Shown: piece by piece, positions 1 through 64,000 of the stretch | Position numbering within the stretch: the stretch's first letter is position 1 | Layout: each line of letters starts with the position of its first letter | NCBI GenBank assembly: GCA_947501635.1 | Contig: CANMWT010000002.1 | Span: forward strand, 372,001 to 436,000 | Direction of reading: 5' to 3' | Source of the DNA: an uncultured Roseobacter sp. | GTDB lineage: Bacteria > Pseudomonadota > Alphaproteobacteria > Rhodobacterales > Rhodobacteraceae | DNA: 64,000 nucleotides | Notes under the pieces: generated by a model | The model's database searches: none | The model's input: only the letters and a program-made list of their open reading frames with translations | What the model was told of the DNA's origin: nothing | Program-made: the position numbers and the translations under genes

Positions 1-155
1 TCCGGAATAATGCCGGCCTGTCCCTGCGCCTTCGCGAGGGCTCCTTCAACCAACAGCATCGCGCGCAATGCTGCACTGTCTGAAAAGAGCCGACCAGTTT
101 CTCCGGTCTGGAAAAGATGCGCATAAAGGGGGCTGTCAAAAACGCTGGCGGCCAT
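1..155 (-). CDS. pcaB: 3-carboxy-cis,cis-muconate cycloisomerase, N-terminal part (runs off the window)
   Basis: Only the first 51 codons are inside the window; the gene continues to the left. The N-terminus (MAASVFDSPLYAHLF, then FSDSAALRAMLLVEGALAKA) matches the opening of the fumarase/aspartase-superfamily lactonizing enzyme PcaB. That enzyme converts beta-carboxy-cis,cis-muconate to gamma-carboxymuconolactone in the protocatechuate branch of the beta-ketoadipate pathway. The ATG shares one base with the TGA of the upstream hydrolase gene (TGATG), so the two are probably translationally coupled. pcaD two genes upstream supports the pathway assignment. Argininosuccinate or adenylosuccinate lyase relatives start differently, but with so short a piece the call rests on this opening and on the context. 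Confidence 0.85.
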   Translation of the reverse strand, partial: MAASVFDSPLYAHLFQTGETGRLFSDSAALRAMLLVEGALAKAQGQAGIIP

Positions 156-868
156 CAAGTTCTCCGCAGGGCTGTTTCAAGGGCTTGCACCAGACCTTCG
201 GGATCAGCGTAAAAAGGCGAGTGTCCGCAGGGCATGTGCTGTACCTGAGCGGTCGGCCAGTCATGGGTCATTGTCGCCTGAAACTCAGGTGGAATGGTGC
301 GATCATCGGTGCAGATGATGTAGTCGCGAGGCAAGCCGGACAATGCTGCGCTGCCGGCAAATGGCACGTTGGTCGGCGCGGTCGCCTGCGGGCACAGCCG
401 CGCAACCGCACGTGCCGCGATATCAGGCGCACAGTCATGGTAAAAAAGATCAACTGCTTTCTGTGGATCAATGGTAAAGCTGCTACCGTCCCGTGACACC
501 GTAATGGCAGGCAGCACTGGTTGACGGGGTGCCTGCATGCGCATCTGAGCAAGGCTTATGCCTTCTTGCGGGACATAGGCACACAGATACACCAGCCGGT
601 CGACCTGTTCGGGCGCAAGGCTGGCGGCAGCCGCGATAGCGTAGCCGCCCATCGAATGCCCCACAAGCACCGTCTTTTCGGTCATCGCCCCGACAATGGC
701 GCGTGCATAGGCATCCAGTGTCACTATCCCCACTTCGGTCTTGTCCGCGCCGTGGCCGGGCAGGTCGATGGCCCGCGCACGGTGCCCGTCGCGGGCCAGC
801 AGCGGCAAAACATTTTCCCAACACCAGGCACCATGGCAAGAGCCGTGCACCAACAGAATATCAGCCAT
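155..868 (-). CDS. alpha/beta hydrolase, methylesterase/EstC-like
   Basis: 237 residues forming one alpha/beta-hydrolase domain. An oxyanion region (VHGSCHGAWCW) follows the first strand, the nucleophile elbow is GHSMGG with Ser72, and the catalytic His is probably in CGHSPFY near the C-terminus. The HGSCHGAWCW and CAYVPQEG motifs resemble the plant methylesterase/hydroxynitrile lyase and bacterial EstC-type esterases rather than PcaD. The gene overlaps the end of pcaD by 8 bases and the start of pcaB by 1 base, so it is co-transcribed with protocatechuate genes. It may hydrolyse an ester of an aromatic acid to feed the pathway. That role is inferred only from position; the substrate is unknown. 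Confidence 0.85.
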   Translation of the reverse strand: MADILLVHGSCHGAWCWENVLPLLARDGHRARAIDLPGHGADKTEVGIVTLDAYARAIVGAMTEKTVLVGHSMGGYAIAAAASLAPEQVDRLVYLCAYVPQEGISLAQMRMQAPRQPVLPAITVSRDGSSFTIDPQKAVDLFYHDCAPDIAARAVARLCPQATAPTNVPFAGSAALSGLPRDYIICTDDRTIPPEFQATMTHDWPTAQVQHMPCGHSPFYADPEGLVQALETALRRT

Positions 869-1664
869 TCACACCGTCCAGATGCCCTACGCTTTCCAGA
901 AAATCGGTGAGAACGCGCGCATATTCCTCGGGTTTTTCGACACAGGGCAGGTGGCCGGCTTTGCGGATCAGATGAAAACGGCTGCCGGGGATCAAATCGA
1001 CCGTCTCGCGCACCAGATCGGGTGGGGTCGAGCCGTCCTCGCTCCCGGCAATGCCAAGCGTCGGCAGACGCAAACCGCTGGTCGGCGTAAAAAAGTCGGT
1101 GCCGGATATCGCGGCAGAGCAGCCCATGTATCCGTGGTCTTCCTGCCGTGTCAGCATGTTGCGCCAAAGTTCAAGCTCGGGCGAAGAGCGGAATGCCGCG
1201 CTGAACCACCGCTCCATCACCGCATCTGCCAGCTTTTCGATGCCGCCTGTTTCAACGTCAGCAATGCGCTGTGCCCAAAGCTTCGGTGTGCCGATCTTTG
1301 CCGCTGTATTCGACAAGACCATTGCCCGCACAAGATCCAGCCTTTTTATCGCAAGCCCCTGCGCAATCATCCCGCCGATGGAAAGCCCGACAAACACACA
1401 ATCGCGAACCTTCAAATGGTCCAGCAAGCGCTCTGTGTCGCTGATCAGCGCGCCCATGGTGTAAGGACTTGGCGGGCAGCTGGACAGCCCGTGCCCGCGT
1501 TTGTCAAAGCGGATGATGCGCAGCCCGTCCGGCAAGAGGGGCAGGATCGGATCCCAAAGGCGCATATCTGTTCCCAGAGAGTTTGCAAAAACCACCGCCG
1601 GTCCATCATCAGGGCCGTCAATGCGGTAGTGCAGGGCGACTTCTCCGAGTTGTGCGACTTTCAT
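861..1664 (-). CDS. pcaD: 3-oxoadipate enol-lactonase
   Basis: 267 residues. PcaD hydrolyses beta-ketoadipate enol-lactone to beta-ketoadipate, where the catechol and protocatechuate branches meet. Family features visible are FANSLGTDMRLWD, FDKRGHGLS, the nucleophile elbow GLSIGG with Ser95, NTAAKIG after the cap start, and the His of KAGHLPCVEKPEEY. Length is normal for a stand-alone PcaD; it is not fused to PcaC. The start codon is preceded at good distance by GGAG. It lies 26 bases after the dehydratase gene and overlaps the next hydrolase. pcaC, pcaH and pcaG are not in the visible part and would have to lie beyond the left edge. Confidence 0.92.
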   Translation of the reverse strand: MKVAQLGEVALHYRIDGPDDGPAVVFANSLGTDMRLWDPILPLLPDGLRIIRFDKRGHGLSSCPPSPYTMGALISDTERLLDHLKVRDCVFVGLSIGGMIAQGLAIKRLDLVRAMVLSNTAAKIGTPKLWAQRIADVETGGIEKLADAVMERWFSAAFRSSPELELWRNMLTRQEDHGYMGCSAAISGTDFFTPTSGLRLPTLGIAGSEDGSTPPDLVRETVDLIPGSRFHLIRKAGHLPCVEKPEEYARVLTDFLESVGHLDGVNG

Positions 1665-1690
1665 AAAGGTCTCCTTGATCGGGGCGGGGG

Positions 1691-2671
1691 CTACGCCGTT
1701 GCATGACGCGACAGCGCCATCTGAAAGACACCGGCATCTACATTGCCACCTGATATCGTCACGATTACATCGTCACCTGCCAAGGTTTCAGGTCGAAAGA
1801 GCGCTGCTGCCAAAGCAACCGCCCCGCCGGGTTCGGCGACGACCTTGAGGTGCATGAATGCCAGCGCCATAGCGTGCAGAGCCTCGTCATCACTGACCAC
1901 CAGCCCCGGTCCGGCAAGGCGTTGCAGAATTGGAAAGGTAATCTCTCCCGGTGTAGGGGAGATGATAGCGTCGCACAGGCTGCCAGACGTTTGCGCGTTG
2001 CTTAGTCTTGTGCCTGCCACAAGCGACCGGGCCACGTCGTCAAAGTTCGCTGGTTCTGCGGGGCGCACACGCATTTCAGGAGCCTCGGCCTCCAAGGCAA
2101 GCGCCACGCCCGAGGCAAAGCCGCCACCGCCGCAGCAGACTAGGACATCCGCCCGCGTGACGCCCGCGTCTTTGGCCTGCGCCGCGATTTCCAACCCCGT
2201 TGTACCCTGGCCGGCAATTACCTGCGCATTGTCAAAGGGTTTGATCAGCGTCAGGTTCCGCCGCGCCGCGATCTCCGCGCCGATTGCGTCTCTGTCTTCA
2301 CCCCCCACACGGTCGTAGAGAACTACTTCGGCGCCAAGTGTATGGGTATTGTCGATCTTGGTGCGCGGTGCGTCCTGCGGCATGATAATGACCGCCGCCG
2401 TGCCGGCTTGCATTGCAGCTTTTGCGATCCCCTGGGCATGGTTTCCGCTGGAATAGGCGATAATGCCGCGCGCACGCACGCTCGGCTCCAACGCCGAGAT
2501 CGCCGCCAACGCACCGCGATACTTGAAGCTTCCTGTGTGCTGCAGGCACTCCGGTTTGATCCAGACACGCCGGCCGGCGATGGCATCGAGAAAGGGCGAG
2601 TTCAGTAACGGGGTGCGCACCACATGGCCGTCAAGCCTTGTGGCAGCCGCCCGGATCATCTCGATGTTCAA
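1691..2671 (-). CDS. threonine/serine dehydratase family PLP enzyme
   Basis: 326 residues of the fold-type II PLP family (threonine dehydratase/serine racemase group). The Schiff-base lysine lies in TGSFKYRGA, the substrate loop is SSGNHAQGIA, and the phosphate-binding glycine run is CCGGGGFASG. There is no C-terminal ACT regulatory domain, so it is of the catabolic or short type. I chose the TTG start because GGAG stands 8 bases upstream and the TTG overlaps the preceding stop (TTGA). An ATG four codons in is the alternative. It probably deaminates L-threonine/L-serine or a hydroxy amino acid; the exact substrate cannot be read from the sequence. Its neighbours are a hydrolase and a dehalogenase. 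Confidence 0.85.
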   Translation of the reverse strand: MNIEMIRAAATRLDGHVVRTPLLNSPFLDAIAGRRVWIKPECLQHTGSFKYRGALAAISALEPSVRARGIIAYSSGNHAQGIAKAAMQAGTAAVIIMPQDAPRTKIDNTHTLGAEVVLYDRVGGEDRDAIGAEIAARRNLTLIKPFDNAQVIAGQGTTGLEIAAQAKDAGVTRADVLVCCGGGGFASGVALALEAEAPEMRVRPAEPANFDDVARSLVAGTRLSNAQTSGSLCDAIISPTPGEITFPILQRLAGPGLVVSDDEALHAMALAFMHLKVVAEPGGAVALAAALFRPETLAGDDVIVTISGGNVDAGVFQMALSRHATA

Positions 2672-3492
2672 CGTAACTTCTCCACCCAGATCTGTAGCGC
2701 GGCCACCGCTTCCGGTTCGTCCAGAAAGGGGACGTGACCGCGCCCGGCGGTGGTGGCTGCAATCATGTCAGGCCTGCGCGCCTGCATTTCTGCCAACGTC
2801 TCTTTGGTCAGCAAATCCGAGTTTTCGCCCCGGATACAAGCTATAGGCAGGCCTGCCAGTGCGTCGAAAAAAGGCCACAGGTCTGGTGCTGCCTGCGCGC
2901 CCTGTTCCTCAACCGCATCGCGCAGCTTAGGATCATAGGTGATATCAAGCCCTTCATCTTTTTTCACGTAGTGCTTGGTTGCCTCTTCCATCCATCGCGA
3001 AAATGGCACGCCGGAAAACCCGGGCAAATGCTGGTCCATCGCGCGGGCGGCGGCCACATGATCTGTGTAGGGCGGACGTTTGCCAAGATACCCCATGATG
3101 AAGGACAGTCCCTTTGGGTCGATCACGGGGCCTATGTCGTTCAGCGCCACCCCGCTTAGCCGCTCTTTCGCGCCGACCGCCAGACCCATGGCAAGCAGCC
3201 CCCCGCGTGACGTACCCAGGATCGCGACCCGGTCAAGTTGCAAATGGTCCAGCAGTTCGATGGCATCGCGGGATTCTACCATCAGGTTGTAGTTGTTCCA
3301 GTTGGCGTCCCAGTCCGATTTTCCCCGGCCACGGTAGTCCATCTTGATAAGGCGGGTGCCGCTCAAATGCGGGGTCACATAGTCAAAGTCTGCTGTCGTG
3401 CGCGTCAGACCCGGCAGGCAAAGAATTGCTGTGCCGTTACCGTCATCCGTGTAGTGCAATGACAGACCGTCGGAGGTTTTAAACTTGGGCAT
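2668..3492 (-). CDS. alpha/beta hydrolase
   Basis: 274 residues. Canonical alpha/beta-hydrolase features are LCLPGLTRT (oxyanion hole), MDYRGRGKSDW, the nucleophile elbow GTSRGG with Ser95, and a terminal GRGHVPFLDEPEAV that supplies the His. The ATG at 3492 overlaps the stop of the dehalogenase gene by one base (TGATG); a GTG one codon earlier is also possible. It overlaps the downstream dehydratase by 4 bases, so dehalogenase, hydrolase and dehydratase are very likely one transcript. The substrate is unknown. A role in degrading small halogenated or esterified organic acids is inferred from the neighbours only. Confidence 0.85.
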   Translation of the reverse strand: MPKFKTSDGLSLHYTDDGNGTAILCLPGLTRTTADFDYVTPHLSGTRLIKMDYRGRGKSDWDANWNNYNLMVESRDAIELLDHLQLDRVAILGTSRGGLLAMGLAVGAKERLSGVALNDIGPVIDPKGLSFIMGYLGKRPPYTDHVAAARAMDQHLPGFSGVPFSRWMEEATKHYVKKDEGLDITYDPKLRDAVEEQGAQAAPDLWPFFDALAGLPIACIRGENSDLLTKETLAEMQARRPDMIAATTAGRGHVPFLDEPEAVAALQIWVEKLR

Positions 3493-4178
3493 CACATACC
3501 TGCCAGTCGGGGAACTTCGGTGAGGTCACTCAGGATATGCGGTGGGGTCCACGGCAGGCGGTCGAGCGGGTCGCCCGCCCTGTTCACCCAGACCACGTTA
3601 AACCCATAGCCTGTGGCGCAGCCGGCGTCCCAACCGTTTGAGGAACAAAACAACACTTCGTCGGGGCTGCAGCCGAACCTCTTGCCGACCAGATCGTAGA
3701 CACGTCCATCCGGTTTGAAGACGCCGACCGATTCCACCGACAGTACCTCGTCAAGCAAAGCTGCGATGCCGGCAGAGTCTACTGCGCCTGCCAGCATGTC
3801 TGGCGAGCCGTTGGAGAGGATCGCGGTTTCGAGCCCCGCGTCTTTCAGGGTGCGTAGCATCTGCGGCACTTCGGGATAGCTTTGCAGTTCCCAATAGAGC
3901 GCCAGCAGCCGTTCACGCAGCGCCGCGTCGCCATCATGACCGGTTTTTTCCAACGCCCAGTCGAGCCCCTGTTGCGTTACCTGCCAGAAGTCTTCGTGCG
4001 CGTCCGTGACCGCGCGCAGCCACGTATATTGCAACTGCTTTTGGCGCCAGAATTCTGCCAGCGCGGGCCAGCTTTCGGAAATCTGCGCAAAGGCGGGCTC
4101 TGACGCGGCCTGTCGGGCTGCGGCGCTCACGTCAAAGAGTGTGCCATAAGCATCAAAGACACATGTGGTGATTGGCAT
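3492..4178 (-). CDS. haloacid dehalogenase, type II
   Basis: 228 residues, the usual length for L-2-haloacid dehalogenases. It has the HAD nucleophile in FDAYGTLFDV (Asp9), motif II in LSNGSPDML, the motif III lysine in FKPDGRVYDLV, and the type II signature SSNGWDAGCATGYGF followed by VWVNRAG. The family cleaves the carbon-halogen bond of 2-haloalkanoic acids with inversion to give 2-hydroxy acids. It is the first gene of the minus-strand run. GGAG stands 10 bases before the ATG. In marine bacteria these enzymes are common and may act on chloro- or bromo-acetate, but many HAD proteins of this type have unproven substrates. Confidence 0.9.
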   Translation of the reverse strand: MPITTCVFDAYGTLFDVSAAARQAASEPAFAQISESWPALAEFWRQKQLQYTWLRAVTDAHEDFWQVTQQGLDWALEKTGHDGDAALRERLLALYWELQSYPEVPQMLRTLKDAGLETAILSNGSPDMLAGAVDSAGIAALLDEVLSVESVGVFKPDGRVYDLVGKRFGCSPDEVLFCSSNGWDAGCATGYGFNVVWVNRAGDPLDRLPWTPPHILSDLTEVPRLAGM

Positions 4179-4362
4179 ACTGCGCTCCGTTCAGCGGTTT
4201 TAGCGCACAGTGTCACGCTGTGCGAGCCGCGAAAAGAGCCAATCGCGGCTTATTTCCGGTTTACTCTCGCCAGCAGGAAAGGCACTCTGCGTGCAGAAAC
4301 GAAGAACCTGCGCAGATACGCGGCCTTCCACACCCCCTTCACAAACACGATTGGAATTCAGA

Positions 4363-4797
4363 ATGACCGAGGTCAAATCCGGCGATACAGTGGCAATCCA
4401 TTATACAGGAACCCTTGCGGACGGCTCAACTTTCGATAGCTCCGACGGGCGCGACCCTTTGGAATTTGTCGTAGGCTCCGGACAGATTATCCCCGGTCTC
4501 GATGTGGCCCTGCCCGGCATGTCGGTCGGAGATAAAAAGACCGTCGAAATCGCTTCTGAACAGGCCTATGGCCCAGTCAATCCGGAAATGCGACAGGCTG
4601 TCCCGCGTGAGGGTATCCCGCCAGAAGTTCCTCTTGAGATCGGTACCCAGTTGCAGATGCAAACACCTGACGGGCATGCCTTGCCTGTGATCGTGGTCGA
4701 AGTTGATGAGGCGACAGTCACACTGGACGCCAACCATCCACTGGCAGGAAAAGACCTGACATTCGACATCGAACTGATGCGGGTCGACGCGGCCTGA
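4363..4797 (+). CDS. FKBP-type peptidyl-prolyl cis-trans isomerase, SlyD-like
   Basis: 144 residues. The N-terminal half has the FKBP signature (VAIHYTGTLADGSTFDSS and VVGSGQIIPGLDVALPGM). From about residue 70 an insert-in-flap chaperone domain (GPVNPEMRQAVPREGIPPEV) interrupts it, as in SlyD. The histidine-rich metal-binding tail of E. coli SlyD is absent, so nickel handling is unlikely. It should be a cytoplasmic folding helper that isomerises Xaa-Pro bonds. The reading frame is open further upstream, but the family begins at this ATG. It stands alone and diverges from the dehalogenase operon. Confidence 0.93.
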   Translation: MTEVKSGDTVAIHYTGTLADGSTFDSSDGRDPLEFVVGSGQIIPGLDVALPGMSVGDKKTVEIASEQAYGPVNPEMRQAVPREGIPPEVPLEIGTQLQMQTPDGHALPVIVVEVDEATVTLDANHPLAGKDLTFDIELMRVDAA

Positions 4798-4902
4798 GGG
4801 CCCGGGTTTTGTGCAGGAATCGTCGCGTAAACGGAGTATCAAGACCTCTGCCCTAGGGTTTCGCCTGCCCGCGCCACGTCTGTCGTGGGCATGGTTTGGT
4901 AG

Positions 4903-5460
4903 ATGCGGGGCGTGATATTCGTGGTTAGGAACAAGACGAAAGCGGAAACTGGAAACAGGGGCGAGAAGCCACTCTTTAACGTCCTGCAGATTGCCGCGTT
5001 GAATGCCGTATTCTTTGTAGGTTTGGCCGTTGTGATGCTTTTGCACGGGGCCGTGTGGTGGGTCGCATTTGGTGTCGCTTGGGGAGCCGCCGCTGTGCTA
5101 ACCGGTGCGACTCTCGTCATCGCGATCGCGCTGGCCGAACGTGCCGCGCTGAGTGTCGCCGTTTCCGAGCCGGCCCACGACATTGATGCGGCCCATGGCG
5201 CGCGTGACGCGCTTGACGCCCACATCCGCATCTGGGATGCGGACCGCTGTGCGGAGTTGGAGGCGGTGCAGGCAGAAATCATGTCAGACGCAGACGCAGC
5301 CGCATACGCGGATCGGGCAAACCGTGCAGCGCTGTTGCGCCAGTGGGACGCGGACGCGCAGCAGGATGCAGCGTCGGCCAAACATTCTGGAAAGCGGGAC
5401 CGCCGCAAAAAACAAGACAAGGATTACAGCGGCGTCGAACGTCGCGCACAAAGGAGATAG
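4903..5460 (+). CDS. small membrane protein of unknown function
   Basis: 185 residues, not recognised. After a short basic start (residues 1-24), two hydrophobic segments follow (about 27-48 and 50-80), suggesting a hairpin in the inner membrane. The rest is a charged, alanine-rich, probably helical cytoplasmic part (RAALLRQWDADAQQDAASA) ending in a strongly basic tail (KRDRRKKQDKDYSGVERRAQRR split over the last residues). Codon use resembles its neighbours. Nothing identifies a partner; the gene stands alone after the FKBP gene. The start at this ATG is the only good candidate, but no strong ribosome binding site is visible. Confidence 0.6.
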   Translation: MRGVIFVVRNKTKAETGNRGEKPLFNVLQIAALNAVFFVGLAVVMLLHGAVWWVAFGVAWGAAAVLTGATLVIAIALAERAALSVAVSEPAHDIDAAHGARDALDAHIRIWDADRCAELEAVQAEIMSDADAAAYADRANRAALLRQWDADAQQDAASAKHSGKRDRRKKQDKDYSGVERRAQRR

Positions 5461-5551
5461 CAACCCTGACCTGATCGGGCGACGTTCATATCATTGCTGT
5501 AACTGGGAAGAGCCGCAGATACCCTGATCGGCCCGTGAAGACGCTATCAGG

Positions 5552-5908
5552 TTACGGGCGGTTTACCGGCACCTGATCGTCGGGCATATCGGCTGAAGCC
5601 GTCAACTGGTCGCCCTCTAGGTCTTCTGCTGAGGCTTCGACAACGGGTTCGGGAACCGGCCCCAACATGTCTTCGAAGGGTGTATCAACCAGATAGGTAG
5701 CGGCGATGGGACGAATTTCTTCAAGACCCTCTGCCAGCTGTGGTCCGAGATCAGGATCCTTCCAAGCGCTTGTACCGATTGCAAACAAAGCTACCGGTAG
5801 CAAAACACGCGCATAGGTTTTGGCACGGATGGCACGCTCGCGATACGCGAACTGACGAAGGTCTTTTTTGTTAGCTTCCTGCATCATGACCGCGTTGTCG
5901 CCAACCAT
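5552..5908 (-). CDS. small protein with one membrane anchor, unknown function
   Basis: About 118 residues. Basic residues near the N-terminus (RQFAYRERAIRAKTYAR) precede one hydrophobic stretch (VLLPVALFAIGTSAW), then an acidic C-terminal part rich in Pro, Glu and Asp. This suggests a single-pass inner-membrane protein with the acidic tail outside the cytoplasm. The start is uncertain: ATG at 5908 was chosen, with alternatives at 5887, 5884 and a TTG at 5929, and no clear Shine-Dalgarno sequence. It lies just downstream of fabI on the same strand, so it may be the last gene of that transcript. I do not recognise the family. Confidence 0.5.
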   Translation of the reverse strand: MVGDNAVMMQEANKKDLRQFAYRERAIRAKTYARVLLPVALFAIGTSAWKDPDLGPQLAEGLEEIRPIAATYLVDTPFEDMLGPVPEPVVEASAEDLEGDQLTASADMPDDQVPVNRP

Positions 5909-5949
5909 TGCGGCACCATTAGGGCGCAAATGTGCAGGATTGCGGGCCT

Positions 5950-6741
5950 TTACAGATTTTCGCTTTGCGGCATGCCGAGAACATGAAAACCGCCGTCTAC
6001 GCGAATGATTTCTCCGGTGGTGCAGGCCCCGCCATCAGAAGCCAGATAGACGGCTGTGGCGCCAACAGCTTCCAGCGTGGCATTGGACCTGAGCGGCGCA
6101 TTCTGATCGGTATGCTTGTAGGTGCGCCGCGCCCCGCCGATGGCTGCACCCGCCAGCGTTTTCATAGGACCGGGCGAGATTGCGTTCACGCGAATGCCTT
6201 CCGGCCCCAGATCGTTCGCCAGATAGCGTGTCGCACTTTCCAAAGCGGCTTTTGCCACACCCATCACGTTGTAGCTTGGGGTCACGCGGTTCGATCCCAT
6301 ATAGGTCAGCGTCAAAAGAGTGCCGCCATTGTCAACCATCATAGGATGCGCTCGTCGTGCGACTTCGATGAAGGAGTATGCACTGATGTCCAAAGAATTC
6401 TTGAAGTTCTCGCGCGAGGTGTGCAGAAACCGGCCCGTAAGTTCGGATTTATCTGAAAAAGCAATCGCATGTACGACAAAATCAATCGTTGGCCAGCGTG
6501 CCGCCAACGCGTCAAATGCAGCGTCCAGAGAGGCATCGTCGGTTACGTCGACATCAACCATGAAGTCCGAACCCACAGAGGCGGCAAGCGGTTTGAGACG
6601 TGAGCCGAAGGCCTCGCCCTGATAAGTGAAAGCAAGCTCCGCGCCTGCTTCAGCCATCGCCTTCGCGATTCCCCACGCGATCGAGCGCTCGTTGGCAACA
6701 CCCATGATTAGCCCGCGTTTTCCCGCCAATACTCCTGACAT
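5950..6741 (-). CDS. fabI: enoyl-[acyl-carrier-protein] reductase (NADH)
   Basis: 263 residues, an atypical short-chain dehydrogenase. The nucleotide-binding start is GLIMGVANERSIAWGIA, the FabI-specific Tyr-X6-Lys pair lies in SYNVMGVAKAALESA, and SPGPMKTLAG follows in the substrate loop. FabI carries out the last reduction of each fatty-acid elongation cycle, trans-2-enoyl-ACP to acyl-ACP. It is downstream of fabA and fabB on the same strand with an 11-base gap after fabB, so the three probably form one operon for type II fatty acid synthesis. Confidence 0.95.
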   Translation of the reverse strand: MSGVLAGKRGLIMGVANERSIAWGIAKAMAEAGAELAFTYQGEAFGSRLKPLAASVGSDFMVDVDVTDDASLDAAFDALAARWPTIDFVVHAIAFSDKSELTGRFLHTSRENFKNSLDISAYSFIEVARRAHPMMVDNGGTLLTLTYMGSNRVTPSYNVMGVAKAALESATRYLANDLGPEGIRVNAISPGPMKTLAGAAIGGARRTYKHTDQNAPLRSNATLEAVGATAVYLASDGGACTTGEIIRVDGGFHVLGMPQSENL

Positions 6742-6752
6742 TGCGCCGTCTC

Positions 6753-7982
6753 CTAGCCCAGATACTTAGACAAGATCATTGACCCGTTGGTCCCGCCGAA
6801 ACCGAAGGAATTGGTCATCACAGAATCCAAACCGGCATTGTCGACCCGTTCAAGTGCGATTTCAGCAGCATCGAGAGCGGGGTCAAGGGTTTGCACGTTG
6901 ATGGATCTGGCAATGAAATCATTGTCGAGCATCAGAAGGCTGAAAATCGCCTCTAGCGCACCGGCGGCACCCTGCGCGTGCCCTGTCATGGATTTTGTTG
7001 AACTGACGGGGGGTGTATTGCCCTGCACGAAAACGCGGCGCACGGCCTCAATCTCGCCGACGTCGCCCACGGGGGTGGAGGTGCCATGCGCATTGATGTA
7101 GCCGACTTTGCGCCCCTCTGGCAGAGTATCCAACGCAAGCCGCATCGCTCTTTCGCCGCCCTCGCCTGACGGTGCAACCATGTCGTGACCGTCGGATGTC
7201 GCTGCATATCCGGTTACTTCCGCGTAGATTTTCGCCCCGCGCGCAAGCGCGTGCTCAAGGTCTTCCAGAACGACAATGCCACCGCCCCCCGAGATGACAA
7301 AACCATCACGGTCTGCGTCGAAGGCACGGCTCGCCTGTTCCGGCGTATCATTGTACTTGCTGCTCATGGCGCCCATCGCGTCAAAGAGGCAAGACAGTGT
7401 CCAGTCCAGTTCTTCACCGCCACCTGCGAACATTACGTCCTGTTTGCCCAGCATAATCTGCTCGGCTGCATTGCCGATACAATGCAGCGACGTCGAGCAC
7501 GCCGAAGTGATCGAGTAGTTGATGCCTTTGATTTTATAGGCTGTGCTGAGGTTTGCGCTGACCGTCGAAGACATGCACTTTGGAACAGCAAAAGGGCCGA
7601 TCCTTTTGGTGGCACCCGTTGTGGCAACAACGTTATGCGCAGTCAGCATTGCACTTGTGGATGGGCCGCCAGAGCCCGCAACAAGCCCGGTGCGCGGATT
7701 GGATATGGTCTCTTCCGAAAGCCCCGCGTCCGCAATGGCCTGTCCCATCGCGATGTAGGCATAGGCAGCACCCGGTCCCATGAAGCGCAGAGTGCGTTTG
7801 TCGATATGCTCCGAGACGTCAATCTTGAGCGTTCCGGCGACTTGGCTGCGGAAGCCATGCTCGGTCATTTCGGGACTGGCCTCGATCCCGCTGGAGCCTT
7901 GTTTTAGCGAGGCTAGGACTTCTTCGGCGTTGTTACCGATGGATGAAACGATACCGAGACCTGTCACGACGACACGGCGCAT
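6753..7982 (-). CDS. fabB: beta-ketoacyl-ACP synthase I
   Basis: 409 residues, the usual length. The condensing-enzyme triad is visible: the nucleophilic Cys in [14 protein letters not shown], the first His in [11 protein letters not shown] and the second in [14 protein letters not shown]. The C-terminal glycine motif [12 protein letters not shown] is also present. The start [16 protein letters not shown] is typical. FabB elongates cis-unsaturated intermediates made by FabA and is needed for unsaturated fatty acids. It sits between fabA and fabI, which supports FabB rather than FabF. Confidence 0.95.
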
Positions 7983-8011
7983 GGCGCACTCCTTTATGTT
8001 CTGGGTCGACT

Positions 8012-8521
8012 TCAGCTCTCGGAGAGCGCAACCTTCATGTCTGTCACCTGATAAATGGTTTCCCCGTCGGCTTCTACCCGGCCATTGGCCACACCCATCG
8101 TCAAACGGCGCGTTTGCAGTGCTTTGGTGAAATCAACGTAGTAGGTAAGCAGCTTGCGGTCCGGCCGCACCATTCCTGTAAGCTTGACCTCGCCCACGCC
8201 GAGGGCATAACCGCGACCTTGCCAACCGCGCCAGCCAAGATTGAAACCGGTCAGTTGCCACAGCCCGTCAAGGCCCAGGCAACCGGGCATGATTGGGTTA
8301 CCGGGAAAGTGGCAGTCAAAAAACCAAAGATCCGGCGTGATGTCGAACTCTGCAACCACATGGCCTTTGCCGTGTTCGCCACCGTCTCCGGATATGTCGG
8401 TGATACGATCCATCATCAACATCGGCGGTTCGGGAAGCTGTGCATTGCCGGGTCCGAAAAGCTCGCCGCGGGCGCATTTCAGTAGGTCTTCTTTGTCGAA
8501 ATGTGTGGGGTAATTGGCCAT
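8012..8521 (-). CDS. fabA: 3-hydroxydecanoyl-ACP dehydratase/isomerase
   Basis: 169 residues. The hot-dog fold active site is clear: the catalytic His in [19 protein letters not shown] with the Asp of GLDGL opposite. The protein starts at [14 protein letters not shown]; the frame is open upstream but the extra part is not family sequence. FabA dehydrates 3-hydroxyacyl-ACP and isomerises the C10 trans-2 product to cis-3, the branch point to unsaturated fatty acids. It is first in the fabA-fabB-fabI run and is divergent from irr. Confidence 0.95.
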
Positions 8522-8659
8522 ACTGGCGCGTCTCCTGATCGGCATCTGCTCGTGATTGTGTCCCTCTAGCACCGTGCTGACCCGTCCTGCAAGGGGCGGA
8601 ACATGCTGCAAGTGCACAGGTTTCACCCGCTCAGCAACAGAATGTCGCGCGGTTTACAA

Positions 8660-8689
8660 TTGAAAATCGTTCGCAAAGTCCTTTATATA
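8660..8689 (+). promoter_or_regulatory. candidate irr promoter
   Basis: TTGAAA at 8660-8665 is followed after 17-18 bases by an AT-rich TTATATA (8683-8689), which fits a sigma70-type promoter ending about 25 bases before the irr start codon. AGAGG lies just before the ATG. The assignment is by pattern only. Confidence 0.4.
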
Positions 8690-8715
8690 GAGGGGAAAGA
8701 GTAAAAGAGGCTGTA

Positions 8716-9135
8716 ATGACAGATGCGCAACACGACACCGGCACTGCCTGGCTGGCCAAAGCTGGGCTGCGTCCAACGCGACAGCGGGTGACCTTGGCCG
8801 CGTTGTTGATCGGCGACGGGCAACATCGCCACGTGACCGCTGAAAGCCTGTTCGCGGCCGCCAAATTGCAGGGCGAAGCGGTGTCGCTGGCGACAGTCTA
8901 CAACACTCTGCGCGCATTTTGTGACGTCGGTCTTGTGCAGGAAGTCACAGTTGATGGGTCAAAAAGCTACTTTGACACCAACACCCATGACCATCCCCAT
9001 TTTTACTGGGAAGATGAAGGCAAGCTGACAGATGCGCCTTCGGAAGATCTGGTCATCGCGCAATTGCCTGACGCGCCCGAAGGGGCCGAGATCGCATCCG
9101 TGGATGTCGTGATCCGGCTGCGTCGCACGCACTAA
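8716..9135 (+). CDS. irr: Fur-family iron response regulator Irr
   Basis: 139 residues. The winged-helix N-terminal part (GLRPTRQRVTLAALL, then HVTAESLFAAA and SLATVYNTLRAF) is Fur-like. The central histidine cluster in DTNTHDHPHFYWEDEG and the short C-terminus lacking the Fur cysteine pairs point to Irr rather than Fur, Zur or PerR. In alphaproteobacteria Irr represses or activates iron and haem genes under iron limitation and is degraded or inactivated upon haem binding. It is divergent from fabA. Confidence 0.9.
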   Translation: MTDAQHDTGTAWLAKAGLRPTRQRVTLAALLIGDGQHRHVTAESLFAAAKLQGEAVSLATVYNTLRAFCDVGLVQEVTVDGSKSYFDTNTHDHPHFYWEDEGKLTDAPSEDLVIAQLPDAPEGAEIASVDVVIRLRRTH

Positions 9136-9233
9136 CCGGCAGGGGGACACCCCGCGTATTTCCTTTTTTTCGAATGTCACTAGCGACGTTGCCGGCGTAT
9201 ACTGGCGTTATGTTCGCCGCTTGCTGCTCTCGC

Positions 9234-10202
9234 TCAGAACCACTGACCCGGCTCCATAAGCCCCAGATCAAGCAATTGGCGTGAATGCCATTCAAACGGT
9301 GCAGAATTGTGCCATGTAAACGTCTGGATATCGAATTTGCTTCCGGGGTTGGATTTGAGGGCCTTGGCTGTACGGAAAGAACAAATCGCGGCGGTCAGGT
9401 TGTGATGCCAAGGACAGGCATAGGTGTTGTATTCTTCATCCGACATCGTGTGGTCGCTGTTTAGGGTGAGCCCTTCCTTTGCGCGAAACAGGCTGATCCG
9501 GTCGATTTTGCGGCGCGTTTCAGGAACATGTTCCTCGAAGCGCCACCGCAACCCACCAAAGAAGTCCAGCTGACGCTCTTTGGGGTGATTATGATTGTCC
9601 GCATCCTTGCGGGCCAGCGCATAGTAACCTGAACGGTCCAGATGGGCGCTATCAAGCGATACCGCGTCCGGGAAACTGGCCAGATCATCCGCGTATAGGT
9701 CGACGACATAGGTCAACATCGCGTCCCTGCGTTCTTCTGTGTGGAAAGCGAGCATTTCGCCCACGCTGCGTGTCTCGCAAAACGGGAAAAACAGGTATTC
9801 AGCGTTGAAACAATAGTAAATCCACTGGCCTCGAGCTGCGGCAATAATCTTGTTGATCGCGTGTTCTACAGCGCCTTCAGCGGTGACGTCATAGTCGACA
9901 CGATGGACGACCGTTTCCAGATCTTTCGGCAAATCAAAGACAGGCGGCATAAAGGCTACAACCGTCTTGAAGCCGGTTTGATGGTGGTGTCGCAGGGTTG
10001 TTGCGACTTCGACATCGTCTTCGACCATGATAAGCGCAATCGGCCCCTTGGAGAGGGTTGCCCTGCCATTCTGCAAGAACGCATCCAGACTGTGGTAGTG
10101 CATCCAGTTCTCCATCGGCGTGATACTGACAGAATCGTGCAATTTCTGGCGCATTGCAAGCCTTGCACGGGCCTGATAGTCAGCCCCCAACACCCCAATC
10201 AC
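9234..10202 (-). CDS. conserved protein of unknown function, possibly glycosyltransferase-like
   Basis: 322 residues, no signal peptide and no membrane segment. An acidic VEDDVEV motif near residue 60 after a hydrophobic strand (IALIMVEDD), and many aromatic and His residues in the second half ([21 protein letters not shown]), suggest a soluble enzyme. It might be a distant glycosyltransferase, but I cannot support that with a conserved motif. The long frame starts with GTG at 10202, only 12 bases from the divergent miaB ATG. A better start may be the ATG at 10154, which has AAGG 6 bases upstream and would give 306 residues. Confidence 0.7.
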
Positions 10203-10214
10203 CGGAACTGTGCC

Positions 10215-11540
10215 ATGACGACGCCTAAGAAGCTTTTCATCAAGACATACGGCTGCCAGATGAATGTATATGACAGCGAACGCATGGCCGAGACGCTTGG
10301 CGGTGAGGGCTATGTTCAGACAGAGGTCGCCGAAGACGCGGATATGATCCTACTGAACACCTGCCACATCCGTGAAAAGGCGGCTGAGAAAGTCTATTCT
10401 GAACTAGGGCGTCTCAAGCCGCTGAAGGCAGCCAAACCTGATTTGAAGATTGGAGTCGCGGGCTGCGTGGCGCAGGCGGAAGGCGAGGAAATCATGCGTC
10501 GTCAGCCGGCAGTTGATCTTGTGGTTGGTCCGCAGACTTACCACCGGCTGCCGCAGATGGAAGCGGCGCTGCGCCAGGGAAAAAAGGCGCTGGATACGGA
10601 TTTCCCTGAAGAAGACAAGTTTGAAAAGATGAAGTCGCGCCCCAAGGCCAAGCGAGCGCCATCGGCGTTTTTGACTGTGCAGGAGGGCTGCGACAAGTTC
10701 TGCGCCTTTTGCGTGGTGCCCTATACGCGCGGAGCAGAGGTAAGCAGGCCGGTTGATCGCGTGCTTTCAGAGGCGCGCGATCTGGCGTCGCGAGGGGTGC
10801 GCGAAATAACGCTGCTGGGCCAGAACGTGAATGCCTACCATGGAGCGGGCGCGGACGGGTCCGAAAAAACGCTGGCCGACCTGATCTGGGCGTTGAATGA
10901 AGTGGAGGGTTTGGAGCGTATACGTTTCACAACATCACACCCCAATGACATGCAGGATGACCTGCTTCAAGCGCACCGCGATTGCCCCAAGCTGATGCCC
11001 TATCTGCACCTGCCTGTGCAATCGGGTTCAGACAAGATTCTCAAGCGGATGAACCGAAGCCATACCGCAGAAAGCTATTTGCAGATCATCGACCGTTTGC
11101 GCGCGGCGCGGCCTGATATCCTGTTGTCAGGTGACTTCATCGTGGGCTTTCCAGAAGAAACTGAAGAGGACTTTCAGGCGACCCTGGAACTGATCCGGCA
11201 GGTCAATTACGGCTACGCCTATTCGTTCAAATACTCGACCCGTCCCGGTACGCCAGCGGCTGAGCGGGCGCAGGTTGACCCTGATGAAGCGGACGACCGC
11301 CTGCAACGCATTCAGGCGCTGATAACCGAGCAGCAGCAAGCCATACAGGCGTCGATGGTCGGAAGAGATTTAAACGTTCTGATTGAAAAACCGGGCCGTT
11401 TCGATGGCCAGATGGTTGGCAAATCCGAATATCTGCACGCGGTGCATATCGACGACAGTACCGCGAAAATCGGGGATATCGTGCCCGTGAGAATCACGGA
11501 AGCGAAAAGAAACTCGCTTGCAGCGGTCACACGCGAATAA
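10215..11540 (+). CDS. miaB: tRNA-2-methylthio-N6-dimethylallyladenosine synthase
   Basis: 441 residues. The N-terminal MTTase domain carries its three cluster cysteines ([32 protein letters not shown]). The radical SAM domain has CDKFCAFC (Cys-x3-Cys-x2-Cys) followed by VVPYTRG. The C-terminal region is the TRAM RNA-binding domain ([19 protein letters not shown]). The enzyme uses two 4Fe-4S clusters to add a methylthio group to i6A37 of tRNAs reading UNN codons. The start ATG is chosen from the family opening; the frame is open further upstream. Confidence 0.95.
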
Positions 11541-11722
11541 AGGTAAACTTTGCACAATTATGCCAAAATCTCGCCACAGTTGGTCAAGTGGTGCCAGTTG
11601 AGCGACAATGAGGGCGATAACTTGCGCGAGGCGCGTTTCAAATTTATTTAGAGTTTCGTAGCCCGATTGTCGCCCGCAAGTGTAAGCGCGGGTGGGGCTG
11701 CGCGTTAGATGAGGAATTGGTA

Positions 11723-12298
11723 ATGATTAAACGGTATGCATCCTGGGGCTGGCAGTCCGCGCTTGCGCTCTGCAGTGCCGCGATGATCGCACATGGCGGC
11801 GGCGCTGTGGCACAAACTGCATCGCAATCGGGGCTCGACAAGGGCCAGTACATCCCGAATGTCTGGGTAGACCCTGACGGCTGCGAACATTGGGTGATGG
11901 ACGACGGTATCGAAGGGTATATGACCCCGCACGTCACGCGGGACGGTAAACCGGTCTGCCGCGACGGCAACATCTGCGCGTTGATCAAAACCGATACCTT
12001 CTTCGAAACGGACAAATTCGACATTAACACTGATGGTGTCGAACGCCTGACACGGTTTTTTCAGCAGTCGGAGTTTCGGACCTTTTCAATTGCGGGCCAC
12101 ACTGACAGCGTAGCTTCCGACGCTTACAACATGACGTTGTCCCGCAACCGTGCCGAAGCGGTCGCGGCAGTGGCACGGGCTGCCGGCGCGCGAATCTCAA
12201 GCGTTACCGGCTATGGCGAACGCAAACCGGCTGCATCAAACGCGACACCAAACGGACGGGCGCTGAACCGTCGCGTCGAAGTCATGTGTGTCAGATGA
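11723..12298 (+). CDS. OmpA-family outer membrane/peptidoglycan-binding protein
   Basis: 191 residues. A signal peptide (about residues 1-30, ending GGGAVA) leads into a short domain, residues 46-80, with the motif WVDPDGCEHW then DDGIEGY and KPVC. From about residue 88 an OmpA C-terminal domain follows (FDINTDGVERL, GHTDS, LSRNRAEAV, GYGERKP), which binds diaminopimelate in peptidoglycan. The ATG at 11723 has GAGGA 7 bases upstream. It is followed after 11 bases by a lipoprotein gene that repeats the WVDPxGCxHW domain, so the two are probably one operon and partners in the envelope. Confidence 0.85.
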   Translation: MIKRYASWGWQSALALCSAAMIAHGGGAVAQTASQSGLDKGQYIPNVWVDPDGCEHWVMDDGIEGYMTPHVTRDGKPVCRDGNICALIKTDTFFETDKFDINTDGVERLTRFFQQSEFRTFSIAGHTDSVASDAYNMTLSRNRAEAVAAVARAAGARISSVTGYGERKPAASNATPNGRALNRRVEVMCVR

Positions 12299-12309
12299 GG
12301 AGCGCGGGA

Positions 12310-12618
12310 ATGTCACGGAACATCATAAGTCTGGCCCTAGTCGCAGTTCTGGTATCGGCTTGCGCCGAAATCGGCCCAAGCAAGGGCGCTGACGACGGCA
12401 TCATTGACAGCAAGGAACTGACGCAGCTGCGCGCGGGTATCTGGGTTGATCCCAACGGGTGCGACCACTGGATCATTGATGACGGGGTCGAAGGATACCT
12501 CTCGGCGCGTCTGGATCGTCGGACCGGCAAACCCGTGTGTTCGGGCATTGCACCACCGACACAGACTGTCGGTGATTTCAAAGGCGGTGCGACGGTGATC
12601 ATCGGGGATACATTCTGA
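12310..12618 (+). CDS. small lipoprotein sharing the WVDPxGCxHW domain
   Basis: 102 residues. The signal peptide ends in a lipobox (VLVSAC), with Cys18 as the lipidated residue. Residues 44-80 carry a domain (WVDPNGCDHWIIDDGVEGYL, then GKPVC) that closely matches the one in the OmpA-like protein encoded just upstream. It has no OmpA domain. GAGG stands about 12 bases before the ATG, directly after the previous stop. The longer frame from 12286 overlaps the upstream gene and lacks a good signal. Function is unknown; it is probably an outer-membrane lipoprotein acting with its neighbour. Confidence 0.8.
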   Translation: MSRNIISLALVAVLVSACAEIGPSKGADDGIIDSKELTQLRAGIWVDPNGCDHWIIDDGVEGYLSARLDRRTGKPVCSGIAPPTQTVGDFKGGATVIIGDTF

Positions 12619-12749
12619 TCCTTTCGTTGGCGAATGGGCCCACCGGCTGCGCGCAATTCGCATAAGCGGGAATTTTCTGCCAAGGGCGCTTGCGCTCGGC
12701 GCGGGGAATTGGCACCGTCAGGGCGACTCATACGCGCAAGGAGCAGCAT

Positions 12750-13766
12750 TTGGCGCCCAGTGATCCAAGCCCGACCGATACGTTGACCGCAGCGCCCGGT
12801 GGCACCGTGGAATTTCCTGATAACCGTCTGCTAATAGACCTCTGTGGCCCCTATGATGCCAATCTGGCGCAGATTGAAAAAGCATTGAGCGTGCAGATCG
12901 TCCGGCGCGGCAATCAACTGGCCGTCGTGGGCGAGCTTGACGCCCAGACGGATGCGATCCGTGTGCTTCACGCGCTTTACGCGCGCCTTGAAAGCGGTCG
13001 GGTTGTCGAGGCCGGTGATGTGGACCGCGAGTTACGCATGGGGCCTTTCGACGAGGTGGCAGCGCCGGAAAACGGCGACCAGCTGGAGATGCCCATAGGC
13101 AGCAGGGTCGAAATTCAGACCCGGAAAAAGCGGGTCGAACCACGCACGGATGCGCAAAAAGCCTATGTGCAGTCGCTTTTCAACAACGAGCTCGCCTTCG
13201 GCATCGGGCCTGCGGGTACGGGGAAAACCTATCTTGCGGTCGCGGTGGGTGTGTCGATGTTTCTGTCCGGTCAGGTCGACAAAATTATCCTGTCGCGTCC
13301 CGCTGTCGAAGCAGGTGAACGTTTGGGCTTTTTGCCCGGTGATATGAAGGACAAGGTCGATCCTTACATGCAGCCGCTCTATGATGCGCTTGGTGATTTT
13401 CTGCCGGGCAAACAACTGGCGCGCCTGATCGAGGAAAAGCAGATCGAAATCGCACCTCTTGCCTTTATGCGCGGACGTACGCTGTCTAATGCCTTTGTTG
13501 TTCTGGATGAGGCGCAGAACGCCACGACCATGCAAATGAAGATGTTCCTCACGAGGCTGGGCGAAGGCTCGCGTATGGTGATCACAGGAGACCGCACGCA
13601 GATTGACCTGCCCCGCGGGACGGCCTCGGGTCTTGCTGATGCGGAGCGGTTGCTCAAAACCATTCCCAACATCAGCTTCAACTACTTCACGTCCAAAGAT
13701 GTGGTGCGCCACCCGCTGGTCGCAGCGATCATCGAAGCCTATGAGGCCGACCAGCCCGCTGGCTGA
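12750..13766 (+). CDS. phoH: PhoH-like ATPase (YbeZ)
   Basis: 338 residues if started at the TTG at 12750, which has AAGGAG 6 bases upstream; the frame is open back to 12690. An N-terminal KH-like part is followed by the PhoH NTPase domain with Walker A GPAGTGKTYLA, SRPAVEAGERLGFLPGD and Walker B VVLDEAQN. It is immediately upstream of ybeY, as in most bacteria, where YbeZ and YbeY act together in rRNA maturation and RNA quality control. Direct phosphate-starvation regulation is not apparent from the sequence. Confidence 0.92.
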   Translation: MAPSDPSPTDTLTAAPGGTVEFPDNRLLIDLCGPYDANLAQIEKALSVQIVRRGNQLAVVGELDAQTDAIRVLHALYARLESGRVVEAGDVDRELRMGPFDEVAAPENGDQLEMPIGSRVEIQTRKKRVEPRTDAQKAYVQSLFNNELAFGIGPAGTGKTYLAVAVGVSMFLSGQVDKIILSRPAVEAGERLGFLPGDMKDKVDPYMQPLYDALGDFLPGKQLARLIEEKQIEIAPLAFMRGRTLSNAFVVLDEAQNATTMQMKMFLTRLGEGSRMVITGDRTQIDLPRGTASGLADAERLLKTIPNISFNYFTSKDVVRHPLVAAIIEAYEADQPAG

Positions 13767-13790
13767 GCGGATCGTGTCACGGGGGTTGGC

Positions 13791-14294
13791 GTGGACTTAG
13801 ACATTCTGGTTGAAGACGACCGTTGGACGTCCTGCGAGCTTGAGGCACTTGCTGGCAGGGCCGTTGCAGAGACACTCGCGTTTCTTGAGGTCGATGGGGA
13901 AGCAGTCGAAGTATCGCTTCTGGCGTGCGACGACGCGCGGATCGTCGTACTTAACGGTGAGTTTCGCGAAAAGCCGCAGCCAACCAACGTGCTTAGCTGG
14001 CCCGCCGAAGACCTGTCGGCCGACGCAGCAGGCGACCATCCAAAGCCTGCAAAAGCGGGCCCCGACGGTGTTATCGCCCTTGGCGATATCGCGATAGCCT
14101 ATGACACTTGCGCGCGAGAAGCAGCCGAAATGGGCAAGCCGATCGAGACGCATGTGACCCATTTGATCGTGCACGGCGTGCTGCACCTGTTGGGCTTTGA
14201 CCACATTGATGACGCGGATGCAGCCCTGATGCAGGGTTTTGAAACCAAAATACTTGGCAAAATGGGTCTGGATGACCCATATAGGGAGAAGTAG
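13791..14294 (+). CDS. ybeY: endoribonuclease YbeY, rRNA maturation factor
   Basis: 167 residues. The zinc-binding signature is intact: [18 protein letters not shown] contains the H-x3-H-x5-H triad. PTNVLSWP and the [11 protein letters not shown] strand are further family marks. YbeY takes part in 16S rRNA 3' end processing and 70S quality control with PhoH/YbeZ. It begins with GTG 24 bases after phoH; the next gene starts 35 bases later, so phoH-ybeY-corC-lnt form one operon. Confidence 0.93.
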
Positions 14295-14329
14295 GCGGCA
14301 CTGCCGTTTTTTATTCAGCACAGGACCCA

Positions 14330-15226
14330 ATGGGCGACAACGACGGATCATCTGAGGCAGCGCAACGCGCGCGTGACGAAAAACCTAATTCACAAGACAC
14401 TGATGCAGCACGACAGGGCGGTTTCTTTAGCCGTGTGTTTGAGGCACTGAACCCTTCCGAGGACGCGGAGGATCAAGCGGAAACGGGCCCAACGCCGGCC
14501 CAGTTGCGCACGCATGGAATGATGAACCTGCGTCGCATGCGTGTCGAAGACGTGATGGTGCCGAAAGCTGACATCACAGCGGTACCAGACACAACAAGCC
14601 TGAAAGAAGCGGTCGCGATTTTCAAAGAAAGCGGATTGACCCGTTTGCCGGTGTTTGAAGGCACTCTTGATACGCCGGTTGGCTTCTTGCACCTCAAAGA
14701 CCTGGCGCTGACACATGGCTTTAACGGTGGCGGGCACGACTTTGACCTGCGCGCCATGCTGCGCCCGTTGCTTTTTGTGCCGCCTTCCATGACCATCGGG
14801 GTTTTGCTGACCAAGATGCAGGCCGAACGGCGCCATATGGCGCTGGTGATTGATGAATATGGCGGCGTGGACGGGTTGGTCACCATCGAAGACCTCATCG
14901 AACAGGTTATCGGCGAGATCGAAGATGAGCATGACGTGGATGAGGGGCTGTACTTCACCGAAGAAAAACCGGGCTGTTATCTGGCACTTGCCAAAACACC
15001 TTTGGAAGATTTCGAAGCTGAACTTGGCCGCTCGCTGACTGACCACGAAGAGGTCGACGAGGAAGAAATAGAGACGCTGGGCGGGCTCGTTTTTATGCTT
15101 TCGGGACGGGTGCCTGCGCGCGGTGAAGTTGTCGTCCACCCAAATGGTCCCGAATTCGAAGTCATAGATGCAGACCCGCGCCGCATCAAAAGGCTGCGGG
15201 TGCGCACCGAACCGCGTTCGGCGTGA
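14330..15226 (+). CDS. corC: CBS-domain transporter-associated protein (CorC/TlyC family)
   Basis: 298 residues. After a polar, probably disordered N-terminus, two CBS domains follow (RMRVEDVMVPKADITAVPD and the second near LRPLLFVPPSM; VIDEYGGVDGLVTIEDLIEQV). The C-terminal CorC_HlyC domain (LEDFEAELGRSL, ETLGGLVF, GEVV) completes it. There is no DUF21 membrane domain, so it is a soluble CorC-type protein. It is placed as usual between ybeY and lnt. Suggested roles in this family are magnesium/cobalt efflux and ribosome-linked functions. Its stop overlaps the lnt start by 4 bases (GTGA). Confidence 0.9.
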   Translation: MGDNDGSSEAAQRARDEKPNSQDTDAARQGGFFSRVFEALNPSEDAEDQAETGPTPAQLRTHGMMNLRRMRVEDVMVPKADITAVPDTTSLKEAVAIFKESGLTRLPVFEGTLDTPVGFLHLKDLALTHGFNGGGHDFDLRAMLRPLLFVPPSMTIGVLLTKMQAERRHMALVIDEYGGVDGLVTIEDLIEQVIGEIEDEHDVDEGLYFTEEKPGCYLALAKTPLEDFEAELGRSLTDHEEVDEEEIETLGGLVFMLSGRVPARGEVVVHPNGPEFEVIDADPRRIKRLRVRTEPRSA

Positions 15227-16773
15227 CCGCAGGGGGCGCGCAGGGGCAGGGGGCCGTTGCGGGGCGTCTGAGCGCACTACCAGTAGCACTGCAGGCGCTT
15301 ATCGCTGCTATGTTGGGCGCGCTGGCAGCTTTTGGTCAGGCGCCCTATCACCATCCGGTGGTTTTTCTGCTGGCGGTGGCTGCCGCTTTTGCATTCTGGC
15401 GGGCTCAGGTGACCCGCCGCGCCGCAGCCGCGGTCGGCTGGGCCTTTGGTGTTGGCTATTTCGCGCATGCGCTGATCTGGATTTTGGAGCCATTTCAGGT
15501 GGATGTGGCCCGGCACGGATGGATGGCCCCTTTCGCGCTCCTGTTTCTCAGCAGTGGCCTTGCGCTTTTCTGGGGGGCGGCATTCTGGGCCGCGCGTGTG
15601 GCATCGGCCTCGGCAATTGTGTTGGTGTTGACATGGACCGGCGCAGAAATGTTGAGAGCGTATATCTTTACCGGTTTTCCCTGGGCAGGCCCTGCGCAAA
15701 TACTTGTGGAGGGGCCTGTCTCGCGGTTGCTTGCCCTATTCGGGCCACATGGCGCGACGCTCATCTTGCTGCTTTGCGCCTGGGCGCTTTCTTTGCCTGC
15801 AAATGCCGCGCGCAAATGGACTATGCGCGGGGGGCAGGCTGCCCTTTTCGCGGGGCTGATGCTGGCCTTCTACCTGCCGTTGGCGATTGCGCCGGCAACA
15901 CTGACCGATAATCGCGTGCGACTTATCCAGCCCAACGCGGAGCAACACCTGAAATGGCAACCGCAAAACGCTGAATTGTTTTTTAGTCGGCAGTTGCAAT
16001 TGACGGCCGCGCCACCGGCAGAAGACGGTCAGGCCCCAAATTTGATCGTTTGGCCGGAGACGGCGATCCCCTGGACGTTGAACACAGCCGCGCCGGCGCT
16101 CGCCGAGATCGCCCGCGCCAGTGGCGGCGTGCCGGTGGCGCTTGGCCTTTTGCGGTTCGAGGGAGAGAGCCTACGCAATGCGATGGCGGTTCTGGGCCCG
16201 GATGGTGAGCCCCTTGCTGTCTATGACAAGCACCATCTGGTGCCCTTCGGAGAGTACATTCCCTTTGCCCAGCTTGCACGGCGCTTCGGGGTACGGGGGC
16301 TGGTCGAGCAGATGTCGGGTTTTTCAGCGGGACCCGGGCCGCGACTGGTTGACTTCGGTGCGATGGGTCAGGCCTTGCCGCTGATCTGCTACGAGGCCGT
16401 GTTCGCGCATGAAGTAAACAACGCGCCAGAGCGTCCCTCATTTTTGCTGCAGCTGACCAATGACGCGTGGTTCGGCACGTATGCTGGGCCGCAACAGCAT
16501 CTCGCGCAAGCGCGAATGCGCGCCATTGAACAGGGCCTGCCGCTGGTGCGGGCCGCCAACACAGGCATTTCAGCAGCAATCGATCCCTATGGTCGCATCC
16601 TGTCGAGCTTGCCGCTGGGGCAGGCGGGTTTTGTGGATGCGCAAATGCCCGCGCCGTTGGCGCCCACGCTGTATAGCCGAACGGGGGATGCACCATTTGT
16701 AATTCTTTTGGCGCTAGGGCTGCTGGCCACTTTTGCGCGCAGCCTGCGCAGGCCACCCCAAAAAGGCGATTGA
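15223..16773 (+). CDS. lnt: apolipoprotein N-acyltransferase
   Basis: 516 residues. Several membrane segments in the first 220 residues precede a nitrilase-like periplasmic domain with the Glu-Lys-Cys triad: VWPETAIPW, YDKHHLVPFGEYIP and LICYEAVF. A last hydrophobic segment is at the C-terminus. Lnt adds the third acyl chain to the N-terminal Cys of lipoproteins, such as the one encoded at 12310, in the inner membrane. The GTG start overlaps the corC stop, indicating translational coupling. Confidence 0.94.
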   Translation: MTAGGAQGQGAVAGRLSALPVALQALIAAMLGALAAFGQAPYHHPVVFLLAVAAAFAFWRAQVTRRAAAAVGWAFGVGYFAHALIWILEPFQVDVARHGWMAPFALLFLSSGLALFWGAAFWAARVASASAIVLVLTWTGAEMLRAYIFTGFPWAGPAQILVEGPVSRLLALFGPHGATLILLLCAWALSLPANAARKWTMRGGQAALFAGLMLAFYLPLAIAPATLTDNRVRLIQPNAEQHLKWQPQNAELFFSRQLQLTAAPPAEDGQAPNLIVWPETAIPWTLNTAAPALAEIARASGGVPVALGLLRFEGESLRNAMAVLGPDGEPLAVYDKHHLVPFGEYIPFAQLARRFGVRGLVEQMSGFSAGPGPRLVDFGAMGQALPLICYEAVFAHEVNNAPERPSFLLQLTNDAWFGTYAGPQQHLAQARMRAIEQGLPLVRAANTGISAAIDPYGRILSSLPLGQAGFVDAQMPAPLAPTLYSRTGDAPFVILLALGLLATFARSLRRPPQKGD

Positions 16774-16807
16774 CCGCAACCCGGTGCCCGCGTAAGCACT
16801 TGCGACG

Positions 16808-16854
16808 GACCACAACGGCTTCCTGACGTGGTCTTCTTGTTTTTGTATTGGAGC
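16808..16854 (+). promoter_or_regulatory. SAM/SAH riboswitch in the metK leader
   Basis: A short leader directly before metK folds as a hairpin (GACCAC at 16808-16813 with GTGGTC at 16828-16833) whose loop contains AACGGCTTCCTGAC. The loop segment GCTTCC (16818-16823) can pair with GGAGC (16850-16854) to close a pseudoknot. GGAG is the metK Shine-Dalgarno sequence, so ligand binding would hide it. The conserved loop and the TATTGGAGCA 3' part match what I recall of the SAM/SAH riboswitch, which is known from Rhodobacterales metK leaders. It is expected to lower metK translation when S-adenosylmethionine is high. Confidence 0.85.
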
Positions 16855-16859
16855 ATAAA

Positions 16860-18041
16860 ATGTCACGCAAGAATTATACGTTTACGTCGGAGTCCGTTTC
16901 TGAAGGACATCCGGACAAAGTCTGCGACCGCATCTCGGATGCAGTGTTGGATGCTTTTTTGGCGCAAGAGCCTGAGGCCCGCGTGGCAGCAGAAACCTTT
17001 GCAACTACCAACCGTGTCGTCATTGGCGGGGAAGTCGGACTGTCGGATCAGGCCAAGTTGCACGACTACATGGGCCGCATCGAAGAGATTGCGCGCGCCT
17101 GTATCAAGGACATCGGGTATGAGCAGGATAAGTTTCACTACGCGACTTGTGAGGTCACGAACCTGTTGCACGAGCAATCCGCGCACATCGCGCAGGGGGT
17201 AGACGCTGCGGCTGACAAAGAAGAAGGCGCAGGCGATCAGGGTATCATGTTCGGCTTTGCCACGAACGAAACGCCCGAGTTGATGCCAGCGCCCATTCAT
17301 TACGCGCATGCTATCTTGCGACGTCTGGCGGAGGTGCGCAAAGACGGCACCGAACCCACATTGCGCCCCGATGCAAAAAGTCAGCTTTCCGTGCGTTACG
17401 CTGATGGCAAACCTGTGGGCGTCAGCTCGATCGTCTTGTCAACGCAGCATGCAGATGAGAGCCAGACCTCTGACGACATCCGTGCCATCGTTGAGCCCTA
17501 CATCCGTGAAGTACTGCCGGACGGCTGGATCACCGAAGAGACCGACTGGTGGGTCAACCCGACGGGGACTTTTGTCATCGGGGGGCCGGACGGCGATGCG
17601 GGACTAACCGGTCGCAAGATCATCGTCGACACATATGGGGGGGCGGCGCCGCACGGGGGCGGCGCGTTTTCGGGTAAAGATCCTACAAAGGTGGACCGAT
17701 CGGCAGCCTATGTGGCGCGCTATCTTGCCAAAAACGTTGTAGCCGCCGGACTGGCTGACAAATGCACGATCCAGCTCAGCTATGCCATTGGCGTGTCCAA
17801 GCCGCTGTCGATCTACTGCGATACCTTCGGCACAAGCGAGGTGGATGAAGCAGCGATCGAGACAGCCATCGGGCAGATCATTGATCTGACGCCACGCGGC
17901 ATTCGTGAACACCTTCAGCTGAACAAGCCGATTTACCAGCGTACCGCTGCCTATGGGCATTTCGGCCGCACGCCGGAAGCCGATGGCGGGTTCAGCTGGG
18001 AGAAAACGGACCTGACCGAAGCCCTAAAGGCCGCGCTGTGA
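16860..18041 (+). CDS. metK: S-adenosylmethionine synthetase
   Basis: 393 residues. Family motifs include [19 protein letters not shown] at the N-terminus, [10 protein letters not shown] with its nearby acidic residues, and [19 protein letters not shown], which closes the active site. The enzyme makes S-adenosylmethionine from methionine and ATP, using magnesium and potassium. The ATG at 16860 was chosen because GGAG sits 6 bases upstream and lies inside the riboswitch pseudoknot. A TTG at 16848 would place the start within that element and is unlikely. SAM from this enzyme is used by TrmB and MiaB in the window. Confidence 0.96.
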
Positions 18042-18076
18042 TCCGAATGCGCAGCTGCGCTGCACGCCATTTCTGA

Positions 18077-18101
18077 GCGAACGCCGCAAGGCGGGGTTCG
18101 C
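18077..18101. terminator. stem-loop between convergent metK and response regulator genes
   Basis: An 11-base-pair stem with one mismatch (arms 18077-18087 and 18091-18101, loop AAG) lies 36 bases after the metK stop. No T-tract follows on either strand, so it may be a weak or rho-assisted terminator or an mRNA 3' stabiliser. Confidence 0.35.
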
Positions 18102-18180
18102 CGCGAATGTCTTGCACTGTGTCTACCTTTCGAGCCGCCGCGCATTTTTCCTGTTCTGTGCGGGCGCGACCCTGGATGGG

Positions 18181-18666
18181 CTAACTTTGGGCACATCGGG
18201 CGAAGACACGCGCTGCGGCGCGGGCGGGTTGTCGTGCTGTGGCCATCTTGCCCCGACGTTTGGTTTGAAACTTTCGCGTGAGATCATCTTTGGTGATGTA
18301 GTCGCTACAGCCGCGTTTCAGCGCCTCGATCGCGATCTCGTTCTGCCCATCGCCTGCGACCATTATAGTCGCCGCATTTCTGTTTTTCGGAGACAGTCGC
18401 ACCGCGTCCAAGGCTTGCAATCCGGTACCGTCCGGCAGGTTGTAGTCCAGCAGGATCAAATCGAACCTGTCCGCCTCAAGCATGGTGCCCATCGTTTCGA
18501 GGCAGTCTGCCTCAACCACATGCGTATCGAGGTCCAGCGTTGCGATCAACCGTTGCAGCCTTGTTCGGTCAAACCGCTGATCGTCAACGACCAAAATGCT
18601 GGCAAAATCAGGCAGGACAGTAAGATCGGGCCTGAGCCGCGCGTGTACTTTTTCCAATCTGCTCAT
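18181..18666 (-). CDS. stand-alone response regulator receiver protein
   Basis: 161 residues with a single receiver domain at about 22-140 and a basic, Ala/Arg-rich tail. The acidic pair is in ILVVDDQ (Asp28/29), the phospho-acceptor is Asp74 in LILLDYNLPDG, and Lys126 lies in DYITKDD. The position that is normally Thr or Ser after the fourth strand is Ala104 (TIMVAGDG), which may alter signalling. There is no output domain and no kinase gene nearby, so the partner is unknown. It may act through protein contacts. Confidence 0.85.
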   Translation of the reverse strand: MSRLEKVHARLRPDLTVLPDFASILVVDDQRFDRTRLQRLIATLDLDTHVVEADCLETMGTMLEADRFDLILLDYNLPDGTGLQALDAVRLSPKNRNAATIMVAGDGQNEIAIEALKRGCSDYITKDDLTRKFQTKRRGKMATARQPARAAARVFARCAQS

Positions 18667-18789
18667 CCCCGTCCTTTCGTTGACACGCCACGCTTTGTTT
18701 CAATCCTTAAGACGAAGCGATTAATTCTTGGTGAAAATGCTTTGGGTCGAATGGTTGCAGTGCCCGCCGCTGCGCATTAAAGGGCGGCC

Positions 18790-19491
18790 ATGTCCGAAAC
18801 GAAACGCCCTCATCGCAATTTTTATGGTCGCCTGAAAGGCAAGACACTTAAAGCGTCGCAAAAGACCTATCTTGACGAGGATCTGGCCGCTTTGTCGCCG
18901 GGGCCTGTGACGTGGGATGACAACCCGCAGCGGCAGCACCTGGATCTGGCCGGGCGGTTTGGCGGCAAACCGGTCTGGCTGGAGATCGGGTTTGGTGGTG
19001 GTGAGCATCTGGTGCATCAGGCGCAGCAGAACCCTCAGGTGGGTATCATCGGCGCCGAACCGTACATCAATGGCGTTGCAATGCTTTTGGGCAAGATCAG
19101 GCGCGCAGACGTGGGCAATCTGGCGGTTCATCCCGGTGATGCGCGGGATCTCATGGATGTTTTGCCCGAAGCATCTGTTGACCGCGCCTTCCTGCTTTAT
19201 CCCGACCCTTGGCCCAAGACGCGTCATCACCGCCGGCGCTTTGTCACGCCCGAGCATCTTGTGCCGCTGGCGCGCGCCCTCAAGCCCGGCGCTGTTTTTC
19301 GTGTCGCGACGGATATCGAAGACTACGTCCGCCAGACCTTGCAGGAAGTGCCGAAAGCCGGTTTTGTCTGGACCGCAGAGCGGCCGCAAGACTGGCGGAA
19401 GGCCTGGCCTGACTGGATTTCGACGCGCTACGAACAAAAAGCTTTGCGCGAGGGGCGGATACCCCATTACCTGACCTTTATCCGGCGCTGA
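18790..19491 (+). CDS. trmB: tRNA (guanine-N7-)-methyltransferase
   Basis: 233 residues. The Rossmann-like methyltransferase fold shows the SAM motif WLEIGFGGGEHL, NPQVGIIGAEPY and the TrmB signature YPDPWPKTRHHRRRF. The C-terminus has GYxxx-like YEQKALREGRIPHYL. TrmB methylates G46 in the variable loop of tRNAs. The gene is 123 bases from the divergent response regulator and 72 bases before aroA. Confidence 0.95.
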   Translation: MSETKRPHRNFYGRLKGKTLKASQKTYLDEDLAALSPGPVTWDDNPQRQHLDLAGRFGGKPVWLEIGFGGGEHLVHQAQQNPQVGIIGAEPYINGVAMLLGKIRRADVGNLAVHPGDARDLMDVLPEASVDRAFLLYPDPWPKTRHHRRRFVTPEHLVPLARALKPGAVFRVATDIEDYVRQTLQEVPKAGFVWTAERPQDWRKAWPDWISTRYEQKALREGRIPHYLTFIRR

Positions 19492-19563
19492 CCGAATGGG
19501 CTGGACGCTGGCGCGCCTTGTCGGTAATCCACAGCAACGCCACTTCAAAGATCAAGAGAGCAT

Positions 19564-20916
19564 ATGTCCAGCCACGGCACACCTATTCCGATGACCTCTC
19601 AAGCGTGCGGCGCCCTCACCGGCTCTGCGGCCGTACCCGGTGACAAGTCAATCTCGCACCGCGCGCTCATTCTCGGGGCCTTGAGCGTCGGGGAAACTCA
19701 GATCAGCGGACTGCTCGAAGGTCAGGACGTGCTTGATACGGCAAAGGCCATGCGCGCCTTTGGCGCAGAGGTGACCGAGCACGGTGGCGGAGAGTGGTCG
19801 GTCAAGGGGGTTGGTGTCGGCGGATTTGCCGAGCCTGACCAAGTAATTGACTGTGGCAACTCCGGTACCGGCGTCCGGCTTATTATGGGGGCGATGGCGA
19901 CTTCTCCGATTTCGGCGACATTTACAGGTGATGCATCACTGAACGGGCGTCCGATGGCGCGGGTGACCGACCCTCTGGCCCTTTTCGGGGCGCGCTCTTT
20001 TGGGCGTGCAGGTGGCAGGTTGCCAATGACAGTAGTCGGCGCGGAGGCACCAGTGCCTGTCGAATATAAGGTGCCAGTGCCGTCGGCGCAGGTAAAATCC
20101 GCCGTTTTGCTGGCGGGTTTGAATGCGCCGGGCAAGACCGTCGTGATCGAAGCGGAAGCCACGCGCGACCATACCGAGCGGATGCTGGCTGGCTTTGGTG
20201 CCGAGATTTCCGTGGAAGACACCGCGCAGGGGCGTGTCATCACCCTGACGGGTCAGCCAGAGCTTGTCCCGCAAAAGATCGATGTGCCCCGAGATCCTTC
20301 CTCGGCGGCGTTTCCGGTTTGCGCGGCGCTGATCGTGCCGGGGTCGGATGTTCTGGTGCCGGGCATCGGGCTGAACCCGACCCGCGCGGGCCTGTTCACC
20401 ACGCTGCGTGAAATGGGCGCTGATCTGACCTACGAAAACGAGCGTTTCGAAGGCGGAGAGCCGGTTGCAGATTTGCGCGCGCGGTATTCGCCGGACCTGC
20501 GGGGCATCGAAGTCCCGCCGGAGCGTGCCGCGAGCATGATTGACGAGTATCCCGTGCTCTCAGTCGTGGCGAGCTTTGCCAAGGGGCAAACGGTCATGCG
20601 GGGGGTCAAGGAACTCAGGGTCAAGGAAAGCGATCGCATCGACGCAATGGCGACCGGGCTGCGCGCCAATGGCGTAACTGTCGAGGATGGGCCGGACTGG
20701 TGGATCGTCACCGGGTTGGGGTCGGGCAACGTACCGGGGGGCGCGACCTGCGCCAGCCATCTTGACCACCGGATTGCCATGTCCTTCCTGGTCTTGGGGA
20801 TGGCGACGCAAAGCCCTGTGCGCGTTGACGATGCGGGGCCGATTGCCACATCGTTTCCCATTTTCGAGCCGCTGATGGCCGAGCTTGGTGCAAACATAAC
20901 ACGCGACAACGTCTGA
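19564..20916 (+). CDS. aroA: 5-enolpyruvylshikimate-3-phosphate synthase
   Basis: 450 residues. Visible motifs are [67 protein letters not shown] and [12 protein letters not shown]. The overall sequence resembles the alphaproteobacterial (class II-like) group more than E. coli AroA, although it has GNSGTG rather than GNAATG at the phosphoenolpyruvate loop. The enzyme condenses shikimate-3-phosphate with PEP, step six of chorismate synthesis. It is followed by cmk after 3 bases, the common aroA-cmk-rpsA arrangement. Confidence 0.96.
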
Positions 20917-20919
20917 CCC

Positions 20920-21540
20920 GTGGCGCCGCAGCCTTTCACCATCGCGATTGATGGGCCTGCAGCGGCGGGCAAGGGCACCTTGTCCCGTGCAGTCGCCGAA
21001 CACTTCGGGTTCGCGCATCTTGACACGGGGCTTTTGTACCGCGCGGTCGGGGCGAAGGTCCTGCTTGGGATGGAGCCCCAAACCGCCGCTGAAACTTTGT
21101 CGCCGAGCGATTTGGAAAACGACGGGCTGAGGTCTCCGGAAGTGGCGCAATCGGCAAGCAGGATTGCCGTGATCCCTTCGGTGCGCGCGGCTTTGCTTGA
21201 TTTCCAGCGCAGCTTTGCCCGCCGCGCGGGCGGGGCTGTTCTGGACGGGCGCGATATCGGGACGGTGATATGCCCGCAAGCCGAAGCCAAGCTCTTCGTG
21301 ACGGCCAGTGCGGAAGTGCGTGCTATGAGGCGCTACAAAGAACTGTCAGCCCACGGGGCAACCGACAGCTACGAAAAGGTTCTTGCCGACGTAAAAGAGC
21401 GCGACGCCCGCGACCGCGACCGGAGTACTGCACCATTGAAACCAGCTGATGATGCAGTGGTTATTGATACTTCCGATATGTCTATTGACGCGGCGGTTGC
21501 CGCCGCCATCGAGGTGGTCAAGGCCCGCCGTTCAGGCTGA
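20920..21540 (+). CDS. cmk: cytidylate kinase
   Basis: 206 residues. The P-loop is [15 protein letters not shown], followed by [12 protein letters not shown] and the [20 protein letters not shown] substrate region, then the lid Arg residues in RDARDRDRS. It phosphorylates CMP and dCMP. The GTG start follows the aroA stop directly. The 3' end overlaps the convergent cyclic-nucleotide-domain gene by 9 bases. Confidence 0.95.
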
Positions 21541-22218
21541 ATTGCTGAGCGCTGCGTTGTGTGACATGATTTTGTTGCGCAAGTCGCGGGCAATGCCAGT
21601 TTGAAACGCTCCTGCCAGTTCGGGATCGGTCTCTTGCAGGGCCCTTAGCCGGTGGGCGGGGATTACCCAGTACCGCGAGGGTTCCGCAACAACAGCTGTG
21701 GCAGAGGCCGGCGCGTGGTTCAGCACCGACATTTCGCCCACAAAGTTTCCCGGCCCGCATGCGCCGACCCGCTTACCGTTTAGAAAGACGTCGACACGGC
21801 CCGACACCAGATAAGCCAGCACGTCAACTTCTTCATGCTCGGTCGTCAGCACCGCACCTTTCGGACCGTCGACCCATAACCCCATGTTCAAGAGCCGCCG
21901 CGCATCGGATTTTGAGAGCGTCGACAGGCGCGCCTTGACGAACCGCATTTCTTCCTCGGTGAAGGATGTGCGCCGTTCGATCAGCCATTCGCGGGCAATC
22001 TGCACGATATTGACCGTGACCAGAAGTGATTCCCAAAATACGCCAACCGGGTCTTTGAGCCAGATCGTATCATAAGCGATTGCTGTAAATGCGGATGCGA
22101 TCACAAACATCCGCAGCCACGTCATGGAGCGCATCATCATCGAGATGACAAGCAGCAGATACGACAGATGGCCCACCATGCCGCCGGGTGACAGCGCTGA
22201 TTCCAGAGTTAGTTCCAC
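21532..22218 (-). CDS. membrane protein with C-terminal cyclic nucleotide-binding domain
   Basis: 228 residues. Two or three membrane segments lie in the first 75 residues ([38 protein letters not shown]). The soluble part, from about 110, is a cyclic nucleotide-binding fold ([48 protein letters not shown]). The phosphate-binding cassette resembles FxGEMSxL...ASATA but lacks the standard Arg (an Ala at that place), so binding of cAMP or cGMP is not certain. The arrangement recalls Popeye-like proteins. It is convergent with cmk. Confidence 0.8.
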
Positions 22219-22367
22219 TGCGTGCTCCCAGTTTGCTCTTTACAACCTACAGACCCCGCAGGCCCGAATCCAGAAGGCGTTGGTGGCTGTAATCACTAAA
22301 GGTTGCTTGGCCTTTGAAGCACAGGCCCGCTAGCTTTGGCATATTCCGATCCCGAAAGGCTCCTACA

Positions 22368-22916
22368 ATGCTGAGAATTCTGTTTGTCACCTTTTGCATC
22401 CTGATCCCGTTCGCCGGCACCACGCAGGAAACGCCCGATACGCCCGGCACAATTGAACAATCGCAACCAATGACTCTGGATGTGATGGCCGAGATTATTG
22501 CTGCTCTTGATCCCGAAGCCTTGCGTCGCGGCCCAACATTCGAATTTGTCGTTCAGGATGTCCCGGTGATCGTCATTACCGATCCCCGCGCAGACCGCAT
22601 GCGGGCGATGGTGCCAATCCGCTCGGCCGAAGGGCTCAGCGCTGAAGAGCTGACGCGATTGATGCAGGCCAATTTCGATACGGCACTCGATGCGCGCTAT
22701 GCCATCGCACAGGGCCGGCTTTGGGGCGTGTTCATACACCCTTTGTCTCCGCTTGAGCCGGGACAGTTCGTATCGGGTCTAGCGCAGACGGTTAATGTGG
22801 CTCTGACCTACGGGCAGACATATTCGGGGGGCGCGTCTGTCTTTGGCGGCGGCGACTCCAACGGCATTTTTCAGGACCTTCTCGATCAGCTCGAGCGAAA
22901 CGGCCAGGAACTATAG
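22368..22916 (+). CDS. exported protein of unknown function
   Basis: 182 residues with a signal peptide (MLRILFVTFCILIPFAGTTQ, cleavage probably near residue 20). The mature part is acidic and shows no cysteine. It contains VVQDVPVIVITDPRADRMRAMVPI and SAEELTRLMQANFDTALDARYAIA, which read like a small alpha/beta domain. AAAGG stands 8 bases before the ATG. It is divergent from the cyclic-nucleotide-domain gene and convergent with the BLUF gene. I do not recognise a characterised family; it is probably periplasmic. Confidence 0.75.
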   Translation: MLRILFVTFCILIPFAGTTQETPDTPGTIEQSQPMTLDVMAEIIAALDPEALRRGPTFEFVVQDVPVIVITDPRADRMRAMVPIRSAEGLSAEELTRLMQANFDTALDARYAIAQGRLWGVFIHPLSPLEPGQFVSGLAQTVNVALTYGQTYSGGASVFGGGDSNGIFQDLLDQLERNGQEL

Positions 22917-22930
22917 CCGGACAGCCAAGC

Positions 22931-23368
22931 TCAGGTCGCAAAAATACTGGGTTGATGGCGCAAGAAAGAAGAATTTGCCGACAGCAGCGTGATGAGGTCG
23001 AGCGGGTTCACCTGTTTGACGTCGGGAATGTCTTCACATGGCGCCCCGATCAGATCAAACAAGGACAGCGTCGTGCTTTCCACCAGCGCCATTTTCCACC
23101 CGTCAAAGTGGCGTTGGTCCAATGTACCCTTGGACAAGACTGCAAATGCGCTATGCCTCGGATCGCGCTTGATGCGCTCGACGGTTTCACGCAGTTTGTC
23201 TGGTGGCCCCTCAAGGTATTGTAGCACCACGCGGCCTTCGATGTGCAAAAAGCCAGATAGGTTTGCTTTTGCATTGTTGCGCTGGCTCACTTCCAGAAGA
23301 CCCTTGAGTGCCTCATAGCCCATTGGGGTTTCCAGACGCGATGCATAGAGCAGGTAGTCTAACTTCAT
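22931..23368 (-). CDS. BLUF-domain blue-light photoreceptor
   Basis: 145 residues, essentially one BLUF domain. The flavin-site residues can be placed by analogy with AppA: Tyr8 (LLYASR), Asn32 (NNAKANLSGFL), Gln50 (VVLQYLEG), Trp91 and Met93 (GWKMAL). All are present, so it should be photoactive with FAD. The domain has no fused output module, so the signal must pass to a separate partner through the roughly 45-residue C-terminal part. It is a short BLUF protein located between the exported protein and rpsA on the opposite strand. Confidence 0.9.
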   Translation of the reverse strand: MKLDYLLYASRLETPMGYEALKGLLEVSQRNNAKANLSGFLHIEGRVVLQYLEGPPDKLRETVERIKRDPRHSAFAVLSKGTLDQRHFDGWKMALVESTTLSLFDLIGAPCEDIPDVKQVNPLDLITLLSANSSFLRHQPSIFAT

Positions 23369-23709
23369 GTCGCTCTCCCGGTGTATGCACGTTTCAGGCA
23401 GCGCCGTGACAAGTCAAGCCATGCGCCGGAAATTTTAGTGCACGACAGCCGGAATGGCCTTGTCTATATGGCGAAAACGAAAATGACCCCAGCGCGTCAA
23501 GATGTCTTGATCCCACGACAAAAGCGCTCTATACGCAGCGCATTGACGAGGCACCCAAGTCTCGCACTCGAGCAAACTGGTCAGGGTCGGTACGCACCGG
23601 CCCTTCGTTTGTTTCAGTGTATGGGGGTTTTGAAGATACTAATGCGCAAAAGACCGGCGGAGACAACCGCGCGGCCAGAAACAAAAGCTAGTTAGGAAAA
23701 CGACGCCAC
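23369..23709. other. 341-base gene-free region before rpsA
   Basis: The stretch separates the divergent BLUF gene and rpsA. It contains an open frame of about 100 codons on the plus strand, but with no recognisable protein and unusual composition for a gene. It must hold the rpsA promoter and leader. I found no convincing -35/-10 pair and no known leader motif by eye. Confidence 0.4.
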
Positions 23710-25383
23710 ATGGCAAATATGATGGACGAGTTTGAAGCACTCTTGAACGAAAGCTTCGAAATGGACACCCCCGAAGAGGGTTCCGTAGTTAAAGGCAAGG
23801 TGATCGCGATCGAAGCGGGCCAAGCCATTATCGACGTTGGCTACAAGATGGAAGGCCGCGTTGATCTCAAAGAATTCGCTGATCCGGGTGAAGCACCCAA
23901 AATCGCAGTCGGCGACGAGGTAGAAGTATTTCTGCGTCAGGTCGAAAGCTCCCGCGGTGAAGCGGTCATCTCGCGCGAGATGGCGCGCCGCGAAGAAGCA
24001 TGGGATCGCCTTGAGAAAGCCTATGCGGATGAAGAGCGCGTCGAAGGTGCGATCTTTGGCCGTGTCAAAGGTGGCTTTACTGTTGACCTTGGTGGCGCCG
24101 TGGCCTTCCTGCCCGGCTCTCAGGTTGACGTGCGCCCCGTGCGCGACGCGGGCCCTCTGATGGGTCTCAAGCAGCCGTTCCAAATCCTGAAGATGGACCG
24201 TCGCCGTGGCAACATCGTGGTGTCGCGTCGTGCGATCCTCGAAGAAAGCCGTGCCGAACAGCGCGCAGAAGTCATTGGCAACCTGACCGAAGGTCAGACT
24301 GTAGACGGCGTGGTCAAGAACATCACCGAATACGGTGCTTTCGTCGACCTTGGTGGCGTAGATGGTCTGTTGCACGTGACAGACATGGCATGGCGCCGTG
24401 TGAACCACCCTTCCGAGATCCTCACCATTGGCGAGACGATCAAGGTGCAGGTCATCAAGATCAACAAAGACACGCACCGTATCAGCCTTGGTATGAAACA
24501 GCTGCAGGAAGATCCATGGGATCTGGTCGCGGCCAAATACCCACTGGAATCCGTGCACACGGGCCGCGTAACCAACATCACCGATTACGGTGCTTTTGTT
24601 GAGCTTGAAGCCGGCGTCGAAGGTCTGGTGCACGTCTCCGAGATGTCCTGGACCAAGAAGAACGTCCACCCGGGCAAGATCGTATCGACCTCTCAGGAAG
24701 TCGAAGTCATGGTTCTGGAAATCGACGGTGCGAAGCGCCGCGTGTCACTGGGCCTCAAGCAAACCATGCGCAACCCTTGGGAAGTTTTCGCCGAAACACA
24801 TCCCGAAGGCACGCAGGTCGAAGGCGAAGTCAAGAACATTACCGAATTTGGTCTGTTTGTTGGGCTGCCCGGCGACATCGACGGTATGGTGCACCTCTCC
24901 GATCTGTCATGGGACGAGCGTGGCGAGGATGCGATCCAGAACTACCGCAAAGGCGACATGGTCGAGGCCGTTGTCTCGGAAGTGGATGTGGAGAAAGAGC
25001 GTATTTCCCTGTCCATCAAGGGTGTTGGCGGTGACAAATTCGCCGAAGCCGTTGGCGGCGTGAAACGTGGCTCGGTCGTCACCGTGAACGTCACAGCGAT
25101 CGAAGATGGCGGAATTGAAGTGGAATACGAAGGCATGAAGTCCTTCATCCGCCGCTCTGACCTGTCCCGTGACCGTGCCGAACAACGTCCCGAGCGCTTC
25201 TCGGTCGGTGACAAAGTGGACGTGCGCATCACGAATGTGGATGCGAAAGCACGCCGTTTGGGCGTTTCCATCAAAGCACGCGAAATCGCGGAAGAAAAAG
25301 AAGCTGTCGAACAGTACGGCTCTTCGGACTCCGGCGCATCGCTTGGCGATATCCTCGGTGCTGCGCTCAAAGGCGACGAATAA
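23710..25383 (+). CDS. rpsA: 30S ribosomal protein S1
   Basis: 557 residues with six S1 (OB-fold) repeats; the typical ITEYGAFVDLGG, ITDYGAFVELEAG and ITEFGLFVGLPG motifs mark the middle four. Each is followed by a VKVxxIDxxxxRISLGxK-type end. S1 helps bring mRNA to the 30S subunit. It stands in the usual place downstream of cmk, but three genes on or off the strand have been inserted between them. The codon bias is strong, as expected for a highly expressed gene. A clear terminator follows. Confidence 0.96.
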   Translation: MANMMDEFEALLNESFEMDTPEEGSVVKGKVIAIEAGQAIIDVGYKMEGRVDLKEFADPGEAPKIAVGDEVEVFLRQVESSRGEAVISREMARREEAWDRLEKAYADEERVEGAIFGRVKGGFTVDLGGAVAFLPGSQVDVRPVRDAGPLMGLKQPFQILKMDRRRGNIVVSRRAILEESRAEQRAEVIGNLTEGQTVDGVVKNITEYGAFVDLGGVDGLLHVTDMAWRRVNHPSEILTIGETIKVQVIKINKDTHRISLGMKQLQEDPWDLVAAKYPLESVHTGRVTNITDYGAFVELEAGVEGLVHVSEMSWTKKNVHPGKIVSTSQEVEVMVLEIDGAKRRVSLGLKQTMRNPWEVFAETHPEGTQVEGEVKNITEFGLFVGLPGDIDGMVHLSDLSWDERGEDAIQNYRKGDMVEAVVSEVDVEKERISLSIKGVGGDKFAEAVGGVKRGSVVTVNVTAIEDGGIEVEYEGMKSFIRRSDLSRDRAEQRPERFSVGDKVDVRITNVDAKARRLGVSIKAREIAEEKEAVEQYGSSDSGASLGDILGAALKGDE

Positions 25384-25411
25384 GTCTCCACGCGCACCGC
25401 GTAAACTTGAA

Positions 25412-25438
25412 AGCCCCGCTTCTGGCGGGGCTTTTTTT
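25412..25438 (+). terminator. rho-independent terminator of rpsA
   Basis: AGCCCCGC (25412-25419) and GCGGGGCT (25425-25432) form a perfect 8-base-pair stem with a 5-base loop, followed by a run of seven T. It lies 29 bases past the rpsA stop and just before the convergent channel gene. Confidence 0.93.
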
Positions 25439-25444
25439 ATGGGG

Positions 25445-26248
25445 TCAGGGTAAGCCTTCGGTTTTGATGTGCAAAACCTCACCGCAATGCTTGCAGTGAA
25501 CCGCGTCTTTCTCATGCTTGAGCAGACCGCAGGTGGGGCACTCATAGTTCACTTTCGACGGCTGGATAATCGCTCGGGCCAATTGTACAAAAAGCGCAAC
25601 GCCCACCACCATAATCAGAACAGCGGTCAGCTTGCCCCCGGACGTTTGCGGCGTGATATCGCCATAGCCCGTTGTCGTAAGTGTTGTGACGGTAAAGTAC
25701 AGGGCATCCACATAGCCTTCCCATCCTGTCGCCTTTTCGACAAAAATCACATGCACCAGTGAGGTGGTGAAAAACACGAAAACAAACAGGTTTACAGCCG
25801 CAAGGACAGCTTCTTCGTAGTTGCGGATAAACGTGCTGGCTTGCCGCAGATCACGCATCAGATGGTAAGAATGGATCAATCGCAGCCCCCGCAAAATGCG
25901 CAGGAAGGCAAAATTGGCCTGAATAAACGGCGCGAGTACCAGCGATGCAATAACGATGATATCAGCGATGGTGTAGACTTGGCGCAGCACATGGCGCCGG
26001 TTTGGCGCAATCCAAAGGCGCGCCAGCAAATCCAGCAGGATGACAAAGCCGATGGCCAGCCCGATGTTTTCGACCGGCGGGGTAAGCGGGTAGGGGGCTG
26101 ACGCGATGAAAAAGAGGATCGTGCAGGCGTCAAACAGGATCAAGCCATACCGGAACCGCCGCGCCTTTTTGGTCGTGCCGAGATATAGCTCGGTCAGTGA
26201 TGCTTTGAGTGTTTCCATGGTGGCGTTCAATAAAGTCGCGCCGATCAT
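25445..26248 (-). CDS. voltage-gated potassium channel-like ion transporter with zinc-ribbon tail
   Basis: 267 residues. Hydrophobic segments span about 30-210, with an S4-like arginine-bearing helix (FAFLRILRGLRLIHSYHLMRD split around residue 125). The selectivity filter is TTLTTTGYGDITP, the potassium-channel signature TVGYGD variant TTGYGD. After the last membrane segment the C-terminus carries two CxxC pairs, YECPTCGLL and VHCKHCGEV, forming a rubredoxin-like zinc ribbon. It is presumably a tetrameric inner-membrane cation channel. The ribbon may have a sensing or assembly role; this is inference. It is convergent with rpsA. Confidence 0.88.
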   Translation of the reverse strand: MIGATLLNATMETLKASLTELYLGTTKKARRFRYGLILFDACTILFFIASAPYPLTPPVENIGLAIGFVILLDLLARLWIAPNRRHVLRQVYTIADIIVIASLVLAPFIQANFAFLRILRGLRLIHSYHLMRDLRQASTFIRNYEEAVLAAVNLFVFVFFTTSLVHVIFVEKATGWEGYVDALYFTVTTLTTTGYGDITPQTSGGKLTAVLIMVVGVALFVQLARAIIQPSKVNYECPTCGLLKHEKDAVHCKHCGEVLHIKTEGLP

Positions 26249-26588
26249 TCAAGGCAAGCCTTCTCGGTATTCTCGGCACGGCTATGTCAGGGGGGTCTTA
26301 GTGGTGGGCAGGTTAAGGTATCGCATCCGCGTAGGGGTCCTGCCAGAGACGACACAGGGGCACCATACTCATGCGAATCATGGGATTTGCTGCGTCGCGG
26401 AAATGGCGGCCTGCGCATAGGAATGCAACTTTGACGCAAGCTCTTTCAGAAAAACTGCACAAATACAGAGCCTTCTGTCACAAAAAAGCTGTGCGTATGT
26501 CAAAGGCTGGCTTTCCGTAGCCTTCTAAACTTTCTATAGTCCAGATGGGTGCGGGAACGCGCCACAAAAATAACAGGGGGGTGTTGCC
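26249..26588. other. 340-base gene-free region before ihfB
   Basis: The region lies between the divergent channel gene and ihfB. A possible ihfB promoter has TATAGT at 26535-26540 as -10 with a weak TTTCCG 17 bases upstream. ACAGGGGG lies about 10 bases before the ihfB ATG. I see no protein-coding sign in the remaining part. Confidence 0.35.
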
Positions 26589-26873
26589 ATGATCCGTTCC
26601 GAGTTGATCCAGAAGATCGCAGACGAAAATCCACATCTTTATCAACGTGACGTAGAGCGTATTGTGAACACGATATTCGAAGAAGTAACCGGCGCCATGT
26701 CGCGCGGAGACCGGGTGGAACTGCGCGGATTTGGCGCGTTCTCTGTCAAAAAGCGTGACGCACGCATTGGACGCAACCCGAGAACCGGAGAGACCGTGCA
26801 TGTAGAAGAAAAGCACGTGCCCTTTTTTAAGACCGGAAAACTGTTGCGTGACCGGCTGAACGGAAAGTCCTGA
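26589..26873 (+). CDS. ihfB: integration host factor subunit beta
   Basis: 94 residues of the HU/IHF fold. [25 protein letters not shown] opens it, [17 protein letters not shown] follows, and the DNA-intercalating proline lies in the arm ([10 protein letters not shown]). The N-terminal MIRSELI is typical of the beta subunit. IHF bends DNA at specific sites for transcription and recombination. It is downstream of rpsA as in many proteobacteria, and its TGA overlaps the ATG of the next gene. Confidence 0.95.
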
Positions 26874-27223
26874 TGCGTTATATCAAATATGCTTTGATCC
26901 TGACCTTTGGCGCGGCTTTGATTGCCGTGGCGCTGGCAAACCGTGGCATGGTGTCGATACAGTTGATCCCCAGTGAGGTGGCTGGATGGTTCGCGATGAA
27001 CCCTCAGGTCGAACTGCCGCTCTTTATTATTATCTTTGGCGGCATTATTGTGGGCTTGTTGGTTGGTTTTGTGTGGGAATGGATACGCGAGCACGGCCAG
27101 CGCGCCGAGGCCGCGCGTCAAGCGCGCGAGATGCGCCGGCTGCAGCGTGAAGTCGAAAAGCTGAAGGGCGAAAAGCATCGCGGCAAAGACGAAGTGTTGG
27201 CGCTGCTGGACGAAGCCAGCTGA
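26873..27223 (+). CDS. LapA-domain inner-membrane protein
   Basis: 116 residues. Two membrane helices (ALILTFGAALIAVALANRGMV and PLFIIIFGGIIVGLLVGFVW) enclose a short loop, followed by a basic coiled-coil tail (RAEAARQAREMRRLQREVEKL). This is the LapA (DUF1049) architecture. E. coli LapA works with LapB in lipopolysaccharide assembly, but no lapB is visible here. The ATG overlaps the ihfB stop, so it is in the same transcript. Confidence 0.88.
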   Translation: MRYIKYALILTFGAALIAVALANRGMVSIQLIPSEVAGWFAMNPQVELPLFIIIFGGIIVGLLVGFVWEWIREHGQRAEAARQAREMRRLQREVEKLKGEKHRGKDEVLALLDEAS

Positions 27224-27264
27224 CCGACTTGCGCGCCGGCCAATAGCATGGTCAAAGCGCTCGT

Positions 27265-27933
27265 ATGACCAAAGGCGTTTCTGTCAAAATTTGCGGGTTA
27301 TCTGATCCTGCTGATATAGCTGCGGCGGCCAAAGCCGGTGCAGCCTATGTCGGGTTTGTCTTTTTTGAGAAATCACCGCGCAACGTGTCGTTCGAACAAG
27401 CGCGCGCTTTAGCGCTTGAGACCCCGGTCGGGGTGGCAAAGGTCGCCTTGGTTGTGAATCCGGACAACAATCAGCTCGACAGGCTGACGGCGACAGTGCC
27501 GCTGGATATGCTTCAGCTACACGGCGCGGAAACCCCTGAGCGTGTCGCGGAAGTGAAAAGCCGCTATGGGCTGCCGGTGATGAAAGCGGTGGGAATCTCC
27601 GGTCCCGACGATCTTGCATCGATTGACGTCTACAGCCCCGTGGCGGACCAATTGCTGATCGATGCCAAGCCTCCCAAAGATGCGACGCTGCCTGGGGGCA
27701 ACGGTCTGGCTTTTGACTGGACGTTGATGCGCGAGCGCAAGTACTGGACCAGGCCGTGGATGCTTGCCGGCGGCTTGACGCCAGAGAATGCGGCAGAGGC
27801 CGTCCGCCTCACCGGCGCGCGGCAGCTGGATGTGTCATCCGGGGTAGAAAGCGCGCCCGGCATCAAAGACCCGGCACTGATCGCGCGCTTTGTCGCCGCC
27901 GCGCAAGATAGGCAACCGCCGAAACTACTGTGA
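27265..27933 (+). CDS. trpF: phosphoribosylanthranilate isomerase
   Basis: 222 residues forming a TIM barrel. [20 protein letters not shown] carries the catalytic cysteine, [13 protein letters not shown] the mid-barrel motif, and [15 protein letters not shown] plus [16 protein letters not shown] the phosphate-binding end with the Asp. It is the third-committed-stage isomerisation in tryptophan synthesis, PRA to CdRP. It lies upstream of trpB, with a 249-base gap. Confidence 0.95.
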
Positions 27934-28021
27934 TCCTCTTCACAGACAGGTGCCGCGCTGCCGCTGTATTCTTCTGACCATCGACAACAGTCTTTTATCG
28001 GTCCGGTCAGGAGGCAGCAGG

Positions 28022-28087
28022 ATGAAATTTGCATATTGTATAGCATTGGCCGCGATCGCGGTGACGGTGATAGGCGCCTTGACCTAA
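28022..28087 (+). CDS. possible 21-residue membrane peptide
   Basis: A short frame, [19 protein letters not shown] plus two residues, has a good ribosome binding site (AGGAGG about 7 bases upstream) in the gap between trpF and trpB. It is one hydrophobic segment with one Cys and has no Trp, so it is not a classical trp leader peptide. It may be a small membrane protein or chance. Translation is unproven. Confidence 0.3.
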
Positions 28088-28182
28088 AGCCCTGTGCAGC
28101 GCGCGGGCATGCGTTTTTCGCCTTGTTTCCTGCCTTCTGCCGCGATAGCCAGAACGCTCAACAAAGAACATGGGTGCGCGCG

Positions 28183-29415
28183 ATGGCCAACGATCTTTTC
28201 AACTCCTTCATGACCGGTCCGGATGAAAACGGACGTTTCGGTGATTTCGGCGGACGTTTCGTTTCTGAGACGCTGATGCCGCTGATCCTTGAACTGGAAG
28301 AGCAGTACGAGCGCGCCAAGACAGACGACAGCTTCTGGGCGGAGATGAATGATCTGTGGACCCATTACGTCGGCCGACCCAGCCCGCTCTACCTTGCAGA
28401 GCGGCTGACCGATCATCTGGGCGGTGCCAAAGTTTATATGAAGCGCGACGAACTCAACCACACCGGCGCGCACAAGATCAATAATGTGCTGGGTCAGATC
28501 ATCCTCGCCCGGCGTATGGGGAAAAGCCGTATCATCGCGGAAACCGGCGCAGGCCAGCATGGGGTGGCCACGGCAACGGTCTGCGCGAAGTTTGGTCTGA
28601 AGTGCGTGGTTTACATGGGCGCTCATGATGTGGAGCGTCAGGCCCCCAATGTCTTCCGCATGCGGCTGCTGGGTGCCGAGGTTGTGCCGGTCACGTCGGG
28701 GCGCGGCACTCTGAAGGATGCGATGAACGATGCCCTGCGCGACTGGGTCACCAACGTGCGCGATACATTCTACTGCATTGGCACCGTTGCAGGGCCGCAC
28801 CCTTATCCTGCCATGGTTCGCGATTTTCAGTCGATCATAGGCAAAGAGGTGCGCGATCAGATGACAGCCGCCGAAGGGCGTTTTCCCGATACAGTGATCG
28901 CCGCGATTGGTGGCGGATCGAATGCGATGGGGCTGTTCTATCCGTTCCTTGATGACAAGGAGGTTGGCATCATCGGTGTCGAGGCAGGTGGCAAAGGCGT
29001 CAACGAAAAGATGGAGCATTGTGCCTCTTTGACAGGGGGGCGCCCGGGCGTTTTGCACGGCAACCGCACCTACCTTCTGCAAGACGACGACGGGCAGATT
29101 TTGGAAGGCTTCTCTATCTCCGCGGGTCTTGACTATCCCGGTATCGGGCCGGAGCATGCGTGGCTGCACGACATCGGACGTGCGCAATACGTCTCGATCA
29201 CCGACAAAGAGGCGCTGGAAGCGTTCCAGCTTTGTTGCGAGCTGGAAGGCATCATTCCCGCGCTCGAGCCAAGCCACGCTTTGGCGCATGTGATGAAGAT
29301 CGCCCCTGAATTGCCAAAAGACCATATCATCTGCATGAACATGTGCGGGCGCGGCGACAAAGACATCTTCACCGTCGCACGGGCCTTGGGCTTTGAGATG
29401 GGCGAGTTCGCCTGA
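28183..29415 (+). CDS. trpB: tryptophan synthase beta subunit
   Basis: 410 residues. The PLP lysine is in [15 protein letters not shown], the substrate loop in [14 protein letters not shown], and the phosphate-binding glycines in [14 protein letters not shown]. TrpB condenses indole with serine. The ATG at 28183 gives the family opening [21 protein letters not shown] split at residue 20; the frame is open upstream but not conserved. The partner trpA is about 9 kb away on the other strand. Confidence 0.95.
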
Positions 29416-29465
29416 ACAGCTGTCGGACCAGTGTAGCTTGCTTGAAAACTGGGTAAATTCTCAGA

Positions 29466-29843
29466 TCACATTTGCCGCTCGGCATGCTGTTTCAGCACGT
29501 CGAGCGGTACGATTTCCAAAGCGCGTTGGTGTGTCGCGGCAAGGCTGACCTGCGGCGCGCATCCGTCGTCATGGGCTTGCAAGAAGCGGCTCGCGCAGAG
29601 GCACCAGCGGTCTCCGGGCTTGAGACCCGCAAATCCGAATTCCGGACGCGGTGTGCTCAGGTCATTTCCCACGTACTTTGAAAAGGCGAGAAACTCTGCC
29701 GTCATGACGGCACAGACGGTGTGGCTGCCCTGATCTGCTGCACAGGTGTTGCACGATCCGTCCCGAAAGAACCCGGTAACAGGATCCGTGCCACAAACCA
29801 CAAGATCACTGCCCAAAACGTTGATGCTGGCATCCTTTTCCAT
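29466..29843 (-). CDS. DUF2237 family protein
   Basis: 125 residues with the features of DUF2237: NVLGSDLVVCGTDPVTGF, GSCNTCAADQGSHTVCAVMT, FLAFSKYVGNDLSTPRPEFGF, and LKPGDRWCLCASR. Five or more conserved cysteines suggest metal binding or redox activity, but no function has been established to my knowledge. There is no signal peptide. It follows the serine-hydrolase gene closely on the same strand, 10 bases after that gene's stop. Confidence 0.85.
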   Translation of the reverse strand: MEKDASINVLGSDLVVCGTDPVTGFFRDGSCNTCAADQGSHTVCAVMTAEFLAFSKYVGNDLSTPRPEFGFAGLKPGDRWCLCASRFLQAHDDGCAPQVSLAATHQRALEIVPLDVLKQHAERQM

Positions 29844-29853
29844 CTGTCACTCC

Positions 29854-31014
29854 TTATTCACCGTCTGCGATCGCACGGAACCATGCGATAATCTCGTTTT
29901 GGATGTCGCGTTCCCGGAAGTCAGGGTCAGCCGCGGTGAGGGCGATAACGACCCCCGCTGGTTCATTGATATAAAGGTACTGCCCGTAAATGCCACGCCC
30001 CATGTATTCGCGTGGGCGTGCGTCCAGTGGTGTCCACCATTGATAGCCGTATCCGTATTCGTTCAGGCCGGTGGGGGCGGAAGCTGTTGTCGATGCCACC
30101 ACCCAATCACGTGGTACGATCTGCTGTCCCTGCCACATTCCCTGCTGCAGAAACAGCTGCCCGAAACGCGCATAATCGCGCGTTGTCATGTTCAACCCGC
30201 CCAAAGCAAAGGCAACGCTGGCACCGTCCGTCAGGTAATATGCGCCGCCCTCTATGCCGAGGGGTCCGATGATTTTTTCCGCCATCAGCTCTGACAGACT
30301 TCGCCCTGTCGCGCCCCGGATCACCATGCTCAGAACATGGGTATCAATAGAGACGTACTGCCAGTCTGATCCGGGCGAGGTGAAGGTTTCGGTGAGCCCA
30401 ACGGCAAAGTCATCCATTAGCCCGCCAAGAGCCAGCACACGGCCCATGCGATTGATGTCGGAGTTGTAGTCGAGGTAGTCTTCGTCGAAGGTCACGCCCG
30501 TGGCCATGTTCAGCACGTGGCGCACCGTCGCCGTGTCATAGGCACCGCCTTTCAGGGCCGGCACGTAGTCTGTCACCGGATCGTCCAGCCCGGTGATATG
30601 CCCCTCGGCCAGCACCACCCCCGCAAGCGCCGAGATAAAACTCTTTGACAGGGACCAACCAATGCGCAGATCGTCGCGCTCGGTGCCGCGGTAGTATTGC
30701 TCGAAGACCAGCGCGCCGTCTTTGAGGATCACGAGTGATGTCACGTGACGCTCTGCCAGAAAGGCGTCACTGCCGCTTGGCAGCATTAGCGCGGGACCTT
30801 GTACAAGCGGCACGGACAGAGGGGCGATCTGCAACGGGACATGCAGAAACGCGCGGTCCATGTGGCTAAAGTTCTCCACAATGCGCGACGGCTCGAAAAG
30901 CGTGTTCACTGCCAGGAGTCGGGTAACTTCTTCGCGTTTCCAATAGGCCACCACGATGCTGGCCAGAAGCAGGGCAAAAAGCATGCGTCCCAGCCATTTT
31001 CCAAAGGCCCGCAT
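29854..31014 (-). CDS. beta-lactamase-family serine hydrolase, membrane-anchored
   Basis: 386 residues. An N-terminal signal anchor (FGKWLGRMLFALLLASIVVAY) is followed by a class C beta-lactamase-type domain. The nucleophile is in WSLSKSFISALAG (Ser-x-x-Lys), and WQYVSIDTHVL holds the Tyr position. The C-terminal part has YGYGYQWW and GRGIYGQYLYI. Members hydrolyse peptides, esters or amides in the periplasm, and few are true antibiotic-resistance enzymes. The start ATG at 31014 shares a base with the stop of the DUF2332 gene. The longer upstream frame overlaps that gene and is rejected. Confidence 0.85.
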   Translation of the reverse strand: MRAFGKWLGRMLFALLLASIVVAYWKREEVTRLLAVNTLFEPSRIVENFSHMDRAFLHVPLQIAPLSVPLVQGPALMLPSGSDAFLAERHVTSLVILKDGALVFEQYYRGTERDDLRIGWSLSKSFISALAGVVLAEGHITGLDDPVTDYVPALKGGAYDTATVRHVLNMATGVTFDEDYLDYNSDINRMGRVLALGGLMDDFAVGLTETFTSPGSDWQYVSIDTHVLSMVIRGATGRSLSELMAEKIIGPLGIEGGAYYLTDGASVAFALGGLNMTTRDYARFGQLFLQQGMWQGQQIVPRDWVVASTTASAPTGLNEYGYGYQWWTPLDARPREYMGRGIYGQYLYINEPAGVVIALTAADPDFRERDIQNEIIAWFRAIADGE

Positions 31015-32054
31015 CAGTTTGCTCTGTCCCACTGCACCCAGCGTCCGTGAAAATCCGCGCGCCCCAAGGGGAGCCAAAGATCGCCGGGCCAAAGCCGCAA
31101 AACCAGCGCCGCGCCTTTTGCGCCTTTGGTGTCGCCGTCGGTTTCGAGCGACAACCAAGCCAGCGGAGTGTCGGCCGTTGCCTTGGCCCCCGCTGCTTCG
31201 ATCATACTGCGCCCACGATCCTGTGCCGGCTGCGGGAAATATTGCCACGCAACCGTGTGTTGTATGAGATGCACATGACCTTCCGGGGCGCCGTGCAGTC
31301 GCGCGTACAGCCAGTCGATTGCATCGCCCTTGTCGATTGGAGCGTCCATGACCGAAGCTGCCGCCCGCGTCAGCGCAAGGCGTTCCGGCTGATCCGGCCA
31401 TAAAAACGCGGTCATACGTAGCAGATCGTCTGGTTTTTGCGGGTCAAGCGGGTTGAGGTCGACGCCTGCACGACCCGCGATCCGCGGCAGTCGCAGCGGC
31501 GGCAAAGCGCCCTGCCAGCGCGGCTGTAGCGACAATACGGGTGCCCGAGCGTACAGGCGGGTTTCGGGAAGCAGCAATTCGAAATGATCCCACATCATAT
31601 TCAGGCCGCCGCTGGCGCCCAGCTCCGATAGCCAAAGCGGCAGGGGGAAATGACTGTTGACGACAGCCGCCCCTGCCATCAGCGCGGCCGACCGGCGAAC
31701 CTCATTGGTTTGCGGCGCACTGGTAACCCAATCCAACAGAAAGTCCTGATCTGCGTGCAAGCTGTGGATCACGGCGTCACGCAACTTGTCATCTGTCACT
31801 TCATTGGGGGGGTAGACCTCTGCCAGATCGGGGGTGCTACCTTTCAGTACCAACGCATGCAGCCCCCCTGCCAGCCGCAATGGCAAGGAAGCCCCGGCAG
31901 GACCAATATCACCGTCAAAGGTGGCGAAGTATCGATCAAGCCTGCTACCGCGCGGCCAGTGATGCGCCAGCATGTCAAAAAGGCGCCCCATGAAAGGCGA
32001 GCCCAAGCGGCTGCAACTGATCGACTGGTCTGCAAAGGCGCGGGCCAGTGTCAC
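31014..32054 (-). CDS. DUF2332 family protein
   Basis: 346 residues of the DUF2332 family. Visible are an N-terminal helix set (FADQSISCSRLGSPFMGRL), LPLRLAGGLHALVL, the ELGASGGLNMMWD motif, and the C-terminal LSLETDGDTKGAKGAALVLRLWPGD. ELGASGGLNM looks like a methyltransferase-type glycine loop, so SAM dependence is possible but not shown. It overlaps the start of the serine hydrolase by 1 base and follows pth by 4-base overlap, so these three genes are one transcript. Confidence 0.82.
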   Translation of the reverse strand: MTLARAFADQSISCSRLGSPFMGRLFDMLAHHWPRGSRLDRYFATFDGDIGPAGASLPLRLAGGLHALVLKGSTPDLAEVYPPNEVTDDKLRDAVIHSLHADQDFLLDWVTSAPQTNEVRRSAALMAGAAVVNSHFPLPLWLSELGASGGLNMMWDHFELLLPETRLYARAPVLSLQPRWQGALPPLRLPRIAGRAGVDLNPLDPQKPDDLLRMTAFLWPDQPERLALTRAAASVMDAPIDKGDAIDWLYARLHGAPEGHVHLIQHTVAWQYFPQPAQDRGRSMIEAAGAKATADTPLAWLSLETDGDTKGAKGAALVLRLWPGDLWLPLGRADFHGRWVQWDRAN

Positions 32055-32749
32055 TTGAATCGGTCCACGAGTTTTTGCAGCGTTGATCTGTTGTCCTCAG
32101 CCGGGGCCTGTGTGGCCGTCGGTGGGCTCTGTGGCGCAGTCTCTTTTTGCGCCCGAGGTTTTTGACCGGTGCCCGAGCGCGGCGGCGCGGTGCGTAAGGC
32201 CACGGCATTACTGAACTTGGCGGGGTCGCCCGAGGCAAGGAATGGTGCACCGTCACTCACGCCGCGCAACACATCGTCCAGCCAATCCTGATCCGCTTTT
32301 GAAAAGTCGTGCAGCACGTAAGACGGCACACGGTCTTTGTGTCCCGGATGCCCGACACCAAGCCGGACACGGGCGTACTCAGGCCCGATATGCGCATGGA
32401 TCGACCGCAAGCCGTTATGCCCCGCGTGTCCGCCACCGGTTTTGAATTTCACTTTGCCGGGTGCGAGGTCAATCTCGTCGTGAAGCACGACAACATCCGA
32501 AGGGTCCAACTTGTAAAAGCGCATGGCGGCCTGCACCGATTGGCCGGAGTTGTTCATGAAGGTCTCCGGTTTCAGTAAAACCGCGCGGTCTGAGCCGAAA
32601 CGCCCCTCGCTGACGCTGCCTTGATGTTTGCCGCGCCAGGGTGCGAAACCATGGTCTTCGGCAATCCTGTCCAGCGCCATAAAGCCGATGTTATGCCGGT
32701 GCCCCGCGTATTTCGGCCCCGGGTTGCCCAGCCCGACGATGAGTTTCAT
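32051..32749 (-). CDS. pth: peptidyl-tRNA hydrolase
   Basis: 232 residues. The N-terminus MKLIVGLGNPGPKYAGHRHN has the catalytic His and Asn of the family; VVLHDEIDLAPG holds the Asp and GGGHAGHNGLRSI the clamp. It frees peptides from peptidyl-tRNA after abortive translation. The C-terminus is longer than in E. coli, with an added Pro/Ala/Gln/Thr tail. The ATG at 32749 is the family start. It follows rplY, as usual. Confidence 0.95.
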   Translation of the reverse strand: MKLIVGLGNPGPKYAGHRHNIGFMALDRIAEDHGFAPWRGKHQGSVSEGRFGSDRAVLLKPETFMNNSGQSVQAAMRFYKLDPSDVVVLHDEIDLAPGKVKFKTGGGHAGHNGLRSIHAHIGPEYARVRLGVGHPGHKDRVPSYVLHDFSKADQDWLDDVLRGVSDGAPFLASGDPAKFSNAVALRTAPPRSGTGQKPRAQKETAPQSPPTATQAPAEDNRSTLQKLVDRFK

Positions 32750-32807
32750 ACCTGTTGCTCCGTTAACGTGTTGCGATGCAGCATAGCGGAGCTTGCCCCG
32801 AAACGAA

Positions 32808-32833
32808 ATACGGGGCCACAAAGGGCCCCGTAT
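32808..32833 (-). terminator. stem-loop terminator after rplY
   Basis: A perfect 10-base-pair inverted repeat (ATACGGGGCC at 32808-32817 and GGCCCCGTAT at 32824-32833) lies 24 bases after the rplY stop on the minus strand. A moderately T-rich stretch follows (ATTTCGTTTC). It probably reduces read-through from rplY into pth. Confidence 0.6.
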
Positions 32834-32856
32834 CAATAGTCGGAAAGAATTCCGGC

Positions 32857-33507
32857 TTATTCTTCAGTGGCTTCCGCCTCTGTTGCTTCTTCGCCCTCTG
32901 CGCCGTCTTCGTCGGCTTCATCGTCAGAGGAAGCAAGGCCCGCAGGTGCGGAGATTTGCGCGATCACAAAGTCGCGGTCGATCGTAGGCTTGGCGCCTTC
33001 GGGCAGGTTGACGGACGAGATCGTGATGTTGTCGCCAATCTCCATTTCGGAGATGTCGATGGTGATGTGATCGGGGATATCGCCCGCAGTCACGATCAGT
33101 TCGACTTCAGGCCGGATCAACGTCAGCACACCACCTTTTTTCAGGCCGGGTGCCACATCTTCGCCGGTAACTTCCACCGCAATAAAGAGGTTGATCTTTG
33201 TAGTCCGACGCAGGCGCATGAAATCGATATGCGTGGGCAGGTCCTTTACCACATGACGCTGCACATCACGGCAAATTACACGCACGTCGTCGTGGCCTTC
33301 AACTTTCATGTTGAAAAGGGTCGACTTGAAGCGACCGGCACGCAGCTTTTTGATCAGCACGTTGAAAGGGATGTTGATGGGCAACGGGTCAACATCACCA
33401 CCAAAAACGATACCAGGAACCATGCCATCGCGGCGTGCCTGACGAGCGGCGCCCTTGCCTGTCCCCGTCCGTTCCTGAGCGACAAGATCCGGAATTTCTC
33501 CAGCCAT
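32857..33507 (-). CDS. rplY: 50S ribosomal protein L25/general stress protein Ctc
   Basis: 216 residues. The N-terminal L25 domain ([34 protein letters not shown]) binds 5S rRNA. A C-terminal Ctc-type beta domain ([21 protein letters not shown]) follows, and then a very acidic tail ([18 protein letters not shown]) typical of alphaproteobacterial L25. A terminator-like stem-loop follows before pth. Confidence 0.94.
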
Positions 33508-33648
33508 TGATACTCTCCAATATGTAAGGGCAGGGATCCTCCAAGGCTGTATCCCCGCGTGAAGCCGCGCGTATAGACCGGATTGCCTGTCATGGAAAGT
33601 GCTTTTTCACGATGCCGCTCTTGTGGGTAAGCAGGGCCCGTGTCACGC

Positions 33649-34842
33649 ATGCTTATGGCCTTCATAAATGACAAAAAATTGTCTCGCAAACCGTTGGCGG
33701 GTTTTCTGGTGATCGGATGCGCCTGGGCTGCGTGTTTTGCGCAGATGCCAATGATCAAAGCAGGCATTGGCGCCTCCGATGCGGAATTGGGCGCAGGCAT
33801 CCTGATCGGCTCTGCGGGGGCGTTGGCAGCTATGTGGCTGGCACCGCTGGCCAACCGTATGGCAGGGCGTTGGGCTATGCCCTTGGCGGCCTGTTTGACC
33901 GCAGTCGGCATGTTAAGCTTAGGAGCGGCACCGGGTATCGTTTATTTTACACTTGGGATGATACTCGCCTCTGCGGGGTCGGGGGTGGTGGATGTGCTGG
34001 TCAACGTGCGGATATCAGAGATCGAGGAACGCACGGCCCGCAAATTGATGAACCTCAATCACGCGCTTTATTCGTTTACCTATGCGGGTGCCGCTGTGAC
34101 AACCGGAGCCTTGCGCGAACTGGGGTGGACACCCTTTGAAATCTTCCTTGGTCTGGGCTTTGTGATCGCTGTGTTGGCGATCTTTTCGCTTGAGACGCGC
34201 CAACCCAAAACGATCGTCACTGACCTGCCCGCCAGTGAAGGCTTGTCGGTCGCCTTTGTGACGTTGGCGGGGTTTGTCGTGATGGTCGCCTTTTTGATGG
34301 AGGCGTCGGCTGAAGGATGGTCTGCGCTCCATTTGGAGCGTACGCTTGGCGGCGGCGCGGCACAGGGGGCCATGGGGCCTGCGATCCTTGGGTTGACCAT
34401 GGGGATCGGCAGATTGATGGGCCATGCGATTGCCCACCGCATCTCTGAAATGACACTGATGATCGCCGCGTGTCTGTTGGCCGCGTCTGGCCTCGTTCTC
34501 GCAGGCGTGGCACCTAGTCTGTCCGTGGCCTACCTGGGATTTGGCCTTGCCGGTTTAGGCGTCTCTGTCATCGCGCCGCTGACCCTCGCTTTGGTAGGGC
34601 GGGTGGTGCCGCAAGACGCGCGCCTTGCAGCGATCAGCCGCGTTTCGGTCGTGGGGTATGGCGCATTTTTTCTGGGACCACCGCTGATGGGTTTCACATC
34701 GGAGTTCTTCGGCCTGCGCGCGGGCTTCATTGTGGTGGCAGCCATTATGGTGGCCACGGCACTGTTTTTGCTTCCGGCACTGGGCCGGAGTGCCCATGCA
34801 CATCCTAAACGCGAAAGTCCAACCGACCGCCCGCAGACATAA
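33649..34842 (+). CDS. major facilitator superfamily transporter
   Basis: About 397 residues with roughly twelve hydrophobic segments. Short charged loops of MFS type occur (LANRMAGRWAMPLAACL between segments 2 and 3). The small N-terminal cytoplasmic part (FINDKKLSRKP) is typical of YbjJ-like or FucP-distant efflux carriers. The substrate cannot be read. ATG at 33649 was chosen with GCAGGG upstream; GTG at 33640 and ATG at 33655 are alternatives. It overlaps the convergent sulfotransferase-like gene by 38 bases. Confidence 0.83.
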   Translation: MLMAFINDKKLSRKPLAGFLVIGCAWAACFAQMPMIKAGIGASDAELGAGILIGSAGALAAMWLAPLANRMAGRWAMPLAACLTAVGMLSLGAAPGIVYFTLGMILASAGSGVVDVLVNVRISEIEERTARKLMNLNHALYSFTYAGAAVTTGALRELGWTPFEIFLGLGFVIAVLAIFSLETRQPKTIVTDLPASEGLSVAFVTLAGFVVMVAFLMEASAEGWSALHLERTLGGGAAQGAMGPAILGLTMGIGRLMGHAIAHRISEMTLMIAACLLAASGLVLAGVAPSLSVAYLGFGLAGLGVSVIAPLTLALVGRVVPQDARLAAISRVSVVGYGAFFLGPPLMGFTSEFFGLRAGFIVVAAIMVATALFLLPALGRSAHAHPKRESPTDRPQT

Positions 34843-35422
34843 GTTGCGCATAAAGCTCGAATTCCTCGGGCCGGGCGGCTTTCAGTACTGTCAATGTTGC
34901 CTCCGACAGCGGTGCGTCGATGGGGGGCGATACGTTTTTTTGCTTCAACGCGACCTCAAAGCCCAGACGCTGGGATAAAAAGGCGAGAAACGCTGGCTGG
35001 TTTTCATAGGCAAACAGATGGTCCACCTGTACCCGACCTTTGCTGTCGGTCAGGAAATTATGCTGGCTGCCGATGTTTGCGAATTCCGGCGGCGATTCAG
35101 CCGCCACGGCGAGGACGAAGGTGTCAAAGGTCATGCTGTCGGTAGATCTTGGCTGGCCGGCAACTTCGTCTCGCCGACGGTACTTGTACCAGCTTCTGAT
35201 CTGGTCAACCGGATCGCGCATCACGGCGACGGTTTCTGTCTCAATGCCGAAGGTCTGTTCCAGAAACGGGGCGACCTTGGACTGGAAGCGGCGCGCATTC
35301 ATGTGTTTGCGCCGTTTGGCAAACACGATTTCCGCACGCGGGCGCAGCGCCATTTCCACGGCGGTAGACCCTGTCTTGGGCACTGCCAGGTAGGTCAGCC
35401 TGCTTTCCGCAAAAATCAGCAT
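34805..35422 (-). CDS. sulfotransferase-like protein
   Basis: 205 residues. The start FAESRLTYLAVPKTGSTAVEM contains the PKTGST loop that binds the 5'-phosphosulfate of PAPS in sulfotransferases, and AVMRDPVDQIRSWYKYRRR matches the 3'-phosphate-binding RDPxxQxxSWY segment. The later part is short. It may transfer sulfate to a carbohydrate or lipid; no sugar cluster is nearby, so the acceptor is unknown. Its 3' end overlaps the MFS gene. Confidence 0.75.
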   Translation of the reverse strand: MLIFAESRLTYLAVPKTGSTAVEMALRPRAEIVFAKRRKHMNARRFQSKVAPFLEQTFGIETETVAVMRDPVDQIRSWYKYRRRDEVAGQPRSTDSMTFDTFVLAVAAESPPEFANIGSQHNFLTDSKGRVQVDHLFAYENQPAFLAFLSQRLGFEVALKQKNVSPPIDAPLSEATLTVLKAARPEEFELYAQLMSAGGRLDFRV

Positions 35423-35441
35423 GAGTGCGTGCGCCTTCCTG

Positions 35442-36611
35442 TCATGGCTTTTGCCACCGCCCCTCGAAGTCTTCCGGTATCAGCAGGTTGTGACGGCTCA
35501 GATCGGTGACTTTTGTCTCCCCGCACAGCGCCATGGTGGTGTCCAGCTCTTTGTGAATAATCTCCAGCGCTTTAGTGACGCCTTGCTGGCCCATCGCGCC
35601 CAGCCCGTGCAGGAACGCACGCCCGATGTAGGTGCCTTTCGCCCCCATCGCCAACGCCTTGAGCACGTCCTGACCCGAGCGGATGCCCCCGTCTATATGC
35701 ACTTCAACCTGATCTCCTACCGCGTCGACAATCGGGCGCAGCATACGGATCGAGGACAACGCGCCATCCAACTGCCGCCCGCCATGGTTTGACACGATGA
35801 TCGCATCCGCGCCCATCTTGGCTGCCATGCGCGCATCTTCCTCGTCGAGAATGCCCTTGATGATAATCTTGCCGCCCCATTCTTCTTTGATCTTGGCGAC
35901 CTTGTTCCAATCAAGCGAAGGGTCAAAGCTCTCTGCGGCCCAAGTGCTGAGAGACCTTGGATCGGAGATGCCGTCGATATGGCCGATGATATTGCCGAAC
36001 TCTCGGCGTTTTGCGCTTAGCATTTCGATGCCCCACGCCCATTTGGTCGCAAGGTTTGCCATGGTCTTGAGCGTCAGTTTCGGCGGTGTCGAGAGCCCGT
36101 TCTTTATGTCCTTGTGTCGCTGGCCCAGAATCTGAAGATCAAGCGTGATGACCAGTGCAGAGCATTTTGCATCCTTGGCGCGTTGAATAAGTCGGCTGAC
36201 AAAATCCGTATCGCGCATCATGTAAAGCTGGAACCAGAACGGTTTGGTTGTAAAGCTCGCCACGTCTTCGATGGAATTGATCGACATTGTGCTTAGCGTG
36301 AAGGGCACGCCAAATTTTTCAGCAGCGCGTGCGGCTTTCATTTCCCCGTCGGCGTGCTGCATGCCTGCAATGCCGATCGGCGACAGGGCCACCGGCATGG
36401 TAACCTCTTCGCCGACCATGCGGCTTGCCGTGCTGCGGCCCGTCATATCAACCGCAACTTTCTGGCGCAGGCGGATTTTCTGAAAGTCACTGACGTTTTC
36501 GCGGAATGTCTGCTCCGACCAGCTGCCCGATTCGGCGTAGTCGTAGAACATGCGCGGCACGCGACGTTCATGTAGCTCTTTGAGGTCCTGAATATTGGTG
36601 ATGACCGGCAT
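35442..36611 (-). CDS. lldD: FMN-dependent L-lactate dehydrogenase
   Basis: 389 residues of the 2-hydroxy-acid oxidase family. The start NIQDLKELHERRVPRMFYDY is typical. FMN- and substrate-binding residues lie in MSINSIEDVA, LYMMRD, and the catalytic His in VSNHGGRQLDGALSS; HIDGGIRSGQDVLKALA and IGRAFLHGLGAMG bind the FMN phosphate. The enzyme oxidises L-lactate to pyruvate with electrons to the quinone pool. The ATG has GGGAGG 4 bases upstream. It shares a 140-base divergent region with the nitroreductase-like gene. Confidence 0.92.
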   Translation of the reverse strand: MPVITNIQDLKELHERRVPRMFYDYAESGSWSEQTFRENVSDFQKIRLRQKVAVDMTGRSTASRMVGEEVTMPVALSPIGIAGMQHADGEMKAARAAEKFGVPFTLSTMSINSIEDVASFTTKPFWFQLYMMRDTDFVSRLIQRAKDAKCSALVITLDLQILGQRHKDIKNGLSTPPKLTLKTMANLATKWAWGIEMLSAKRREFGNIIGHIDGISDPRSLSTWAAESFDPSLDWNKVAKIKEEWGGKIIIKGILDEEDARMAAKMGADAIIVSNHGGRQLDGALSSIRMLRPIVDAVGDQVEVHIDGGIRSGQDVLKALAMGAKGTYIGRAFLHGLGAMGQQGVTKALEIIHKELDTTMALCGETKVTDLSRHNLLIPEDFEGRWQKP

Positions 36612-36695
36612 GTATCCTCCCGCGCGGTTGCCCGATGTGACCTAGCAATCTCCGCAATGGAGCGCAATCTGGGAAAATCAGCAAGCCTCTTGAAT

Positions 36696-36711
36696 AGTGC
36701 GATATCGAACT
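36696..36711. promoter_or_regulatory. operator half-copy for MarR-type regulator
   Basis: AGTGCGATATCGAACT is a near-palindrome differing at one position from the perfect copy 22 bases downstream. The 22-base centre-to-centre distance is about two helical turns, which fits cooperative binding of two dimers on one face. The likely binder is the MarR-family protein encoded in the adjacent operon. Confidence 0.6.
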
Positions 36712-36717
36712 ATTTAA

Positions 36718-36733
36718 AGTGCGATATCGCACT
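36718..36733. promoter_or_regulatory. perfect palindromic operator before the nitroreductase-like gene
   Basis: AGTGCGATATCGCACT is a perfect 16-base palindrome ending 18 bases before the nitroreductase-like start codon. Together with the upstream near-copy it forms a tandem operator. Binding there would block transcription start or elongation of the operon. It could also touch the divergent lldD promoter. Confidence 0.7.
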
Positions 36734-36751
36734 ATATGAGGGAGATCCGAT

Positions 36752-37897
36752 ATGACAGTTTCAAGACGCAAGTCCATCGCAATCATTGGGGGCGGATGTA
36801 TCTTCGCCGCGGCATCAGGTGCCGGCTATGCGGTCACACGCAAGCCTGGCAAGGCCTACGAGCCTTGGGATAAGGCCGGGCGCTACGACGATCCGCGCAT
36901 GCGTGCGCTCAGCTATGCCTTGCTTGCGCCCAACCCGCACAACCGACAGCCTTGGGTGGTGGACCTGTCCACTGCAGATACCGTTACGCTTTATGTGGAT
37001 ACCGATCGGCTGCTACCGCACACCGATCCGTTCAACAGACAGATTACCATTGGATTGGGTTGTTTTCTCGAGGTCATGCGGCTGGCCGCTCTGGAAGAAG
37101 GGCTCGCGGTTGCAATCGATCTCTTCCCCGAAGGTTCAGACGTACAGGCGCTCGATGGCCGACCTGTCGCGCGATGCAGTTTTTCACCAACCTCCGCACA
37201 ACCTGACCCGCTTTTCCAGCAAGTGCCTTTCCGTCGAACCTTGAAAGAGCCCTACGACATGACCCGGCTTGTACCGCGTTCAGCTCTCGAGCGCGTCGCC
37301 GCGGCAGCTATCCACGGCTCTCGCATAGGGATCACGGATGATAAAGACGAGGTCGCCGCCTTTTGTGACCTCTCGGCCGAAGCTTTCCTGATCGAATTTC
37401 GCACCGAACGCACATACAAAGAAAGCGTTGATCTGTTTCGCATCGGGCACAAGGAAGTTGACGCAAACCCTGACGGTATCGACCTGTCGGGACCCCTTTT
37501 CGAGACCCTGCGCCTGACGGGGCTTTTCACCCGCGAGAATGCAATGGACCGCGATGGAATGAGTTACAAATCCGGCGAAGCGATGGTTTTAGCCAATGTC
37601 ACGACAGCGGTGGCACACCTGTGGCAGGTCACGGCAGACAACAGCCGCCAAAGCCAGATACGTGCCGGGCAGGACTGGGTACGCATCAATCTGGCCGCCA
37701 CGGCCGAAGGCATCGGGTTACAACCGCTTAGCCAAGGCCTGCAGGAGTATCCCGAAATGGCGGAAATTTACGATGCATTGCATGAAACGCTGGCTCCGGA
37801 AGGTGGCACCGTGCAAATGTGGTGCCGTCTGGGCTATGGTCCTGATGTACCCGCCAGCCCGCGCTGGCCATTGGAGGCCAAAATACTGAATGCCTGA
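36752..37897 (+). CDS. exported nitroreductase-like (Acg-family) flavoprotein
   Basis: 381 residues. The N-terminus has a twin-arginine-like signal (SRRKSIAIIGGGCIFAAASG), so it is probably exported folded with its flavin. SYALLAPNPHNRQPWVV matches the nitroreductase FMN-binding SxxHNxQPW motif, and LGCFLEVMRLAALEEGL and IGLQPLSQGLQEYPEM follow the same fold. GGGAG stands before the ATG. Its 3' end overlaps the MarR-type regulator gene by 8 bases, so the pair is one operon behind the palindromes. Substrate unknown. Confidence 0.82.
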   Translation: MTVSRRKSIAIIGGGCIFAAASGAGYAVTRKPGKAYEPWDKAGRYDDPRMRALSYALLAPNPHNRQPWVVDLSTADTVTLYVDTDRLLPHTDPFNRQITIGLGCFLEVMRLAALEEGLAVAIDLFPEGSDVQALDGRPVARCSFSPTSAQPDPLFQQVPFRRTLKEPYDMTRLVPRSALERVAAAAIHGSRIGITDDKDEVAAFCDLSAEAFLIEFRTERTYKESVDLFRIGHKEVDANPDGIDLSGPLFETLRLTGLFTRENAMDRDGMSYKSGEAMVLANVTTAVAHLWQVTADNSRQSQIRAGQDWVRINLAATAEGIGLQPLSQGLQEYPEMAEIYDALHETLAPEGGTVQMWCRLGYGPDVPASPRWPLEAKILNA

Positions 37898-38357
37898 CCG
37901 TAAACATGCCAAACTCTTTGAACTGTTCAACGAGATCGGCATCATCGAACAACTCAGCCGCGCGTCTTTGGAAGCGCGGTTGCCCAAGGGGCTGATCGCA
38001 CCGCATTTCACGGTACTCAACCATCTGGTACGCCTAGGGGACGGGCGCGCGCCCATCGACATGGCCCGGGCTTTCCAGGTCCCCAAAACCACCTTGACCC
38101 ACACCCTCAAAGGGCTCGAAGCGCAGCAGCTGATCGAAATGCGGCCAAACCCCGAAGACGGCAGATCAAAGCTGGTTTACCTGACAGAACTGGGCCGCAG
38201 ACTCAGGTATGACACGATTGCAGCCATGGGCCCCGATTTTGAGCGTATCGCAGAGGGTGTCGATACCGCAGCGCTGGAGCGGATTGTGCCTGTGCTACGA
38301 GATCTGCGTGTCTTTCTGGATGCAGACAAGAACCGCGCGCTGGCCAGGTCAGACTGA
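37890..38357 (+). CDS. MarR-family transcriptional regulator
   Basis: 155 residues. A winged helix-turn-helix is clear: [40 protein letters not shown] spans recognition helix and wing (DGRSK). N- and C-terminal helices would form the dimer. It is translated from the nitroreductase transcript (8-base overlap). It very likely represses that operon through the palindromes at 36696-36733, with an unknown small-molecule inducer. Confidence 0.88.
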
Positions 38358-39140
38358 ATGCGCGCCGTCTGACAGCGACTTCACGAAGGCCAGAACGTCC
38401 GGCACGCTGTCGCCCTTGGCGATTTTACCGACGATGGCCGATCCGACAACGACACCGTCAGCCACTTCGGCAATCGCGCGCGACTTTTCGGGGGTGTTGA
38501 CACCAAATCCGACGATTACCGGCAGCCCGCTTGCTGCCTTGATCCGCGCGACTTCGGGGCTCACATCGTCAGCCTGTGCTTCGGCTGATCCGGTGATGCC
38601 GGTGATCGAGACATAGTAGACAAATCCTGACGTATTCTGCACCACGCGCGGCAGCCGCTTGTCATCGGTCGTGGGGGTCGCAAGACGAATGAAGTTGAGA
38701 CCCGCGGCCTGTGCGGGCAGACACAATTCGCTGTCTTCCTCGGGCGGCAGGTCCACGATGATAAGCCCGTCAATACCCGCCTCTTTCGCCTCCTTGAGAA
38801 AGCTTTCAACACCGCGGCTGTAGATCGGATTATAATAGCCCATCATTACAATTGGCGTCGTCTGGTCGTCTTGGCGAAATGCGCGGGCCAGCTCCAACGT
38901 CTTGGAAAGTGTCATGCCCCCCTCAAGCGCACGCTGTCCCGCCAGTTGGATTGTCGGGCCATCTGCCATCGGGTCGGTGAAAGGAAGGCCCAGTTCGATG
39001 ATATCGACCCCTGCTGACGGCAAACCCTTGACCACTTCCAATGACGTCGCGAAATCCGGGTCACCCGCCATGACATAGGCGACAAAAGCCTTTTTGCCTT
39101 CTTGCGCCAGCGCGGCGAATTTATCATCGATACGTGTCAT
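38349..39140 (-). CDS. trpA: tryptophan synthase alpha subunit
   Basis: 263 residues. [15 protein letters not shown] starts the barrel, [20 protein letters not shown] has the catalytic Glu and Asp60-type residue, and [14 protein letters not shown] and [13 protein letters not shown] complete the phosphate site. TrpA cleaves indole-3-glycerol phosphate and passes indole to TrpB. The ATG at 39140 has AGAGG 8 bases upstream. It is separated from trpB by about 9 kb and lies on the other strand, with a 9-base overlap at its 3' end with the MarR gene. Confidence 0.95.
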
Positions 39141-39294
39141 CCGGTGCACCTCTTGGGAAATCTGAACTCACATGCCTAAAATACAGGGGGAAATCAATGC
39201 ACCAATCGCACTGTCACCGGTTCAATTGCCGTAGGGGGTATTTTTTCGCACTATTCCCCTCAAATTCCGTTCGGCATCGCCCCATATGGGTTTC

Positions 39295-39489
39295 ATGAAC
39301 TACGTACTTGCCATACTGCTGCCACCGCTTTCGATCTTGCTGACGGGGCGTCCGATCCTATCGATCGTTGTGTTTCTGTTCTGGGTGCCCGCGTTGATTT
39401 TTTCGGGTGGGTTGACGCATCCGATGTTCGTTTTGCTCGCTTGGGCGATTATCTTTCACGCACGTGAAGACAGACGAGAGCGGTTCTGA
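39295..39489 (+). CDS. Pmp3/YqaE-like small membrane protein
   Basis: 64 residues with two hydrophobic helices ([17 protein letters not shown] and [14 protein letters not shown] plus a third short stretch). The start [19 protein letters not shown] is close to the Pmp3/UPF0057 pattern, whose members are stress-related proteolipids of the inner membrane. A slightly earlier ATG at 39286 is possible. The charged end is [10 protein letters not shown]. No Shine-Dalgarno sequence is obvious. Confidence 0.7.
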
Positions 39490-39556
39490 CCAAAGGGACC
39501 TTGTGTTTTCGCACCAACACCCATAGGAGAAGCGCCAGCTAAAAAGGGGCGCTGTG

Positions 39557-40654
39557 ATGGGTTTCAAAATGGGCATCGTGGGTCTGCCAAATGTTGGCAA
39601 GTCCACACTTTTCAATGCGCTGACGCGCACGGCCGCCGCACAGGCGGCAAATTTTCCCTTTTGTACGATCGAGCCGAACGTGGGCGAAGTCGCTGTACCC
39701 GATGCGCGGCTGGACACACTGGCAGGCATCGCCAAGTCCAAGCAGGTGATCCCGACACGCATGACTTTTGTGGATATTGCAGGGTTGGTTAAAGGAGCGT
39801 CGCAGGGCGAGGGGCTTGGCAACCAGTTTCTGGCCAACATCCGTGAAGTTGACGCCATTGCGCATGTATTGCGCTGTTTTGAGGATGGCGATGTCACCCA
39901 TGTCGAGGGTCGGGTGGATCCCGTGGCCGATGCCGAAACAATCGAAACTGAACTGATGCTGGCAGATCTTGAAAGCATCGAAAAACGTCTGCAGAACATC
40001 GTGCGCAAGGTACGCGGCGGCGACAAGGAAGCCGTGCAGCAGCAACGCCTGATGGAAGCGGCCAAGGCCGTGCTGGAAGACGGCAAGCCTGCACGTGTCG
40101 TCGACGTAGACGGCGAAGATGCCAAGGCCTGGAAGATGCTGCAGCTGCTGACCACAAAGCCCGTGCTTTACGTGTGCAACGTGGGCGAGGCCGAAGCGGC
40201 GGACGGCAACGAGCATTCTGCCAAAGTTGCCGAGATGGCCGCCGCACAGGGCAATGCACATGTCATTATCTCTGCGCAGATCGAAGAAGAAATCAGCCAG
40301 CTGGAAGACGACGAAGCGGCAATGTTTCTAGAGGAGATGGGCTTGTCCGAGGCCGGACTAGACCGCCTTATCCGAGCGGGATACGAGCTTTTGCATCTGG
40401 AGACTTACTTTACCGTGGGTCCCAAGGAGGCGCGCGCCTGGACGATCAAGACGGGTACGACCGCGCCGAAAGCGGCTGGTGTGATTCACGGCGATTTCGA
40501 AAAAGGGTTCATCCGCGCCGAAACGATCGCCTATGATGATTTCGTCGGTCTGGGGGGCGAACAGCCCGCGAAGGAAGCGGGTAAGATGCGCGCGGAGGGT
40601 AAAAGCTACGTCGTCAAGGACGGCGACGTTCTTCACTTTCTCTTCAACACCTAA
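39557..40654 (+). CDS. ychF: redox-regulated Obg-family ATPase YchF
   Basis: 365 residues. The P-loop is [17 protein letters not shown], switch II is [19 protein letters not shown], and the specificity motif is NVGE rather than NKxD, which explains ATP over GTP preference. The C-terminal TGS domain ends in [13 protein letters not shown]. The family associates with ribosomes and modulates oxidative stress responses. AAGGGG stands before the ATG. It overlaps the convergent unknown gene by 4 bases. Confidence 0.95.
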
Positions 40655-41052
40655 TCGTCGCTCATCACGCGGTCGGCTTTTTTGCGCACCAAAACCGAAC
40701 GCAGATCGTGCATGGCCAAAAGCAACGCGTCTGTGACGTCTTCCAACTCGCTGTCCGTCGCCTTGGATTGCGCCCATTGCGTAGTCAGGTTCAGGTGGTC
40801 GATGGCGCGGTGTATGTCGTCCAGTGCACGGGAAGCCAAAAGGCCGCGCCGCTGATCCATCCAGGCCTCTATTTCAGCCCTGTCTTCGTCTGACAGCTCC
40901 CGACCGCCCTGCGGCTTGATCTCGCCGTTACGGATGTTGACCACCGCGATCTGGTCCATGTCGATGCGTCGCTGGCGGTTCATTGTATCGACACGAAACA
41001 CGGCCGCGCCATTTTCGCGTACTCTGAAGTAATATTCGGGAAGTTCCGTCAT
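40651..41052 (-). CDS. conserved protein of unknown function
   Basis: 133 residues. The N-terminal part (YYFRVRENGAAVFRVDTMNRQRRIDMDQIAVVNIRNGEIKP) looks like a small beta domain; the rest is helical and charged, ending [14 protein letters not shown]. No signal, membrane segment or cysteine. It follows the aminotransferase gene by 9 bases on the same strand, so the two are co-transcribed. I cannot assign a family. Confidence 0.75.
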   Translation of the reverse strand: MTELPEYYFRVRENGAAVFRVDTMNRQRRIDMDQIAVVNIRNGEIKPQGGRELSDEDRAEIEAWMDQRRGLLASRALDDIHRAIDHLNLTTQWAQSKATDSELEDVTDALLLAMHDLRSVLVRKKADRVMSDD

Positions 41053-41061
41053 AGGTCTCCG

Positions 41062-42294
<1,233 letters not shown>

Positions 42295-42349
42295 TCATAG
42301 GGGCGCGCGAGCGTCCAATCAAGCGTGATAGCGCCAAGGAGAGTGCAAG

Positions 42350-42757
42350 ATGGATGATATCAAAGACTGGTACGGGCCAGAAACAGCAACCTTCGGCGAC
42401 CGTCTGGCCGCAGCGCGCGAAATGTCGGATATGACCCAAGCCGAACTGGCCCGTCGTCTTGGTGTGCGGGTGGCCACCTTGCGCTCATGGGAAGACGATC
42501 TGAGTGAGCCGCGAGCCAACCGTCTTTCGATGATGGCGGGGCTGTTGAACGTTTCGATGATGTGGTTGATAAACGGTCAGGGCGAAGGGCTGGACGCGCC
42601 GCTTGAAGAGGCGGCACTTCCATCTTCGGCGTCGGAAGTTCTGAACGAGTTGCGCGAATTGCGAACTGACCTGTTGGCCCGCGTGGAACAGATGGGCCGT
42701 CTGGAAAAGAAACTGCGCATGGCACTGAAGGAAGAGGCAGATGGCGGAACTGCATGA
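42350..42757 (+). CDS. XRE-family transcriptional regulator
   Basis: 135 residues. A Cro/C1-type helix-turn-helix lies at about residues 25-70 (MTQAELARRLGVRVATLRSWEDDLSEPRANRL). The C-terminal part is a leucine-rich helix (LRELRTDLLARVEQMGRLEKKL) that could oligomerise. Its 3' end overlaps sdhE by 17 bases. Target genes are unknown; the position suggests it may influence sdhE. Confidence 0.85.
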   Translation: MDDIKDWYGPETATFGDRLAAAREMSDMTQAELARRLGVRVATLRSWEDDLSEPRANRLSMMAGLLNVSMMWLINGQGEGLDAPLEEAALPSSASEVLNELRELRTDLLARVEQMGRLEKKLRMALKEEADGGTA

Positions 42758-43013
42758 GCACCGGATCAAACGCCTGAAAATGCGTTCTATGCGCCGTGGG
42801 ATCAAGGAAATGGACTTGATCCTGCAGCGATTTGCCGAACGGCATCTGGACGGTATGCAAGACGCGGGGTTAACGCTGTATGATGAGATGCTCAGCGAGA
42901 ATGACCATGACCTTTATCAATGGGTTACGGGTCAAGTTGAAGTGCCGGATCACTATGCCGGCCTGATCGAAAGCATCATTGCCGACCTGCCCGAAACGAG
43001 CAGTACGACCTGA
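42741..43013 (+). CDS. sdhE: FAD assembly factor SdhE
   Basis: 90 residues of the SdhE/SDHAF2 family. The flavinylation motif RGxxE is seen in RRGIKEMDLIL, and LYQWVTGQVEVP is the conserved second half. It promotes covalent FAD attachment to succinate dehydrogenase flavoprotein. It overlaps the XRE gene, so it is translated from the same mRNA. The sdh genes are not in this window. Confidence 0.92.
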   Translation: MAELHEHRIKRLKMRSMRRGIKEMDLILQRFAERHLDGMQDAGLTLYDEMLSENDHDLYQWVTGQVEVPDHYAGLIESIIADLPETSSTT

Positions 43014-43098
43014 CTGCGGCAGGTTTTTTCAGCTTTTAACGAAATATTGGGCTTTCGTCCGCATGTTCCGTCGCAGTGAAAAACGTCGGAGCGTGTTT

Positions 43099-43611
43099 AT
43101 GAGTATTCTGGACCCCATCAAATCGGAAGGCATGCCTTCCACGCACAGCCAGGGATTCATGGTTGGTTATCTTGAGGCGCTGTCGCTGGTCGAGCGTTTG
43201 CACCGTCTCTTGCTCGACGTCATCAAGGATGAGTTTGAGCGTGTCGGTGTGTTGGAAATCAATGCGGTTCAGGCGCTGCTTTTGTTCAACATCGGTGACA
43301 ACGAGGTCACCGCCGGCGAATTGAAAAGCCGTGGCTACTATCAGGGCAGCAATGTCAGCTACAACCTTAAGAAGCTGGTAGAGATGGGCTATATGCACCA
43401 CCAACGTTGCGAGATTGATCGCCGATCAGTGCGGGTAAAGCTCACTGACAGGGGCTGTAAGATTCGCGACGTTGTATCTGATCTTTTCTCACGTCATGCG
43501 GATGGGCTGCAGCAGAAAGGCGTTCTGGGGCCGGAGGGTATTGACGACATCACGCGGTCGCTCAAACGGATGGAGCGGTACTGGACAGATCAGATCCGTT
43601 ATATTTACTGA
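43099..43611 (+). CDS. ldtR: MarR-like regulator, LdtR family
   Basis: 170 residues. YLEALSLVERLHRLLLDVIKDEF leads into a winged helix (VTAGELKSRGYYQGSNVSYNLKKLVEMGYM, wing CEIDRRSVRVKLTDRG). This matches LdtR, known to control L,D-transpeptidase and stress genes in Liberibacter and relatives. GGAG stands 7 bases before the ATG. The family function in roseobacters is not established. It ends 7 bases over the convergent DUF1194 gene. Confidence 0.85.
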   Translation: MSILDPIKSEGMPSTHSQGFMVGYLEALSLVERLHRLLLDVIKDEFERVGVLEINAVQALLLFNIGDNEVTAGELKSRGYYQGSNVSYNLKKLVEMGYMHHQRCEIDRRSVRVKLTDRGCKIRDVVSDLFSRHADGLQQKGVLGPEGIDDITRSLKRMERYWTDQIRYIY

Positions 43612-44321
43612 AGGCGGCCGATCACCAGACCTTCCAACTCTCGTTTTAGCTTGCGCGTCATGGCATCTGCGTAATCCTCAAACCCGAGGGATGTCTGAAC
43701 AAAAGCATCGTCGCCGATAATGACTTCGGCCCGAAAGTAAGAAGAAAGTTCACCGATTTCGACCTGGCGCGCATCGCCGGATGCAGGGGCATCTGATCCG
43801 ATGACGAGCGCGTTGATCGTCACACCCTGCGTATTGATCGCGTCTTTAACGTCGCGCGGACGCGGACCAAGGTTTGATTTGCCGTCACCGGAAATGTCCA
43901 AAGTGTGCTTCCAGCAGGCACTCTGAAGCGCTAACTGCGCCGCACCGAACTGCATTGCACGGCCCAATGCCGTGCCGGGGGCCGCGCCGCGCCGCTCCGT
44001 TTGTGCGAGGGCCACGCTCACTTCGGTCAGCGTCTGACGATTGGCAATAGACGTCCATGGCACCAGAATATGCTGGTCGTCCGGACCGCTCCATTCGAAA
44101 ACCAGTACCGATACAGGGGCATTGGGCATTGCCATCAGTGTGTTGACAATGTCGGGGTGGTTCAGCGCGGTTACCAGGCCATCGAGTTGCAGGCGGTACT
44201 CGCGCAAGTCGACAGACCCCGATACGTCAAGACCCAAAGCCAAAGCCTGTCGACAACCCGCGTCTGAGACCGTGGCAAACAGGCTGAGAAAAGCCGCAGA
44301 GAGTACGCGGGCTGCACGCAT
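43605..44321 (-). CDS. DUF1194 VWA-like exported protein (copy 2)
   Basis: 238 residues with a signal peptide (MRAARVLSAAFLSLFATVSDA). A von Willebrand A-like domain follows with a MIDAS-type metal motif (LGLDVSGSVDLREY), SGDGKSNLGPRP and the C-terminal FVQTSLGFEDYADAMTRKLKREL. Its ATG overlaps the stop of the neighbouring copy (TAATG). It is a tandem paralogue of that protein, of equal length. The role is unknown; exported VWA proteins often mediate adhesion or complex assembly with divalent metal. Confidence 0.85.
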   Translation of the reverse strand: MRAARVLSAAFLSLFATVSDAGCRQALALGLDVSGSVDLREYRLQLDGLVTALNHPDIVNTLMAMPNAPVSVLVFEWSGPDDQHILVPWTSIANRQTLTEVSVALAQTERRGAAPGTALGRAMQFGAAQLALQSACWKHTLDISGDGKSNLGPRPRDVKDAINTQGVTINALVIGSDAPASGDARQVEIGELSSYFRAEVIIGDDAFVQTSLGFEDYADAMTRKLKRELEGLVIGRLQ

Positions 44322-45037
44322 TACAACCCTTTCGGGTCAGTGCCCGCGCGCAGCAAACCCATCACGGGCGGCGTCAGCTCCCGCTCCAGTTTGCGCCGCA
44401 TTGCCCGTTCATAGTCTTCAAAGCCGTTGGCAATTTCGACAAACGCGCCCGGACCCCGAATAACCTGCCCCTTGTAAAAGGCAATCAGGCCGGTTTCTGC
44501 CTCATAGTCTGCCCCGTTCACGACCAGACCATTTACCGTCACCCCATCAAAGGGGAACTCCGCATAGGCCTGTGCGGGGCTGAAGCCTTCGTTGTTCTGG
44601 CCGTCACCGGCCAGATCCAGCGTTTTGGCCAGACAGGCGGGCCCGCGTTCCAGCATGCCGGCGCCATAGCCCAAAGCATAGCCCATGGCCGTGGGGAAAT
44701 CGTTGTGGCTGCGCTTGCTTGCGGCAAGCGCCTCTGCGGCCCCGACGAGTTTGGCGCGGCTGTCGATCACCGTCCAGTCCAGCAAAACTTCCTGATTGTA
44801 CCGCCCCGACCACTCGTAAACGGCCAGTGCGACAGGCAGATCCGACGCAAAAAACGCAGCTTCCACCTCGGGTGAAATCAGTGCAGCGACAATTCCGTTG
44901 CGCTGCAGCGCGTCCTCTGCCGCATCGACGGAGCTTGAAACATCCATTGCAAGCAAAAGTGCCAGTCGGCACTCTGCCGCATCCACCGCCGCACCGCCAA
45001 CCGCAAGCGCTATGAAAAGAGCGCCCGTCTTTACCAA
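44321..45037 (-). CDS. DUF1194 VWA-like exported protein (copy 1)
   Basis: 238 residues if started at TTG 45037, which sits over the end of gloA. It gives a good signal peptide (VKTGALFIALAVGGAAVDA) and the same length as its tandem paralogue. The MIDAS-like motif is LLLAMDVSSSVDAAEDAL, then LAGDGQNNEGFSP and the shared end GAFVEIANGFEDYERAMRRKL. The longer frame lies in gloA and is not coding. The two copies form an operon behind gloA. Confidence 0.8.
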   Translation of the reverse strand: MVKTGALFIALAVGGAAVDAAECRLALLLAMDVSSSVDAAEDALQRNGIVAALISPEVEAAFFASDLPVALAVYEWSGRYNQEVLLDWTVIDSRAKLVGAAEALAASKRSHNDFPTAMGYALGYGAGMLERGPACLAKTLDLAGDGQNNEGFSPAQAYAEFPFDGVTVNGLVVNGADYEAETGLIAFYKGQVIRGPGAFVEIANGFEDYERAMRRKLERELTPPVMGLLRAGTDPKGL

Positions 45038-45459
45038 TGCCCGGTGTTCTCCATGCTGGCCCAAGGCTCCGCCGGTGGCAGGTCTTCCCCTTCCTGCAAC
45101 AATTCTATGGAAATGTTGTCGGGCGACCGCACAAAGGCCATATGACCATCGCGCGGCGGGCGGTTGATGGTGACCCCGTTGTCCATCAGATGCTGGCACA
45201 CTTCGTAAATGTTAGAGACACGATAGGCGAGATGCCCGAAGTGCCTGCTGTCGCTTGGCAACCCGTCGTCACCATCCCAGTTGTAAGTTAATTCGATCGG
45301 GCATTCTTCCTGACCCGGAGGGGCCATGAAAAGAAGGGTAAAGCGACCACCCTCACTGTCCCAGCGACGCGTCTCTTTGAGGCCCAGCAATTCGTAGAAC
45401 GCAATTGATTTTTCAAGGTCTTTCACCCGGACCATTGTGTGCAGATACTTCAATGCCAT
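45031..45459 (-). CDS. gloA: lactoylglutathione lyase (glyoxalase I)
   Basis: 142 residues with two beta-alpha-beta-beta-beta motifs. It shows MVRVKDLEKSIAFYELLGLKE, ELTYNWDGDDGL and HLAYRVSNIYEVC, with metal ligands His and Glu (the last in ISIELLQEGE). The enzyme converts the methylglyoxal-glutathione adduct to S-lactoylglutathione. It lies upstream of the DUF1194 pair, whose first start overlaps its last codons; a shared transcript is likely but functional linkage is unclear. Confidence 0.92.
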   Translation of the reverse strand: MALKYLHTMVRVKDLEKSIAFYELLGLKETRRWDSEGGRFTLLFMAPPGQEECPIELTYNWDGDDGLPSDSRHFGHLAYRVSNIYEVCQHLMDNGVTINRPPRDGHMAFVRSPDNISIELLQEGEDLPPAEPWASMENTGHW

Positions 45460-45643
45460 CTGGCTCTCCCATTGTTTGTTCGTTGGCTCAAACCTAGCAC
45501 GCTTGGCGCGGCGTACCAGAGCGATTGCAGCAGGGTTCCATCGGCAGTCGGATTTTTCCGGATTTTACACTATATAGCTGTTCCGCCTTTCGCCATGCCC
45601 AGATATAGTGCCATACGACTCACGCCTTTGGAAAGGAACGCTC

Positions 45644-46558
45644 ATGCCCCTCAGCCCCGAACAAGCTGCTGAAATCAAAGAGCTTCGCGACAGTCCGCAA
45701 GCGACTTTGCGGGCCGTTTCGCCTGGAATGGAGCAGCACCTTTATGAGGCAAGAGAGGTGCTGGATCACGGATTTGTGCGCGTGATCGACTATATGGGCG
45801 ATGACGCAGCGATCTGTCAGGCGGCGCGCGTCTCCTATGGCAAGGGCACAAAATCAGTACAGAATGACGAGGGACTCATCCGCTATCTCATGCGGCATTG
45901 GCATTCCACACCGTTCGAAATGTGTGAAATCAAATTGCATGTCAAACTGCCTGTCTTCGTCGCGCGTCAGTGGATCAGGCACCGGACCGCGAATGTAAAC
46001 GAGTATTCGGCGCGTTACTCTATTCTTGACCGGGAATTCTATATCCCCGCGCCTGAACACATCAACGCGCAAAGCGTGGTCAACAATCAAGGGCGCGGAG
46101 GCGTTCTGGAAGGCCAGGAAGCGGCACGCGTGCTGGAGATTCTCAAAGCCGACAGCAACCGCTGCTATGACAACTACGAGGCAATGATAAGCCAGGACGG
46201 TCAGGATGGTCTGGCCAGAGAACTCGCCCGTATGAACCTGCCCGCCAACGTCTACACCCAATGGTACTGGAAGGTCGACCTGCACAACCTTTTCCATTTT
46301 CTGAGGTTGCGCGCCGACAGTCACGCGCAATATGAAATCAGGGTCTATGCTGACGCGATTTGCGAAATGGTGGCCGATTGGGTGCCGGCGGCCTATCGCG
46401 CTTTCGAAGACTACCGTCTTGGCGGTGCGACACTATCCGGCAAAGCGATGGAGTGCATCAAACGCATGATCGCGGGGGACGAGGTGACCCAGGAAACATC
46501 CGGCATGAGCAAGGGTGAATGGCGGGAGTTTCAAGGGCTGTTAAACGCCCCGTCGTAA
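45644..46558 (+). CDS. thyX: flavin-dependent thymidylate synthase
   Basis: 304 residues. The ThyX signature [15 protein letters not shown] (RHRx7S type) is clear in the [19 protein letters not shown] segment; [19 protein letters not shown] closes the dimer site. ThyX makes dTMP from dUMP with methylene-THF and FAD/NADPH. AAGGA stands 7 bases before the ATG. Presence of ThyX suggests no dependence on ThyA here. The gene ends before a bidirectional stem-loop. Confidence 0.95.
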
Positions 46559-46585
46559 AGGCCGTCCAACCGATCGGAAAAGATG

Positions 46586-46608
46586 GTGCGGGCTGAGACA
46601 GCCCGCAC
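46586..46608. terminator. bidirectional stem-loop between thyX and the pilin-like gene
   Basis: GTGCGGGCTG and CAGCCCGCAC form a perfect 10-base-pair stem with a 3-base loop between two convergent genes. The minus strand continues CATCTTTTCC, a short T-tract, so it most likely ends transcription of the pilin-like gene and may also serve thyX. Confidence 0.65.
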
Positions 46609-46614
46609 CCGTAT

Positions 46615-47316
46615 TCAGCATTTCTTGTTACCTTTGCCGTTGCCGTTGCCTGTGACAGTGCAACCTGATGTTCCAGTGTCGCCACCGGTATTTGTGGCGG
46701 TATCACCGCCCGTGCTGGCCGTTCCGGTGTCGCCGGCGCCTGTATTCGTGGTATCGCCGGTGTCACCGGTAGATGTTGTGTCGTCGGCGCTGGTGGTTTC
46801 AGTTGTTCCGTCGGTACCGGCGTCCGATGGATCCGGGCCCGTGTTTTGCGTCGCGTTGTCATCTGTGCTTGTCGTGTCCGAAGCTGTTTCTGTGCCACCG
46901 GTGTTGGTGTCGTCGGCTTCTGTACCGGTCGTGTCGGTATCTGCAGTTTGCGTCTCCTCACCGGTGTTGGTTTGGTCGTTGTACCCTCCTGTGTCAGTGG
47001 TTTGAGTACCACCGCCATCAGTTGTACCGGTATCGGTCTCGCCCTCAGCTTCTTTTCCATAGACCGAAGGTGGGCCGCTGCCGTCAAATGTGTGGTTGGG
47101 GCCACCGCTGGTGAAAGTCGTGCCCGAGTTGTTGACCATCACATTTGCGCTGGTCCGCATTTCGGCCAGCATGAAAACGCCAAGCGTTGCCAGAAATGCC
47201 GCACCAACAACGAAATCAACAGTTGTGACACCGCTTTCATCCTGAATGAAATGCCGCGCGTTTCGCTTAGTTCCGTCGAAGCGGGGCAGAGAAATACCTT
47301 TGATAGCTCGCAACAT
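46615..47316 (-). CDS. TadE/Flp-pilin-like anchored protein with Thr/Asp/Gly/Asn tail
   Basis: 233 residues. The N-terminal 51 residues look like a TadE or Flp pilin segment: basic residues, then DESGVTTVDFVV and a hydrophobic helix to about residue 51. The remaining 180 residues are a low-complexity tail rich in Thr, Asp, Gly, Asn and Ser with imperfect TDTG/TNTG repeats, ending with a Gly/Asn/Lys stretch and a Cys. GAGAG stands before the ATG at 47316. No Tad genes are nearby. It is probably an exposed or secreted cell-surface protein; function unknown. Confidence 0.8.
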   Translation of the reverse strand: MLRAIKGISLPRFDGTKRNARHFIQDESGVTTVDFVVGAAFLATLGVFMLAEMRTSANVMVNNSGTTFTSGGPNHTFDGSGPPSVYGKEAEGETDTGTTDGGGTQTTDTGGYNDQTNTGEETQTADTDTTGTEADDTNTGGTETASDTTSTDDNATQNTGPDPSDAGTDGTTETTSADDTTSTGDTGDTTNTGAGDTGTASTGGDTATNTGGDTGTSGCTVTGNGNGKGNKKC

Positions 47317-47568
47317 TGTCAAATTCTCTCATAAAGTTGTACCAATCACCCAGCCTGAACGTACATGCCGGGTGTGGTCGCAAAAGGGAGAAAGTAGGGA
47401 GACTTCACCGCGAAAGTTTGGCTTGAATCGGGCGCTCTCACTTTTCTGGAACCAGTCGTCAGAAATACACCCGATTGGTGCGCGATACTGGGTGGTTTCG
47501 TCGCAAAAACCGACGCTCAAGCACGCAGGTGCTTGTTCGACACTCTCAGGAAAACAGAAAAAATCCGG

Positions 47569-47775
47569 TCAGAGTAACTTCAGATCGCTCGCCATCTGAC
47601 GACCGTCACGTCCTTCGGCCAATTCAAAACTGACCTTTTGGTCGTCAGCAAGTCCGGTCAGTCCGGATCGCTCAACGGCAGAGATATGCACAAAAACGTC
47701 TGATCCACCGCCTTCGGGCGCAATAAACCCGTAGCCTTTGGTGGTGTTAAACCATTTCACGGTGCCTGTAGGCAT
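47569..47775 (-). CDS. cold-shock domain protein
   Basis: 68 residues of one CSD: TGTVKWFNTTKGYGFIAPE (RNP1-type KGYGFI), DVFVHISAVERSG (RNP2), and the C-terminal FELAEGRDGRQMASDLK. It binds single-stranded RNA and DNA as an RNA chaperone; whether it is cold-inducible is not readable. AAGGAGG stands 10 bases before the ATG. The upstream frame is shadow. A hairpin at 47518-47535 downstream has no T-tract. Confidence 0.93.
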   Translation of the reverse strand: MPTGTVKWFNTTKGYGFIAPEGGGSDVFVHISAVERSGLTGLADDQKVSFELAEGRDGRQMASDLKLL

Positions 47776-47964
47776 TTTTTCCGTGCCTCCTTCTAAAATT
47801 AGCTGCGATGCCTGACTGATGGCACCACAGTTATTCCGCATCGCTCCATTTCCAGTCTGAGCATTGCACAGGTTAAAGATTGTACTTCGCCCTGAAAAAT
47901 CAAGCATAAGGCGATGCAAAGCGGTAAATTCTGGATTAGGACATTGGTGAAATGGGGAAAAACT

Positions 47965-48282
47965 ATGCAACTTTTCGGTCTGAAGACATGTGACACTTGC
48001 CGCAAGGCGTTAAAATCTCTGCCACAGGCGGAATTTGTGGATGCCCGCGCGCAAGGGGTGCCCGATACGCTTCTTTCTGCTGCGCTTGCGGCTTTCGGTG
48101 ATGGGCTGGTAAATACGCGCTCTACAACCTGGCGGGGCCTGAGCGAGGCCGAGCGTGGGCAAGATGCTTTGTCGCTCTTAAAAGCGCACCCCACACTTAT
48201 GAAAAGGCCCTTGATTGTTGAAGGTGACCAGATGTGGCTGGGCTGGACAAAACAGGTTCAGACCGAACTCGGCGCGATCTGA
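47965..48282 (+). CDS. Spx/ArsC-family thioredoxin-fold protein (YffB-like)
   Basis: 105 residues. The N-terminal CDTCRKALK gives the CxxC motif of the ArsC/Spx fold, and LVNTRSTTWRGLSEAE and HPTLMKRPLIVEGDQMWLGW are close to YffB-type proteins. The Arg set of true arsenate reductases is not clearly present, so arsenate activity is doubtful. It could be a glutathione-dependent reductase. It is divergent from the cold-shock gene. Confidence 0.85.
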   Translation: MQLFGLKTCDTCRKALKSLPQAEFVDARAQGVPDTLLSAALAAFGDGLVNTRSTTWRGLSEAERGQDALSLLKAHPTLMKRPLIVEGDQMWLGWTKQVQTELGAI

Positions 48283-48293
48283 ACCTTCGCTTT

Positions 48294-48839
48294 TCAAGCG
48301 TCGAGGCGACGCTTCAGTATCGTGTCGACAGATAGTGGGCCTGCGCCCTTTACGACCAAAACCAGCAGCAGGAAAACCCAAAAGGCGCGTTGGTCCAGGA
48401 TCAGGCTGTCGGGGATTTTGTCGAACCATGCGCCCAGTGTCTGCGGGTCTTCAAGGCGTCCGTGCCCGATCAGGTCGGTCGCGGATTGCACGATCACAAA
48501 CCCGATCATCCCCAGCGCGGACAGCCGTGTGGCGAGGCCCAGAACGATCAAGGCCGGCAGAACGAACTCTGCGATCGTGCCGCCTGTCACCACAGCCCAA
48601 TGAAAGAGCGTCAGCTGCGACGTGTCGTATGAAATCTGCTCCATTACTCTGGGAAAGATTTGCGCATAGGCACCGACAGACGGCTGGAAAATGCCAAAGA
48701 GGCCGTCGCCAAGTTTCGTCAGGCCAGATACCCAGAAATACATCAGCAAGGTTCCGGCAAAGACCAGTCTGGCCAGTGTAGTAAGCAGCCAGTCCGCACG
48801 GGAGAGGCGGTCGGTCAGTGCGGTATAGAGGGTAATCAT
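48294..48839 (-). CDS. DoxX-family membrane protein of the bufferin operon
   Basis: 181 residues with four hydrophobic segments. ARLVFAGTLLMYFWVSGLTKLGD and LVLGLATRLSALGMIGFVIVQ are DoxX-type. DoxX relatives are frequent companions of DUF692/DUF2063 genes and may supply electrons or quinone contact. It overlaps the DUF2063 gene by 4 bases, the last gene of the cluster. Confidence 0.82.
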   Translation of the reverse strand: MITLYTALTDRLSRADWLLTTLARLVFAGTLLMYFWVSGLTKLGDGLFGIFQPSVGAYAQIFPRVMEQISYDTSQLTLFHWAVVTGGTIAEFVLPALIVLGLATRLSALGMIGFVIVQSATDLIGHGRLEDPQTLGAWFDKIPDSLILDQRAFWVFLLLVLVVKGAGPLSVDTILKRRLDA

Positions 48840-49591
48840 GGTGTTTCCTTTGTAGTATAATCAACGAGCGCTTGCGCATTCAGAGCCAGCGCCAGAGAAG
48901 CGGTCAGATCAAAATCCGGATATATCTCAAGGATTTCGGACGTGGCGGGGCCCAAGGCGTGCCCCGAATTGAGCTTGTCCAGCCAGTCGGCCATACCGGG
49001 GGCAAGCAAATGGGGCTGCGGATCGAACTCCGGTCTGGCGACCAGAACATCTTGTGCGATGGCGCGAGGCTTCGGCGCTGAGGGCAGCATGTTGAACGCC
49101 CAGATGTCATACAGGGGCCAGACTGACCGCAGTAGCACAGCCGAGGGGGCAAGCGAGAACCGTGCTTGCATCACGCGCTCTGGGTCTTGCAACTCTTTGG
49201 TCGCGACGGGCGGCGCATCTGCGGCGTGGTACGACCTGCGCATGGCAAAGTCGAGCTGTGCGCAAGCGCTTAGATACCTGATGTGCTGCAGCGGTTCGAA
49301 CCCGTCGAGAAATTCGGGGAAGTCTTTGCCGTAGAACATCATCAGCGGTGACGTGGGCGGATGCGCGCGCACATAAATCGCTGCCAGCTTGCCAAATGTC
49401 TCTGCGCCAAGCAGCTTGCGTACCAGCGGAAAGGCAGTCGCCAGAGCTTCTGAAAGAGAGACAACAACGTTGTTGCGATAGACCGAGAACCGCGTACCGG
49501 CCGCGTCGCCCTGCGCATCAAGCAATCCCGAAGGAACGGGTTGCTCCGCATCCAGCAGGGCCTTGCGGAAGATGTCCTGAGAAACTGTCAT
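48836..49591 (-). CDS. bufC: DUF2063 (BufC/HvfC-like) partner protein
   Basis: 251 residues. The N-terminal DUF2063 domain is visible ([48 protein letters not shown]), followed by [20 protein letters not shown] and a C-terminal helical part. DUF2063 proteins act as the recognition partner that presents the precursor peptide to the DUF692 enzyme. It overlaps both bufB and the DoxX gene by 4 bases, indicating fixed co-translation. Confidence 0.88.
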
Positions 49592-50442
49592 TGTACCGGC
49601 GACAAGGCGCGGGCAGCACGCATCGCTTCGTCGCGCAGGGTGGGCCAGTCGGGTACGTCATTGTCCCATTCGACCAGAACCGGCCGCGCACCAGTGTGCG
49701 CGAGCGTATAGTCAAGCAGGGCCCAGACGGGATCAACGACCGGTTTGCCGTGGCTGTCGATCAGCAACGGAGCACCCGCATCATCGGTGTCTTCATCATG
49801 CCCGCCCACGTGGATTTCGCCAACCGCTTCAAGCGGATAGGCGTCAATGTATCCTTGCGGCGAATACCCTAGATTGGTGGCTGAGATAAACACATTGTTG
49901 ACGTCCAGCAGCAAGCCGCAGCCGGTACGCCGCACCAGTTCGGCCAGAAAATCTGTCTCGCTCCAGGTGCTTTCGGCGAAAGCCAGATAGCTTGAGGGGT
50001 TTTCCAGCAGCATCTGCCGGCCCAAAATGTCCTGCACCTGATTGATATGTGCAGCGACGCGCTGTAGCGTCGCGTTTGTATAGGGCAGCGGCAGCAGATC
50101 ATTCAGAAATTCCGCACCGTGCGTGGACCACGCAAGGTGCTCTGAAAAGCTGGCAGGTTGCGTGCGCGCCATAAGTTCTTTCAACCGCGCAAGGTGGTCT
50201 GCGTCCAGCGCTCCTTCGCCGCCGATGCTCAGGCCGACGCCATGGACAGACAGGGCAAAACGCTCTTGCAATGCGCGCAGTTGCGCATGGGGCCGCCCGC
50301 CATCACCCATGTAGTTTTCTGCATGGACTTCCAGCCAGGCCACAGGCCCAGGCGCATCCATCAGATCGGCAAAATGCTGGGGTTTGTATCCGACGCCCGG
50401 TGCGGGCGGTAGCGTGTCAAAACGGGGCGAGGTATCAAGCAT
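49588..50442 (-). CDS. bufB: DUF692 multinuclear non-haem iron oxidative enzyme (MNIO)
   Basis: 284 residues of the DUF692 TIM barrel. [13 protein letters not shown] opens it, [15 protein letters not shown] carries a metal-ligand His and Glu, and [34 protein letters not shown] and [10 protein letters not shown] supply the remaining His/Asp/Glu ligands. MNIOs use two or three iron ions to oxidise cysteines in precursor peptides, giving thiooxazole or oxazolone-type rings. It is the modifying enzyme for the DUF2282 peptide upstream. Confidence 0.92.
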
Positions 50443-50488
50443 CGGGGCTCTCCGGATCTAGCGGTCAGCCGTATCGGTGGGGCATGCA

Positions 50489-50509
50489 TCCGGCGGGGTG
50501 ACCGCCGGA
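50489..50509 (-). terminator. intercistronic hairpin between precursor and MNIO genes
   Basis: TCCGGCGG (50489-50496) and CCGCCGGA (50502-50509) form a perfect 8-base-pair stem with loop GGTGA, placed in the 83 bases between the precursor and bufB. There is no T-tract. It could protect the upstream mRNA or partly end transcription, giving excess of precursor over enzyme. Confidence 0.5.
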
Positions 50510-50525
50510 CGCCAGATTGTCAGGG

Positions 50526-50831
50526 TTATGCCGGCAAGTCGCGGCTCAACTCTTCAAGCGAGCCTTTGCGCTCAGTGCCATCCGCCATATTCGGAAGCTC
50601 GATCTCGGCGCAGGTGCCTTTGTCGACGAGCGTCCAGGCGTTGCCCTGATAGTCGACAGTGGATGTTCCCGCGCATGTTGTGCCGGGCCCTGCCGCGCAG
50701 TCGTTGGCGCCAGCCAGCGAGACGCCATAGCATTTCTCTTTTGCGGCCGCGTCGGCTTGCGTTGTGCTTTGTGCAACGAAGGCTGCTGCAACTGCGCTGG
50801 CAAGGGCCACTGTTTTCATTGTGTTGGACAT
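50526..50831 (-). CDS. bufA1: DUF2282 precursor peptide, bufferin-type
   Basis: 101 residues. A signal peptide ([17 protein letters not shown] from residue 5) ends near residue 26-28. The mature part is a DUF2282 domain with four cysteines at 34, 45, 53 and 74 ([37 protein letters not shown]). In bufferins MNIOs convert some of these cysteines to copper-binding heterocycles. It is exported and should chelate copper in the periplasm. RBS GAGGAAG stands close to the ATG. First gene of bufA1-bufB-bufC-doxX. Confidence 0.9.
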
Positions 50832-50962
50832 GGTTTCTTCCTCTCTTGGCGACCTGTCGGTCAGTGATGGGGTAAATGTAACAAACCTCGGAGGACATAC
50901 CATTCACGAGGCTGTGTGTCACATCCACGTCAGCGGGATGTGCGCGAAACACCGTGATTCAC

Positions 50963-50999
50963 CAAAAACCCTGCCGAAATGTTTCAATTCCGGCAGGGT
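50963..50999 (-). terminator. rho-independent terminator of thrS
   Basis: On the minus strand ACCCTGCCG and CGGCAGGGT (outer arms at 50968-50976 and 50991-50999) form a 9-base-pair stem with a 14-base loop, followed by TTTTT (50967-50963). It lies 33 bases after the thrS stop and separates it from bufA1. Confidence 0.8.
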
Positions 51000-51032
51000 C
51001 GCAGACTGGATACGTGATTTTGGCGGCTTTTG

Positions 51033-52979
51033 TTACAACAAGTCCGGCGGCGTCGCTTCCCGTCCAAGTGCCTGTGTTACAGTCTCAAGGCTCTCGACGG
51101 TGGTTTTCTTTTCGCCAAGTCTCCGCACGGTAACCGTGCGTTCTTCTACCTCGCGCGCGCCAACAGCCAGAATGACCGGCACCTTGCCGACAGAATGCTC
51201 GCGTACCTTGTAGTTGATCTTTTCGTTGCGCAGGTCTGCCTCGGCGCGGACGCCGGCCGCCGACAAGGCGTTGACCACTTCCATCACATAATCGTCCGCA
51301 TCCGAAATGATCGACGCCACGACGACCTGACGCGGGGCAAGCCAGAAAGGCAGTTTGCCCGCGTGCTCTTCGATGAGGATACCGATGAACCGCTCGAAAG
51401 AGCCAAGGGTCGCGCGGTGCAACATGACGGGGCGGTGTTTGCCGCCATCTGCGCCGATGTAGGTGGCGTCCAGACGTTCGGGCAGGACAAAGTCCACCTG
51501 ATGGGTCCCGCATTGCCAGTCACGCCCGATCGCGTCTGTCAGCACGAACTCCAGTTTTGGCCCGTAGAACGCGCCTTCTCCGGGGTTGAGTTCCGGCTCA
51601 ATCCCGGCCTTGCGGGTGGCTGACAGCAGCGCGGCCTCTGCGCGGTCCCAGACTTCGTCGGAACCCGCACGGGTTTCTGGTCGGTCGGAGAACTTTACTT
51701 TGAAATTCTCGAATCCGAGGTCGCGGTAGATGTCGGACAGGAAGTCGATGTAGACAGCGGTTTCACTTTCGATCTGCTCTTCGGTGCAGAAGATATGCGC
51801 GTCATCCTGCGTAAAGCCGCGTACCCGCATGATCCCGTGCAAAGCGCCCGAGGGCTCATACCGGTTGCACGACCCGAATTCAGCCATCCGCAATGGTAAA
51901 TCGCGATAGGATTTGAGACCTTGTTTAAATATTTCCACGTGGCATGGGCAGTTCATAGGTTTTAGCGCGTTCACGGCCTTTTCACGCGCATGTTCCTCGT
52001 CAACCTCGACGATGAACATGTTCTCCTGATACTTCTCCCAATGCCCGGAGGCTTCCCACAGTTTGCGGTCCACAACTTGGGGTGTGTTAACCTCGACATA
52101 GCCACCTGCGCGCTGCCTGCGCCGCATGTAGTCCTGAAGCTCGGTGTAGATGCGCCAGCCATTGGGGTGCCAGAACACCTGACCCGGGGCCTCTTCCTGC
52201 ATGTGGAACAGGTTCATCTCGCGGCCAAGTTTACGGTGGTCGCGTTTTGCAGCCTCTTCCAGCATGTGAAGATGCGCCTTGAGCTTCTCCTTGCCGGTGA
52301 ACGCAACGCCATAGATGCGCTGCAACATCGCGCGATCACTGTCGCCGCGCCAGTATGCGCCCGCGATCGACATCAGCTTGAAGGCATCCCCCGGTACCTG
52401 TCCGGTATGTTGCAGGTGAGGCCCGCGGCACAAATCCTGCCAGTGGCCGTGCCAGTACATCCGCAAGGGCTCGTTACCGGGAATGGCTTCGATCAGCTCT
52501 ACTTTGTAGGGCTCGTTGTTGGCCTCGTAGAATTTGATCGCGCGGTCGCGCTCCCACACTTCGGTGGTGACTGGGTCGCGCCGGTTGATGATCTCTTTCA
52601 TCTTCTTTTCGATCACACCAAGGTCTTCGGGGGTGAAGGGCTCTGCGCGGTCAAAGTCATAGTACCAGCCGTCTTTGATAACCGGACCGATGGTTACTTT
52701 GGTATCAGGCCAGATTTCCTGCACTGCGCGGGCCATGATATGCGCAAGGTCGTGGCGCACAAGTTCGTTGGCCTGCTCTTCGTCCTGCATAGTGTGAATG
52801 GCAATACTGGCATCTTCCGTGATCGGCCATGCCAGATCGTAATGCGCGCCGTTCACGGTCGCTGAAATGGCCTTCTTGCGCAGCGAAGTGGAAATGCTTG
52901 CAGCGACATCGCCTGCAGTGACGCCAGCATCATAGCTGCGCGCGTTGCCATCGGGAAAAGTAAGAGAGATCTGGGCCAT
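51033..52979 (-). CDS. thrS: threonyl-tRNA synthetase
   Basis: 648 residues. It has a TGS domain at the N-terminus ([21 protein letters not shown]), a second additional (editing) domain with [17 protein letters not shown], and a class II catalytic core with motif 2 ([30 protein letters not shown]) and motif 3 ([20 protein letters not shown]). The zinc ligands Cys and His are in [10 protein letters not shown] and the following GTHQVDF. The anticodon-binding domain ends it. The ATG at 52979 has GGAG 8 bases upstream; a GTG is one codon earlier. Confidence 0.96.
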
Positions 52980-53194
52980 CACGGGCGCTCCTCGTCGGTT
53001 TGGCGCCTACGAGACGCCCGGTTGCGAAACCACCCGAACGACTGGCTGTCGCATGTGCACAGCGGCAGGCCAGCACCCGGATGGGGATATAGGCTGTCTA
53101 TTGCCGCGTGTCCGTTTGGGATGCAAGTGCTTCCCTTCAGGACTTGGTCAGCGTTGTAAAAATACCTGACCGCGCGCGGCAGGGCTAGGCGGTA

Positions 53195-54496
53195 TCAGGT
53201 CACAACGACCCATGTTTTCATCCCCGACGCCTGATGCCCCAACATATGGCAGTGCATCAACCATTTTCCGGGATTGTCAAAGACGCAGAGGATGTCGCGG
53301 GTTTCTTGCCGCTGTAACAAGGTCGTGTCGCGGAAAGCGCCAAGGCTTCCGTCGTCGCGTACTTCGTGAAAGTGGTGGCCGTGCAAGTGTATGCCGTGCG
53401 GAAAGGATGTATCGTTAACAAGCGTTATGCGCACGGTCTGCCCCCGCTGAAACGTCTGCCACGGCACATCGGTCAAGCCTGACACACCATTAAAGCTCCA
53501 GATGTCGTCGCCTTCATGCGCCCCGCCCATGGCACCGCCCTGCATCTTCAGCGTCACGCTGTGATCTGCCACAGCGGCGGGGGCGGTTATCACTGCGGCA
53601 GGCAAAGGGCCGATAGGTTCAGTGATCGGCGACGGGTTTTCGCCCTGCAGTGCAATTTCTCCAAGCGGGTAAGGCTCCTGCCGCGTCGGAAAGACGAAAG
53701 CTACCGTGTCTTGAACATCGGCGATGATATCGACACGTTGCGCGGGCGCGATCAGCAATGACCCGATCTCTTGCGGTTCGGGCAAGGGCATGCCGTCGAG
53801 CGCCACGATTTTCCCCTCGATCCCCGCAATCTCCAGTGGAAAAACGCGGGCCGTCGCCACGTTGATCAACCGCAAGCGTACACGGTCGCCTTTGCGCACA
53901 GCGCCCGATGACGCGATGACCCGCGCAAAGGTGCCAAGGCGTCCGGCGTGGGAAAAATCGTGGCGGTTGCCGAAATCCTCGATGATTTCGCCCGTGCGCT
54001 CGATCCGCCAGTCATCGACCATGACCGTGATGTCCTGATCGACAGCAGGAGGGTTGCTTTCTTCGACAATGAGCGGACCGTATAAACCGCGGGCCACCTG
54101 CTCCCATGAACGGTTGTGCGAATGATACCAGTATGTCCCCGCATCGGGCAGCTTAAACCGGTAGTCAAAGCTTTCGCCACTTTCGACCATGGGCTGCGTC
54201 AGGTAGGGCACGCCGTCCATGGCGTTTTCAATCCTGATCCCGTGCCAATGAATGGCCGAGCCCTCATCAAGCGCATTTTCAAAACGCATTTCAAGCGTGT
54301 CGCCCGCGCGGTAGCGCAACTCCGGCCCGGGACTTGAGCCGTTGTATCCCCACAGCGCGGTTTCCCCGTCGCCTTCCGGCAAAATCTGAGCTGTCACAGG
54401 GGCTGCTCGCAAAATGGCTGGCGCGCCCAGCACTCTGTGCGGCAGACAGGCCAGCGCTGCGGCGGTTGTCAGAAAGTGGCGGCGTGAAAGGGGCAT
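53195..54496 (-). CDS. Tat-exported multicopper oxidase
   Basis: 433 residues. The N-terminus MPLSRRHFLTTAAALACLP is a Tat signal. The copper ligands of three cupredoxin domains are intact: HWHG (His83, His85), WYHSHNRS (His125, His127), HGIHLHGHHFHE and HCHMLGHQASGM (His415, Cys416, His417, His421, Met426). It is shorter than CopA and has no Met-rich loop except GGAMGG, more like laccase/SufI types with full copper sites. It may oxidise Cu(I), phenols or metals. It is next to thrS and 3 kb from the bufferin operon. Confidence 0.9.
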   Translation of the reverse strand: MPLSRRHFLTTAAALACLPHRVLGAPAILRAAPVTAQILPEGDGETALWGYNGSSPGPELRYRAGDTLEMRFENALDEGSAIHWHGIRIENAMDGVPYLTQPMVESGESFDYRFKLPDAGTYWYHSHNRSWEQVARGLYGPLIVEESNPPAVDQDITVMVDDWRIERTGEIIEDFGNRHDFSHAGRLGTFARVIASSGAVRKGDRVRLRLINVATARVFPLEIAGIEGKIVALDGMPLPEPQEIGSLLIAPAQRVDIIADVQDTVAFVFPTRQEPYPLGEIALQGENPSPITEPIGPLPAAVITAPAAVADHSVTLKMQGGAMGGAHEGDDIWSFNGVSGLTDVPWQTFQRGQTVRITLVNDTSFPHGIHLHGHHFHEVRDDGSLGAFRDTTLLQRQETRDILCVFDNPGKWLMHCHMLGHQASGMKTWVVVT

Positions 54497-54841
54497 GGCA
54501 TCTCTTCTGTTTACTGGTCGCGTGCCAGTCAGTTCTTGGTGGTGCGGGAAAACCTTCCCGTTGATCGCGCAGCGGCGCGGTTTATTCCAAAGTCCGCGCT
54601 GAGTGCCAGCGATATTCCAGAAAGTAGTCAGATAGACCGCACAAGCAAGCGAAACCGACCTCCCCCAAGCGGCGCAGAGATGGCCCATGCGCTACCTCGA
54701 AGTCTTACGATACGAAACGCGTGCTTGCAAAAACGCTCAGGTGCGACATTCGGTATACCTAAGAATACGTTGACTGCGACACCCTACATGCTAAATCCGA
54801 CATGTTTCCAATCGGAAACGCTGCACAGGAGAATGCGCGAT
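54497..54841. other. 345-base gene-free region between multicopper oxidase and small unknown gene
   Basis: A divergent intergenic stretch. The open frame of about 100 codons in it has no signature. A plausible promoter for the downstream small gene lies at 54770-54797. I saw no copper-box or other operator by eye. Confidence 0.4.
54770..54797 (+). promoter_or_regulatory. candidate promoter of the 81-residue gene
   Basis: TTGACT at 54770-54775 is followed after 16 bases by TAAATC (54792-54797), a reasonable sigma70-type pair 45 bases before the start codon. Confidence 0.4.
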
Positions 54842-55087
54842 ATGCCACGCTATAATAAGACGTTCGAGCTGAGTATTCATGACGTGGACCTTATCGAGGA
54901 GGCGCTGCGCGCGCGTTCGCGCGAACTGTGCAAGATGCGGCGCGCTCTGTCAGACGAAAACCCTGCTAACATGGAATCCATTCGCGTGATCGAGGGCGAT
55001 CAGCGCGAAAACGAAGAGTTGCTGGGCCGTCTGCACAACCAGAAAATCTTTTACCGCCCAATAGGTGCCACGTACGTCGGCGGCTAA
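54842..55087 (+). CDS. small charged protein of unknown function
   Basis: 81 residues. It is helical and charged (LSIHDVDLIEEALRARSRELCKMRRAL, then IRVIEGDQRENEELLGRLHNQ), with the ending KIFYRPIGATYVGG. GGAG stands 10 bases before the ATG. There is no signal or membrane segment. It is a conserved-looking small cytoplasmic protein, but I do not recognise a family. Confidence 0.7.
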   Translation: MPRYNKTFELSIHDVDLIEEALRARSRELCKMRRALSDENPANMESIRVIEGDQRENEELLGRLHNQKIFYRPIGATYVGG

Positions 55088-55240
55088 CGGCCGGACCGGC
55101 TGAAAAGGTGCAACAGAGGCATTTGGCACGCATGTCCCGACAGCCGAAAATTACTGACAGCATAGCGGATTAATTTGCCGCTGGGGGATTGAAGGTCGCG
55201 TCCGGCTTGCGCATCATCGCGCGAAAAGAAGGACGCGCAG

Positions 55241-55993
55241 ATGCAAGACCCAAGCTTTTTCATGACGCCACAGGGGCGCCGGCTGGCCTATCACAAGACC
55301 CCGGGCAGCGGTCCCTGCATTGTCTTTCTGGGCGGGCTCAAATCTGATATGGAAGGCACCAAGGCAGTGCATCTGGAGGCCTGGGCCCAAGCATCGGGTC
55401 GCGCCTTTTTGCGGTTTGACTATTCGGGCCATGGACAATCCTCAGGCACATTCGAAGAGGGTTGCATCGGAGACTGGGCAGAAGACACTTTCGAAATTCT
55501 GACGGCATTGACCGAAGGCCCGTTGGTGCCGGTGGGCTCTTCTATGGGGGGATGGCAGGCGCTCTTGCTGGCAGGCCGGCTTGGCGCGCGGATCGCAGGC
55601 ATGGTAACGATCGCCGCCGCGCCGGATTTCACCGAAGACGGTTACTGGGCGAGCTTCACCCAAGAACAGAAAACACAGCTCGAACAGAAGGGTTTTGTCA
55701 CGATACCGTCGGACTACATGGAACCCTATGTGATTTCCAAACACCTGATCGAGGATGGCCGCCAAAACCTCGTGCTCCGCGATCCGCTGGTGTTGGATTT
55801 TCCGGTCCGCTGCCTGCAGGGTACCGCTGACACGGCGGTCAGTACCCAGACAGCGGTGCGCCTGCTGGAACATGCCCAAAGCCCGGACATGCAGTTACTG
55901 CTTGTCAAAGACGCGGATCACAGGTTTTCGGATGGCCCTTGTCTGGGCCTGATCGAACAAGCCGTTCTTGATGTGATCGCAGCGGCTGGCTGA
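55241..55993 (+). CDS. alpha/beta hydrolase (ABHD10-like)
   Basis: 250 residues. CIVFLGGLKSDMEGTKAVHLEAWA resembles the ABHD10 start, RFDYSGHGQSSG follows, the nucleophile elbow is VGSSMGGWQALLLAG (Ser in GSSMGG), and the catalytic His is in DADHRFSDG. In mammals ABHD10 is a mitochondrial acyl-protein thioesterase; a general acyl or ester hydrolysis role is likely here. AAGGAGA-like AGAAGGA stands before the ATG. It is followed 64 bases later by another hydrolase. Confidence 0.85.
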   Translation: MQDPSFFMTPQGRRLAYHKTPGSGPCIVFLGGLKSDMEGTKAVHLEAWAQASGRAFLRFDYSGHGQSSGTFEEGCIGDWAEDTFEILTALTEGPLVPVGSSMGGWQALLLAGRLGARIAGMVTIAAAPDFTEDGYWASFTQEQKTQLEQKGFVTIPSDYMEPYVISKHLIEDGRQNLVLRDPLVLDFPVRCLQGTADTAVSTQTAVRLLEHAQSPDMQLLLVKDADHRFSDGPCLGLIEQAVLDVIAAAG

Positions 55994-56057
55994 GTGTTTC
56001 TGGGCCATGGGCCGCCCGAGCTTAAAGCCCGAAGGCAAGAGTGAAAAGGCGTAACCA

Positions 56058-56798
56058 GTGAACAAGAACGAACAAGCACTGCACAGACGAAAAGCCGAGG
56101 TTGCGGAACCTCTGGTGCTCTTGCCGGGCATGATGTGTGACGCGCGCCTGTTTGCGCCGCAGACCGCTGCACTTTCGGGCGATACCTGTGTGATCAACGC
56201 ACCGATCACCCAAGGTGACACCGTCGAAGAGATCGCAGCGAACCTGCTGAAGCAATTGCCGGAACGCTTCGCTCTGGCCGGGCTGAGCATGGGAGGCATT
56301 GTCGCGATGGAGGTTTTGCGCCGCGCGCCGCAGCGGATCACACGTTTGGCATTGATGGACACCAATCCGCTGGCCGAAACACCGGCAGTGGCTGCAGGGC
56401 GCGAACCTCAGATCGTCGCGGCCAAGTCGGGACGTCTTCGCGATGTGATGCGTGACGAGATGAAACCGAAATACCTAGCGCCCGGCCCCGGGCATCAACA
56501 GGTTCTCGATGTGGTGATGGAGATGGCGGAAACGCTGGGGCCTGATGTCTTTGTGCGTCAGTCGCGCGCGCTGCAGCGCAGACCGGATCAGCAGGCGACC
56601 CTGCGAAAATGTCGATTGCCGACGCTCGTGCTGTGTGGCGCGCATGACGTGTTGTGCCCGGTCAAGCGGCACGAATTCATGGCCGAACTCATCCCTCAGG
56701 CGCAGCTGGTCGTTTTGCCGGATGCGGGGCATTTGCCGCCCCTTGAGCAGCCGCAGGAAACCACGCAGGCGCTGCGTCACTGGATGGCGCAGCCATAA
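56058..56798 (+). CDS. alpha/beta hydrolase
   Basis: 246 residues. The start is LVLLPGMMCDARLFAPQTAAL, the nucleophile elbow GLSMGGIVAME, the acid in LCGAHDVLCP and the His in DAGHLPPLEQPQET. The GTG start at 56058 lies after TAACCA with a weak binding site. The sequence is of the MhpC/PcaD-like group but without a diagnostic motif. Function unknown; it may be co-transcribed with the ABHD10-like gene, which precedes it by 64 bases. Confidence 0.83.
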   Translation: MNKNEQALHRRKAEVAEPLVLLPGMMCDARLFAPQTAALSGDTCVINAPITQGDTVEEIAANLLKQLPERFALAGLSMGGIVAMEVLRRAPQRITRLALMDTNPLAETPAVAAGREPQIVAAKSGRLRDVMRDEMKPKYLAPGPGHQQVLDVVMEMAETLGPDVFVRQSRALQRRPDQQATLRKCRLPTLVLCGAHDVLCPVKRHEFMAELIPQAQLVVLPDAGHLPPLEQPQETTQALRHWMAQP

Positions 56799-56811
56799 GT
56801 TTTACGCTAGC

Positions 56812-58137
56812 TCAGGCCGCCGCGTTTTTGTTTGCCGCTTTCTTGGACTTGCGAGGCTTTGGCGTGCTGCTTTCCACCTCAACCGCTTCGGGCATTGCCT
56901 CGTCTTCGCCGCTGTTTGCGTCAATGAAGTCGAGTACCAGCGGGCGGATGTTGCGACGCCAGCTTTTGCCGGCAAAAATACCGTAGTGACCGGCGCCCTC
57001 TTCAAGGTGGTTTGCCTTCTTGTCATCGGGCAGACCGGTACAAAGATCCAGCGCGGCGACGCATTGCCCGGGCGCCGAGATATCGTCTTTCGATCCTTCA
57101 ACGGTTTTAACGGCAACGGTCGTGATCTTGCCAATGTCGACTTTCTTGCCCGCGACCACAAATTCGTTTTTTGCAATCTCAAGGTTTTTGAAAATCCGCT
57201 CAACGGTGCTTAGGTAAAACTCTGCCGTCATATCCATCACGGCCAGATACTCGTCATAGAAGCGGTTGTGCTTGTCATGCTCTTGTGCGTCGCCCTGTGC
57301 GACGCGCGTGATCTGGTTCACGAAAGCTTTCGCGTGGGTTTCCATATTCATGGAGATAAACGACGATAGCTGCAGAAGGCCCGGATAGACCATCCGCCCA
57401 ACGCCAGGATACTTAAAGCCGACGCGCTGGATCATCATTTCCTCAAGCTGACCCATAGTCACGCGGCGCCCAAAGTCGGTCACATCCGTGGGTGTGGCGT
57501 CCGGATTGACCGGTCCACCGATCAACGTCAGGCTGCGGGGCTGGGCGTCCGGATCTTCCTCGGCAAGATAGGCCGTCGCTGCAAGGGCGAGAGGGGCCGG
57601 CTGACACACCGCAATAACATGCGTATCAGGGCCCAACTCGCGCAGGAAGTCGACCAGATACAGCGTATAATCCTCGATATCAAACTTGCCGGCGCTGACG
57701 GGAATGTCGCGGGCATTATGCCAGTCGGTGATGTATAGGTCCGCATCGGGTAAGAGGCTGATGACTGTGGAGCGCAGCAGTGTGGCATAGTGACCCGACA
57801 TCGGCGCAACCAGCAGCACTTTGCGTTTGGGCGCGGGGCGGTCGGCGACGACAAAATGCAGCAGGTCGCCAAAGTCTTTTTGTACAACGATTTCAGTCGA
57901 AACAAGGTGATCCTGTGCGTCCTGTGAGGGCACGGGGGGGATATTCCAGTCCGGTTTGACGATCATCCTTTGGAATGTACGCTCAGTTACTTCGCCCCAA
58001 GCGGTCATCCATGAAAAAGCAGGGTTTGGTATTAGCGCAAAGGCAGGATATGATCCCATTGCAAGCGCTGAAGCGCCAAGCCATTGGTTAGTATTACGGA
58101 TTGTTTCCATCAGGTCGTACGTCATCATATAACGCAT
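56812..58137 (-). CDS. phaZ: intracellular polyhydroxyalkanoate depolymerase
   Basis: 441 residues. The intracellular depolymerase type is shown by MRYMMTYDLMETIRNTNQWL at the start and by a cysteine nucleophile in HVIAVCQPAPLAL (Cys178) in place of Ser. LLVAPMSGHYATLLRS, YITDWHNARDIP and the His in GAGHYGIFAGKSWRR belong to the fold. It releases 3-hydroxybutyrate from stored PHB granules. AAGGAG stands 8 bases before the ATG. It is divergent from phaC with a 111-base gap. The C-terminus is Lys/Ala-rich. Confidence 0.93.
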   Translation of the reverse strand: MRYMMTYDLMETIRNTNQWLGASALAMGSYPAFALIPNPAFSWMTAWGEVTERTFQRMIVKPDWNIPPVPSQDAQDHLVSTEIVVQKDFGDLLHFVVADRPAPKRKVLLVAPMSGHYATLLRSTVISLLPDADLYITDWHNARDIPVSAGKFDIEDYTLYLVDFLRELGPDTHVIAVCQPAPLALAATAYLAEEDPDAQPRSLTLIGGPVNPDATPTDVTDFGRRVTMGQLEEMMIQRVGFKYPGVGRMVYPGLLQLSSFISMNMETHAKAFVNQITRVAQGDAQEHDKHNRFYDEYLAVMDMTAEFYLSTVERIFKNLEIAKNEFVVAGKKVDIGKITTVAVKTVEGSKDDISAPGQCVAALDLCTGLPDDKKANHLEEGAGHYGIFAGKSWRRNIRPLVLDFIDANSGEDEAMPEAVEVESSTPKPRKSKKAANKNAAA

Positions 58138-58248
58138 TGAGGGCGCTCCTTATCAAAAGCCCGGGCATACCGAGACAGTCAGTCGCATCGCCCCCTGAAA
58201 GCCATCGACGTAATGCTGCAACTGCAAACATAGGGAGGAAAGGTTCGG

Positions 58249-60054
58249 ATGACAACAGAAAGTGACACAAGCGTTGTCCCGAGTGGTGAAACTCTTGAGA
58301 AAATGACACAGAATCTCAAGAAAGTTGAAGAACTCTCAGAGCGCCTTCAGCGCGTGCTTGTAAACAAGCAAGGACACAATCCAGCACTCGACGGGCCGAA
58401 TCAAGAATTGTTCGGCCGTGCCGCTCAGGCGTATTGGGCGGAGATGGTGAACAACCCCGCCAAGATCGTAGAGCACCAGATGTCTTACTGGGCGGATACA
58501 ATGAAACATTTCGTGGATGCCCAGCATACATTGTCCAAAGGCAAAATAGCGGCGCCCCAGAATCCCGGACCCTCTGACAGAAGGTTTTCCAACCCGCTTT
58601 GGGATACGCATCCGTATTTCAACTACATTAAACAGCAGTACCTTATTAATGCAGAGGCGCTGTCAAATGCGGTAGAAGGTGTGACGCATCTTGATCCGAT
58701 TGAGAAAAACCGCCTGAGCTACTTTGCCAAGCAGATCATCGATATGATGTCGCCCACGAACTTTCTGGCGACCAATCCCGATGCGCTGGAAAAAGCGATC
58801 GAAACGGAAGGCCAGTCGCTGGTGCAGGGGCTTGAGAACCTCATCAGCGATCTTGAAGCCAACCGCGGTGAGATGGTTGTCAGGCTGGCAGATGAAAAAG
58901 CGTTCGAGCTGGGCAAGAACATCGCCACGACACCCGGCAAGGTAGTCTATCGCAACCGCATGATGGAGTTGGTGCAATACGAGCCGACGACAGAAGAGGT
59001 GTACCGGACGCCTGTCATTATCTATCCGCCGTGGATCAACAAATACTATATTCTGGACCTCAAGCCTCAGAACAGTCTGGTCAAATGGCTGGTCGAGCAG
59101 GGGCATACCGTCTTTATCGTATCATGGGTCAATCCCGATCCCACTTACCGCGACATAGGAATGGAGGACTACATCAAAGACGGCTATCTGGCTGCCCTGC
59201 GCGAAGTCAAAGAGATCACCGGTGAAAAGCAGGTCAATGCGGTTGGTTACTGTATTGCCGGGACAACCCTTGCGCTGACGTTGTCCTTGCTCAAGCAGCA
59301 GGGCGACAAGTCGATCAAATCCGCCACCTTCTTTACAGCGCTCACGGACTTCTCTGATCAGGGCGAGTTCACGCCCTTCCTGACCGATGACTTCATTGAT
59401 GGCATTGAAGCTGAAATCGACGACAAGGGCGTTTTGCCGTCCGTCATCATGGCGCGCACCTTTTCCTTCCTGCGCTCCAACGACCTGATTTATGGCCCCG
59501 CGATCAAGAGCTACATGATGGGACAGACGCCACCCGCGTTTGATCTTCTCTATTGGAACGGCGACGGGGCCAACCTCCCCGGCAAGATGGCGCGGCAATA
59601 CCTGCGTGGGCTTTGTCAGCGCAACGAACTGGCAGACGGAGGCTTTGAACTGATGGGGCATAAGCTCAAGTTGTCCGACGTGACGGTACCGATCTGTGCC
59701 GTGGCCTGCGAGACCGACCATATAGCGGCGTGGAAAGACAGCTACCGCGGCATCCAGCAGATGGGTTCGAAAGACAAAACATTTGTAATGACTGAATCCG
59801 GCCATATCGCCGGTATCGTGAATCCGCCGACCAAAAACAAATACGGGCACTACACAAACTCCGACATGAAGCTTGACTACAAAGACTGGCAATCCAGCGC
59901 GGATTTCCACGAAGGGTCCTGGTGGCCGCTGTGGGGCAACTGGCTGAAAAAGCGGTCCGGCCGCAAGGTAAAGGCCCGTATTCCCGGTGATTCGACGCAT
60001 CCGGTGCTTTGTGAAGCTCCCGGCACCTATGTTGCGTTGAAGGCAACTCTCTGA
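58249..60054 (+). CDS. phaC: poly(3-hydroxyalkanoate) synthase, class I
   Basis: 601 residues. The synthase box is GYCIAGTTLAL with Cys335 as nucleophile, and Asp490 (CETDHIAAW) and His519 (TESGHIAGI) complete the triad. YPPWINKYYILDLKPQNSLVKWL and IVSWVNPDPTYRDIGMEDY are class I marks. It polymerises (R)-3-hydroxyacyl-CoA to PHA in granules. GGGAGG precedes the ATG by 10 bases. phaA and phaB are not seen here. Confidence 0.95.
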   Translation: MTTESDTSVVPSGETLEKMTQNLKKVEELSERLQRVLVNKQGHNPALDGPNQELFGRAAQAYWAEMVNNPAKIVEHQMSYWADTMKHFVDAQHTLSKGKIAAPQNPGPSDRRFSNPLWDTHPYFNYIKQQYLINAEALSNAVEGVTHLDPIEKNRLSYFAKQIIDMMSPTNFLATNPDALEKAIETEGQSLVQGLENLISDLEANRGEMVVRLADEKAFELGKNIATTPGKVVYRNRMMELVQYEPTTEEVYRTPVIIYPPWINKYYILDLKPQNSLVKWLVEQGHTVFIVSWVNPDPTYRDIGMEDYIKDGYLAALREVKEITGEKQVNAVGYCIAGTTLALTLSLLKQQGDKSIKSATFFTALTDFSDQGEFTPFLTDDFIDGIEAEIDDKGVLPSVIMARTFSFLRSNDLIYGPAIKSYMMGQTPPAFDLLYWNGDGANLPGKMARQYLRGLCQRNELADGGFELMGHKLKLSDVTVPICAVACETDHIAAWKDSYRGIQQMGSKDKTFVMTESGHIAGIVNPPTKNKYGHYTNSDMKLDYKDWQSSADFHEGSWWPLWGNWLKKRSGRKVKARIPGDSTHPVLCEAPGTYVALKATL

Positions 60055-60066
60055 AAAACAATGCAA

Positions 60067-60104
60067 TTCTGCACTGCAGCATTTTTTTGTGCTGCAGTGC
60101 AGAA
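60067..60104. repeat. 15-base inverted repeat containing two CTGC-N3-GCAG PhaR sites
   Basis: TTCTGCACTGCAGCA (60067-60081) and TGCTGCAGTGCAGAA (60090-60104) are perfect inverted copies separated by TTTTTTTG. Each contains CTGC-N3-GCAG (60069-60079 and 60092-60102), the sequence bound by PhaR in Paracoccus and Rhodobacter. It lies between the phaC stop and the phaP promoter, so it may serve as operator and as phaC terminator. Confidence 0.75.
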
Positions 60105-60110
60105 AAATGC

Positions 60111-60139
60111 TTGCAATGCCGCACTGCAGCATCTATATA
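60111..60139 (+). promoter_or_regulatory. phaP promoter with a PhaR site in its spacer
   Basis: TTGCAA (60111-60116), a 17-base spacer and TATATA (60134-60139) form a strong sigma70-like promoter. The spacer holds CCGCACTGCAG (60119-60129), one base off CTGC-N3-GCAG. A bound repressor there would cover the -35 to -10 space. Confidence 0.65.
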
Positions 60140-60195
60140 TTTTCCAGACGCAACGAACCGGGATGATCTCGGAAGGCGACGAAAGGAAAAAGACT

Positions 60196-60642
60196 ATGGC
60201 AAAGACACCTGACATGACCGCAATGTTCAAAGACGTTATGGGCTCGTTCCCAGTAGATGCATCCGCATTTGAAGACGCGTTCAAAACATCCGCGACTCTG
60301 AACGAGAAACTCTCCGCTGTTGCACTGACAGCCGCTGAGAAATCCACAGATATTTCGAGCAAGTGGGCTCAGGAAACACTCGCCAAGCTGGCTGAGATGT
60401 CCAAAGCAAAAGCAGAGCCTGCAGACTACGCAAAAGCAGTAACAGACTTCGCTTCCGCTTATTCTGAATCCGCTGCAGAGCACATGGCCGCTTTCGCCGA
60501 AATCGCGAAAAAAGCACAGATGGACACTGTTGAGCTGATGATGGCCGCAGGCAAAGACATGAGCGAAGACGCACAGGCCGCCGTTAAGAAAGCGACCAAC
60601 GAAGCGACTGCCGCTGTCAAGAAAGCTGCGAAATCCAGCTAA
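60196..60642 (+). CDS. phaP: phasin
   Basis: 148 residues. It is a phasin_2-type amphipathic helical protein: KTPDMTAMFKDVMGSFPVDAS, NEKLSAVALTAAEKSTDISS, SAAEHMAAFAEIAKKAQMDTVELM and the Lys/Ala C-terminus. It coats PHA granules. AGGAAA precedes the ATG closely. Codon use is that of a highly expressed gene. Strong terminator follows. Confidence 0.93.
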   Translation: MAKTPDMTAMFKDVMGSFPVDASAFEDAFKTSATLNEKLSAVALTAAEKSTDISSKWAQETLAKLAEMSKAKAEPADYAKAVTDFASAYSESAAEHMAAFAEIAKKAQMDTVELMMAAGKDMSEDAQAAVKKATNEATAAVKKAAKSS

Positions 60643-60693
60643 GATGGGTATCTCATTTGCGCCAGATCCTCCCTGACAGGCGCAATGATACGA

Positions 60694-60727
60694 GGGCGGG
60701 CTTGCAAAAGCTCGCCCTTTCTTTTTG
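60694..60727 (+). terminator. rho-independent terminator of phaP
   Basis: GGGCGGGCTT (60694-60703) pairs with AAGCTCGCCC (60708-60717), ten base pairs including one G-T, loop GCAA, followed by TTTCTTTTT. It lies 51 bases after the phaP stop and separates phaP from phaR. Confidence 0.92.
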
Positions 60728-60743
60728 GTGACCAATAGCTTAA

Positions 60744-60756
60744 GCTGCAATGCAGC
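60744..60756. promoter_or_regulatory. PhaR operator before phaR
   Basis: GCTGCAATGCAGC is a palindrome containing CTGC-N3-GCAG, 22 bases before the phaR start codon. It fits autoregulation by PhaR. Confidence 0.7.
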
Positions 60757-60778
60757 GCTAATTTTTGGGAGGAACCCC

Positions 60779-61348
60779 GTGGCTGAAAAACAAACCCCAT
60801 TGCTTATCAAGCGCTATGCCAGCCGCCGGTTGTACAACACCGAGACGAGCGACTACGTAACACTCGAAGATATCGCCGGTTTCATCCGCGAAGGCCGTGA
60901 AGTTCAGATCGTTGATCTGAAATCTGGCGACGATCTGACCCGCCAGTATCTTCTTCAAATCATTGCAGAGCATGAAAGCCGCGGCGAAAATGTACTGCCC
61001 GTGGATGTGCTGAATGATCTGGTGCGCAGCTATATGACACCCGGTGCCAGCGTGGTGCCACAGTTCCTGCAAGCCTCGTTTGAGATGCTGCGAAACGGGC
61101 AAAGCCAGATGATGGATCAGATGACCGCGATCAACCCGATGGCCAAGATGCCCGGGTTTGAAATGATGCAAGCGCAGCAAAAAGCCTTCATGAAGGCGAT
61201 GACGGGTGGTCTGGCAACACCATCCGGCTGGGCCAGCCAAGAAGAGACCGAAGCAGAAGAAGCAGCACCAGCAGAGGCGGGCGAAGACCTGGACTCGATC
61301 AAGCAGCAGCTCTCAGATCTGCAAGACAAGCTTTCCAAGCTCAAATAA
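60779..61348 (+). CDS. phaR: PHA synthesis repressor PhaR
   Basis: 189 residues. The N-terminal PHB_acc_N domain starts IKRYASRRLYNTETSDYVTLEDIAGFIREG, followed by VLPVDVLNDLVRSYM and the PHB_acc domain (PQFLQASFEMLRNGQSQMMDQM). The C-terminal part is acidic and ends in a coiled coil (SIKQQLSDLQDKLSKLK). PhaR represses phaP and itself and is released when it binds PHA granules. The GTG start at 60779 has GGGAGG 6 bases upstream. Confidence 0.94.
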   Translation: MAEKQTPLLIKRYASRRLYNTETSDYVTLEDIAGFIREGREVQIVDLKSGDDLTRQYLLQIIAEHESRGENVLPVDVLNDLVRSYMTPGASVVPQFLQASFEMLRNGQSQMMDQMTAINPMAKMPGFEMMQAQQKAFMKAMTGGLATPSGWASQEETEAEEAAPAEAGEDLDSIKQQLSDLQDKLSKLK

Positions 61349-61357
61349 CCAGAGCCG

Positions 61358-62665
61358 TCACAGCCCGATGCGGTCGCGCATGGCGTACCAGGTCATTGCG
61401 AGGATCAAAAGCGGTGTGCGCAATGCGCCGCCACCCGGAAACGCCGGCGTTGGGACACAGCCCATCAGGTCAAACCCGTCGTCCTGACCTTCGATCGCCT
61501 GCGCCATCAACAGTCCCGCGTGCGTGGCGGTGCCAACCCCGTGACCAGAGTAGCCTGAGGCAGACAATACATTGGGCGCTACGCGCGCCAAATAGGGAAA
61601 CCGCTTCATCGTGATGCCCAAAGTACCGCCCCAGGCGTAGTCAATACGCACATCTTTAAGGTGTGGAAAAACGATCTGCATGGGTTTGCGCACAACCGCC
61701 GCGATGTCTTTGGGGAATTTGTAGCCATAGCTCTCGCCCCCGCCAAAGAGCAACCGGCCGTCCTGCGAAAGCCTGAAATAGTTTACCACAAAGCGGCTGT
61801 CTGCCACTGCAACGTCTTGGGTCAAAACCTCTTTGGTACGCTCCCCGAGTGGCTCAGTCGCCACGATGAAGTTGTTGATCGGCATGACCCGCGATGTCAC
61901 CGTCGGCGCGAGGCCCGACAGGTACCCGTTGCAGGCCAGAACAACATGATCTGCCACCACTTTCGCGTCTCGTGTTTCGACCGTGACGGTGCTGCCGTGG
62001 GTGAGCTTGGTAACCCGCGCGTCTTCGTAGATATCAACACCTGCAGCGCGCGCCGCCCGTGCGAGACCAAGAGCATAGGCCAGCGGATGCAGGTGCCCGG
62101 CCCCTTTGTCCAAAGCGCCGCCCTTGTAGTCGGGCGAGGGGCAAAGCGCAAAAAAAGCATCCTCGCTCAGTGGTTCGACGTCGGCGTAGTCGTATCTCTT
62201 TTGCAGGTGTTCAGCATACTCATGCAGCGCCCCCGCCTCGTTCCGGTTTGACCCGGTCCAGGCGATGCCGGGCTTGAGGTGACAGTCGATGTCGTGCTTT
62301 GACACCAGACTGCGCACAAGCGCCTTGGCCTCTTCGCCCATGTCCCACAGCGCACGCGCGCGGGTGTCCCCGACCATCTTTTCCAACCCGATCTGATCGA
62401 CGCGTTGGCCACTGCCCAACTGCCCGCCATTGCGGCCGGAGGCGCCAAACCCCACGCGTTGCGCTTCCAACAGCACCACGCGCCGTCCTGCCTGCGCAAG
62501 GTGCAACGCCGCAGACAGGCCAGTGTAGCCGGCACCGACAATGCAGACATCCGCGCGCAGCTCGCCCGCCGGCGCAGGCAGAGGGTCAAGAGGCGTCGTC
62601 GTTGCTGCGTACCAGCTTTGCGGGTAGGCCCCGCGCTGGTCATTGGCATAAAGCAAATCCATCAT
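61358..62665 (-). CDS. puuB: FAD-dependent oxidoreductase, gamma-glutamylputrescine oxidase type
   Basis: 435 residues of the DAO family. The FAD-binding motif is ADVCIVGAGYTGLSAALHL, followed by GRRVVLLEAQRVGFGASGRNG; the C-terminal part has GYSGHGVGTATHAGLL. It is immediately downstream of puuA with 12 bases between, so it most likely oxidises gamma-glutamylputrescine or a related glutamylated amine, giving H2O2. Other amine oxidases of this family cannot be excluded from sequence alone. Confidence 0.85.
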   Translation of the reverse strand: MMDLLYANDQRGAYPQSWYAATTTPLDPLPAPAGELRADVCIVGAGYTGLSAALHLAQAGRRVVLLEAQRVGFGASGRNGGQLGSGQRVDQIGLEKMVGDTRARALWDMGEEAKALVRSLVSKHDIDCHLKPGIAWTGSNRNEAGALHEYAEHLQKRYDYADVEPLSEDAFFALCPSPDYKGGALDKGAGHLHPLAYALGLARAARAAGVDIYEDARVTKLTHGSTVTVETRDAKVVADHVVLACNGYLSGLAPTVTSRVMPINNFIVATEPLGERTKEVLTQDVAVADSRFVVNYFRLSQDGRLLFGGGESYGYKFPKDIAAVVRKPMQIVFPHLKDVRIDYAWGGTLGITMKRFPYLARVAPNVLSASGYSGHGVGTATHAGLLMAQAIEGQDDGFDLMGCVPTPAFPGGGALRTPLLILAMTWYAMRDRIGL

Positions 62666-62677
62666 GGCAAGCAGCGC

Positions 62678-64000
62678 TCAGACGTTCATCAGCAGGTGCT
62701 CGCGTTCCCATGGCGAAATCACCTGCAAGAACTCGTCATATTCGGCACGTTTCACAATCGAATAGACGCGGGCAAAGTCGTGACCCAGCACTTGATGCAG
62801 CGCGGTTGCCTCATCGAACATATTCAGCGCGGTGCCCAAAACGCGCGGAATGTCCCCCTCGCCATCATAGGCGTCGCCCTTGAACTCCGGCTGGGGCTCT
62901 TCTGCGCGCGTCATCCCCAGATAACCACAGGCAAGACTGGCGGCGATCCCAAGATAGGGGTTGCAATCCATACCGGCCAAGCGGTTTTCGACCCGACGCG
63001 CGGCCGGGCTCGATATGGGAATACGGATACCTGTCGTGCGATTGTCGCGACCCCAGTTCAGGTTGATCGGCGCGGCGTGATCCTTGACGTAGCGGCGGTA
63101 GCTGTTGACGTAAGGTGCAATCACAGCCAACGCGTCGGGCATATGGTTTTGCAGGCCTGCGATAAAATGCCGGAAGGCGTCTGTCTCGCCGCCATCCTGT
63201 GCGGAAAACACATTGCGACCGGTTTCAACATCCAGCACCGAATGGTGAATATGCATCGCGCTGCCGGGCTCGTCTTCGATGGGTTTGGCCATGAAAGTTG
63301 CAAAGCAGTCATGGCGCAACGCGGCTTCGCGGATAAGACGTTTAAAGTAGAAAACCTCGTCTGCCAGTTTGACGGGGTCGCCATGCAGCAGGTTGATCTC
63401 AAGCTGGCCCGCGCCACCTTCTTGGGTGATCCCATCGATCTCAAAACCCTGCGCCTCGGCAAAGTCGTAGATATCGTCAATCACGGGGCCATATTCGTCG
63501 ACTGCGGTCATCGAATAGGCTTGTCGCGCAGCCGCCGGCCGACCAGAGCGCCCCATCATCGGCTTGATCTCATGTGCTGGATCAATGTTGCGCGCGACCA
63601 GAAAAAACTCCATCTCAGGGGCAACCACGGGCTCCCACCCTTTGTCGCGGTACAGCTCGCACACCCTTTTAAGCACATTGCGCGGGCTGAACGGAACCGG
63701 CGTGTCATTGCGGTCATAAGCGTCATGGATCACCTGCAACGTCCAGTCGGCCGTCCACGGCGCGGCGGTTGCGGTCTGCATGTCCGGTTTGAGGATCATG
63801 TCCTTTTCGATGAAGCCATCGTCGCCCGCAGCTTCCCCCCAGTCGCCTGTGATGGTCTGGTAGAAGATGCTGTCGGGCAGATGGAAATAGTCCTGCCGCG
63901 CAAACTTCGATGCAGGCACCGCCTTGCCACGCGCAATGCCCGGTAAATCAGAGATGATGCACTCTACTTCGTCCAATCGCCGCCCGGCGAGGTAGGTCTG
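62678..64000 (-). CDS. puuA: gamma-glutamylpolyamine synthetase (glutamine synthetase family), 5' end missing
   Basis: At least 441 codons in the window; the frame runs open past the right edge (Gln-Thr-Tyr-Leu-Ala-Gly-Arg-Arg precedes the TTG that could look like a start at 63976), so the true start is outside. Glutamine synthetase-type residues are seen: APEMEFFLVARN, GAGQLEINLLHGDP, HIHHSVLDVETGRNVF, and NRTTGIRIPIS with the Arg set. PuuA ligates glutamate to putrescine with ATP in the Puu pathway. The lack of an obvious adenylylation Tyr and the adjacent puuB support PuuA over GlnA. Confidence 0.88.
   Translation of the reverse strand, partial: QTYLAGRRLDEVECIISDLPGIARGKAVPASKFARQDYFHLPDSIFYQTITGDWGEAAGDDGFIEKDMILKPDMQTATAAPWTADWTLQVIHDAYDRNDTPVPFSPRNVLKRVCELYRDKGWEPVVAPEMEFFLVARNIDPAHEIKPMMGRSGRPAAARQAYSMTAVDEYGPVIDDIYDFAEAQGFEIDGITQEGGAGQLEINLLHGDPVKLADEVFYFKRLIREAALRHDCFATFMAKPIEDEPGSAMHIHHSVLDVETGRNVFSAQDGGETDAFRHFIAGLQNHMPDALAVIAPYVNSYRRYVKDHAAPINLNWGRDNRTTGIRIPISSPAARRVENRLAGMDCNPYLGIAASLACGYLGMTRAEEPQPEFKGDAYDGEGDIPRVLGTALNMFDEATALHQVLGHDFARVYSIVKRAEYDEFLQVISPWEREHLLMNV

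What the first reader, a model, noticed from the sequence alone, without database searches (positions are those of the whole stretch)
48294..50831. Bufferin-type RiPP operon: DUF2282 peptide, DUF692 MNIO, DUF2063 partner and DoxX
The precursor has a signal peptide and four cysteines in [17 protein letters not shown] and KGTC, and the enzyme and partner genes follow with 4-base overlaps, so this is a complete unit. The family has only recently been recognised as copper-binding modified peptides made by MNIOs. Its presence in a roseobacter next to a multicopper oxidase suggests a copper-stress module. The ring chemistry formed on this peptide and the function of DoxX are not settled.
Basis: partly seen in the sequence, partly recalled or inferred. 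Interest (0 to 1): 0.82.

Follow-up and report, generated by a model that had tools for sequence, protein, structure and literature searches.

The report
Copper-buffering peptide operon in a roseobacter
This is a standard set of genes for making a small copper-trapping peptide, of a kind already known from other bacteria; what may be new is the conserved stretch of DNA in front of it, which looks like a different on-switch from the one described in relatives.

Summary
On the minus strand lie bufA (DUF2282, four Cys, 50831-50526), bufB (MNIO, 50442-49588), bufC (DUF2063, 49591-48836) and doxX (48839-48294). It is a bufferin-1 operon, a published family; NCBIfam's model for BufB is "bufferin maturase". 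BufB occurs in 19 of 19 genomes of the genus, DUF2282 in 106 of 149 of the family. The multicopper oxidase neighbour looks private to this genome: beside thrS in 1 of 20 genus MCO loci and 0 of 80 relatives. bufA and bufB do not overlap; an 83-nt gap with a hairpin separates them.

The possible news is the control. Described alphaproteobacterial operons use SigF/NrsF-type control. Here NrsF was not found, and a ~30-bp element of alternating CACG/CGTG half-sites precedes bufA. It lies within 500 bp of DUF2282 in 65 of 106 such genomes; NrsF lies within 4 kb in 12; none has both; 29 have neither. A TAnnnT box follows 24-25 nt later in 52 of 73 loci. This suggests an unidentified activator. Ordinary operon, apparently undescribed promoter type.

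The parts
50526..50831 (-). bufA: bufferin-1 precursor, 101 aa, Sec-type signal segment then DUF2282 domain with four Cys and a C-terminal [12 protein letters not shown] tail
   Evidence: DUF2282 E 2.3e-24; exactly four Cys in 79 of 79 BufA aligned, window included (the script looked for a four-Cys pattern, so fewer than four was excluded beforehand; the two dropped sequences L036 and L070 also show four); NCBIfam BufA2 only 17.5 bits against a cut-off of 60
49588..50442 (-). bufB: MNIO (DUF692) bufferin maturase, 284 aa
   Evidence: NCBIfam NF050167 373.8 bits, cut-off 310; sequence matches to 3BWW, 8HCI chain D and MbnB structures; His/Asp/Glu/Asn residues kept in at least 98% of 81 BufB
48836..49591 (-). 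bufC: DUF2063-type partner protein (PME-type 1), 251 aa
   Evidence: DUF2063 E 5.3e-25; model pLDDT 93.5 matches TglHI chain A and NGO1945 (3DEE)
48294..48839 (-). doxX: DoxX-family membrane protein, 181 aa
   Evidence: PF07681 29.3 bits, cut-off 23.6; found in 77 of 80 relatives, the other three contigs ending before it
50900..50934 (-). conserved upstream element, two tandem TSACG-N4-CGTGA-like dyads; proposed activator site
50875..50880 (-). TACATT, -10-like box 23 nt after the element (24-25 nt in 52 of 73 loci)
50486..50512 (-). 11-bp hairpin in the bufA-bufB gap
   Evidence: z -2.28 for the window gap
51033..52982 (-). thrS, conserved upstream neighbour, not part of the bufferin pathway
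   Evidence: Pfam; found in 79 of 80 relatives; ends within 350 nt of bufA in 69 of 79 measured, window included

Best explanation
A bufferin-1 operon. BufB, an iron-dependent oxidase guided by its partner BufC, converts the two central Cys of BufA to 5-thiooxazoles in the cytoplasm. Sec exports the peptide, the outer two Cys form a disulfide, and the product binds excess copper in the periplasm. DoxX is a membrane accessory of unknown role. Transcription starts at bufA's own promoter, driven by an unidentified activator bound to the element at 50934-50900 rather than by SigF/NrsF; the hairpin after bufA probably lets the precursor be made in excess. Shown here: genes, homology, conservation, predicted fold of BufC, the element and its spacing. 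Inferred: chemistry, export, copper binding, activator, hairpin role.
For: Family matches over curated cut-offs (Pfam for all four, NCBIfam for BufB). BufC model matches MNIO partner proteins. bufB/bufC 4-base overlap in 66 of 77 relatives. Copper induction of the Caulobacter homologues (PMC8224329 passages) and copper-chelating bufferins (PMC12452194 abstract). Element: within 500 bp of DUF2282 in 65 of 106 such genomes, never together with a linked NrsF (12); spacer columns after it fall to 0-0.41 bits; fixed distance to TAnnnT; no NrsF match in the own genome.
Against: No expression, mass or copper data for this organism. In Cupriavidus metallidurans the homologous cluster does not affect copper resistance (PMC8224329 passage; that strain has many other copper determinants). 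The BufA model is poor (pLDDT 50.4), so the disulfide geometry is untested. NCBIfam's HvfC and HvfX models hit BufC and DoxX well below cut-off. 29 of 106 DUF2282 genomes show neither element nor linked NrsF under the strict filters (four of these gave weak element hits). 7 of 80 named loci lack the element: L036 is cut off, L109 has SigF/NrsF, and L060, L076, L091, L100, L110 are unexplained. The loci are related, so part of the conservation is ancestry.
Confidence: 0.87

Rival explanations
1. The peptide is a chalkophore for copper uptake, like methanobactin, not a buffer against excess.
For: Same enzyme superfamily as MbnB; gonophorin, a thiooxazole peptide, binds copper (PMC12668002 passages).
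Against: The recurrent neighbours are thrS, an arsC-like gene and csp, none a transporter (only these genes were looked for). In Bordetella pertussis, inactivating the bufferin operon did not reproduce the copper-uptake mutant phenotype (PMC12914433 passage). Caulobacter homologues rise under copper excess.
Confidence: 0.06
2. The operon answers other thiol-reactive metals or oxidants first (chromate, cadmium, gold), with copper secondary.
For: SigF targets in Caulobacter respond to chromate and cadmium (PMC3511200 passages); gig genes respond to gold, silver and copper, and do not affect copper resistance in C. metallidurans (PMC8224329 passages). The promoter here is different, so induction cannot be carried over.
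Against: sigF loss in Caulobacter severely affected growth with copper, in contrast to chromate and cadmium (PMC8224329 passage). In Sinorhizobium, peroxide, cadmium and chromate did not raise reporter expression of the RpoE7 target (PMC6180224 passage).
Confidence: 0.2
3. The operon is transcribed by read-through from thrS or by SigF, and the conserved element is only inherited sequence.
For: thrS lies in the same direction, median 229 nt upstream over 79 loci. In the SigF scan 24 of 79 upstream regions had a match with at most 2 mismatches against 12 of 79 shuffled ones.
Against: At 1 mismatch or fewer the count is 1 of 79 against 2 of 79 shuffled. NrsF not found. Element columns reach 1.7-2.0 bits at the half-sites while the spacer falls to 0-0.41, and 52 of 73 have TAnnnT at a fixed distance, which plain ancestry does not easily give.
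Confidence: 0.12

Closest known systems
Caulobacter bufferin-1 operon (CC3254-CC3257; DUF2282, DUF692, DUF2063, DoxX)
   Same: Same four gene families in the same order (PMC3511200 passages). That CC3254 is the bufferin-1 precursor is recalled.
   Different: Caulobacter uses SigF/NrsF and GTAACC-N16-CGAA; here no NrsF match, no such box at 1 mismatch or fewer, and another element instead.
Sinorhizobium meliloti SMb20530-SMb20527 with RpoE7 (ECF16)
   Same: Four-gene unit with DUF692 and DUF2063 genes (PMC6180224 passages).
   Different: Divergent rpoE7-ecfR7 and an ECF16 promoter; neither is seen beside the operon here.
gig/GIG operons of Cupriavidus and Legionella
   Same: Named in print as the same cluster type (PMC8224329 passage; start of the PMC5413113 abstract).
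   Different: Not compared by sequence here.
TglHI and MbnBC
   Same: MNIO plus partner protein: BufB by sequence, BufC by fold to TglHI chain A.
   Different: Different precursors and products (PMC10880893 and PMC3621798 abstract starts). MbnC (7FC0 chain C by my reading) matched BufC only at E 1.5.

Membership tests
Bufferin-1 (Buf1) biosynthetic operon | DUF2282 precursor with four conserved Cys | tested here: met
Bufferin-1 (Buf1) biosynthetic operon | N-terminal Sec signal peptide | tested here: inconclusive
   Hydrophobic segment by Kyte-Doolittle score and a likely ADA cleavage site by reading; no signal peptide predictor was at hand
Bufferin-1 (Buf1) biosynthetic operon | MNIO maturase of the BufB type | tested here: met
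   NF050167 373.8 bits, cut-off 310
Bufferin-1 (Buf1) biosynthetic operon | DUF2063 + RRE partner (PME-type 1) | tested here: met
   DUF2063 over its cut-off; model matches 3DEE, the DUF2063+RRE reference, at E 4.3e-5 (PMC12452194 passage). Hits to isolated RRE proteins have E above 2 and do not count. The HvfC model is below its cut-off
Bufferin-1 (Buf1) biosynthetic operon | DoxX gene in the cluster | tested here: met
Bufferin-1 (Buf1) biosynthetic operon | modified Cys II and III, disulfide I-IV | not testable with these tools
   needs mass spectrometry or NMR; the BufA model was too poor
Bufferin-1 (Buf1) biosynthetic operon | copper binding and growth benefit under copper stress | not testable with these tools
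   needs experiment
SigF/NrsF (ECF16) regulon | NrsF anti-sigma gene in the genome | tested here: not met
   0 matches in the own genome; the Caulobacter control was found
SigF/NrsF (ECF16) regulon | GTAACC-N16-CGAA promoter before bufA | tested here: not met
   best has 2 mismatches with spacer 15, reached by 69 of 200 shuffles
Buf2 bufferin | six or twelve Cys BufA2 precursor | tested here: not met
   four Cys; NF050166 17.5 bits, cut-off 60

The most novel reading that the evidence does not exclude
In most roseobacters that carry it, the bufferin operon has left the SigF/NrsF regulon and answers to a still unknown, nearly single-target transcriptional activator that binds a ~30-bp array of four alternating CACG/CGTG half-sites ending about 24 nt before the -10 box.
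Probability: 0.65. Interest if true: 0.5.

Novelty: new member of a known kind. Interest (0 to 1): 0.35.

Why it matters
The operon itself adds one more case to a large published family. The promoter element would matter if confirmed: it predicts an unknown regulator, perhaps metal- or thiol-responsive, in an abundant marine group, gives a short probe to fish it out, and shows the same peptide module wired to two different switches within one bacterial family.

Tried and rejected
Multicopper oxidase as partner: rejected (0 of 80 relatives; thrS within the 1.5-kb flanks of 1 of 20 genus MCO loci, the window's own). Six of the 80 loci (L036, L044, L052, L061, L075, L109) reach too little past thrS to show it.

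SigF promoter before bufA: rejected for this locus; the excess at 2 mismatches is told under the third rival.

C-terminal tail of BufA as a roseobacter invention: mostly rejected. GSL or GGSL near the C-terminus is also seen in many class-level DUF2282 proteins; the linker and RDLP ending look more lineage-specific.

Hairpin as terminator: the scan finds no terminator-like site in the bufA-bufB gap. A stem of 6 or more pairs occurs in 77 of 78 gaps (not L033) and 51 of 78 have z below -2, against 19 of 79 for the 70 nt upstream of bufA; L087 was left out because its computed gap was negative. The role stays inferred.

Known RNA family in 48200-51300: none up to E 1. BufA structure model: too poor to use.

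Regulator search. Between thrS and bufA, L057 shows a PNPOx protein, L072 a Hint-domain protein, L073 nothing I could name, and L109 SigF, NrsF and a TetR-family gene. Of the eight off-target element places, one weak one (L186, E 0.022) lies between a LysR-type regulator and a luciferase-like gene. Searched at E 1e-50, that LysR is in 19 of 149 family genomes and not in the own genome, so I reject it as the regulator.

BufB tree (quick method, 20 of 134 inner branches strongly supported): the element label needs 10 changes, SigF 4; SigF-type L011 and L109 fall among element loci. The class-level loci were labelled 'none' without an NrsF test. A lead only.

No paper describing the element was found in the searches (listings and passages; the library lacks most subscription journals); one search was swamped by 'buffering'. 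The founding bufferin paper (Leprevost and co-workers) is recalled, not read.

Full report
What is there. The four genes run on the minus strand: bufA 50831-50526, bufB 50442-49588, bufC 49591-48836, doxX 48839-48294. Profile matches are far above chance: DUF2282 2.3e-24, MNIO 1.2e-104, DUF2063 5.3e-25, DoxX 1.4e-6. NCBIfam's BufB equivalog scores 373.8 bits against a cut-off of 310. BufA has four Cys, as do the 79 BufA aligned, window included (the script searched for a four-Cys pattern). L036 (start cut off) and L070 (masked bases) were dropped there but also show four. bufB/bufC and bufC/doxX overlap by four bases; bufA and bufB do not.

How widespread. DUF2282 is found in 106 of 149 genomes of the family and 47 of 142 in the class draw, which holds the own genome and one more of the family. 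BufB is in 19 of 19 genomes of the genus, and the own genome has one MNIO. The multicopper oxidase is in 0 of 80, and thrS lies beside only the window's own among 20 MCO loci from 16 of 19 genus genomes. The usual neighbourhood is thrS-bufABC-doxX-arsC-csp; the oxidase looks like a private neighbour.

How it most likely works. BufB matches structures 3BWW, 8HCI chain D (the DUF692 protein of TglHI) and MbnB by sequence, and many His, Asp, Glu and Asn residues are kept in at least 98% of 81 sequences; I did not map them to iron ligands. BufC has no sequence match in the PDB up to E 0.1, but its confident model (pLDDT 93.5) matches TglHI chain A (E 6.2e-6; taken as TglI) and NGO1945/3DEE (4.3e-5); hits to the RRE proteins TbiB1 and PqqD have E above 2 and are no evidence alone. 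For Buf1, modification of the central Cys and a disulfide between the outer ones is in print (PMC12452194 section 14), with 5-thiooxazoles assigned for bufferin 1 (PMC12668002 passages). The Caulobacter homologues are induced by copper (PMC8224329 passages); the same paper notes that the Cupriavidus cluster does not affect copper resistance. Chemistry and function are inferred for this peptide. DoxX keeps many polar residues in all 78 sequences aligned, but I have no mechanism for it.

The promoter. Stacking the upstream regions showed a conserved element, at 50934-50900 in the window. Half-site columns reach 1.7-2.0 bits while the spacer after it falls to 0-0.41. The 71 sites stacked were chosen for at most 5 mismatches to a pattern, so pattern columns are partly selected; 72 of 79 real upstream regions reach that, against 9 of 79 shuffled ones, and 36 of 79 have at most 2 mismatches, against none shuffled. 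It reads yTsACG-N4-yGTGA-nn-CACG-N3-yyGTGA: two tandem dyads, roughly palindromic as a whole, so the model often matches the other strand too. A sequence model from 61 sites was run over 149 family genomes: 71 have a match at E 0.05, in 65 of them within 500 bp of DUF2282. Of 78 matched places 70 are at bufA, five of these being the second strand of a site already counted, and 8 lie elsewhere. In the own genome it is the only model match at E 0.05; by pattern there is one perfect site, one with 2 mismatches and 18 with 3, while the reversed control pattern gives 26. Of the 30 best-scoring DUF2282 loci in the family, 20 have the element (three weakly, 12-15 bits), 7 are NrsF-linked, and 3 have neither (with positions). 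None of the 28 non-family class loci searched has it. Of the 80 named loci, 73 have it, but 60 of these trained the model; of the other 20, 13 have it.

Two wirings. NrsF is in 22 of 149 family genomes, one match below the curated cut-off; it is within 4 kb of DUF2282 in 12, none of which has the element there. NrsF anywhere occurs in 1 of 65 element genomes (a match below cut-off with stops) against 16 of 41 other DUF2282 genomes (Fisher 3.5e-7, which ignores relatedness). Of eight SigF-type loci (NrsF beside bufA), six have GTAACn-N16-CGAA with one mismatch before bufA, reached by 2-6 of 200 shuffles, and two have two mismatches; none of ten element loci tested reaches one mismatch, nor do the eight 'neither' loci tested. 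A TAnnnT box starts 24 or 25 nt after the element in 52 of 73 loci, no other position having more than 8; in the window it is at 23. This fits an activator site abutting a promoter without a clear -35 box; that reading is inference.

Limits. The element search scored about 45 candidates per genome with strict filters. 29 of 106 DUF2282 genomes were unassigned; four of them showed weak sites in the finer search. The regulator is unknown; a LysR gene beside one weak off-target site was tested and rejected. One stronger off-target site (E 8.9e-4) lies 70 nt before a YkuD L,D-transpeptidase gene in a genome without a DUF2282 match.

Verdict.

Noticed in passing
L183:5316-5345 (G112 contig 7, 58315-58344, minus): The bufA promoter element also occurs 70 nt before a YkuD L,D-transpeptidase gene in a family genome without a DUF2282 match.
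   Followed up: partly
L186:4739 (G071 contig 4): A weak element match (E 0.022) lies between a LysR-type regulator and a luciferase-like monooxygenase gene; the LysR is in 19 of 149 family genomes at E 1e-50, not in the window's genome.
   Followed up: yes
L037:7145-7513 and equivalents in L042, L045, L049, L071, L083: A ~122-aa membrane-like protein (no Pfam match for the L037 copy) lies between doxX and the arsC-like gene on the opposite strand in the six relatives looked at; the window has only 11 bases there.
   Followed up: partly
L084: A record titled Nocardioides marinus carries a roseobacter-type bufferin operon and falls in the tree among roseobacters such as Leisingera; probably a mislabelled or contaminated assembly.
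   Followed up: no
G007 contig 18 and G100 contig 45: Two DUF2282 domains about 340-440 bp apart, probably tandem bufA genes.
   Followed up: no
window 46615-47322, minus: 235-aa frame with a pilin-like N-terminus by my reading and a long Thr/Gly/Asp-rich tail; no Pfam match up to E 0.01.
   Followed up: no
window 43605-45199, minus: Two adjacent DUF1194 genes.
   Followed up: no
window 50486-50512, minus, and the bufA-bufB gaps of relatives: Hairpin between bufA and bufB; a stem of 6 or more pairs in 77 of 78 gaps while the sequence varies.
   Followed up: partly
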